This document shows positions 1 to 34,716 of a stretch of DNA of 34,716 nucleotides, piece after piece (position 1 is the first letter of the stretch; each line of letters begins with the position of its first letter). Below the pieces are notes generated by a model. The model ran no database searches. It saw only the letters and a list, made by a program, of their open reading frames with translations, and had not been told where the DNA came from. This DNA is from Clostridia bacterium. GTDB taxonomy: Bacteria > Bacillota > Clostridia > UBA1212. The position numbers were made by a program, and so were the translations under genes. The stretch is taken from NCBI GenBank assembly GCA_017625675.1, contig JAGAKK010000019.1:1-34716 (forward strand). Direction: 5' to 3'.

Positions 1-2292
1 GTGTTTACTTACGATATCACCGTCCGAAACGATGCTATCGTACTGTCTGCGGAAACGATCAGAATCAATTCTCGCAATATATCTGCGGTATGTATCGTTG
101 AGACTATGGAACTTTGCCTCTGCATATGTGTGCAAACTCTTGATACATTCGTCATCTGCCGCGAAGATAATCACGTCGATCTTGTAAGCATTCGGCTCGT
201 CCACATCAAAATACTGACGACCGTATTCGTTTGCTACGCCCTCGCTTCCGAGCTTGGTTTCGGCAAGACGGAATTGACGATCAATATCGGTATCGGTGGT
301 AGTAAACAAATCGTGAATCGAGTAGTTATCAACCGTTTCTCCAAACACATCGAATATTTGCGTAGAGAGCTTAAACTGCTGAACCATATCCGCAAGCTCG
401 TCATATCTTCCTGCTGCCTTCAAGCCTTCAGTATGGTCGTGGATCATACGAACAATATCAGCGATAACTTCCTTGGATGCCGTTTTGCAAAGCTCGGTCT
501 GAGTGAGCAAACGAGCCATCTTATAAAGCGATGCACGATAGTTGGAAATTCTTACACTTCTGACATCATAAGTCAAAAGACCGTAATCGTTGATAAACTT
601 CATTACTGCTTCACGGTCAAAGGCATCTACAAATTCTTCAACCTCCACAGCAGGCGCTTGTTCGGTAGTCGCAGGAGTTTGATTTGCATTAACGGTAGCA
701 GATGGTGTGTTCTCCGTACTTGTATGTATCGGAGTTGTTGCGGGTGTATTCACAACCGGTGCAGAAGATGTGACTGTGGGAGCAACACTCACAGATGATA
801 CAGGTGCTTCACTTGTAGTGGAGGTCACTTCCTCAGATGTGGGCGTATCAAACAACGTCATCTGTCCGGGAATGCTATGATTCGTAGGTGTGCGCTGTCT
901 TGTCGGTCTGATCGTCAGCGTTTCATATACTCTTTCCTCAAGAGACTCGCCAACAATATCTGTAGGAATGTTGCCGCCCTCGGTACTCTGCAATTCCTCA
1001 ACAACCTTTTTAACGGTTTCTGCATCAAAGTATGGCAGATAGAGGTGTACGTCATTGAGAACTTCGTCTACCAAAATTCTCGTTTGCATAGGAGTACGTA
1101 CCATACGACCGAGCAACTGCGCGATATAGGTTGCATCCTTTGCGTGACGGAAGGACATCATAGTTTCAGCTCTTGGGCAGTCCCATCCCGTAGAAAGGTT
1201 TTCCTTGAAGAAAACAACCTTGATATTTCTATCCTCTGCAATGCGAGAGGGTTCTTCATAACGTACGTTTAAGCCATTTACAGTAATAGACGCAGAAGTC
1301 TGTCCAAACGTGTGTACTACCTCACCCTCGGAAAAATGGAATCCCGTTCTTTCCTCAATCTTGCGAAGGCAATCGTCAAGATCGGTATCGGATATGCGAT
1401 CACCCGTGCTGCTCAACACTTGAACAACGAAAACGGGATTAACGTAAGCATAATGCTGTTCACGGCAATACTGCGTCCAGTGATCCCATTTTTCTTTCCA
1501 ATCGTCCGCTGCTGCTTGAAGAACCGCCATATCTTTATTGAGAGAGCTTTCCTCGGGATAGGTAATAACGATTCTATCCTTCAAAAGTCCCGAAGCGCGA
1601 ACCTCATCTGCTGTTACTACGACTTTGTGTATCGTAGATGACGTTCCCTCAACAAGACGGTTAAAGCGCTCGGAGGTAGCAGACATACCGATAACAACGG
1701 GCATAGGAGCAAGCTTGTCCTCGGAACTACCTTTAAGGAATTTTTGCATGATGGTGGTTGCGCGACTTGCTTCACGACCTTGCATTCCTCTGTGCGCCTC
1801 GTCGATGATAAGATACAAACGGTCGCTCTTTTCACGCGCAGTGTTAGCGAGAGTTTCCCAAATCGTATATTGTCTTGTGTCACTATGCTTGGTCAAGTTA
1901 GAGCTTTTACCAAGCTTCTGCGTGTTGAGAAAATAGATATGTCCATCGTCCAACACCTCACGATCAAAGGTTTCTTCCGTAATAGTGACGCACTGATCAA
2001 GACGGATTTTGTCCGCTTTCAAATCTATTTTTTGCTTGGACTGCTCGTTTAACTGCGGGGAGTCGGAAAGCCATACAAAGATGGCATTCTGCTGATCGGG
2101 ATAGATATCATCACCGAAATAGATAGACTCTATCAATGATGCCATAATAATGGTTTTACCCGCACCTGTTGGAGCAGTAAATGAAACTACTTGCGGTGAG
2201 TGCGTACGGCGATAGCTGCCAAGTGCCTCTGCACTCTGCATTCTCAATCCCGCAAGGGCCTTTTTCTGAAAAGCAAATAATTCTACTTTCAT
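1..2292 (-). CDS. res: Type III restriction enzyme Res subunit, helicase part (3' end outside window)
   Basis: ATP-dependent helicase/translocase subunit of a type III restriction-modification system, which cuts unmethylated DNA together with Mod. I translated 764 codons from the ATG at 2290-2292 with no stop before the window edge, so the C-terminal end is missing. Seen: Q-like motif FAFQ at residues 6-9, Walker A PTGAGKT at 41-47, DEAH box at 164-167, the SATSERF motif III shortly after, and QLLGRMVRTP as motif VI, a complete superfamily 2 helicase core. Residues about 480-553 (about 630-850 on the plus strand) are an unusual Ser/Thr/Pro/Val-rich linker before a further folded region. The start lies 3 bases after the mod stop and its GGGAGG ribosome site lies in the end of mod, so the two are probably translationally coupled. 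The nuclease domain could not be confirmed because the gene is cut off. Confidence 0.9.
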   Translation of the reverse strand, partial: MKVELFAFQKKALAGLRMQSAEALGSYRRTHSPQVVSFTAPTGAGKTIIMASLIESIYFGDDIYPDQQNAIFVWLSDSPQLNEQSKQKIDLKADKIRLDQCVTITEETFDREVLDDGHIYFLNTQKLGKSSNLTKHSDTRQYTIWETLANTAREKSDRLYLIIDEAHRGMQGREASRATTIMQKFLKGSSEDKLAPMPVVIGMSATSERFNRLVEGTSSTIHKVVVTADEVRASGLLKDRIVITYPEESSLNKDMAVLQAAADDWKEKWDHWTQYCREQHYAYVNPVFVVQVLSSTGDRISDTDLDDCLRKIEERTGFHFSEGEVVHTFGQTSASITVNGLNVRYEEPSRIAEDRNIKVVFFKENLSTGWDCPRAETMMSFRHAKDATYIAQLLGRMVRTPMQTRILVDEVLNDVHLYLPYFDAETVKKVVEELQSTEGGNIPTDIVGESLEERVYETLTIRPTRQRTPTNHSIPGQMTLFDTPTSEEVTSTTSEAPVSSVSVAPTVTSSAPVVNTPATTPIHTSTENTPSATVNANQTPATTEQAPAVEVEEFVDAFDREAVMKFINDYGLLTYDVRSVRISNYRASLYKMARLLTQTELCKTASKEVIADIVRMIHDHTEGLKAAGRYDELADMVQQFKLSTQIFDVFGETVDNYSIHDLFTTTDTDIDRQFRLAETKLGSEGVANEYGRQYFDVDEPNAYKIDVIIFAADDECIKSLHTYAEAKFHSLNDTYRRYIARIDSDRFRRQYDSIVSDGDIVSKH

Positions 2293-2295
2293 TTG

Positions 2296-4731
2296 TTACC
2301 TCCCAGTATTAATACGGAAATTATCGAGGTAATCTCTGTATAACTGATATGTTTTTTTGCCCTCAAACGCCGCAATCATTTCACGGTATCCGGGTTCGGA
2401 GTCGGTTACAATATAAATCGTTTTGATCTCGGGATGCTCTGCAATCTGTTTTTCAAACGTCATATAGGACATTTCATCAATCAATACTGCAAACTTGTTT
2501 TCGGGAAGGATCAGCATATCGAGAATATCCTCGCTAACAGTAGGACATTTGCCGATTGCACCCGCTTTCATCCACAGAGTCGGAAGCATTTCCTTGAACT
2601 GTCTGCCGAGAGCAACCGAAGTCTTGTCAAGGAATCCAAGTTTGAAGAAGGCGGCATTGGCTTTAAATCCACAAGACATATTGAATTTGACGGGAACGGT
2701 TTGGGTTATTGAGGTGAAATTCTCTCCAATCCAATATTTAACTTTTTTAACCACTTTGGCATTGACTGTAACAACAATAAATTCCGTAATATGTTCCATC
2801 TCAAAAAGGTCATTCAACCAATCATCAACAAAAGAATCATCTAACAATATAGACACCGTATGTTTCTCATCATCAGAAACAATGTACTTGGTGTCGCCTT
2901 TCACCAAGGACGCCGGCAAAATATTCTTTGACGCCATGGATACAAATTGCTTTTTATCTGATAGATTCCAATCTATTATGGAATTCGCAAATTTTATTTG
3001 TGTTATTTTGCGCTTTTGTTCCTTGGTTTGTGTTAATGTGGTAAAATATGTATCATTTATAGGTTTGCCATCAACATCAACACCCAATATCGAACATTTG
3101 GTTCGGGGCCATGTTACGTAATGGGCTATGCCTCGATTTTCCCACTCTTCACTTCCTTGTTTAATTCCGCGAGATTCAAAATCCTTACGTTCGTCTTCGG
3201 AAATCTCATTGTTTGTTACAAGAATGCACCTACGATGTCCATTATCCTCAGCATTTAGAAGATTTATCGCATGCAGAGTTGTTCCAGAACCAGCAAAAAA
3301 GTCTACAACTAATGCATCGAGTTTATTGCCAACAAAAAATCGAATCGTATCGTGTACGGAATAAAGAGATTTTGGGAAAGAAAAATGGTGACCCGGAAGT
3401 ATTTTTTTGATAATGTTGGAGCCAAAATCATATGACTTATGGGTGCTTTGAAACCATACACTTTTGGGCGGAACCACTTCGCCTTCCGTTCCAATGTGAT
3501 CGATATTTAATGACCCGTCTGGACGTTTTCCATTAACCTCAATTTCTCCAGACTCAATACGCTTTTGCATTCCGGATCGTATATAAGAAAATGTCCAACG
3601 ATTATGAGCTTTATCGTAATCATTGACTCGCAAATATCCTTTGGATACCCATTCGCGTGTGGTAGAAGGAATTGCTCCCCAAATAGACTCCAGCCCGTGA
3701 GAGTTAATCGGGAAAACTGCTGTTGTCCCTTCAACTACAGGAAAATCTGATGGCTTATTATGTAGTTCCATAGGTTCGCCTACAGCTACAATCGATTTTG
3801 TTTCCTCGTTAATGTATATAGGAAAAAACTGCTTATTAGTGGATGAGCGTAGGTTGTTAGGTCTATTGAATCCGTACCAAACACGCGCTTTATCATTTTC
3901 GTCAGTCGTGCCAAGCATATTATTTTCTGTCTTGACGACAACAGATGATCCCATTCTACAAACAAAGATATATTCCTCAACTCGAGAAAACTCATTATCT
4001 CTGTTTGTACCTCGAGGATTAATTATATCGGTAATCATTTGAATATTTGCTTCAGGGAACATTTCCTCAAGTAAACAACCGAGATGCAAATACTCCTTTT
4101 CATCTATTGTAATAATTAGAACAGAGTCTTTAGGATTAAGTAATTTCTTAGCAATTTTCAGACGCTTCTGCATAAACGACAGCCACTTACTATGACGGTA
4201 TGTATCCGCGCCATCAACATAATCGTTATTATATTTCCAATCCTTTGCACCCGTATTGTAAGGCGGATCAATATAGATACAATCTACCTTTCTGGCATAT
4301 AGATACTCAAGAAGTTGAAGCGCGTGATAGTTGTCGGCTTCAATGAGAGTGTGCCAAAGATCACTATCGGGAGCATTGCAAACACTATCCATCGGCTTGA
4401 GATAGGGATAGATCGCATCACCAAACTCTGCCACGGTCACAAGCTCGTTCACCTTAAAGGTCGCAACCTCGTCCGCATCCTTCTTCTTGCACTCTGCCTC
4501 ATCGCCTTTGATTTTCAGTACTCTGTAAACCTCGCTCACCTTGCCGGTTTTGAGCGCAACAAGAGCACCTCTCTTAATGGGAATGTCATAAAGAGGCGTA
4601 CATTCGGGCAGATGCTCCTCGAACACGAGTCCAAATTTCTTCTGTTTATTCATTCGGTCAACTTCGGCTTGTATTCTCGCACGAAGCTCCGGATTTTCTA
4701 TTTGAGCGATCAAATCATTAATTGCTGCCAT
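2296..4731 (-). CDS. mod: Type III site-specific DNA methyltransferase (Mod subunit)
   Basis: Modification and recognition subunit of the type III system; the family transfers methyl from S-adenosylmethionine to an adenine N6 and supplies sequence specificity to Res. The 811-residue protein has motif IV DPPYNTG at 155-161 before the SAM-binding motif FFAGSGTT at 478-485, the beta-class order typical of type III Mod. The region between them (about 165-470) would carry the target recognition domain. The ATG at 4729-4731 follows AAGGAG. It is 27 bases after the small gene upstream and 3 bases before res. The middle is visibly AT-richer than both ends: rows I counted at 4501-4620 are 48% GC, rows starting 2941, 3301 and 3961 are 25%, 38% and 35%, and the row at 2341 is 45%. 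This mosaic suggests exchange of the central specificity region. Confidence 0.95.
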   Translation of the reverse strand: MAAINDLIAQIENPELRARIQAEVDRMNKQKKFGLVFEEHLPECTPLYDIPIKRGALVALKTGKVSEVYRVLKIKGDEAECKKKDADEVATFKVNELVTVAEFGDAIYPYLKPMDSVCNAPDSDLWHTLIEADNYHALQLLEYLYARKVDCIYIDPPYNTGAKDWKYNNDYVDGADTYRHSKWLSFMQKRLKIAKKLLNPKDSVLIITIDEKEYLHLGCLLEEMFPEANIQMITDIINPRGTNRDNEFSRVEEYIFVCRMGSSVVVKTENNMLGTTDENDKARVWYGFNRPNNLRSSTNKQFFPIYINEETKSIVAVGEPMELHNKPSDFPVVEGTTAVFPINSHGLESIWGAIPSTTREWVSKGYLRVNDYDKAHNRWTFSYIRSGMQKRIESGEIEVNGKRPDGSLNIDHIGTEGEVVPPKSVWFQSTHKSYDFGSNIIKKILPGHHFSFPKSLYSVHDTIRFFVGNKLDALVVDFFAGSGTTLHAINLLNAEDNGHRRCILVTNNEISEDERKDFESRGIKQGSEEWENRGIAHYVTWPRTKCSILGVDVDGKPINDTYFTTLTQTKEQKRKITQIKFANSIIDWNLSDKKQFVSMASKNILPASLVKGDTKYIVSDDEKHTVSILLDDSFVDDWLNDLFEMEHITEFIVVTVNAKVVKKVKYWIGENFTSITQTVPVKFNMSCGFKANAAFFKLGFLDKTSVALGRQFKEMLPTLWMKAGAIGKCPTVSEDILDMLILPENKFAVLIDEMSYMTFEKQIAEHPEIKTIYIVTDSEPGYREMIAAFEGKKTYQLYRDYLDNFRINTGR

Positions 4732-4758
4732 TTGTGTTCTCCTTTGTTATTAGAGATA

Positions 4759-5070
4759 TCATATCTTAGCTTTATCTTCTAACTCCAATTTCGCAAGTTT
4801 TGCTTTTAGAATATCTATTTGAAATTGTATGTTCGCAATGATAAGGTTATTGTCTGCTTGATAAAGATTGATACCACTGCTTTCCGCTTGCTTGAGCTTG
4901 GTTGATGCCGCAATTTCAACATCTGTATTCTGTAGGCATGTTATTTTTTCAATTGCATCATTCCGATCAAGAAAACCGGAAATCTGAAATTGACAAATTA
5001 TTCTTTCGCGTTCGCCAATATCCTTTGCGATAGACATCTTATCGTATTCTGTTTTAATCGGATTGCTCAT
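4759..5070 (-). CDS. Small 103-residue protein of unknown function in type III R-M operon
   Basis: I do not recognise a family. The ORF has an ATG at 5068-5070 with a good GGAGAAA ribosome site, and its TGA stop lies 27 bases before mod, so it is probably co-transcribed with mod and res. The protein is soluble and charged; its last third (about residues 75-103) is rich in Leu/Ile/Ala/Lys/Glu with a heptad-like pattern (IQFQIDILKAKLAKLELED), suggesting a short coiled coil. The N-terminal half is mixed alpha/beta-like with no catalytic motif I can name. Other type III operons sometimes carry an accessory gene near mod and res, but this one is much shorter than the DUF4391 proteins found there. 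Accessory, inhibitor or assembly roles are guesses from position only. Confidence 0.7.
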   Translation of the reverse strand: MSNPIKTEYDKMSIAKDIGERERIICQFQISGFLDRNDAIEKITCLQNTDVEIAASTKLKQAESSGINLYQADNNLIIANIQFQIDILKAKLAKLELEDKAKI

Positions 5071-5116
5071 TATAATATTTCTCCATTCTTAAATTTCACA
5101 TATATCTACAATTTCG

Positions 5117-5136
5117 CACTAATTGTTTCACTAATT
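5117..5136 (-). repeat. Direct repeat pair upstream of the small defence gene
   Basis: CACTAATT occurs at 5117-5124 and again at 5129-5136 (12-base period), in the 102-base gap between the AlbA_2 gene and the 103-residue gene. Next to it at 5135-5150 is a short inverted repeat, TTCTT-6-AAGAA. I see no convincing promoter for the minus strand here, so an operator role is only possible. Confidence 0.35.
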
Positions 5137-5172
5137 CTTGACTTGAAGAATAGACATCCGTAGGGATAATGA

Positions 5173-6597
5173 TTATGCCTTAACAAACTTCTGATTTGAA
5201 CTCTTAGGCTTGTCGGGCATTGTCATTTTCAGTTTTCCATCAGCAACAAGCGGTGCTACAATTTGTGACATCACATGGTTTTTGGATTTGCCGACAAAAG
5301 CTACGATTTCCGCTCTGGTTCGGGGAGTTGAACAAAACTCCACGAGCGAATCAGAAACAGGCATTGTTTCGGCAAACAACCCATTTTTCATAACCACCTT
5401 AAATTCGCCGTGGACAACGGAGAACAAAGGTGCAGGAAGTCCTGCGTTTGCAAACTCACTGCGCATTGTAGGAATGCCCGAGTATCTATTCTCTGTTACA
5501 TTCAAAAGCTCAAGCATATTTGCGAGTGCGGCATTTCTTGTTTCGGGACGAACCTTGCCGAGCGCATCAATAGAGATTTTTCCGTACAGGCCACCACTGT
5601 TGATAATCTCCATACGGTCGCGGTACATCTCAATGCGAATGGGAACATTTTCTGTATGAACACTGTAATCACGATGTACCAAAGCGTTAAGGATTGCTTC
5701 ACGAACGGCCTTTATCGGATATTCGGGCTTGTCTGCTCGCTGGCCGTTGTCATTTATGATCGTTTTGGTGCGGCTGTTCTTACGAACAAATTCAACGGCT
5801 TCTTCAAGCATATCGGGAATTGCACCGGTGATACGTTTATTATCAATAAATCTCTCACCGTCACCGCCAACTGTTCCTTGCTCAGTTCCGGGGAGTGAAA
5901 CGGCGGTAATGCAAAGCTGAGGGAAATACGCCTGGGGATATTTCGAGAAGGTCATAAGTCCTGCCAGAGTAGGGATGCCATCATTGGTAATGCCCATTAG
6001 CTCCAGGATTTCCTCTTCGGAAACATTCTCTGCAAGGTTCTTTCTCTCGCTTTTAACAGCGGAAAGATACGTGTTCATTCGCTTTTCATCGATCATATTG
6101 AGTTTGCCGTTCTCGACAACGCGGATGTCGTCACGAGTTCTCTTGCGAAATGCTTCGTAACTATAAATCTCGTATTCGCTCATTGGCTCGTCGGATTCAC
6201 CGACGCGCACATAAGAACCTTTGATGCGACCTACACCTTTATAGAATACAGGACGTTCAGAAATATCTACTCCGGGAATTTCAGCAGATACAACGGTCTT
6301 TCCGTCAATCTCGCAAACCGTAAACAAAGCACGCACAGCCGGTTCCATTTGCTTACATTGCTCGGTTACTTTTTTCTGAAGATCTTGAGCATCATAGACA
6401 CCCTTCACAGTATAATTATCCGCTTCATCAACACCAAAAATAATAATGCCGCCTTCATCTTGATTAGAGAATGATGAAAGAGTATCAAACAATCTCGTGG
6501 GGCAGCCATGTACCGCTGCCTTTAATTCAATAGTTTGAGATTCAGTTTTTAAGATTTTTATATCTAAAACGATTTTTTTCAGAGCTTCCGTTTGCAT
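5173..6597 (-). CDS. AlbA_2/Schlafen-type ATP-binding protein with C-terminal winged helix
   Basis: Belongs to the bacterial AlbA_2 (Schlafen-like, formerly divergent AAA_4) family, often found in defence islands; molecular role not settled. With the chosen start it has 474 residues. Seen: an AlbA_2 core at about 18-130 (ELKAAV, then SFSNQDEGGIIIFGVDE at 42-58), a GHKL-like HATPase_c_4 region at about 290-395 containing REAILNALVHRDYS (299-312), and a winged-helix-like tail at about 415-460. The reading frame opens further upstream (to 6732), but the ATG at 6595-6597 is preceded by AAGGAGG at ideal spacing and the longer version would run through the promoter. It is first in a run of four same-strand genes ending in mod-res. 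The wing and the repeats upstream suggest autoregulation. Confidence 0.85.
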   Translation of the reverse strand: MQTEALKKIVLDIKILKTESQTIELKAAVHGCPTRLFDTLSSFSNQDEGGIIIFGVDEADNYTVKGVYDAQDLQKKVTEQCKQMEPAVRALFTVCEIDGKTVVSAEIPGVDISERPVFYKGVGRIKGSYVRVGESDEPMSEYEIYSYEAFRKRTRDDIRVVENGKLNMIDEKRMNTYLSAVKSERKNLAENVSEEEILELMGITNDGIPTLAGLMTFSKYPQAYFPQLCITAVSLPGTEQGTVGGDGERFIDNKRITGAIPDMLEEAVEFVRKNSRTKTIINDNGQRADKPEYPIKAVREAILNALVHRDYSVHTENVPIRIEMYRDRMEIINSGGLYGKISIDALGKVRPETRNAALANMLELLNVTENRYSGIPTMRSEFANAGLPAPLFSVVHGEFKVVMKNGLFAETMPVSDSLVEFCSTPRTRAEIVAFVGKSKNHVMSQIVAPLVADGKLKMTMPDKPKSSNQKFVKA

Positions 6598-6627
6598 GAA
6601 CGCTTCCTCCTTAAAGATACTGGTTTT

Positions 6628-6656
6628 ATTATACACTATTTGCACAATTAACGCAA
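6628..6656 (-). promoter_or_regulatory. SigA-type promoter of the defence module
   Basis: Read on the minus strand: -35 TTGCGT (6651-6656), 17-base spacer, -10 TATAAT (6628-6633, a perfect consensus). It is 31 bases from the AlbA_2 gene start, which has its own AAGGAGG. Confidence 0.8.
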
Positions 6657-6660
6657 GAAA

Positions 6661-6711
6661 TAACGATAAAAGGGAAGAATTAACGACATCGTTAATTCTT
6701 ATCGTTAATTC
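6661..6711 (-). promoter_or_regulatory. Operator-like cluster of GAATTAACGA repeats
   Basis: Directly upstream of the -35 box. GAATTAACGA (6677-6686) faces TCGTTAATTC (6689-6698) as a perfect 10-base inverted repeat with a 2-base gap; TCGTTAATTC recurs at 6702-6711 as a direct repeat, and TAACGATAA (6661-6669) is the inverse of TTATCGTTA (6699-6707). Three to four copies of one half-site in both orientations beside a strong promoter are what a dimeric repressor or activator site would look like. The protein that binds is unknown. Confidence 0.6.
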
Positions 6712-6765
6712 TAAATTAATTTGTTGTACCATTCAGCAATACTACATTGTAAGTGGTGCACAAAA

Positions 6766-6795
6766 GAAAAAAGGCTGAAAAACAGCCCTTTTTTT
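6766..6795 (-). terminator. Rho-independent terminator (works on either strand)
   Basis: GGCTG (6773-6777) and CAGCC (6783-6787) form a stem with a 5-base loop, flanked by an A-run on one side and a T-run on the other. On the minus strand it begins at the stop codon of the alpha-galactosidase, so it ends the asnS operon and isolates it from the defence module. Confidence 0.85.
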
Positions 6796-8689
6796 ACAAA
6801 TTTTCCACAATAAAACACCTTGAAGAATGAGGCGCCATATCAAAAACAATTTTGCCCTCTGCATTAACGGTGAGAGTTTCTGTTTCGCCGCTGAAAACAT
6901 CCTTAAAAAGATATTTTTCTTTAGCGTTACCGAAATAGTCGCCGGGTACAAACTCTTTCTTGCAAGGCTCCTCGCCCCAATTATACAAAGCGCACAGATA
7001 CGCCTCATCATTGCCTTTGAGCTTAATATACGTTTCCGTGGCGTAAGGAAATTCAAAGAAATCCTTCGGCCTTGCGGCATCGTTTTCTGTAAGAGAAGAA
7101 AGTTCTTCGGAAAGCTCATACACTTTCTTTACAAGAGCAAGCCTTTCGGGTGAAAGCTTGTCAAGTTCTTCATTAACGAGAACATGGCCGCCGCTTGTTA
7201 AAACAACAGTCGCCCAGAGCTTTGCCTCGTCGTCGCTTAAAACGAGGGCATCATCCTCGTAGGGCGTTTGATAATCTCTTACCAGGAGAGCATCAGGGTC
7301 GTTTACAAACACCTTCTTATGGTAAAAACTTCTGAGAATAATATTCTGCGCATCAAGCTTAATTATCTCAAAAGGCGTAGGGGCGCCGTTCTTCCCTGCT
7401 CCGCCCCAGGAAATGTCGGGAGACACTCTTATAGAGTCAAAAACTCCGATAGACTCGCCCACAGGAGCGCCGCAAGAGAGCATGAATTTGTCATCGCCCA
7501 CAGTTTCTCTGATAAGCTTCGTCCACTTTTTATAGAGCGCAACGGAATAGTCGGACTCATATTGCACCAGTGTTCCGAATGCAACTCTGTACAGAAGATT
7601 CGTTATAAAATCAATCTTAAAATAAGTAACGCCGTATTCCTCTGCAGCCCTTTTAAAAATCTCACGGGTCATTTCAAGGACTTTTTCCTTGCCGATATCA
7701 AGAGCGTAAATTGCGCCGTTTCTGTCTGCTGTAAGGGCGTTGTCACCGCCGAAGCATTTAAGAAGAGAACCGTCAGGCTGTCTTACTAAAAGGTCATTGA
7801 AATTATCAAAATTCTCCGAAGTGTCCCTCACAAGGCCGGGAGCATACCAAAGGCCGAAATCAAGGCCCAGTCCGTCAAGGGTCTTTTTAAGACCTTTCAT
7901 ACCATTGGGGTACTTCTCAAAATTGTCTGTCCAATATGCTCCGAAGGAGCCATCCTTTTGCCAGCCGTCATCAAGCTGGATAAGATTTGCCCCAAGGCCG
8001 TAAAGCTCTTTTTTTACGTTCTCAGCCTGCCTTACCACCTTTTCCTCGTCTGCGCTTCCGTAGTAGCAGGACCAGGAGGACCAGCCTTTTGGAATATATT
8101 TAAACGCAGGGATTTTGTGGAATGCCGCAAGGTAGTCGGTATACAGTTCAAAGAAGTCGTTGGCAGCAAGGGAATCATCCACGAAAAGCTGCTCTAAAAC
8201 GTATTTTTCTCCGGCATTTACAGTCTTGTTTTCAAGCTCAAATTCTGCTCTTATTTTTTTGCCTTCCGTAAAACGGAATCTTGTATAAAATCTCTCAAAA
8301 GTTGCAAAAGCAAGGTTTACAAAGCCGCCGTCCTCGCCCTTTGCCATAAAAATATCCCTTGCAAAATAGTCCTTGGGACTTTTCTCTTCATCGTACTCAA
8401 GAATCCTTGCAAAGGCATTGGTACAGCAGGCCGCATCGTAAAAGAGAACCTTTCCGGAAGGCAGGTCCGCATACAGCGCCCCATAAGAAAGAGCAACGTC
8501 CTTTGAAGCGACAAAGGATATCTCAAACGGACAATCGTTACCCTTTGATTTTACATTAACGTCAATTTTAAAATCGTCAAAGGTCAATATAAAAGACAGA
8601 CCGCTCTTGCAAGCGGCCGCCTCTACGAAATCAATTTTAAAATCTCTTTTCACACCCCAAGCGGTGCAGATCTCAAAAACTCCTGTCAT
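6794..8689 (-). CDS. Alpha-galactosidase-like glycoside hydrolase (GH36-type)
   Basis: Predicted to release alpha-linked galactose (or a related sugar) from oligosaccharides such as melibiose or raffinose; no signal peptide, so it probably acts in the cytoplasm on imported sugars. The 631 residues show an N-terminal beta-rich domain (about 1-190) then the TIM-barrel: PKGWSSWSCYY (200-210), QLDDGWQ (238-244), YFKIDF with candidate nucleophile D360, and RVSPDI with candidate acid/base D425. The length suits GH36-like enzymes somewhat shorter than the 720-residue classical type. The ATG at 8687-8689 overlaps the asnS stop by 4 bases (ATGA), implying translational coupling. A housekeeping synthetase coupled to a sugar hydrolase is odd. 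Exact substrate not resolvable; GH27/GH36-like subgroup enzymes with other specificities are possible. Confidence 0.85.
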   Translation of the reverse strand: MTGVFEICTAWGVKRDFKIDFVEAAACKSGLSFILTFDDFKIDVNVKSKGNDCPFEISFVASKDVALSYGALYADLPSGKVLFYDAACCTNAFARILEYDEEKSPKDYFARDIFMAKGEDGGFVNLAFATFERFYTRFRFTEGKKIRAEFELENKTVNAGEKYVLEQLFVDDSLAANDFFELYTDYLAAFHKIPAFKYIPKGWSSWSCYYGSADEEKVVRQAENVKKELYGLGANLIQLDDGWQKDGSFGAYWTDNFEKYPNGMKGLKKTLDGLGLDFGLWYAPGLVRDTSENFDNFNDLLVRQPDGSLLKCFGGDNALTADRNGAIYALDIGKEKVLEMTREIFKRAAEEYGVTYFKIDFITNLLYRVAFGTLVQYESDYSVALYKKWTKLIRETVGDDKFMLSCGAPVGESIGVFDSIRVSPDISWGGAGKNGAPTPFEIIKLDAQNIILRSFYHKKVFVNDPDALLVRDYQTPYEDDALVLSDDEAKLWATVVLTSGGHVLVNEELDKLSPERLALVKKVYELSEELSSLTENDAARPKDFFEFPYATETYIKLKGNDEAYLCALYNWGEEPCKKEFVPGDYFGNAKEKYLFKDVFSGETETLTVNAEGKIVFDMAPHSSRCFIVENL

Positions 8690-10056
8690 CTTACGTTACC
8701 TACTGTTCTGGGGTACAAAATAACGTCTCTGATATTGCTGATACCTGTTACGTACATGAGGATTCTTTCAAAACCAAGGCCGAAACCGCTGTGAGGAACA
8801 GAACCGAATTTTCTGAGCTCAAGGTAATCAGTGTATGCGTCAAGATCCATATTGCGCTCTTTCATAGCAGAAAGGAGCTTGTCATAATCAGCCTCTCTCT
8901 CGCTGCAGCCGATAATCTCACCTACACCGGGAACAAGAAGGTCAGTAGCCGCAACGGTCTTTCCGTCGGGATTTTGCTTCATATAGAAGGACTTGATCGC
9001 CTTAGGATAGTTTATAATAAACACAGGCTTCTTGAATACTTCCTCGGTAATGTAGCGCTCGTGCTCTGTCTGGAGGTCACAACCCCAATCACAAGGATAA
9101 GCAAATTCCTTGTCAGCCTTTTTAAGGATATCAATAGCATCCGTATAATCAAGAACTGCAAAATCAGTTTCCACAAGGCTATTGAGCTTATCAAGAAGTC
9201 CCTTTTCAAAGTGTGCGTCAAAGAATGCAAGCTCGTCGGGACATTTCTTCAGAATATCCTTTATAATATATTTTATCATATCCTCTGCGATGGCGATAAT
9301 GTCGGGAAGCTCCGCAAATGCCACCTCAGGCTCAACGTGCCAGAACTCTGCAACGTGTCTGGGTGTATTACTGTTCTCAGCACGGAAGCTGGGACCGAAA
9401 GTATATATCTTTCCGAGAGCCATAGCCGCAACCTCGCCCTCAAGCTGTCCGGAAACAGAAAGACCTGCTTTCTTTCCGAAGAAGTCGTTGGCATAATACT
9501 CTTGCTCGTCCTTATACTCTGTGTCAAAGCCGTGGGTAGTTACTCTGAACACCTCGCCTGCGCCCTCGCAGTCACTGCCTGTAATAAGAGGAGTGTGAAT
9601 ATATACGTAGCCTCTGTCCTGGAAATAAGTGTGAATAGTGTTCGCCATAACGGAACGCACACGGAATACTGCATTGAAAGTATTGGTTCTCACACGAAGA
9701 TGAGGCATAGTTCTCAAAAACTCAAGGGTATGACGCTTTTTCTGGAGAGGATAATCCAAAGGACACTCTCCCAGCACCTCAATAGAAGTTGCATTGATTT
9801 CTGCGCCGCCCTGTCTTGCGGGAACTGCAACACCCTTTACGCAAACGGAAGTACCAAGTCTAAGTGCGTTCTCGTAGCCTGACATAACAGCCTTGTCGAT
9901 AACGATCTGCAAATGCTTAAGTGAAGTACCGTCATTGATCTCCAGGAAAGCCACGTTCTTTGAATCTCTGGACGTACGCACCCATCCGCAGACTGTCACT
10001 TCTTTATCAATATATGAAGCATCGTTCATTACGTCTTTTATATCAATGTGTTTCAA
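8686..10056 (-). CDS. asnS: Asparaginyl-tRNA synthetase
   Basis: Class II aminoacyl-tRNA synthetase charging tRNA-Asn with asparagine in the cytosol. The 456 residues carry an N-terminal OB-fold anticodon-binding domain (about 1-105, VTVCGWVRTSRDSKNVAFLEIND), class II motif 2 (FRAENSNTPRHVAEFWHVEPE) and motif 3 (GFGLGFERILMYVTGISNIRD), ending LYPRTVGNVR as AsnRS does. Length is normal. The start is TTG at 10054-10056, preceded by GGGAGGG at 8 bases; the following residues MKHIDIKD fit the family, and no ATG lies nearby in frame. A SigA promoter sits just upstream. The stop overlaps the start of the alpha-galactosidase. Confidence 0.97.
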   Translation of the reverse strand: MKHIDIKDVMNDASYIDKEVTVCGWVRTSRDSKNVAFLEINDGTSLKHLQIVIDKAVMSGYENALRLGTSVCVKGVAVPARQGGAEINATSIEVLGECPLDYPLQKKRHTLEFLRTMPHLRVRTNTFNAVFRVRSVMANTIHTYFQDRGYVYIHTPLITGSDCEGAGEVFRVTTHGFDTEYKDEQEYYANDFFGKKAGLSVSGQLEGEVAAMALGKIYTFGPSFRAENSNTPRHVAEFWHVEPEVAFAELPDIIAIAEDMIKYIIKDILKKCPDELAFFDAHFEKGLLDKLNSLVETDFAVLDYTDAIDILKKADKEFAYPCDWGCDLQTEHERYITEEVFKKPVFIINYPKAIKSFYMKQNPDGKTVAATDLLVPGVGEIIGCSEREADYDKLLSAMKERNMDLDAYTDYLELRKFGSVPHSGFGLGFERILMYVTGISNIRDVILYPRTVGNVR

Positions 10057-10091
10057 AATAAAACCCTCCCAATTGAAAGATATACTTTTAG

Positions 10092-10121
10092 ATTATATCC
10101 CTTATAAAAGGGCTTTGTCAA
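10092..10121 (-). promoter_or_regulatory. SigA-type promoter of asnS with palindromic spacer
   Basis: Minus strand: -35 TTGACA (10116-10121, perfect), 18-base spacer, -10 TATAAT (10092-10097, perfect). The spacer contains CCCTT-TTAT-AAGGG, a palindrome placed where a repressor could block polymerase. A T-box leader would be usual for a synthetase gene in Firmicutes, but only 35 bases separate the -10 from the start codon, so none fits here. Confidence 0.8.
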
Positions 10122-10126
10122 GTAAA

Positions 10127-11992
10127 TTACACAGAGTCCTTTATCGCCTTTGGAAAAGAAACAACAGCTTTAAAGAGGTCGCCGTCAATTACAAGATCTA
10201 ATCTGCCTCCCTGTATTTCACAAAGACTGTCTGCAATCGCAAGTCCTAAGCCGTTGCCCTCAGAGTTTCTTGACGAATCCCCACGTATAAAACGTTCCTT
10301 TAGTTCTTCAGCAGATATTTCCAAAGACTCTTTTGATGTATTTTTAAACACAATTTTTATTTCATTATCATACTCCTCAACACTGATATAAACCCTTGTA
10401 TTTTCCAAAGCATATTTTAATATATTACTCATCAAATTATCCAAAATACGCCATGTTTTTCTTCCGTCTGCCAAAATTTCAGACGTATTCTCCGCTTCTT
10501 TAGAAACAATTACAAGTCCCTTTTCTGAAAACCTTGACTCATACTCGCCTATCGCCTGCAATACCATAACACCCACGTTACAGGGCTCAATTTTAAGCTC
10601 CGTATTGCCGCTGGTGGCCTTTGACACTTCAATAAGGTCCTCAATGAGTCTTTTTAGCCTTTCCGATTGCCTCAAAAGAACAACCGAATATTCTTTAATA
10701 TTTTCATTATCACATTTCTCCTTGGATATAAGGTCAGAATAGTTGATAATTGACGTTAACGGTGTTTTTATGTCATGTGACACATTGGTAATCAACTCTG
10801 TTTTCATTCTTTCGCTCTTAAGTCGTTCCTCAACGGCTACATTCATTCCCACACCTATTCTGTTAAGCGCTTCTCCATGCTTTTTTACTGCCCCTATCAT
10901 TTTCTGAGTATCCACTCTGTAACTAAAATCTCCTGATGCAAGGGCTTCTCCGCCTCTTATAAGTTTCTTGGCCATTACCGCAACAGCCACCGTTACACCG
11001 AAAAGCACCAACTTTTCAACAAACCAAAATATCATTAAATTGTCAGGCTCCCAGGCATTGGCAACCAGTACAATTGCCTCAATAATTGCAACTGCAAAAA
11101 ACAAAACAGCAACACGCCACACTGAAGGAATATGCTTTAATGCTTTAAAAAATAATTTAAATAATTTAAACAGTACTGTATTTCTCCACCATTTGCCAAG
11201 CTTTATCCTCAGTGCAAAGCTCATACACCAACCGGTGACGATAGCAAGAACCACCACCAGTCCTGCGCCTATAACAACAAAGGCTCCAAGGTCTCCAAAG
11301 TTGTAACTAAATTTCCACACTGCACATAAGACAACAAGACTACAGATTCCTGTTACAGCGGTTACAAGGTCAAACGGAATATTTGTACCCCAGCCCGCAA
11401 CAACATTACCGTCTTCGCTCCGTCTTCCCGAAACACACATGAGATTCACAAAAGAAAACGCAGCAAGTCCCATCAGCACAAGACACAATGCAGGTAACAA
11501 TATGCGAACATTATACATAATATCAACGACCTTATCCGCCGTGTAGTAATAGTCCTTCACTTTAAAATTTTCTGCCAGCGCAATTGTAACAGTGTACGTT
11601 TTTTCTGTTTTAGATTCAGAACTTTCAAAAAAATACTGTTTAGAAAAAACGTTATCACTCTTATGATTTTCTTTATCCCCAAACTCAGCCACAACTGCAC
11701 CCGACTCTTCTTCAACCAAGGCATAAGTAATGTTTGATTCCTTGAGATATAATTCAATATTATAAAAATCCCCTTTTTCAGCTGCTTCTGCCACGAATAA
11801 CGCGTCATACCAGACGTGTGAAGAAAATGCCTCCTTTTTGAAAATCTCCCTGTCTGTTATATATACATTTTCAGACAGCATAAACGCTGTGGCAAGCCCC
11901 GACAACACAAAAAGCGTCACAGATATTATAAAAATTATAAAGCACAATGCTTTTGCCCACGTGCGGTAAATTAATCCTTTTCTATATTTCAT
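10127..11992 (-). CDS. Membrane sensor histidine kinase
   Basis: Sensor of a two-component system: autophosphorylates on His and passes phosphate to the response regulator encoded upstream. The 621-residue protein has a TM helix at about 14-38, an extracytoplasmic sensor region of about 110 residues (40-155), then further TM segments near 163-186, 207-228, 236-259, 293-312 and 320-341. A HAMP-like stretch follows (KLIRGGEALASGDFSYRV, 343-360), then the H box SHDIKTPLTSI with H406, an N box near NILKYALENTRVYI and a G box GNGLGLAIADS. The ATG overlaps the regulator stop by 4 bases (ATGA). Six membrane passes are more than the usual two, so the membrane part itself may sense the signal. The ligand is unknown; VanS-like cell-envelope sensing would fit the neighbours. 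Confidence 0.93.
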   Translation of the reverse strand: MKYRKGLIYRTWAKALCFIIFIISVTLFVLSGLATAFMLSENVYITDREIFKKEAFSSHVWYDALFVAEAAEKGDFYNIELYLKESNITYALVEEESGAVVAEFGDKENHKSDNVFSKQYFFESSESKTEKTYTVTIALAENFKVKDYYYTADKVVDIMYNVRILLPALCLVLMGLAAFSFVNLMCVSGRRSEDGNVVAGWGTNIPFDLVTAVTGICSLVVLCAVWKFSYNFGDLGAFVVIGAGLVVVLAIVTGWCMSFALRIKLGKWWRNTVLFKLFKLFFKALKHIPSVWRVAVLFFAVAIIEAIVLVANAWEPDNLMIFWFVEKLVLFGVTVAVAVMAKKLIRGGEALASGDFSYRVDTQKMIGAVKKHGEALNRIGVGMNVAVEERLKSERMKTELITNVSHDIKTPLTSIINYSDLISKEKCDNENIKEYSVVLLRQSERLKRLIEDLIEVSKATSGNTELKIEPCNVGVMVLQAIGEYESRFSEKGLVIVSKEAENTSEILADGRKTWRILDNLMSNILKYALENTRVYISVEEYDNEIKIVFKNTSKESLEISAEELKERFIRGDSSRNSEGNGLGLAIADSLCEIQGGRLDLVIDGDLFKAVVSFPKAIKDSV

Positions 11993-12684
11993 TTATTCAG
12001 CACCTCCATTTTGTATCCCTGACCCCAGACAACCTTTATATACCTTGGTTCTGCTGGGTCTATCTCTATTTTCTCCCTGAGATGGCGAATATGGACCGCC
12101 ACTGTATTTTCACTGCCAAATGGCTCGTCAGCCCATACTCTCAGATACAAGTCCTTAGGTGAAAAAACGCGCCCCGGTTCTGACATCAGAAGCTTTAATA
12201 TATCATACTCTTTTGGTGTAAGGGCTATATATTCACCGTCAACAGTTACAGTTTTTGACTTATCATTGAGACATATTCCGCCAATAATCACTTCTTCATC
12301 GTCCTTCGCTCCGCTACCCAGCTGCATATATCTTCTCAACTGAGACTTCACCCGAGCAATAACCTCTGCAGGGTTAAATGGCTTTGTAATGTAATCGTCA
12401 GCACCTACGTTAAGTCCCAGTATCTTATCCGTATCCTCACTTTTTGCGGTAAGAAGTATTATCGGTACGTTGCTGAACTGTCTTATTTCTGCCATTGCCG
12501 AAATACCGTCTTTTTGTGGCATCATTATATCCATTATCACCAGATGAATACTTTTACGTTTCACAATATCAATTGCCGCGTTGCCGTTGCCCGCCTCAAA
12601 AATACAATACTCCGAAGACGACAGATATATCTTAAGAGCATTTACAATATCTCTCTCGTCATCACAAATTAAAATATTATACAT
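11989..12684 (-). CDS. OmpR/PhoB-family response regulator
   Basis: DNA-binding partner of the kinase downstream. The 231-residue protein has a complete receiver: acidic pair D8/D9, phosphoacceptor D52 (VIMDIMMPQKDG), T79 in LLTAK and K101 in ITKPF. A winged-helix output domain (about 130-228) ends in the typical VWGQGYKMEV. The ATG at 12682-12684 follows AGGAGG. The gene is first in a two-gene operon with the kinase. A pair of 11-base-period repeats lies upstream, as expected for autoregulation by this family. Confidence 0.95.
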   Translation of the reverse strand: MYNILICDDERDIVNALKIYLSSSEYCIFEAGNGNAAIDIVKRKSIHLVIMDIMMPQKDGISAMAEIRQFSNVPIILLTAKSEDTDKILGLNVGADDYITKPFNPAEVIARVKSQLRRYMQLGSGAKDDEEVIIGGICLNDKSKTVTVDGEYIALTPKEYDILKLLMSEPGRVFSPKDLYLRVWADEPFGSENTVAVHIRHLREKIEIDPAEPRYIKVVWGQGYKMEVLNK

Positions 12685-12749
12685 ATATCATTCCTCCTCA
12701 CAACAGTATTGTAGCACTATAATTTATTAAAAATAAATAGCCTGAATTA

Positions 12750-12767
12750 TTAAGATTTTCTTAAGAT
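12750..12767 (-). promoter_or_regulatory. OmpR-type direct repeat site upstream of the response regulator
   Basis: TTAAGAT occurs at 12750-12756 and 12761-12767 (plus-strand reading), an exact 11-base period, one helical turn, as used by OmpR/PhoB-family dimers. It lies 66 bases upstream of the regulator start. A weak -10, TACAAT, is visible closer to the gene with no good -35, consistent with activator dependence. A related sequence lies in front of the other regulator at 25734-25759. Confidence 0.5.
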
Positions 12768-12784
12768 TTCCCTTCAACAATAAC

Positions 12785-12809
12785 AAAAGGGCCGGAATTT
12801 CTCCGACCC
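12785..12809 (-). terminator. Rho-independent terminator after the L,D-transpeptidase gene
   Basis: On the minus strand GGGTCGGA (12802-12809) pairs with TCCGGCCC (12789-12796), with one T-G wobble and a 5-base loop, followed by TTTTGTTATT. It starts 18 bases after the stop of the gene at 12828. Confidence 0.8.
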
Positions 12810-12827
12810 TACTGTCTTTTAATTATT

Positions 12828-13427
12828 TTATTCCTTTCCTCTCACGATTTCAATCTCAGTGTCCTCGTTTATAAGGAACAATGCCTTCAGCATGTATTCC
12901 TCAGGAAGTCCCACACAACCTGCAGTGCCTGTGAAAGTAAGATTTACGCAGTGAAGAAAAATGCAGGAACCCTTGCCGTCAACAGGATTTTCTTTGTTAT
13001 ATCCAATGAAAGAAACGTAATTGTATGCAACGGGATAATCAATAAGATGCTCGCAACGTGCCGCATCCCAGCTTTCAGGCATTTCTCTTGAGTCAACCAT
13101 ATCGTTAAAGGGAGCTGTGTTAAAGTCTCCGTTCCAATAATCATATTCGTCAAGAACCTTATAGGGCATCTGCATTCTGACCTCAGTTTCCTTGCCATCG
13201 CCTAAATCCATTTTTATACTTTCAGGCACGTGAAGCAATCCAAAGCACTTACCCATTTTAAACGTTCCGATAGGAGTCGTACCGTCTCCTTCCACACGGT
13301 CCTCAGACACACCGTTTCTGCCAACGGTTCCCCTGGTATGAAAAACCAGCTTATCATCGCAATACGCATAGAATTCACAATACGGAGCGCCGTTTTTGTC
13401 TCCTACAACCAAAAATTTTGTTTTCAC
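12828..13427 (-). CDS. L,D-transpeptidase/YkuD-fold protein (COG3786 type), no signal peptide
   Basis: The family cross-links or trims peptidoglycan stem peptides through a Cys-based L,D-transpeptidase reaction. The 199-residue protein contains the core signature: GDGTTPIGTF at 47-56, IFLHC with H159 and TAGCVGLP with candidate catalytic C171, spaced like the HX(n)S/T-x-GC motif of YkuD domains. The start is GTG at 13425-13427 with AGGTG upstream; the next residues KTKFLVVGD are already domain sequence, so there is no room for a signal peptide or membrane anchor. That is unusual for a cell-wall enzyme, although the COG3786 branch often lacks one. It stands alone between two terminators, upstream of the two-component genes, so a link to envelope stress is possible but unproven. 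Confidence 0.85.
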   Translation of the reverse strand: MKTKFLVVGDKNGAPYCEFYAYCDDKLVFHTRGTVGRNGVSEDRVEGDGTTPIGTFKMGKCFGLLHVPESIKMDLGDGKETEVRMQMPYKVLDEYDYWNGDFNTAPFNDMVDSREMPESWDAARCEHLIDYPVAYNYVSFIGYNKENPVDGKGSCIFLHCVNLTFTGTAGCVGLPEEYMLKALFLINEDTEIEIVRGKE

Positions 13428-13463
13428 AAAATCACCTCGTCAATAATATTTTACACATAACAA

Positions 13464-13491
13464 CCGCCTCCCCGTCATTTCAGGAAGGCGG
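13464..13491 (-). terminator. Probable terminator after the lipoprotein pair
   Basis: CCGCCT (13464-13469) pairs with AGGCGG (13486-13491), extended by 2 more pairs after one mismatch. On the minus strand it is followed by TTGTTATG, a weak T-tract. A second short hairpin (ATCTGAT/ATCAGAT, 13504-13522) overlaps the lipoprotein stop codon. Confidence 0.6.
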
Positions 13492-13516
13492 CGAAATTAA
13501 ATCATCTGATAAAAGA

Positions 13517-15388
13517 TCAGATTCCGGGGCCGTAATAGTAGCCTGCGCGTCCGATAGGCGCTGCATCACCGGTCTTGTAGAAACCAAAGAACTCACCTTC
13601 GGTGCAGTTATCGCTCCACTTGAAATTAAGAGATGCCTCTCCGGAAATTCCAAGGTCAGCCTTTGGAATAGAAACCATAAGCATATTCTTATGAACTCTG
13701 TAGGCAACCTCGCTCACAGGAGTTACGGAATAATTTTCACCGTCAGCAAGCTTTCCGAGGAAGAGCTTTCCGTTTTCGGGAGCCTTGTAATTAAGTACGT
13801 AATTATATCCGTTCCAACCGTTTGATTTGAGATTTGAAATAAAGAGATTCATCCAGTTATTTCCCTTAGCCTCAGTAATATCATTAACGGTCTTCACAAA
13901 GAAATATACGTTATTTGCGTCCTCAGTTACCTTCATCTCCGCAATATCGTTTCTACCGGTTTCGTCCTTATATCGCTCTGAACCGTAGCCAATGGCTTTT
14001 CTGTCTACAGTGTCGTTGGTGTAGTCCTTGTAATATGCAGGAACGTCATTCCACTGGGCAAAGCCGCCGTTCACGTCAATGGTGTATGCTTCTCTTGAAA
14101 CATTGTCCTCTGCGCCCTTGAATTTTCTGATATAGGAGATCATCTGCATATAATAGTTGTCTCCGTAACCGCCCTCCATAGGTTCTGCATCACGGCTGGT
14201 GTTGGGGTCTGCGCAGTCGATAAACATAATAGGAGCATTGTCAGGACCTTTCTGTCTCTGTGCCACCCATTCGTTCCATCCGGTAATGGTGATTATCTGA
14301 GGATCCTGCTTGAGCGCCCACTCCCACTGCTCCGCAAAGTTGTATCCGTAAAGGTATGCGTTTTCAGAAGTATCATTAGCGCCGTCATGCCAGCTTCTTG
14401 TGTGGTCATTTGCTCCGTACCATGCAGTAGCACTGAATGAAACAGTCTCAAGATGCTGAGCAATAGAAACATTACAGATTTCTTTTTTTCCGTCAAGACC
14501 GTATACTGCAAGATCAGTAAGGTTTCTTCCGAATTCCATCCAGGGGAAACCGTCATCCTTTTTCTTCTCATTCGGCCACTGGTTAGCCTTAATACGGAAA
14601 AAGTCTTTTACTTCTTTTCTAAGAAGAACTTCGCTGTCGTCTCCTACGATCAAGGGCTTGCCGTCCCAGTTAAACCAGAGATGTGAATACTCAGGATGAG
14701 CCTTGTAGATGTCATCGTAGATTTTGTTCATAGTAACGCCGGAATTTGTATTTGTGTAGAATACAATCTTCGGAACGTCCCAGCCCTGCTTTGAATATTC
14801 ATCAAGCACGGAAAGCAATGTAAGAGCAGGTCCGCCCTCACCTGTATACGTATGGTGTTCACCGTTTGTAACGTCAAAGAAAAGAAAATCAATATCAGCA
14901 TCGGTGAGCATCTGGACGTGCTTTCTCATAACCCATTCATCACGTGACTTATAGTATCCGAACATAGGCTTGCCCCAGAAATGATGCTTTCCGAGACCTC
15001 CGCCGCCTGCATTCATCCAGGCTTTTTCAGACGTTAACGCCTCGGGATTCTGCGCTATAATAGAGTTATCATGGAGAGTAGATCCGCCCTCTTCACCAAG
15101 CCAGAGGAAATAGAAAATTCCCACGTATTTATCTTCTTTTTTTGCTGTTGTTTCACTGTTCTTCGTAACGACGCGGCCCAAAGAGTCCGTGGCATTCAAA
15201 GAGCTTAACTTATATTCAACAGAATTGACGTAATTGTCATCATCTGTGTCTATTACTACAGGCTTATCAAGCGCAATAGGTGTGGCAGAAGGTTTCTTCG
15301 GATTATCATCGTCATCCTTACAGCCAAACATGGATAACACCATGCATAATGACATCATTAACGCGAAAGTATTTTTAATAAATTTCAT
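13517..15388 (-). CDS. Surface lipoprotein: GH99/WbsX-like domain plus CBM9-like domain
   Basis: Probable extracellular lipoprotein acting on a glycan; exact activity unknown. The 623-residue protein starts with a lipoprotein-type signal (MKFIKNTF..., hydrophobic core, Cys at 23 then DDDD), a short linker, then a TIM-barrel-like domain starting near KYVGIFYFLWLGE, containing HHFWGKPMFGYY, FLFFDVTN, and ITGWNEWVAQRQ, the last resembling the WNEW motif of GH99/WbsX (PF14307-like) proteins. The last 190 residues (from about AYTIDVNGGFAQW) look like a CBM9-like fold (NDIAEMKVTEDANNVYFFVKT). The ATG follows AGAGGTG. Its closest relative is the next gene, 72 bases upstream, so this is a tandem duplication. 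The lipobox is loose. Catalysis is inferred from the conserved Glu in WNEW only. Confidence 0.75.
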   Translation of the reverse strand: MKFIKNTFALMMSLCMVLSMFGCKDDDDNPKKPSATPIALDKPVVIDTDDDNYVNSVEYKLSSLNATDSLGRVVTKNSETTAKKEDKYVGIFYFLWLGEEGGSTLHDNSIIAQNPEALTSEKAWMNAGGGGLGKHHFWGKPMFGYYKSRDEWVMRKHVQMLTDADIDFLFFDVTNGEHHTYTGEGGPALTLLSVLDEYSKQGWDVPKIVFYTNTNSGVTMNKIYDDIYKAHPEYSHLWFNWDGKPLIVGDDSEVLLRKEVKDFFRIKANQWPNEKKKDDGFPWMEFGRNLTDLAVYGLDGKKEICNVSIAQHLETVSFSATAWYGANDHTRSWHDGANDTSENAYLYGYNFAEQWEWALKQDPQIITITGWNEWVAQRQKGPDNAPIMFIDCADPNTSRDAEPMEGGYGDNYYMQMISYIRKFKGAEDNVSREAYTIDVNGGFAQWNDVPAYYKDYTNDTVDRKAIGYGSERYKDETGRNDIAEMKVTEDANNVYFFVKTVNDITEAKGNNWMNLFISNLKSNGWNGYNYVLNYKAPENGKLFLGKLADGENYSVTPVSEVAYRVHKNMLMVSIPKADLGISGEASLNFKWSDNCTEGEFFGFYKTGDAAPIGRAGYYYGPGI

Positions 15389-15460
15389 TGTGTCACCTCT
15401 AATGATTTTGTGGTATGTTTATGGTATCATATCGTCAATATTTTTTCAATACCTTTGTTG

Positions 15461-17680
15461 TCAAATTCCGGGGCCGTAATAATATCCTGCCCTTCCGACA
15501 GGAGCAGCGTCCCCCGTCTTATAGAAGCCGAAAACGTCACCCTCCGTACAGTTGTCACTCCATTTGAAATTAACTGAAGCAATGCCGCTTATTCCAAGAT
15601 CCGACTTTGGAATTTTCACCATCATCATATCGTCATACACTCTGTATGCGACCTGACTTACCGGCGTAACGCGGTATTCTGCTCCGTCAGCCAGCTTGCC
15701 AAGAAACAACTTTCCGTTTTGGGGCGCCTTGTAGTTTAAAACGTAATTATATCCGTTCCAGCCCTTTGACTTAAAGGTTGAAATAAATAAATTCATCCAG
15801 TTATTGCCCTCAGGCGTAGTAATCTTGTCAACGGTCTTTACAAAAAAGTACAAGTACTTATCGTCCTCAGTTACCTTCATCTCTGCAATATCATTTCTGC
15901 CGGAGCTGTCCTTGTATACTTCATTGCCAAAGCCCGCTTTATTCCGGTCAACGGTATCGTTAGTATAGTCCTTATAATACGCTTTTACGTCATTCCACTG
16001 AGAAAAGCCTTTGTTAACGTCAATGGAAACTGCATTTCTCTCAACGATTCCGTCAGTCCCTTTAAATTTACGTATATAGGATATCATCTGCATATAGTAG
16101 TTGTCGCCGTAGCCTCCCTCCATAGGCTCCGCATCACGGCTGGTATTAACGTCTGCGCAATCCACGAAAAAGATTGCACCGGTATCTCCCACAGGCTGTC
16201 TCTGGGCAACCCACTCATTCCATCCGGTAATTGTAATGATTTCAGGGTCTTGCTTCAAAGCCCACTCCCATTGCTCCGCAAAATTATAGCCGTAAAGGTA
16301 TGCATCCTTTGACGTATCATTGGCCCCGTCGTGCCAGCTTCTGGTGTGGTCATTAGCGCCGTACCACGCTGTATAACTGAATATTCCGGAGGACAAATGT
16401 TGTGCAATGGAAACGTTACACACCTCTTTTCTGCCGTTCATTCCGTAAACTGCGCTGCCGGTGAGATTTCTTCCGAATTCCATCCAAGGGAAGCCGTCGC
16501 TTTTCTTAGCTTCATTGGGCCATTGGCTGGCTTTTATTCTGAAAAACGACTTTACGCCCGTTCTCAATGCCGGATCATTCGACTTTCCTATTATCAAGGG
16601 CTTTCCGTCCCAATAAAACCACAGATGTGAATACTGAGGGTATCTCGCATATACCTCGTCATAAATTCTGTTCATAGTGTCGCCGGAATCGGTATTGGTA
16701 TAAAAAACTATCTGAGGAACGTCCCAGCCCTGCTTTGAATACTCGTCTAAAATCTTCAGCATTTTCACCGCAGAAGAACTGTATGTAAATGTATTCGTAG
16801 CGTCAAAGAAAAGAAAATCAATATCAGCATCCGTGAGCATCTGAACGTGTTTTCTCATTACCCACTCGTCACTTTGCAGGTAATAGCCAAACATCGGCTT
16901 TCCCCAGAAATGATGCTCCCCTACGTTGCCGCCGCCTGCTTTCAGCCAGGCCTTTTCAGATTTAAGAGCGCCGGGAACCTTTGAAATGATTGAATTGTCG
17001 TAAAGGGCGGTACCGTGCTCCCCTGCCCAGAAAAAATAAAAGATTCCAACGTATTTGTTTTTCTTCTTTGAAGTAGTCTGGCTCGGCTTTGTAATCACAC
17101 GCCCCAAGGTATCCGTAGCATTAAGCGCGCTTGGTTTATACTCAACGGAATTTACGTAATTATCCGTTATTGCAGTAGGTTTAGCGGTCGGTACGGCTGT
17201 CGGTACGGCAGTGGGCTTTGATGTAGGTACGGAAGTCGGCCTCATGGTGGGTGTGGCGGTAGGCTTCGCCGTGGGAGCAATAGTTATCAAAGGATAATAA
17301 CCTGTAGGTCTTACAACAGGCGTATATGTAAATACACCGGGAGTTATGCTTCCGGGCATATCCGTAAGAAATTCTGTATTAAAATCTGTAGGAACGGCTG
17401 TAGGCGTATGTGTAAATACAACAGACGTTCCGCTTTCAGGTTTTTTTGTAAACACGATTTGCGTTTCATTCCCGGGTGTTTCCGGAATAATCTCCGTGTT
17501 AAAATCCGTGGGCTTGTCCGAGGGAATATCTGTAAAGCTTAGTGTAGGTACATCTGTAAAACTGAATGTAGGCGCCTCCGTAAACGTAACCTCCGGAGCA
17601 CTCTTGCCTTTACAACAGACAAGGGACAGTATTGCACAGATAACTATTATCGCAGAAAAAAGACGCTGGGAACGTTTCAT
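15461..17680 (-). CDS. Stalked paralogue of the GH99/WbsX-like, CBM9-like lipoprotein
   Basis: Same architecture as the downstream neighbour, with the two proteins near-identical over long stretches (WVMRKHVQMLTDADIDFLFFD, FAEQWEWALKQDP, and the shared end GRAGYYYGPGI). The difference is residues about 28-171, a Thr/Pro-rich stalk. Its outer part contains two copies of a unit that begins PTDFNTE and runs about 28 residues; its inner part is a PTAxPT-type repeat. This would lift the enzyme away from the membrane through the wall. The signal peptide ends LSLVCC (C22/C23), a lipoprotein-like but atypical lipobox. The 739-residue gene has a GAGGTGAGGC ribosome site and its own promoter overlapping an inverted repeat. 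WNEW is conserved (ITGWNEWVAQRQ). Substrate unknown. Confidence 0.75.
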   Translation of the reverse strand: MKRSQRLFSAIIVICAILSLVCCKGKSAPEVTFTEAPTFSFTDVPTLSFTDIPSDKPTDFNTEIIPETPGNETQIVFTKKPESGTSVVFTHTPTAVPTDFNTEFLTDMPGSITPGVFTYTPVVRPTGYYPLITIAPTAKPTATPTMRPTSVPTSKPTAVPTAVPTAKPTAITDNYVNSVEYKPSALNATDTLGRVITKPSQTTSKKKNKYVGIFYFFWAGEHGTALYDNSIISKVPGALKSEKAWLKAGGGNVGEHHFWGKPMFGYYLQSDEWVMRKHVQMLTDADIDFLFFDATNTFTYSSSAVKMLKILDEYSKQGWDVPQIVFYTNTDSGDTMNRIYDEVYARYPQYSHLWFYWDGKPLIIGKSNDPALRTGVKSFFRIKASQWPNEAKKSDGFPWMEFGRNLTGSAVYGMNGRKEVCNVSIAQHLSSGIFSYTAWYGANDHTRSWHDGANDTSKDAYLYGYNFAEQWEWALKQDPEIITITGWNEWVAQRQPVGDTGAIFFVDCADVNTSRDAEPMEGGYGDNYYMQMISYIRKFKGTDGIVERNAVSIDVNKGFSQWNDVKAYYKDYTNDTVDRNKAGFGNEVYKDSSGRNDIAEMKVTEDDKYLYFFVKTVDKITTPEGNNWMNLFISTFKSKGWNGYNYVLNYKAPQNGKLFLGKLADGAEYRVTPVSQVAYRVYDDMMMVKIPKSDLGISGIASVNFKWSDNCTEGDVFGFYKTGDAAPVGRAGYYYGPGI
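17167..17599 (-). repeat. Pro/Thr-rich stalk repeats inside the lipoprotein gene
   Basis: Encodes residues about 28-171. From 17167 to about 17285 the DNA repeats a degenerate unit for PTAxPT/PTSxPT; from 17285 to 17599 it repeats larger units rich in FT, TP and PTDFNTE. Such tracts can change length by slippage, which would alter how far the enzyme reaches. Confidence 0.7.
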
Positions 17681-17712
17681 GCCTCACCTCAGATTAGTAA
17701 ATCGCTTTCTAT

Positions 17713-17753
17713 ATACTAACATAGCGGAGCCCTTATTTCAAGAGCTCCGCTAT
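17713..17753 (-). promoter_or_regulatory. Promoter overlapping a 10-base inverted repeat
   Basis: Minus strand: -35 TTGAAA (17736-17741), 17-base spacer, -10 TAGTAT (17713-17718). The -35 lies in the loop of a perfect 10-base inverted repeat, ATAGCGGAGC (17721-17730) and GCTCCGCTAT (17744-17753). No T-run follows the repeat on either strand, so an operator is more likely than a terminator, though a terminator for the upstream DUF1836 gene is not excluded. Confidence 0.5.
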
Positions 17754-17794
17754 CTTCTGCGTTATTAAAAATTATTATTAAAAGCACCTGTTTT

Positions 17795-18433
17795 TCACTC
17801 TGCTGTCTGGTCGTTTTTCGCCTTGGCAGCCTTTTGTTTTTTTTCCTTTTTCACAGGCTTTTCGGCCTCCTCTGTTACATTCTTGGTCTCAGAGCGCTCC
17901 TGACCTGCAATATAGAGTAATCTTTCGCAAACCAATTTGTTTGCATAGCTTATAATTGCATATTTAAGAGCAATTCTGCCGATGTCATTGGCATTAACGT
18001 TTTCGTCTGCCACCTTGGCAAAGTCGATTTCTCCAAGAGTCTGCTCAAGAATGTCCAGATACTCTCCGTAAAAAGTCTGTATATCCGAAGCCTCCACGTT
18101 GTAGGAAATAAGATGCTTTGTATCGCTGACAGAAAGCACCTGTTTAAGAGTCTGAATAGCGGTAAGATATGCAAGATGCTCCCTTCCGTATCGCTTTCCG
18201 TGAGCGCCGGGCATAGTGCCGCTCTTTACGTAGTTACTCACCATAGATGCGGTAAGTGTATCCGTAGGATCAATCTCTACCCCTTGCCTTGGCATATACC
18301 TTAAAACCTGATCCATATAAAGGTCAATGTCAGGAAGGGCATCCCAGGGAAGAGGCTTAATTTCAGCCACGCCGTCATTCATAGACTTCAATTTTTCAAA
18401 AAGAGTATCACCGGTTATTTTCTCTTCAGACAT
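17795..18433 (-). CDS. DUF1836 domain protein, putative DNA-binding regulator
   Basis: Member of the DUF1836 family of Firmicutes, with a MerR-like helix-turn-helix but no settled function. The 212-residue form (ATG at 18431-18433 with GGAAGGAG upstream; the frame stays open 12 codons further but without a ribosome site) shows PLPWDALPDIDLYMDQVLRYM (28-48), the family's signature opening, then TLTASMVSNYVKSGTMPGAHGKRY (about 59-82) as the likely DNA-binding helices, and a helical C-terminal part. The last 30 residues are a Lys/Glu/Ala-rich disordered tail. It is separated by about 115 bases from the stalked lipoprotein gene downstream and could be its regulator, which is inference from position. 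Confidence 0.8.
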   Translation of the reverse strand: MSEEKITGDTLFEKLKSMNDGVAEIKPLPWDALPDIDLYMDQVLRYMPRQGVEIDPTDTLTASMVSNYVKSGTMPGAHGKRYGREHLAYLTAIQTLKQVLSVSDTKHLISYNVEASDIQTFYGEYLDILEQTLGEIDFAKVADENVNANDIGRIALKYAIISYANKLVCERLLYIAGQERSETKNVTEEAEKPVKKEKKQKAAKAKNDQTAE

Positions 18434-18520
18434 AAAAAACTCCTTCCGCAAGCGGCTGTGCGCAATCACAATGTTATCATTAACGATTTTAACACAGCCA
18501 CCCGCCGAAAGTCAATAATC

Positions 18521-18541
18521 ATTACCGCCTAAAACGGTAAT
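18521..18541 (-). terminator. Weak hairpin after the DUF11 gene
   Basis: ATTACCG (18521-18527) and CGGTAAT (18535-18541) form a 7-base stem with a 7-base loop, 11 bases after the DUF11 stop on the minus strand. The following bases GATTATTG are only partly T-rich, so terminator function is uncertain. Confidence 0.4.
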
Positions 18542-18552
18542 AAATAACTTAT

Positions 18553-19404
18553 TCAGACAGTGCCCGTCACAACGAGGGTTACGCTTCCGGGAGTTACCGT
18601 ATAGGTGCCGTCTGCGTTTTGCGTATAGGTTGCCGCAGGAACGGTGATATTGCCGGCTGTGGTGGCAAACACACCTGTGGTCTGATCATAAGTATACTGG
18701 TTTCCTGCTGTCCAGACAGTTCCCTCGTAGGTTGCCGTGACATTTCCGAGAACAGGGTCAAATGTATCCGTAAGAATTACGTTATCAGTTGCATCGGCAG
18801 GGGTATTGCCGTAGTTCTGGATAACAAAGGTGTAAGTAAGGGTGCCGTTTTCAGTTACCGGAACAGGGCTGATGCTCTTGGTGATAGAAAGAACGGGGTC
18901 GTCAGATGCGGTAATGACGGACGTTGCCGTAAAGGGTGTAAATCCTGCGCCGCTGACAGCAATCGTATTTGTAATTGTAGAGCCTGTTGCAAGAGGCGCA
19001 AATGCATTCGTTACAGTGTCGTATACAATAGTGGCGTTGCCGTTTGCAGGAACACTGATCCCTGTGAAAGAAACTGAATTGCCGGTCTGTGTAACGCCGG
19101 GAGCTGCCTGAGGCACACCGTTAATAAAGTAAAGCACGTTGCCGTCTACGTAAGTAAGCGGATAATAGGTTTCTGTGCCTACTGCGTAAGCGCCTAAATT
19201 GTCAGTGACAGTAATGCCGTTGTATGCCGTATCGCCTGAATTTACGATATTTACAACGTAAGTCACATTGCCGTTTGAAGTGTATTCCGAGGGCACTGCC
19301 GTTTTCGTGGCAGAAAGCACCTCAATTATCTCGCCCACCGCAACGTTGGAATTTGTAACAACGTTGTTATATGTAAGCTGAGCCTGATTTGTAAATGTTG
19401 CCAT
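18553..19404 (-). CDS. DUF11 repeat protein without signal peptide, possible surface or spore-layer protein
   Basis: A 283-residue beta-rich protein made of two or more DUF11-type Ig-like repeats: residues about 28-160 (ATKTAVPSEYTSNGNVTYVV, DTAYNGITVTDNLG) and about 170-283 (SITKSISPVPVTENGTLTYTF, DATDNVILTDTFDP). Composition is Thr/Val/Asn-rich with almost no Cys and few Lys, like exported or surface proteins. There is, however, no signal peptide, membrane anchor or sorting motif: translation starts MATFTNQAQLTYNN at an ATG with an AGGAGG site 6-8 bases ahead. Signal-less DUF11 proteins occur in spore-forming Firmicutes, and spore coat or exosporium proteins need no secretion, so a spore-layer role is a reasonable inference but unproven. 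Non-classical export is the alternative. Confidence 0.75.
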   Translation of the reverse strand: MATFTNQAQLTYNNVVTNSNVAVGEIIEVLSATKTAVPSEYTSNGNVTYVVNIVNSGDTAYNGITVTDNLGAYAVGTETYYPLTYVDGNVLYFINGVPQAAPGVTQTGNSVSFTGISVPANGNATIVYDTVTNAFAPLATGSTITNTIAVSGAGFTPFTATSVITASDDPVLSITKSISPVPVTENGTLTYTFVIQNYGNTPADATDNVILTDTFDPVLGNVTATYEGTVWTAGNQYTYDQTTGVFATTAGNITVPAATYTQNADGTYTVTPGSVTLVVTGTV

Positions 19405-19428
19405 ATAAACATCCTCCTGAAAATTAAA

Positions 19429-19475
19429 ATTCTATTGAAAACACCTTGGCAAAAAGCCTGTGCTCTCAATAGAAT
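19429..19475 (-). terminator. Long hairpin between dusB and the DUF11 gene
   Basis: ATTCTATTGA (19429-19438) pairs perfectly with TCAATAGAAT (19466-19475); inside, GGC (19448-19450) and GCC (19456-19458) close an AAAAA loop. On the minus strand the stem is followed by TTTAATTTTC, so it can terminate the rfbF-dusB transcript. It lies only a few bases ahead of the DUF11 ribosome site and would also form in the DUF11 leader. Confidence 0.6.
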
Positions 19476-19501
19476 ACTATGCAGAGAATATAATATTTGT
19501 T
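19473..19501 (-). promoter_or_regulatory. Possible SigK/SigE-like sporulation promoter for the DUF11 gene
   Basis: Minus strand: CATAGTATT (19473-19481) resembles the -10 CATAnnnTA of mother-cell sigma factors, with AAC (19499-19501) 17 bases upstream in the -35 position. No good SigA promoter is visible in this gap. The match is short and could be chance. Confidence 0.25.
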
Positions 19502-20534
19502 AATTAAGAAGTCCTTCTTTCAGAATTTTCAGCAGCTCCTCTTTTTTGTCAGCCTTAAACACCGCATTTTTAAGGGCGGCCGCTCCGTGCATGCCCTTGA
19601 TATACCATGCAATGTGTTTTCGCATCTCCTTGACACCGATATGTTCACCCTTAAAGGCAAGCTCTTCTTCCATGTGCCTGAGAACTGTTTCATATATAAG
19701 CTCCGGAGTTTTTTCAGTGGCAATACCCTTTGTAAGTTCTTTAAAAATCCAGGGATTCCCCAAAGCGCCTCTTCCTATCATAATTCCGTCACAACCGGTC
19801 TCACGAAACATTTCAAGAGCAGTTTCGGAGGATACCACGTCACCGCTTGCAATTACGGGAATACTTACTTTTTCTTTTACTTTACGTATTATTTCCTTGT
19901 TGCACACACCTGAGTAATACTCTTCCCGGTAGCGTCCGTGAACGGCAACAGCCTTAGCACCGCTTTCTTCTGCTACAAGAGATAATTCAACGGCATTTTC
20001 ACTTTTTTCATTGAAGCCCCGCCTCATTTTCACGGTAACCGGTATCTCTACAGCCTTTGATACTGCCTCAATGATCCTGCCTGCAAGGGCCGTGTTCTTC
20101 ATAAGGGCAGAGCCTTCCCCGTTTCCTACAACCTTTGGCACGGGACAACCCATATTGATGTCAATGGCCGCGGCTCCCATCTCTTCAAATCTTTTTGCCG
20201 CTTCTGCCATAATCTCCGGCTCTGAGCCGAATATCTGCACTGCAGCAGGCTTCTCCCTGGCGTCAAGCTCTGCAAGCTCAATACTTGCGGTGCTTCCGTA
20301 GTGCACCCCCTTGGCGCTGATCATTTCCGAATATACAAAGCCTGCCCCTTGCTCCTTACACAGCACCCGGAAGGCCCTGTCAGTAACGCCTGCAAGAGGC
20401 GCAAGGAAAATATTGTTTTCAAGCTCCAGATTTCCTAATTTAACAGGCTTTATATAATTTTTTAACGCAGAAGCAACCGACCCGCTTCGCCGGTCGGTTG
20501 CCTTATTTAACTCATCAACATTTACGTAATTCAT
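19500..20534 (-). CDS. dusB: tRNA-dihydrouridine synthase (DusB-like)
   Basis: FMN-dependent enzyme reducing uridine to dihydrouridine in tRNA D-loops. The 344-residue protein has the FMN-barrel motifs: NIFLAPLAGVTDRAFR (41-56), DINMGCPVPKVVGNGEGSAL (125-144) with catalytic C130, and VKMRRGF, then phosphate-binding IASGDV and IGRGALGNPWIF. The last 60 residues are the helical tRNA-binding domain. An oddity is the N-terminus: the first 32 residues (MNYVNVDELNKATDRRSGS...) precede the usual family start (near KLGNLELENN), and codons 12-21 form a strong hairpin in the mRNA. The ATG at 20532-20534 has GGGAGAG within the rfbA end; I found no better in-frame start downstream. It follows rfbA after 7 bases, so it is the tail of the rfb operon. 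Confidence 0.93.
   Translation of the reverse strand: MNYVNVDELNKATDRRSGSVASALKNYIKPVKLGNLELENNIFLAPLAGVTDRAFRVLCKEQGAGFVYSEMISAKGVHYGSTASIELAELDAREKPAAVQIFGSEPEIMAEAAKRFEEMGAAAIDINMGCPVPKVVGNGEGSALMKNTALAGRIIEAVSKAVEIPVTVKMRRGFNEKSENAVELSLVAEESGAKAVAVHGRYREEYYSGVCNKEIIRKVKEKVSIPVIASGDVVSSETALEMFRETGCDGIMIGRGALGNPWIFKELTKGIATEKTPELIYETVLRHMEEELAFKGEHIGVKEMRKHIAWYIKGMHGAAALKNAVFKADKKEELLKILKEGLLN
20473..20501 (-). other. GC-rich hairpin inside the dusB 5' coding region
   Basis: GCAACCGACC (20473-20482) pairs perfectly with GGTCGGTTGC (20492-20501) around a 9-base loop that can extend the stem by GC-TTC-GC. It sits about 33-60 bases into dusB as annotated. No T-run follows on the minus strand, so it is not a standard terminator. 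It could pause polymerase, stabilise RNA or damp translation. Confidence 0.6.
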
Positions 20535-20541
20535 AAAAAAA

Positions 20542-21420
20542 TTACTCTCCCAATGACAAAAGATATTGTCCGTAATCGGTCATCTTAAGTTCCTCACCTA
20601 AAGCAAGCATCTGCTCTTTTGTGATAAATCCTCTTCTCCAGGCAATCTCTTCAGGGCAGGATACGTAAAAGCCCTGTCTGCTCTGCACTGTTTCAATAAA
20701 CTCCGCAGCCTTGAGCATTCCGTGAGGTGTTCCCGTGTCAAGCCACGCAAAACCTCTGCCGAAAAGCTTTACTTTCAAGGAGCCTTCCTGAAGGTAGACG
20801 TTATTCACAGCGGTAATTTCCAGTTCTCCCCTCTTTGAAGGAGTAAGAGTCTTAGAAACGTTAACGACGCTGTTTGAATAAAAATACAATCCGGGAACAA
20901 CGTAATTGGACTTAGGGTCTGTTGGCTTCTCCTCAAGGGAAACCACGTTCTTCTCGCTGTCAAATTCAACCACACCGAATTCCTGAGGATTTTTTACCGG
21001 GTATCCGAAGATAACAGCATTGACGTCGCTGTCGTTTTTAATAAGCGCCATTGCCTCGCGAAGCTTTGCAGTAAGGTCCTGACCGTAAAATACGTTGTCG
21101 CCGAGAATAAGACACACATCGTCATTACCGATAAATTCCTCACCGATAATAAACGCCTCGGCAAGCCCCTTTGGCTCTGCCTGCTCCGCATAGGAGATAG
21201 CAAGGCCGAGTCTGCTTCCGTCACCTAAAAGTTTGCGGTAATGTCCGAGGTCAGAGGGTGTGGAAATAACGAGTATATCCTTTATTCCCGCAAGCATAAG
21301 CACAGACAGAGGATAATATATCATTGGTTTATCGTAAAGCGGCAATAATTGCTTCGATATAACCTGAGTCATAGGATAAAGTCTGGTGCCCTTGCCGCCT
21401 GCAAGAATTATGCCTTTCAT
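20542..21420 (-). CDS. rfbA: Glucose-1-phosphate thymidylyltransferase
   Basis: Forms dTDP-glucose from dTTP and glucose-1-phosphate, the entry step to dTDP-rhamnose and other dTDP-deoxysugars. The 292-residue protein has the nucleotidyltransferase signature [16 protein letters not shown] (3-18), [26 protein letters not shown], and [12 protein letters not shown], all standard for RfbA/RmlA, with normal length. The ATG overlaps the rfbH stop by 4 bases (ATGA), so it is translated with the CDP-sugar genes. It is unusual that rfbB, rfbC and rfbD, the rest of the dTDP-rhamnose route, are not beside it. They may lie elsewhere, or the dTDP-glucose may feed another dTDP-sugar such as the Fuc4NAc-type donor expected for a GT56 enzyme. 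Confidence 0.96.
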
Positions 21421-22781
21421 GCCTTCAATGCCTCAACGATCTTCTTCGCCATGTAATCAATCATTTCATCAGTCATTCCGGGATATACGCCTACCCAGAA
21501 CGTATCATTCATAATGCGGTCTGTGTTCTTAAGCTCGCCAACCACGCGGTAACCCTCGCCGCTTGCACGCATCTCGTCAAAGCAAGGATGCTTGATAAGA
21601 TTTCCTGCAAAAAGCATTCTGGTCTGAACACCGTTGTTCTCAAGATACTGAACGACCTTATTTCTCTCAGTACCCTCACAGCAAGTGATAAGGAAACCGA
21701 ACCAGCTGGGGTCTGAATTTTCGCAAGCCTCGGGAAGAATGAGCTTGTCCTCAAGACCGTTTGCCTTAAGACCTTCCATAATTCCTGCCTTAAGTCTCTT
21801 GAAGTTCACCTTTCTTCTCTCAACGAATGAAGGGAATTTCTTGAGCTGAGCGCAGCCTACCGCAGCCTGCATATCAGTAGCCTTAAGGTTGTATCCGAAG
21901 TGTGAATATACGTACTTGTGATCGTATCCCAGAGGAAGCTCTCCGTACTGTCTGTCAAATCTGTGCTTGCAGATATTGTCGCAGCCGGAAGGACATACGC
22001 AGTCTCTTCCCCAGTCTCTCATAGAGCGGGCAATCTTATTAAGAAGAGGATTGTTTGTATAAACAGCGCCGCCCTCGCCCATAGTCATGTGGTGAGGAGG
22101 ATAGAAGCTGGAGGTTCCGATATCACCGATTGCGCCTGTAAACTTCTCTTCGCCGTCAATAGTATACTTAGAACCGAGAGCATCACAGTTGTCCTCAATG
22201 AGCCAGAGGTTATGCTTTTCGCAGAACGCCTTAACAGCCTTCAGGTCAAAAGGATTGCCCAATGTGTGAGCCGCCATTACAACCTTGGTCTTAGGAGAAA
22301 GAGCCTCTTCAAGCTTCTCAACGTCAATGTTGTACTGAGGAATGGTAACGTCAACGAATACGGGAACAACACCGTACTGTACTGCAGGAGCTACTGTTGT
22401 AGGGAAACCTGCTGCTACGGTAATCATTTCATCACCGGGCATAACTCTTCTGTCTCCGAGAAGAGGAGATGTGAGAGTCATAAATGCAAGAAGGTTTGCA
22501 GAAGAACCTGAGTTTACCAAGGAGCAATATTTCACTCCGAGATACTCTGCAAACTCTTTTTCAAATATATCGGTATATCTTCCTGCAGTAAGCCAGAACT
22601 CAAGAGAGCTGTCCACAAGATTTACCATCTCGTCGCTGTCGTAAACTCTGGATGCATAAGGAATTCTCTGGCCCTCTTTATAAGGAGCCTTCTTATGAAA
22701 CGTGTCGCAATATTCTTTAACTGATGCAAGGATCTGTTCCTTTGCCTGTGCTTCTGTCATATCTTTAAACAAAATAGTCAT
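21417..22781 (-). CDS. rfbH: CDP-4-keto-6-deoxy-glucose 3-dehydrase (E1, RfbH/DdhC)
   Basis: PMP- and iron-sulfur-dependent dehydrase that removes the C3 hydroxyl of CDP-4-keto-6-deoxy-D-glucose, the key step to 3,6-dideoxyhexoses. The 454-residue protein shows the aspartate-aminotransferase fold with the diagnostic change: [15 protein letters not shown] (224-238) has His (H230/H231) where aminotransferases have the PLP-binding Lys. It also has the [2Fe-2S] ligands C261, C263 and C271 (C-x-C-x7-C) with C199 as the likely fourth. Both features separate it from ordinary sugar aminotransferases. The reaction normally needs a reductase partner (E3, DdhD), which is not in this window. Overlaps both neighbours by 4 bases (ATGA at each end). 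Confidence 0.95.
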
Positions 22782-23875
22782 CCCTTTCTGTTTTTAAATT
22801 CTTCAATCTGTTTCGTCATACATTCTGCAATATCGCCTTTTGCAAGATAGCACTTAGTCCACTCAACGGTTTTTGCCACTGCAGTTCCGATATTCCAGGT
22901 AGGCTTCCAACCAAATACTCTCTTGATCTTAGAACAATCAAGCTTAAGGAAGTTCGCCTCGTGAGGGCCGCCCATATAGCGGTTTTCCCATGTAAGACCC
23001 TCCTGCCAGTTATCACAGAAGAGAGTAACTATATCCTTCGTGGTAACACAGTCGATCTCATCAGGACCTACGTTATAATATCCCTGAACGGACGCCTGCT
23101 CGTACTGCTCCTTTGCAATCATAAGATATGCAAAAACAGGCTCCAAAACGTGCTCGTAAGGTCTTGTAGAGTGAGGATTTCTCACAATGATAACCTCGCC
23201 CTTCTCAGCCGCCCTTACACAGTCAGGCACGATTCTGTCATTTGCAAAATCACCGCCGCCAATAACGTTTCCGGCTCTTGCTGTAGACACCGCAATGTCT
23301 CTCTCAGCAAAAAATGAATTTTTATAGCTGTGAGTAACAAGCTCGGAACAGGACTTGCTGTTTGAATAAGGGTCAAAGCCGTCAAGCTTCTCGTCCTCTC
23401 TGTAGCCCCACTCCCACTCGTTGTTCTGGTAAACCTTGTCCGTGGTGACGTTAAGCATAGACTTCACGCAGGGAGAAAGTCTCACGCACTCCATAATGTT
23501 CACAGTACCCATAACGTTAGTCTCGTACGTATAAACGGGATCCTTGTATGAATCACGCACGATAGGCTGAGCCGCAAGGTGCAGAACTATCTCAGGCTGA
23601 AACTCGTCAAAGCAGGCCTTAAGATGAGCAAGATCCCTTATATCTCCGATAACGGACTTACAAAGCTTATCCCCTCCGATAATCTCAAAAAGAGAGGGCT
23701 TCGTGGGAGGCTCCAATGAATAACCCATAACCTCTGCCCCTGCATCGTGCAGAACCTTAATGAGCCATGAGCCTTTGAATCCCGTGTGACCTGTAACAAG
23801 GACTTTTTTTCCTTTATAAAAACTGTAAAGTTCGTCAGCATAGCCTTTTTCTGACGCTTTAATCATTTTTTCCAT
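22778..23875 (-). CDS. rfbG: CDP-glucose 4,6-dehydratase
   Basis: NAD-dependent short-chain dehydrogenase-type enzyme turning CDP-glucose into CDP-4-keto-6-deoxyglucose. With the ATG at 23873-23875 (GGAAAGG ahead; the frame stays open 7 codons further but without a ribosome site) it has 365 residues. Seen: NAD-binding VTGHTGFKGSWL near 28-39, LHLAAQPIVRDSY, VTTDKVYQNNEW, and the active-site YSNSK (Y-x3-K). The TDKVYQN and GNVIGGGD signatures are those of CDP-glucose rather than dTDP-glucose dehydratases. The stop overlaps the rfbH start by 4 bases; the gene follows rfbF after 44 bases. Confidence 0.96.
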   Translation of the reverse strand: MEKMIKASEKGYADELYSFYKGKKVLVTGHTGFKGSWLIKVLHDAGAEVMGYSLEPPTKPSLFEIIGGDKLCKSVIGDIRDLAHLKACFDEFQPEIVLHLAAQPIVRDSYKDPVYTYETNVMGTVNIMECVRLSPCVKSMLNVTTDKVYQNNEWEWGYREDEKLDGFDPYSNSKSCSELVTHSYKNSFFAERDIAVSTARAGNVIGGGDFANDRIVPDCVRAAEKGEVIIVRNPHSTRPYEHVLEPVFAYLMIAKEQYEQASVQGYYNVGPDEIDCVTTKDIVTLFCDNWQEGLTWENRYMGGPHEANFLKLDCSKIKRVFGWKPTWNIGTAVAKTVEWTKCYLAKGDIAECMTKQIEEFKNRKG

Positions 23876-23919
23876 ATTAAATCCTTTCCAATGCACTTAT
23901 TCTGTAATACAGTAATACA

Positions 23920-24693
23920 TCAGTCCCAAGACTTCCAGGGAGCTTTTCCTGACGCCCAGAGCGCTTCAAGCTGCTGCTTGTCTCTCATAGCGTCCATACA
24001 CTGCCAGAAACCGTCGTGCTTGAATGCCATAAGCTGGCCCTGCTCTGCAACAGTTTCCAGAGGCTCCTTCTCAAAGGTAGTGGAATCACCCTCAATATAA
24101 TTGAATATCTCAGGCTCAAGAACCATAAAGCCGCCGTTAATGTAGCTTCCGTCCTCGTTCTTTTTCTCTCTGAACTGATCAATGCTGTCACCCTCGCCGA
24201 TACCGAGAACGCCAAATCTCTGTCCCGTAGTAACAGCGGTAAGCGTAGCCATTTTTCCGTGAGCCTTGTGGAACTTCACAAGCTCGTCGATATTTACGTC
24301 ACTTACGCCGTCGCCGTAGGTAAGCATAAACGTTTCATTATTTACGTATTCTTTAATTCTCTTTATTCTTCCGCCTGTCATAGTGTTAAGACCGGTCTCA
24401 ACCAGGGTAACCTTCCAGTTTTCAGACTTTGAACGGTGAATTTCCATATTGTTGTTCTGCAGGTCAAAAGTAATATCGGAATTATGCAGGAAGTAGTTTG
24501 CAAAATAATCCTTTATAACGTGACTCTTATAACCGAGACAAATAACAAACTCGTTAAAGCCGTAGTGAGAATAGTGCTTCATAATGTGCCAAAGAATAGG
24601 CATCTCTCCGATTTCGATCATCGGCTTAGGCTTAAGATGGCTCTCTTCTGAAATTCTTGTTCCGAATCCTCCGGCTAAAATTACAACTTTCAT
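23920..24693 (-). CDS. rfbF: Glucose-1-phosphate cytidylyltransferase
   Basis: Makes CDP-glucose from CTP and glucose-1-phosphate, the first step of the CDP-3,6-dideoxyhexose pathway. The 257-residue protein is of normal length and begins MKVVILAGGFGTRISEES, with KPKPMIEIGEMPILWHIM, the signature of RfbF, and TGGRIKRIKEYV further on. The ATG at 24691-24693 follows AGAGGAGA. It is the first gene of the rfbF-G-H-A-dusB operon, with a promoter upstream at 24767-24795. Confidence 0.97.
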   Translation of the reverse strand: MKVVILAGGFGTRISEESHLKPKPMIEIGEMPILWHIMKHYSHYGFNEFVICLGYKSHVIKDYFANYFLHNSDITFDLQNNNMEIHRSKSENWKVTLVETGLNTMTGGRIKRIKEYVNNETFMLTYGDGVSDVNIDELVKFHKAHGKMATLTAVTTGQRFGVLGIGEGDSIDQFREKKNEDGSYINGGFMVLEPEIFNYIEGDSTTFEKEPLETVAEQGQLMAFKHDGFWQCMDAMRDKQQLEALWASGKAPWKSWD

Positions 24694-24766
24694 TTTAATC
24701 TCCTCTCGACATGAAAATGCCTGAAAAATAATAATGACAGACGCAATGCGCCTACTGTACTACTGC

Positions 24767-24795
24767 ATTTTAACACAACCTTAAATTTAAAGCAA
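24767..24795 (-). promoter_or_regulatory. SigA-type promoter of the rfbFGHA-dusB operon
   Basis: Minus strand: -35 TTGCTT (24790-24795), 17-base spacer, -10 TAAAAT (24767-24772), about 75 bases ahead of rfbF. The rest of the 252-base gap 24694-24945 holds the terminator at 24831-24885 and nothing else I can identify. Confidence 0.65.
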
Positions 24796-24830
24796 GCAAT
24801 AAAAACCAATTATTGTTAAACCTTAACAAA

Positions 24831-24885
24831 AAAAGAAAATCCGCGCCCTTCACCGGAATCACAAAAACGGCTTCTGACACGGATT
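24831..24885 (-). terminator. Rho-independent terminator of the orphan response regulator
   Basis: On the minus strand AATCCGTG (24878-24885) pairs with CGCGGATT (24838-24845) with one wobble, around a further GCCG/CGGT inner pairing, and is followed by TTCTTTTTTTG. Confidence 0.75.
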
Positions 24886-24945
24886 CTCTATTTATTATTT
24901 CTACTTTTATAGGAGGTAAAAGTGTATTTCCTTAATTAAATTAGT

Positions 24946-25659
24946 TTACTTAACGTCCGGAGCTGCATCCCGGATTTCGAACTTATAGCCCACGCTCCAC
25001 ACAGTGGCAATGCTCCAGGGCAAGGTACTTCTCTCAACTTTATTACGAAGTCTTTTTATATGTACGTCAATGGTTCTCGTTTTTCCTGAAAAGTCAAAGC
25101 CCCACACGTTTTCAAGAAGCTCTTCTCTGGTAAACACGCGGTTAGGATGAGTAGCCAATAAATACAAAAGCTCAAATTCTTTAGAAGGCATCTTTATTCT
25201 TTCACCGGCTACTTCCGCAACATATCCGGACCTATTTATATAAAGGCCTTCAATATTCACAGCTTCACCTGCCGGAATTCCGCCTTTTCTTCCACGTCTT
25301 ATAATACTTTTCACTCTGGCAACGAGAACTCTCCCGTCCACCGGCTTTACAACGAAATCATCAGCCCCCATTTCAAGAGCAAGAACGTGGTTTATTACGT
25401 CATCATCCTCGGACAACACCATAAGCGGAACGAAGCAACCGTAAAAAAGCTCTTTTAAGTACTTGACCGGATCCTCCGAAACCTCTTTACTGTCCACAAT
25501 CACTGCGCTATAACAATTAAAATCAAAGCCTTTCAGAGATGCAACGTCAAAGGGCACAACTTCCGAAGTAAAGCCGGACTTTTTAAACGACTCAGCCAGA
25601 GATACGTCGTGTACAAAAGCATCGCCGATCAATAAAACCTTTCCCGTTTCCTCACTCAT
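24946..25659 (-). CDS. Orphan OmpR-family response regulator with atypical receiver
   Basis: Winged-helix transcription regulator without a kinase gene beside it. The frame opens at 25683 with TTG codons, but the ATG at 25657-25659 (MSEETGKVLLIGD) has GGGAGG at about 10 bases, so I take 237 residues. The receiver half retains the phosphoacceptor-position Asp (AVIVDSKEV), a Ser in VLSED and Lys in VVKPVD. The acidic pair is reduced to one Asp (LLIGDA instead of IVDDE), and the usual LMLP-like stretch after the Asp is missing, so phosphorylation may be weak or absent. The output domain is canonical (LATHPNRVFTREELLENVWG, RTIDVHIKRLRNKVE). A sequence resembling the repeats of the other regulator lies in the divergent promoter region. 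Confidence 0.88.
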   Translation of the reverse strand: MSEETGKVLLIGDAFVHDVSLAESFKKSGFTSEVVPFDVASLKGFDFNCYSAVIVDSKEVSEDPVKYLKELFYGCFVPLMVLSEDDDVINHVLALEMGADDFVVKPVDGRVLVARVKSIIRRGRKGGIPAGEAVNIEGLYINRSGYVAEVAGERIKMPSKEFELLYLLATHPNRVFTREELLENVWGFDFSGKTRTIDVHIKRLRNKVERSTLPWSIATVWSVGYKFEIRDAAPDVK

Positions 25660-25733
25660 TTTCCGAAAGCCTCCCGTCAACAATAATGATTTTAATCTTT
25701 TGCAGTATCATATTACCCGCCTTTCCTTGAAAG

Positions 25734-25759
25734 AATCTTAAAGAAAACTTGATTATTTC
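25734..25759. promoter_or_regulatory. OmpR-type repeat-like site between the orphan regulator and ychF
   Basis: AATCTTAAAGAAAACTTGAT followed by TATTTC resembles, on the plus strand, the minus-strand sequence at 12740-12768 (AATCTTAAGAAAATCTTAAT then AATTC). It covers the -35 of the ychF promoter and lies 75 bases upstream of the regulator start, so it could control both directions. Confidence 0.35.
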
Positions 25760-25777
25760 AGGCTTTTGTATTATATT
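25749..25777 (+). promoter_or_regulatory. SigA-type promoter of the ychF operon
   Basis: -35 TTGATT (25749-25754), 17-base spacer, -10 TATATT (25772-25777), about 70 bases ahead of the ychF ATG. Confidence 0.6.
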
Positions 25778-25847
25778 ATTGATAGGCTTTTATGCCCACC
25801 GATTATTGGTATAAGAAAAATACACAGATATAAGGAGAAATGATAAA

Positions 25848-26945
25848 ATGAAATTAGGTATCGTAGGACTTCCCAACGTAGGAAAAAGCACATTGTTTAA
25901 CGCACTTACCCGCTCCTCCGGAGCAGAGAGCGCCAACTACCCTTTCTGCACCATTGAGCCCAACGTAGGAATCGTTACAGTTCCCGACGAAAGACTTGAC
26001 GTATTGAAAAAAATGTACGACCCTGAAAAGGTCACCCCTGCTACCATTGAATTTCTTGACATTGCAGGACTTGTAAAGGGCGCCAGCAAGGGCGAAGGTC
26101 TCGGAAACAAATTCCTTGCCAACATCCGCGAATCAGATGCTATCATCCACGTTGTAAGATGCTTTGACGATGAAAATATTATCCACGTAAACGGAAAGGT
26201 AGACCCTGCAGGAGATACTGAAACAATTAATTTTGAGCTTATTTTCTCCGACATTGAACTTATTGACAGAAGAATCGAAAGAACCGGAAAAATGGCCAAG
26301 GGCGGCGACAAGAAAATCCTTGCGGAGGTAGAATTCTTAAAGTCCATCAAGGAGCACCTTGAAGCAGGCAACCCCGCCAGAACCATGGACCTTTCCACAG
26401 AGGAGAGAGATTACGTAAACTCACTTTTCCTTCTCACCTCAAAGCCCGTTATCTATGCGGCAAACATCTCAGAGGACGACATTGCAGAGCCCGAGGCTTG
26501 TGAATACGTAAATATACTCAGCGAGATTGCTTCAAAAGAAGGCGCTCAGATCATTACCGTCTGCAGTAAACTTGAAGAAGATACAGCAGAGCTTGATGAA
26601 GAAGAAAGAGATATGTTCTTGAGCGAGCTTGGTGTTACAGGCTCAGGTCTTGACAAGCTTATCAAGGCAAGCTATGCACTTCTCGGTCTTATCAGCTTCC
26701 TTACCGCAGGTCCCAAGGAAGTAAGAGCATGGACCATCAGCAAGGGCACGAAAGCACCCGGAGCTGCAGGAAAAATCCACTCAGATTTTGAGCGAGGCTT
26801 CATAAGAGCAGAGATAGTTGCCTACGATGACCTTATCGCCTGCGGAACTTATGCAGCAGCAAGGGACAAGGGTCTTGTACGCTCAGAGGGAAAAGAGTAC
26901 GTTATGCAGGACGGCGACATCACCCTCTTCAGATTTAACGTATAA
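25848..26945 (+). CDS. ychF: Ribosome-associated P-loop ATPase YchF (Obg family)
   Basis: Conserved Obg-family nucleotidase that binds ribosomes and modulates translation and oxidative stress responses; YchF prefers ATP to GTP. The 365-residue protein has P-loop GLPNVGKST (7-15), switch region NYPFCTIEPNVG, G3 DIAGLVKGAS, the non-canonical G4 NISE (AANISED) that explains the ATP preference, a coiled-coil insertion (about 130-200) and a C-terminal TGS domain (about 280-363, with AWTISKGTKAPGAAGKIHSDF). The ATG follows AAGGAGAAATG. It heads an operon with DUF1015 and two glycosyltransferases. Confidence 0.97.
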   Translation: MKLGIVGLPNVGKSTLFNALTRSSGAESANYPFCTIEPNVGIVTVPDERLDVLKKMYDPEKVTPATIEFLDIAGLVKGASKGEGLGNKFLANIRESDAIIHVVRCFDDENIIHVNGKVDPAGDTETINFELIFSDIELIDRRIERTGKMAKGGDKKILAEVEFLKSIKEHLEAGNPARTMDLSTEERDYVNSLFLLTSKPVIYAANISEDDIAEPEACEYVNILSEIASKEGAQIITVCSKLEEDTAELDEEERDMFLSELGVTGSGLDKLIKASYALLGLISFLTAGPKEVRAWTISKGTKAPGAAGKIHSDFERGFIRAEIVAYDDLIACGTYAAARDKGLVRSEGKEYVMQDGDITLFRFNV

Positions 26946-26983
26946 TTTCAGGACATTATCACTAAAAGGAGTTTTCTTTTACT

Positions 26984-28315
26984 ATGAAGTTTAACGATAT
27001 TGCGCTTAATATTACTAATATACTTTTGCCCCGAAAAGGCATTGATATGACTAAATGGGCAGCCGTTGCCTGCGATCAATTCACTTCTCAGCCGGATTAT
27101 TGGGATGAGGCATACAAGACCGCAGAAAATGCGCCCTCCACTCTTAACCTTATGCTTCCTGAGATTTACCTTGAAGACGAGGACGTTGAGGACCGCATCA
27201 AGGTTATCAACGGCACTATGAAGGAATATCTTTCAGACGGTACTCTGGAAGAAACAGAGCCCTGTATGATCCTTATAAAAAGAGATACGAAGGCATCCCC
27301 TGTGCGCACGGGTGTCGTGGCAGCCCTTGACCTTGAAAAATACGATTTCACAAAAGGCTCCGACTCCCTTATCCGCGCAACGGAAGGCACTGTTACGGAG
27401 AGAATACCGCCCCGCATGAAGGTGAGAAAGAATGCAGACGTTGAGCTTCCCCACATAATGATATTGATTGACGACCCCCACTGCACCGCAGTTGAAAAGT
27501 TGTCAGAATACGCAGAGGCAAATAGCCTTGAGCCTGTATATGATTTTGAGATGATGATGAAGGGCGGAAGCATTACCGGCTGGAAAATCACTGATGAAAA
27601 AGTTATCAATGATTTTGCAGAAGCTCTCAGAAAGCTTGCAGCTCCTGAAGTTTTTAATAAAAAATACGGTCTTGAGGGCATCTCCCCTCTTCTCTACGCA
27701 GTAGGCGACGGAAACCACTCCCTTGCTTCTGCAAAGTGCCATTGGGAAGAGCTGAAAAAGCAGGGCGCAGCTATGGACCATCCTGCAAGGTACGCCCTTG
27801 TTGAAATCGTTAACGTCCACGATAAGGGCATCATTTTCGAGCCTATTCACAGAGTTCTTTTCGGCGTCAACGAGGAAGATTTTACGGACAGTATGCTTGG
27901 ATATTTCGGCGAAAACGCATCCTATGTGAGCACAGAGGAGCTTGACGAAAGCGCCGCAAAGGCAGACGCCTCACTTCCCTACCACACGATTCCGGTTTGC
28001 TTTGGAAAGTTTAACGGAATTATTTACATTGACAAAAAAGAGCACACCCTTGCTGTGGGCGCTATCCAGAAATTCATTGACGAATACCTTAAAGAACACC
28101 CCGAGGTAAAGATCGACTACGTTCACGGCAACGATGTTACCGCAGAGCTTGGCGGAAAAGACGGCAATGCCGGAATATTCCTTCCAGCAATGGAAAAGAG
28201 CGATCTGTTCCTCACCGTAATAAAGAACGGCTCCCTTCCCAGAAAAACATTTTCTATGGGAGAGGCCTTTGAAAAGAGATATTACGTCGAAGCAAGGAAA
28301 ATAACGGAGGGCTGA
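26984..28315 (+). CDS. DUF1015 family protein
   Basis: Member of the DUF1015 family, widespread in Clostridia, without an established reaction that I can assign. The 443-residue cytosolic protein shows the family motifs WAAVACDQFTSQPDYWDEA (about 25-43), LPEIYLEDED, and AVGDGNHSLASAKCHWE (about 242-258), the GDGNHS loop looking like a phosphate- or metal-binding site. No signal or membrane segment. The ATG follows AAAGGAG; it begins 38 bases after ychF and ends 3 bases before the glycosyltransferase, so it is co-transcribed with both. Confidence 0.88.
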   Translation: MKFNDIALNITNILLPRKGIDMTKWAAVACDQFTSQPDYWDEAYKTAENAPSTLNLMLPEIYLEDEDVEDRIKVINGTMKEYLSDGTLEETEPCMILIKRDTKASPVRTGVVAALDLEKYDFTKGSDSLIRATEGTVTERIPPRMKVRKNADVELPHIMILIDDPHCTAVEKLSEYAEANSLEPVYDFEMMMKGGSITGWKITDEKVINDFAEALRKLAAPEVFNKKYGLEGISPLLYAVGDGNHSLASAKCHWEELKKQGAAMDHPARYALVEIVNVHDKGIIFEPIHRVLFGVNEEDFTDSMLGYFGENASYVSTEELDESAAKADASLPYHTIPVCFGKFNGIIYIDKKEHTLAVGAIQKFIDEYLKEHPEVKIDYVHGNDVTAELGGKDGNAGIFLPAMEKSDLFLTVIKNGSLPRKTFSMGEAFEKRYYVEARKITEG

Positions 28316-28318
28316 CCC

Positions 28319-29545
28319 TTGAAGATACTGTATATATCTACACTTTGCGCAAAAGAAACATACAGGGAGATGTTTGGCTACAACACCGCATCCCCCAATT
28401 TTGCCGTGCAGAAATATCACAGTGTAATGACAAAGGGCCTTTCGGAAAACGGCGCAGAGGTTATCTGTGTGACGTCCCCGCCGGTCCCACGAAAAAGCAA
28501 ATCAGGTCTTTACGTAAACGTCGGGGAGAAGGAGGAAAACGGAACGAAATTCAGATATATTCCCTTCCTTAACCTTCCCGTGATAAAGAATCTTTCAGTA
28601 TACCAAAACACGAAGAAAGCGTGCTACAGGCTTTTAAAGAACAGTTTTGAAAGCGGTGAAACAGCAGGGCTTGTCCTTGACCTTCTTTGTATTTCCTCCT
28701 GCGCTGGCGCCTTGTCCGGTCTTAGAAAGTTTAACAAAAAACACAAGGCCAATTTTAAATCTGCAGGTATAGTCACGGACCTTCCCGACTACCTCGCCCA
28801 CGGCGGAGGACTTTTAGAAAAAGCTTTCAACAAATCCTTCAACAGCAGTCTTGAAAAATGTTCCTCTTACGTTTTACTTACAGAGCAAATGAACGAGCTT
28901 CTTAACAAAGCCGGCAAGCCTTATGCCATTATCGAGGGGCAGGCAGACGAAAGCACTCCCTTGCCGTCAGTTAAGGCGGATAACCCTATGGAGATAATCT
29001 GTATGTACGCAGGAAGTCTGGCGCGTATTTACGGCATTATGACCCTGGCAGAAGCCTTTAAAGAGCTTTACGAAGAAAATAAGGATGATGAAAAAATTGC
29101 AAAGGCTCGTCTTCATATTTACGGCAACGGAGAATGCCGGGAAGAGCTTATCAAAATGTCAGAAGCAACCCCTGCCGTAAAGTATTGCGGCGTGCTCTCC
29201 CCCGACGAAATCGTAGCCAAGGAACAGGGCGCCACACTTCTTATAAACCCAAGACCTGCAGGAGAAGAATACACTAAATACAGTTTTCCATCAAAGAACA
29301 TGGAGTATATGGCATCAGGCACGGCAGTTCTCACCACCGACCTCCCCGGCATGCCCGAAGAATACAATAAATACGTATATATAATTAACGACGAGTCAAT
29401 TTCCGGAATCAAAAACACTTTGAAGGAACTTCTCACATCAGATATTTCCGAGCTCCGGAATAAAGGTCTTGCCGCAAGGGACTTCGTTCTCAATAATAAA
29501 AGCGGCAAAATACAGGCAGGAAAGGTGTTGGAACTGCTGAGATGA
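28319..29545 (+). CDS. GT4-type glycosyltransferase
   Basis: Retaining GT-B glycosyltransferase, probably adding a sugar to a lipid-linked surface glycan on the inner side of the membrane. The 408-residue protein has an N-terminal Rossmann-like half and a C-terminal donor-binding half with MYAGSLARIYGIMTLAEAF, LHIYGNGECREELI, VKYCGVLSPDEI and the GT4 hallmark PSKNMEYMASGTAVLTTDLPGMPEE, where the nucleotide-sugar Glu pair usually sits. The start is TTG (28319-28321) with GGAGG 8 bases ahead, and the following KILYISTL begins the first beta strand as expected. The stop overlaps the start of the next gene by 4 bases. Donor and acceptor unknown. Confidence 0.85.
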   Translation: MKILYISTLCAKETYREMFGYNTASPNFAVQKYHSVMTKGLSENGAEVICVTSPPVPRKSKSGLYVNVGEKEENGTKFRYIPFLNLPVIKNLSVYQNTKKACYRLLKNSFESGETAGLVLDLLCISSCAGALSGLRKFNKKHKANFKSAGIVTDLPDYLAHGGGLLEKAFNKSFNSSLEKCSSYVLLTEQMNELLNKAGKPYAIIEGQADESTPLPSVKADNPMEIICMYAGSLARIYGIMTLAEAFKELYEENKDDEKIAKARLHIYGNGECREELIKMSEATPAVKYCGVLSPDEIVAKEQGATLLINPRPAGEEYTKYSFPSKNMEYMASGTAVLTTDLPGMPEEYNKYVYIINDESISGIKNTLKELLTSDISELRNKGLAARDFVLNNKSGKIQAGKVLELLR

Positions 29546-31800
29546 TTATTAACGACAATGAAAAAAAGAAAAAAATTGCAATAATACATCATTGCGGCGT
29601 TATCGGCGGCGCAGGCAGAAGTCTTTTGCAAACCGTCAATATGCTTTCCGATGAATACGACGTTACCGTATATTGTCCCGAAAACAGCGGAATGTCAGAT
29701 TTTCTCCTGCATAATAACGTAAACGTAAAGCAGTACAATTTCAGCCTCGGCTCCGTTCCCTATTACAGCGGCGGCCCAAGAATTTTGTCAAGAACCTTCT
29801 GGAAAGAGATATTTTACATTTTCAAGAATAAAAGCAAGCGGCTGGCAATGCTTCGCCAATCAAAGGCAGACGTTATAATGCTGAACTCTGTTACAGAGTC
29901 CTTTATCCTGAAGGAAATAAAGAAGCAAACTACAGCCTCTGCAGTTTGCTTTGTAAGGGAAACTCTCCCCCGCGGAAGCAAGGGATATTTTTTCAGATTG
30001 TTTAAAAAGTATTTCGAAAAGCACGGAGACGGCGTATTTTTTATTTCAGACTTTGACAGAAGAGCTTACGCCCTCAATATCTGCAATGCCGTTACAATAA
30101 AAAACACTGTTCCCGATGACTTTTTTGAGCCCTACGAGGACACGAGAGCTGAGTATCTCACAATGCTTAACGTGGAAAGAGCTCCGGAGGAAAACGACTA
30201 CTACCTTCTTTTCATGGGCGGCGACAGCCAGCTCAAGGGCTACTCCACGATATGCAAGGCAATGGAGTACCTGCCCCAGAACGTAAGGCTTCTACTTGCA
30301 GGAGGCCATATCTCTTCAAGAAACAAGCTGCTTGCTCCCATTGCCGCCAGAACTGAAGTGTTGGGAATGCTTGAGGACATAAGCAACGCATACAAGGCCT
30401 GCGACCTCGTTATCTTCCCTGCAATAAAGCCCCACCAGGGACGACCTATCTTCGAGGCAGGAGCATTCGGCAAAGCCGCAGTTGCATCAGATTTTGAGGA
30501 ACTTAAAGAAGACATACGTGACGGCGTCAACGGCGCTGTATTTATCCCCGGAGATGCAAAAGACCTTGCCCTGAAAATTTCTGAAATAATTGAAAACAAT
30601 TACAAGGGAATGACTGCGTCAGCATTAGCAGAAAACAACCGTTTGCTCAGCAAGGACAACCACAGTATTCCTGCTGTCAGAACAAATCTCAAAAGAGGTA
30701 TCGTAAATGCCATAAGCACAAAAGAAATCGAACATCTTCACATTATGACCGCCTCCAATTACGCAACAGTAGACGGATACACGAAACTCATAAACAACAA
30801 TTTCGACAACGAAAAGCACTTTTTTATAATAAGAGACACCGCAGACAACCCGAAGCACTCTCTTGAAAAGTATAAAAATATTCTTTGGCTTCCCGATGCA
30901 GAATACTCCGAGCGAGGCACACTTTTTGCATATCTTAAAAGAGCAAAAAAAATATACTGGCACTCAATGAACTGGTATTGGACCACGCAATTAAGGCTTT
31001 TGATGAAGCCTTCCATAATGAAAAAGTCCACTTGGGTTGAATGGGGCGCAGACCTCTTCGATTGGAAGCACACTGACGGAAATCCAATCACAAGGCACAT
31101 CGTCAATGCCATTCACAAAAAATGGCGCTCCTCAGTTGCCTCCGTTGTGGCAATCTTCCCCACAGACGAGAAGGTGTACAAAAATACGTTCAGTAAAAAG
31201 GTACCCGTAAAACACGCGACCTACAGCGTATATCACCACTCCCGGATAGACGAGCAGAAGCCCGAAACCCCTAAGACCTCGGACACGATAAACATTCTGG
31301 TGGGACATTCTGCCACCCCGGACTGTTATCACTTTGACGTACTTAACGCACTTGCTCAATACAAGGACGAGGATATTATGCTCTACATTCCCCTTTCCTA
31401 CGGTGACAAGGAATATGCCGAAAAGGTAAATGCAAAAGCATTGTCTATCTTCGGCACTTCAAAGGTACATTTTATTCTTGAAAATATGCCCCTTTGGGAT
31501 TACGTACATTTCCTCTGGAGCATTGACATCGGAATTTTCAAGGTATACAGACAGATTGCCCTCGGCAACATCTGCAGGCTTCTTTACATGACAAAAAAAG
31601 TATACCTCCCTGCAGGAAGCATACTTTACGATTACTATAAAGAGAATGGCACAGAAATATACGATTGCGACAAGATCTCAGAAATGTCTTTCGCAGAATT
31701 CACCAAGGCGCCGATAATGACAGAACCATCACAATGCATCAAGGACATAATGACACAAGAAAAAGTCATCGAGCAATGGCGCAACGTTTTTAACGGATAA
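29542..31800 (+). CDS. Fused GT4 + GT56 (WecF-like) bifunctional glycosyltransferase
   Basis: Two glycosyltransferase modules in one 752-residue protein. Residues about 10-385 are a GT4-type domain (IAIIHHCGVIGGAGRSLLQTV, LLFMGGDSQLKGYSTICKAM, KPHQGRPIFEAGAFGKAAVASD). Residues about 395-750 match the GT56 family, typified by E. coli WecF, TDP-Fuc4NAc:lipid II transferase: WVEWGADLFDW (WecF HIWGADLYE), INILVGHSATPDCYHFDVLNAL (WecF ILVGNSGD...), LYIPLSYGDKEYAEKV, NMPLWDYVHFL and DIGIFKVYRQIALGNI (WecF ...ARQQGIGTL). Such enzymes add a TDP-sugar to a polyprenyl-linked intermediate. It is fused to a GT4, so it would add two successive sugars. The ATG overlaps the upstream GT4 stop by 4 bases. Fusion is continuous with no frameshift. 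Sugar specificity not known. Confidence 0.85.
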   Translation: MIINDNEKKKKIAIIHHCGVIGGAGRSLLQTVNMLSDEYDVTVYCPENSGMSDFLLHNNVNVKQYNFSLGSVPYYSGGPRILSRTFWKEIFYIFKNKSKRLAMLRQSKADVIMLNSVTESFILKEIKKQTTASAVCFVRETLPRGSKGYFFRLFKKYFEKHGDGVFFISDFDRRAYALNICNAVTIKNTVPDDFFEPYEDTRAEYLTMLNVERAPEENDYYLLFMGGDSQLKGYSTICKAMEYLPQNVRLLLAGGHISSRNKLLAPIAARTEVLGMLEDISNAYKACDLVIFPAIKPHQGRPIFEAGAFGKAAVASDFEELKEDIRDGVNGAVFIPGDAKDLALKISEIIENNYKGMTASALAENNRLLSKDNHSIPAVRTNLKRGIVNAISTKEIEHLHIMTASNYATVDGYTKLINNNFDNEKHFFIIRDTADNPKHSLEKYKNILWLPDAEYSERGTLFAYLKRAKKIYWHSMNWYWTTQLRLLMKPSIMKKSTWVEWGADLFDWKHTDGNPITRHIVNAIHKKWRSSVASVVAIFPTDEKVYKNTFSKKVPVKHATYSVYHHSRIDEQKPETPKTSDTINILVGHSATPDCYHFDVLNALAQYKDEDIMLYIPLSYGDKEYAEKVNAKALSIFGTSKVHFILENMPLWDYVHFLWSIDIGIFKVYRQIALGNICRLLYMTKKVYLPAGSILYDYYKENGTEIYDCDKISEMSFAEFTKAPIMTEPSQCIKDIMTQEKVIEQWRNVFNG

Positions 31801-31803
31801 TTT

Positions 31804-31840
31804 AAAAGGTGACAGAGCCCTGCGCCCTGCCACCTTTTTT
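31804..31840 (+). terminator. Rho-independent terminator of the ychF-glycosyltransferase operon
   Basis: AAAAGGTG (31804-31811) pairs with CACCTTTTTT (31831-31840), extended by CAG/CTG; the T-run forms the 3' arm. It begins 4 bases after the stop. Confidence 0.85.
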
Positions 31841-31851
31841 ACAATCAAAAC

Positions 31852-31891
31852 GGGGACACACGCTGAACATCAGTTTTCAGCAAGTGTCCCC
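31852..31891 (-). terminator. Terminator hairpin of the PurF-like gene
   Basis: GGGGACAC (31852-31859) pairs with GTGTCCCC (31884-31891), with inner GCTGAA/TTCAGC. On the minus strand it begins 7 bases after the PurF-like stop and is followed by GTTTTG, a short T-tract. Confidence 0.75.
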
Positions 31892-31898
31892 TGTCATA

Positions 31899-33308
31899 TC
31901 ATTCTTTTCCGTTCCAGCAATAAGTACAAAGCTTGCAAGGCTCTAAACCAACTGACTCAAGCATGTCATCAAGTCGATGGTACGCAAGAGTTGTAAAATT
32001 AAGTTCCTTCCTGATAATCTCAAGCATCTCGCTGTAGTTATTACTATCAGGATTTGCATAGTCATCAAGAACCTCAGGAGTAACGTTGCCCTCGCCTTCC
32101 CTTTCAAGAATTATACGCCTTGTGATAAGGTCAAGCTCAGATTTTGAACGTGAAAAGTTTAAGTATTTACAACCGAACATTATCGGCGGACAAGCGGGTC
32201 TTATATGTACCTCTTTCGCGCCGCTGTCATACAAAAACTCCGTTGTCTCACGAAGCTGGGTGCCCCTTACAATGGAGTCATCTATCATCAAAAGCTTTTT
32301 ACCTTTTATAAGGTCATGCACGGGAATAAGCTTCATCTTCGCAATAAGGCTTCTCTGTGATTGATTAGCAGGCATAAAAGATCTGGGCCAGGTAGGAGTA
32401 TATTTGATAAAAGGCCTTGTAAACGGTATTCTCGCCTCGTTTGAGTAACCTATAGCATGGGCAATTCCGGAATCAGGAACACCGGAAACGCTGTCAGGAG
32501 ACACGTTGTCGCGCTTTGCAAGCATTCTTCCGCACTCATACCTCATCGCCTCTACGTTAACGCCCTCATAGGTGGACGTAGGATAACCGTAATACATCCA
32601 GAGAAAAGTACATATCTTCATTTCCTTTTTCGCAGGGCTCACGGTCTCCGCGCTTTCCGGCGTAATATATACGATTTCAGAAGGACCAAGTTCTTTATAA
32701 TCTCTGTATCCAAGGTTCAGGTATGCAAAGCTCTCGAACGAAGCGCAAAACGCACCGTCTTTCTTTCCGATAATAACAGGAGTTCTTCCCAAGCGGTCAC
32801 GGGCACAATAGATACCCTCTTTCGTCATCAGAAGAACGCTGAGAGAGCCGTCAACCTTTTCCTGCAAATATTTTATACCCTCCACAATGGAAGACTTCTG
32901 ATTGATAATAGCGGCACAAATTTCAGTAGGATTAATAACGCTGCCGCTCATCTCCAGAAAATGAGTATGACCGGACTTAAAGCACAGGTTAACAAGCTCC
33001 TCTGCGTTATTTATCTTTCCCACCGTGGTAATGGCAAAGCTTCCCAAGTGTGAATTAACAAGAAGCGGCTGGGGCTCAAAATCTGATATACATCCGATAC
33101 CCAGGTTACCCTCCAACTCCTCTACGTCACGTTCAAATTTCGTACGGAACGGAGAATTCTGAATATTGTGAATTGCTCTGTTAAATCCCTTTTCACCGTA
33201 AACAGCCATACCGCCGCGTCTCGTTCCCAAGTGCGAATGATAGTCTGTACCGAAAAACAGATCCCAGATACAAGATTCCTTAGATGCAACTGCAAAAAAA
33301 CCACCCAT
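31899..33308 (-). CDS. PurF-like amidophosphoribosyltransferase without glutaminase cysteine
   Basis: Homologue of PurF, which makes phosphoribosylamine from PRPP and glutamine. The 469-residue form starts at the ATG 33306-33308 (GGGAGG ahead; an upstream in-frame extension lacks a ribosome site). The phosphoribosyltransferase half is intact: LLMIDDSIVRGTQLRE (339-354) and SGVPDSGIAHAIGYS (275-289). Cys233, Cys380, Cys458 and Cys461 match the positions of the [4Fe-4S] ligands of B. subtilis PurF. The N-terminal glutaminase half is recognisable (LGTRRGGMAVYG, ARDRLGRTPVIIGKKDGAFCASFES) but begins MGGFFAV where PurF exposes Cys1 (CGVFGI), and the HNG oxyanion loop is replaced by VGKINN. It may therefore use ammonia, another amidotransferase, or a different reaction. 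Paralogues of this type occur in gut anaerobes beside ordinary PurF. Promoter 33357-33385. Confidence 0.85.
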   Translation of the reverse strand: MGGFFAVASKESCIWDLFFGTDYHSHLGTRRGGMAVYGEKGFNRAIHNIQNSPFRTKFERDVEELEGNLGIGCISDFEPQPLLVNSHLGSFAITTVGKINNAEELVNLCFKSGHTHFLEMSGSVINPTEICAAIINQKSSIVEGIKYLQEKVDGSLSVLLMTKEGIYCARDRLGRTPVIIGKKDGAFCASFESFAYLNLGYRDYKELGPSEIVYITPESAETVSPAKKEMKICTFLWMYYGYPTSTYEGVNVEAMRYECGRMLAKRDNVSPDSVSGVPDSGIAHAIGYSNEARIPFTRPFIKYTPTWPRSFMPANQSQRSLIAKMKLIPVHDLIKGKKLLMIDDSIVRGTQLRETTEFLYDSGAKEVHIRPACPPIMFGCKYLNFSRSKSELDLITRRIILEREGEGNVTPEVLDDYANPDSNNYSEMLEIIRKELNFTTLAYHRLDDMLESVGLEPCKLCTYCWNGKE

Positions 33309-33356
33309 AAATAAGAGCCTCCCAAGGGTCATATACTTTGTAATCACTACTGCAAT

Positions 33357-33385
33357 ATAATAATATATTTTTGCAATTTAGTCAA
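33357..33385 (-). promoter_or_regulatory. SigA-type promoter of the PurF-like gene
   Basis: Minus strand: -35 TTGACT (33380-33385), 17-base spacer, -10 TATTAT (33357-33362). The -35 overlaps the stop of the membrane protein gene upstream, and a perfect 7-base inverted repeat ATTGACA/TGTCAAT (33385-33402) adjoins it in the gene's end. ATTGCA also occurs twice across the promoter. Confidence 0.7.
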
Positions 33386-34077
33386 TTGACATTTCTGTCA
33401 ATCACGTTGCTTTTTATATACCCCATTGCTCTTCGCCCAAGCACGAACACCGTATCGCCTGCCGTAAGTTTGGTTTCCGTCAATCGGTCATTTTGCTTTT
33501 CTATCACCTCTATCTCGTCAAAATTAAAGGCGTAGCAGCCCAAATCATTCTTGTTGTAAACAAAACCGTGTATGAGATTTACGGTAATCCTCAGTTCACC
33601 GTCTGCCACAAAAATACACACGTCGTGATTCACAAAATTTTCATCGGTGGAATCGTAGCACTTTGTCACAATATACGGCTCACAGACACCGTAATACTCG
33701 CGAAGATGATTGCACGCCTCAGAAAGGCATCTTTTTTCAATGCGTTGCGCCTCCCCTTTCACCAAAGCAAACAAAGGACTTGCCGCTAAAATACCTATGA
33801 CAATACTTACAACAAAACCACAAATGGTCAAAAGACCTTTTCCAATATAGCATAAAACACGCAATACCACATTGCCGGGCATTGCTATAGATTCTTCCCA
33901 AAATAGAAAAATCAATGTCCCGATAAGCATTACAGAAAACAAAACTACCAAGGCCAATATATTAAAGAATTTATCTCGCCGGACACTTTTTCTTTCCTCT
34001 TTTGTCAGCGAGCGGTAATGCATATCACTTGCAACTTTTTCTGTTTTTTTGTTGCCATTATACTTAAAGTATCGCAT
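33382..34077 (-). CDS. Membrane protein of unknown function
   Basis: I do not recognise a family. The 231-residue form (ATG at 34075-34077 with GTGAGG 7 bases ahead; a GTG at 34087-34089 overlapping the GNAT stop is the alternative) has a basic N-terminus, one TM helix at about 37-60, a second hydrophobic stretch at about 71-105 that could be one long or two short helices, and a cytosolic C-terminal domain of about 125 residues. The latter looks beta-rich (DVCIFVADGELRITVNLIHGF, NFDEIEVIEKQND) and ends NVIDRNVN. It starts 8 bases after the GNAT gene and is probably co-transcribed with it. A hairpin overlaps its 3' end. Function unassigned. Confidence 0.75.
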   Translation of the reverse strand: MRYFKYNGNKKTEKVASDMHYRSLTKEERKSVRRDKFFNILALVVLFSVMLIGTLIFLFWEESIAMPGNVVLRVLCYIGKGLLTICGFVVSIVIGILAASPLFALVKGEAQRIEKRCLSEACNHLREYYGVCEPYIVTKCYDSTDENFVNHDVCIFVADGELRITVNLIHGFVYNKNDLGCYAFNFDEIEVIEKQNDRLTETKLTAGDTVFVLGRRAMGYIKSNVIDRNVN

Positions 34078-34085
34078 AATTATCC

Positions 34086-34538
34086 TCACTTGTGAACATA
34101 TACTCTCGACCTCTTCGTGTCACCCTCGCCTTGCACCGTGCAGAAAAACTCCCAGCCATACCGCTCGTAAAACGAATCGTGGTCCGTCACAATATACAAC
34201 GTATCAATACCCGTCTTCTTCATATCCTTGCAAACAAAATCCAGCAATACCCCTGCCACACCGTTGCCCCGTTTATCAGGCTCTGTGTACACAGCGCACA
34301 CATTCGGCCGCAAGTCTTTTCTATCGTGAAAGTCATTATCGATAACACCAAGGCCGCCGATAATGCGAGTATCTTCCACGGCAACGTACCATTGCGGAAC
34401 AGCGCCGCTCCCCGCCAAGCACTTGTCCATACTCTCAAGATATGCTTCTAAGGGCACTCCCCACTTTTTGTGAAACCAGCTTGCCATTTCATTTTTCATT
34501 TCAGGTCGGTCTGTTAACCGTATTACATCGCAGTTCAT
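34086..34538 (-). CDS. GNAT-family N-acetyltransferase
   Basis: Transfers acetyl from acetyl-CoA to an amine of an unknown substrate. The 150-residue protein has motif A for CoA binding, VYTEPDKRGNGVAGVLLDFV (about 89-108, R-G-N-G-V-A), and the C-terminal motif DSFYERYGWEFF typical of the fold. The start ATG at 34536-34538 (MNCDVIRLTDR) overlaps the stop of the upstream gene by 4 bases (ATGA); the frame is open 4 codons further at a GTG but without a ribosome site, so coupling through the overlap decides the start. Confidence 0.85.
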   Translation of the reverse strand: MNCDVIRLTDRPEMKNEMASWFHKKWGVPLEAYLESMDKCLAGSGAVPQWYVAVEDTRIIGGLGVIDNDFHDRKDLRPNVCAVYTEPDKRGNGVAGVLLDFVCKDMKKTGIDTLYIVTDHDSFYERYGWEFFCTVQGEGDTKRSRVYVHK

Positions 34539-34716
34539 AAATGCACACACTCATCGTGTTCAAACATATCAAAAAAGAAAGAATCAAGTTGACTCGATAA
34601 TTCCTCTTTTCCTTTATATTTCCCTTTTCTATCCAGAACAGGGCGCCAAATATTCAGCCCGTCTTTTTCCGCAATTTCAGAAGCGTAAAAAGTATAATTC
34701 TTCTTGTTAAAGTACA
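34535..34716 (-). CDS. C-terminal end of an unidentified protein (5' part outside window)
   Basis: Reading the minus strand from 34714 gives 59 codons ending TGA at 34535-34537, starting YFNKKNYTFYASEIAEKDG and ending SFFFDMFEHDECVHL. No stop interrupts it, and the overlap of its TGA with the GNAT ATG supports it as real. The fragment is too short to identify; no known motif seen. Confidence 0.65.
   Translation of the reverse strand, partial: YFNKKNYTFYASEIAEKDGLNIWRPVLDRKGKYKGKEELSSQLDSFFFDMFEHDECVHL

Follow-up and report, generated by a model that had tools for sequence, protein, structure and literature searches.

What is a WecF-like glycosyltransferase doing in a clostridial genome, joined to a second glycosyltransferase in a single polypeptide? 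The question is raised by one gene of the window, i.e., the whole 34,716-nucleotide stretch of DNA analysed here, which comes from a 1.65-Mb metagenome-assembled genome (MAG) of 76% completeness. The features concerned are as follows, g1 denoting the genus of the window, and g2 and g3 two further genera of its family.

25848..26945, + strand: ychF, encoding a GTPase (TIGR00092), with a 38-base gap after it
26984..28315, + strand: gene for a DUF1015 protein of 443 amino acids (Pfam), 3 bases 5' of GT4up
28319..29545, + strand: GT4up, a separate GT4 glycosyltransferase of 408 amino acids with a TTG start (Pfam), preceding the fusion in g2 and g3 loci
29542..31800, + strand: fusion coding sequence, 752 amino acids with GT4 and GT56 domains (open frame, Pfam, full-length orthologues in genomes G001 and G003)
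29566..30696, + strand: N-terminal GT4 domain (GT4N), residues 9-385 (PF00534/PF13692; homologue of the N-terminal part of the g2 and g3 fusions)
30430..30462, + strand: motif of the subfamily, PHQGRPIFEAG (residues 297-307), where GT4 enzymes carry E-x7-E (aligned with PglA and HepE; kept in g1, g2 and g3 homologues)
30697..30720, + strand: short junction, residues 386-393 (alignments, junction codons)
30721..31797, + strand: C-terminal GT56 (WecF-like) domain, residues 394-752, with a predicted GT-B fold (PF07429, NF002756, AlphaFold2, Foldseek)
31033..31053, + strand: GT56 motif WVEWGAD, residues 498-504, common to WecF as WHIWGAD
31549..31572, + strand: GT56 motif RQIALGNI, residues 670-677, partly common to WecF RQQGIGTL
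31804..31838, + strand: putative intrinsic terminator closing the operon (hairpin of -14.6 kcal/mol, z -4.55, then a U run)

The fusion gene begins with ATG and runs over 752 codons with zero internal stops, and its start overlaps the stop of GT4up by 4 bases. The first-pass annotation had reported both the joining of GT4 to GT56 in one frame and the overlapping second GT4 gene upstream; both observations stand, the former strengthened by the two Pfam domains and by conservation in a second genus. The operon ychF-DUF1015-GT4up-fusion, of which ychF is probably the first transcribed gene, probably ends at the hairpin at 31804-31838, which was absent from the output of a simple terminator scan. 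The DUF1015 gene also lies 5' of the glycosyltransferase cluster in G001 and G003, and 5' of a stand-alone GT56 gene in G011. A row of DUF1015, GT56 and a Stealth-family gene at locus L011 makes DUF1015 and GT56 neighbours in a second family as well. Downstream of the fusion, positions 31899-33347 (-) encode a PurF-like protein that remains under the equivalog level, scoring 181 bits with TIGR01134, for which the cut-off is 350.

The near relatives of the source genome are Oscillospiraceae SIG423, Mageeibacillus UBA1212, uncultured Ruminococcus RUG12790 and Clostridia MAGs from goat and yak rumen and roe deer colon, in agreement with its earlier description as clostridial. Full-length GT4N-GT56 orthologues, 54-55% identical and with the same junction, are encoded by G001 and G003, which belong to the second genus. 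An assembly or frameshift artefact, which might be feared in a MAG of only 76% completeness, deserves virtually no credence and is ruled out by the continuous frame and by the same fusion and junction in these independent assemblies of two other species. Between G001 and G003, dN/dS is about 0.08 for the GT4 half and 0.03 for the GT56 half, figures that are rough because dS is near 2, close to saturation. Both halves are under purifying selection.

Genomes with a PF07429 match number 9 of 391 in the Clostridia (about 2%), 7 of 398 in the phylum sample, one of these through a match below the family cut-off, and 9 of 31 in the order; all three samples contain the source genome, and G001 and G002 are counted in both the class and the order samples. 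Among the sampled genomes, GT4-GT56 fusions are confined to the family of the window, where they occur in three of nine genomes. A contig search with the single fusion protein yielded no relatives, and one with an alignment as query yielded 12 loci. The fusion is thus a real, conserved and rare combination of known enzyme types; since fused glycosyltransferases are common in general, it is only moderately surprising.

The junction hints at how the two genes were joined. The stand-alone GT56 paralogue begins MSDKKIKYLH, and its start Met falls on residue 391 of the fusion (ATA, Ile) in the alignment; the fused copies read ISTKEIEHLH or LSDTQVKYLH at this place, with ATA (window), TTA (G003) or CTT (G001) as the codon at the former start. 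The old GT56 start codon therefore seems, from these alignments, to lie inside the fusion, which fits the loss of a stop between two tandem genes. In the GT56 tree, the family sequences are well separated (support 99/98); the branching of the two g1 copies, stand-alone and fused, is supported at only 83/97-98, so that the stand-alone copy may be either the source of the fusion or a second lineage.

How close is the C-terminal half to WecF? Pfam places residues 432-684 in GT56 (PF07429, E 1.8e-17, 63.9 bits against a curated cut-off of 25) and the NCBIfam WecF equivalog model NF002756 aligns with residues 395-751, in line with the expected placement of residues 395-750 in this family. The NF002756 score of 204 bits lies under the equivalog cut-off of 457, which makes this half a homologue of WecF and not its equivalog; a further model, NF052570, gives 71.8 bits against a cut-off of 525. 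Escherichia coli WecF has the same residue at 24 positions that are kept in 80% or more of 22 GT56 sequences, and overall pairwise identity with that enzyme is 17.6%. The description of this half as WecF-like consequently holds at the level of the family and goes no further. Modelled alone with AlphaFold2, the GT56 half is predicted confidently (pLDDT 89.3), and Foldseek finds its nearest solved folds among GT-B enzymes such as BshA, PimA and PglA, whereas a sequence search of solved structures gave no match to this half. Modelled at full length, the protein is poorly predicted in its GT4 half and yields no information on domain arrangement; its top whole-length structural match (8qoy) reaches a TM of only 0.32.

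E. coli WecF is the TDP-Fuc4NAc:lipid II Fuc4NAc transferase, for which donor and acceptor are known, and makes lipid III of enterobacterial common antigen (ECA) (PMC7439462). A literature search, with subscription papers outside its coverage, returned no paper joining GT56 with WecF, nor the term PF07429. Scores below the NCBIfam equivalog cut-offs rule out a WecF equivalog and speak against membership of the ECA system. For the RmlB-WecE part of the ECA route, the DegT protein at G000:C5 has a WecE score of 132 against 435, in a genome that is 76% complete. Judged by the WecF equivalog models, the predicted glycan product is not ECA, as had been supposed from the outset.

For the function of the fusion, we lean, by a little over even, towards a bifunctional transferase that extends a polyprenyl-pyrophosphate-linked oligosaccharide by two, probably consecutive, sugars, the GT56 half adding a 4-amino-4,6-dideoxyhexose and a Wzx flippase exporting the product. 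Each half would be a separate GT-B enzyme, and the protein would have arisen when two neighbouring genes were joined end to end. On the cytoplasmic side, an initiating transferase of the PF02397 type, present in all ten genomes analysed (nine of the family plus G011), would place the first sugar on polyprenyl-pyrophosphate. GT4up and the GT4 half would then add one or more hexoses, and the GT56 half a 4-amino-4,6-dideoxyhexose of the Fuc4N or Qui4N type, probably N-acylated, as WecF does in ECA. A further transferase, GT4C, would add another sugar before a Wzx flippase (PF13440) carries the unit outward for use in a surface glycan. The consecutive steps, the acceptor, the donors and the surface-glycan product are what we infer.

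Whether the GT4 half is itself catalytic is less obvious. Its membership of GT4 is clear from Glycos_transf_1 (PF00534 at residues 215-366, E 1.8e-22; PF13692 at 221-352). The E-x7-E motif is incomplete, the second Glu being kept and the first replaced by Pro, so that the activity of GT4N is not assured; the first-pass annotation, which credited both halves with their family motifs, was right on this point for the GT56 half only. Some variation at E-x7-E is known in GT4. The place of the first Glu is occupied by P, S or A in all GT4N homologues inspected (S or A in two), and the PHQ-RP-FEAG motif is common to homologues across the family, which marks it as a subfamily trait and not as decay of the window copy. 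The missing Glu, together with faster evolution of the GT4 half (75.7% identity between G001 and G003, against 91.7% for the GT56 half), would suit a protein in which GT56 alone is catalytic and GT4N is a docking or scaffold domain holding it at the assembly complex. We regard such a role as quite improbable, given that the second Glu and the PHQ-RP-FEAG motif are kept family-wide under purifying selection, and that GT4N is fused in g3 to another partner, as would be expected of an active enzyme more than of a dock specific to GT56.

The g3 fusion belongs to a broader pattern, in which one set of enzymes (GT4up, GT4N, GT56 and GT4C) recurs across the family. The system thus has four transferase domains and not the three first counted. 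In g1, GT4up precedes GT4N-GT56 and GT4C lies elsewhere (contig C11), together with a stand-alone GT56 on C81 that is 65% identical to the fused copy and sits beside a WbqC-like gene. At L033 (7921-9728), a stand-alone GT56 and a WbqC-like gene are found amid apparent replication-origin genes, recognised by eye as gyrB, parAB, mnmE and mnmG. In g2, a sister genus, GT4up, GT4N-GT56 and GT4C are consecutive, and no second GT56 was found in g2 genomes. In g3, GT4up is followed by a fused GT4N-GT4C, the GT56 being stand-alone and elsewhere in the genome. A GT56 is present in G004, where homologues of GT4N and GT4C were not found, and no GT56 was found in G007.

The fusion partner of GT4N is therefore exchangeable between genera. 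Fusion of GT4N to two different partners is a Rosetta-stone signal that would place all these enzymes in one pathway; such reciprocal fusions (GT4N-GT56 and GT4N-GT4C) tie together, in uncultured herbivore-gut Clostridia, four transferases whose genes are scattered. The same tolerance of GT4N for either partner would fit a protein whose halves serve one glycan at non-consecutive sugars, e.g., backbone and side branch, the fusion merely equalising expression, a reading that we hold to be unlikely. Beyond the preferred model of two probably consecutive additions, it is a long shot that the family builds one surface glycan with an exchangeable module, GT4N being coupled to whichever transferase acts next and its partner setting the order of sugars and thereby the glycan type of each genus, while the 4-aminosugar is formed in the absence of RmlB.

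Which sugar the GT56 half would transfer may be approached through gene context. A strong PF13440 Wzx gene and a full-length DegT gene lie within a few kb by coordinates in all ten genomes. DesI is a TDP-4-keto-6-deoxyglucose aminotransferase, and it is the best NCBIfam match, below cut-off, of the four DegT proteins scored at such loci (L093 in G000, L094 in G002, L096 in G001 and L099 in G011), the DegT near Wzx in G004 (L117) being among those outside the scoring. A second DegT of G004 (L095), 10 kb from GT56, best matches a dTDP-4-amino-4,6-dideoxygalactose transaminase model, also below cut-off. As the Wzx-DegT cluster lies apart from the fusion in this family, the two are linked by analogy with GT56 loci outside it, 16 of 17 of which have Wzx, DegT, RmlB, ATP-grasp or PglD genes within about 1.5 kb. 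The same classes of neighbours occur at one of 14 control GT4 loci, a convenience set of weak GT4 matches; the Fisher p of 9e-7 is descriptive because the gene classes were picked once the loci had been read and part of the loci are related (the three AS21/AS22 loci do not count as independent, nor do L122 and L123). With Bacillota GT56 genes lying beside Wzx and 4-aminosugar genes, a polyprenyl-linked aminosugar glycan may reasonably be expected. The proposal of such a glycan with a TDP-aminosugar is accordingly upheld for the aminosugar by GT56 context, and not for TDP, since RmlB was not found in the source genome.

Near the fusion operon, the window also carries a nucleotide-sugar operon.

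20542..21420, - strand: RmlA, glucose-1-phosphate thymidylyltransferase (TIGR01207, 449 bits)
21417..24693, - strand: RfbH, CDP-glucose 4,6-dehydratase (RfbG) and glucose-1-phosphate cytidylyltransferase (RfbF), over the cut-offs of NF011936, TIGR02622 and TIGR02623

The rfbFGH genes, for CDP-3,6-dideoxyhexose precursors, form one operon with RmlA (20542-24693, -). The same gene order, by size and start, is seen in G003 (L098, 12079-16262), where RmlA alone was confirmed by profile. RmlA occurs in ten of ten genomes, whereas RmlB exceeds its cut-off in two, G011 and G001, in the latter on a contig of 3 kb, possibly a contaminant. No RmlB over cut-off was found in the source genome (76% complete), nor any in G002, G004, G005 and G008 (95-97% complete; G008 with 9% contamination). 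TDP-glucose thus seems to be made in this family without a recognisable 4,6-dehydratase. With RmlA everywhere but RmlB scarce, TDP-Fuc4NAc may plausibly be the donor, with CDP- or UDP-linked aminosugars as alternatives. Should the RmlB gap prove genuine, a different dehydratase would be expected to supply the aminosugar.

A donor other than a TDP-aminosugar, namely a CDP sugar (RfbFGH) or a UDP-2,4-diamino-2,4,6-trideoxy sugar, would account for the lack of RmlB in those four nearly complete GT56-bearing genomes, for RfbG-type dehydratases across the family and for rfbFGH within the window. It is possible, though we doubt it: GT56 elsewhere adjoins RmlA/RmlB and a DesI-like DegT (L044, L064, L065 and L066), RmlA is universal in the ten genomes, and the scored DegT proteins best match an enzyme that acts on a TDP sugar. 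We retain the addition of a 4-amino-4,6-dideoxyhexose by the GT56 half as the preferred reading. Through the fusion, moreover, the donor and acceptor of GT56, a family poorly studied outside enterobacteria, become accessible with a soluble protein.

Among known systems, WecF is related through a family match over the Pfam cut-off and the common W-x2-WGAD and RQ residues; WecF is a stand-alone protein, whereas the window GT56 is fused to GT4 with no ECA operon around it. PglA, HepE and PimA, GT4 enzymes of lipid-linked glycan assembly, provide the nearest solved sequences and folds and have the GT4 domain and the second Glu of E-x7-E in common with GT4N, which differs from them in the replaced first Glu and in its fusion to GT56. 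GT56 is joined to other domains elsewhere. In G251 (L049, 1282-3126), a GT56-PglD fusion lies beside an ATP-grasp gene, the partner being an acetyltransferase and not a GT4. G500 and G534 (L122 and L123) encode, also beside ATP-grasp, a 640-amino-acid protein with a C-terminal GT56 and a long Rossmann-like N extension, read by eye only and by inspection not GT4. The tandem GT4-GT4 protein of g3 has the same GT4N, the same GT4up upstream and the same length class as the window fusion, and differs in its C-terminal partner, GT4C instead of GT56. What is new here is combinatorial, a single set of transferases being fused in different pairs.
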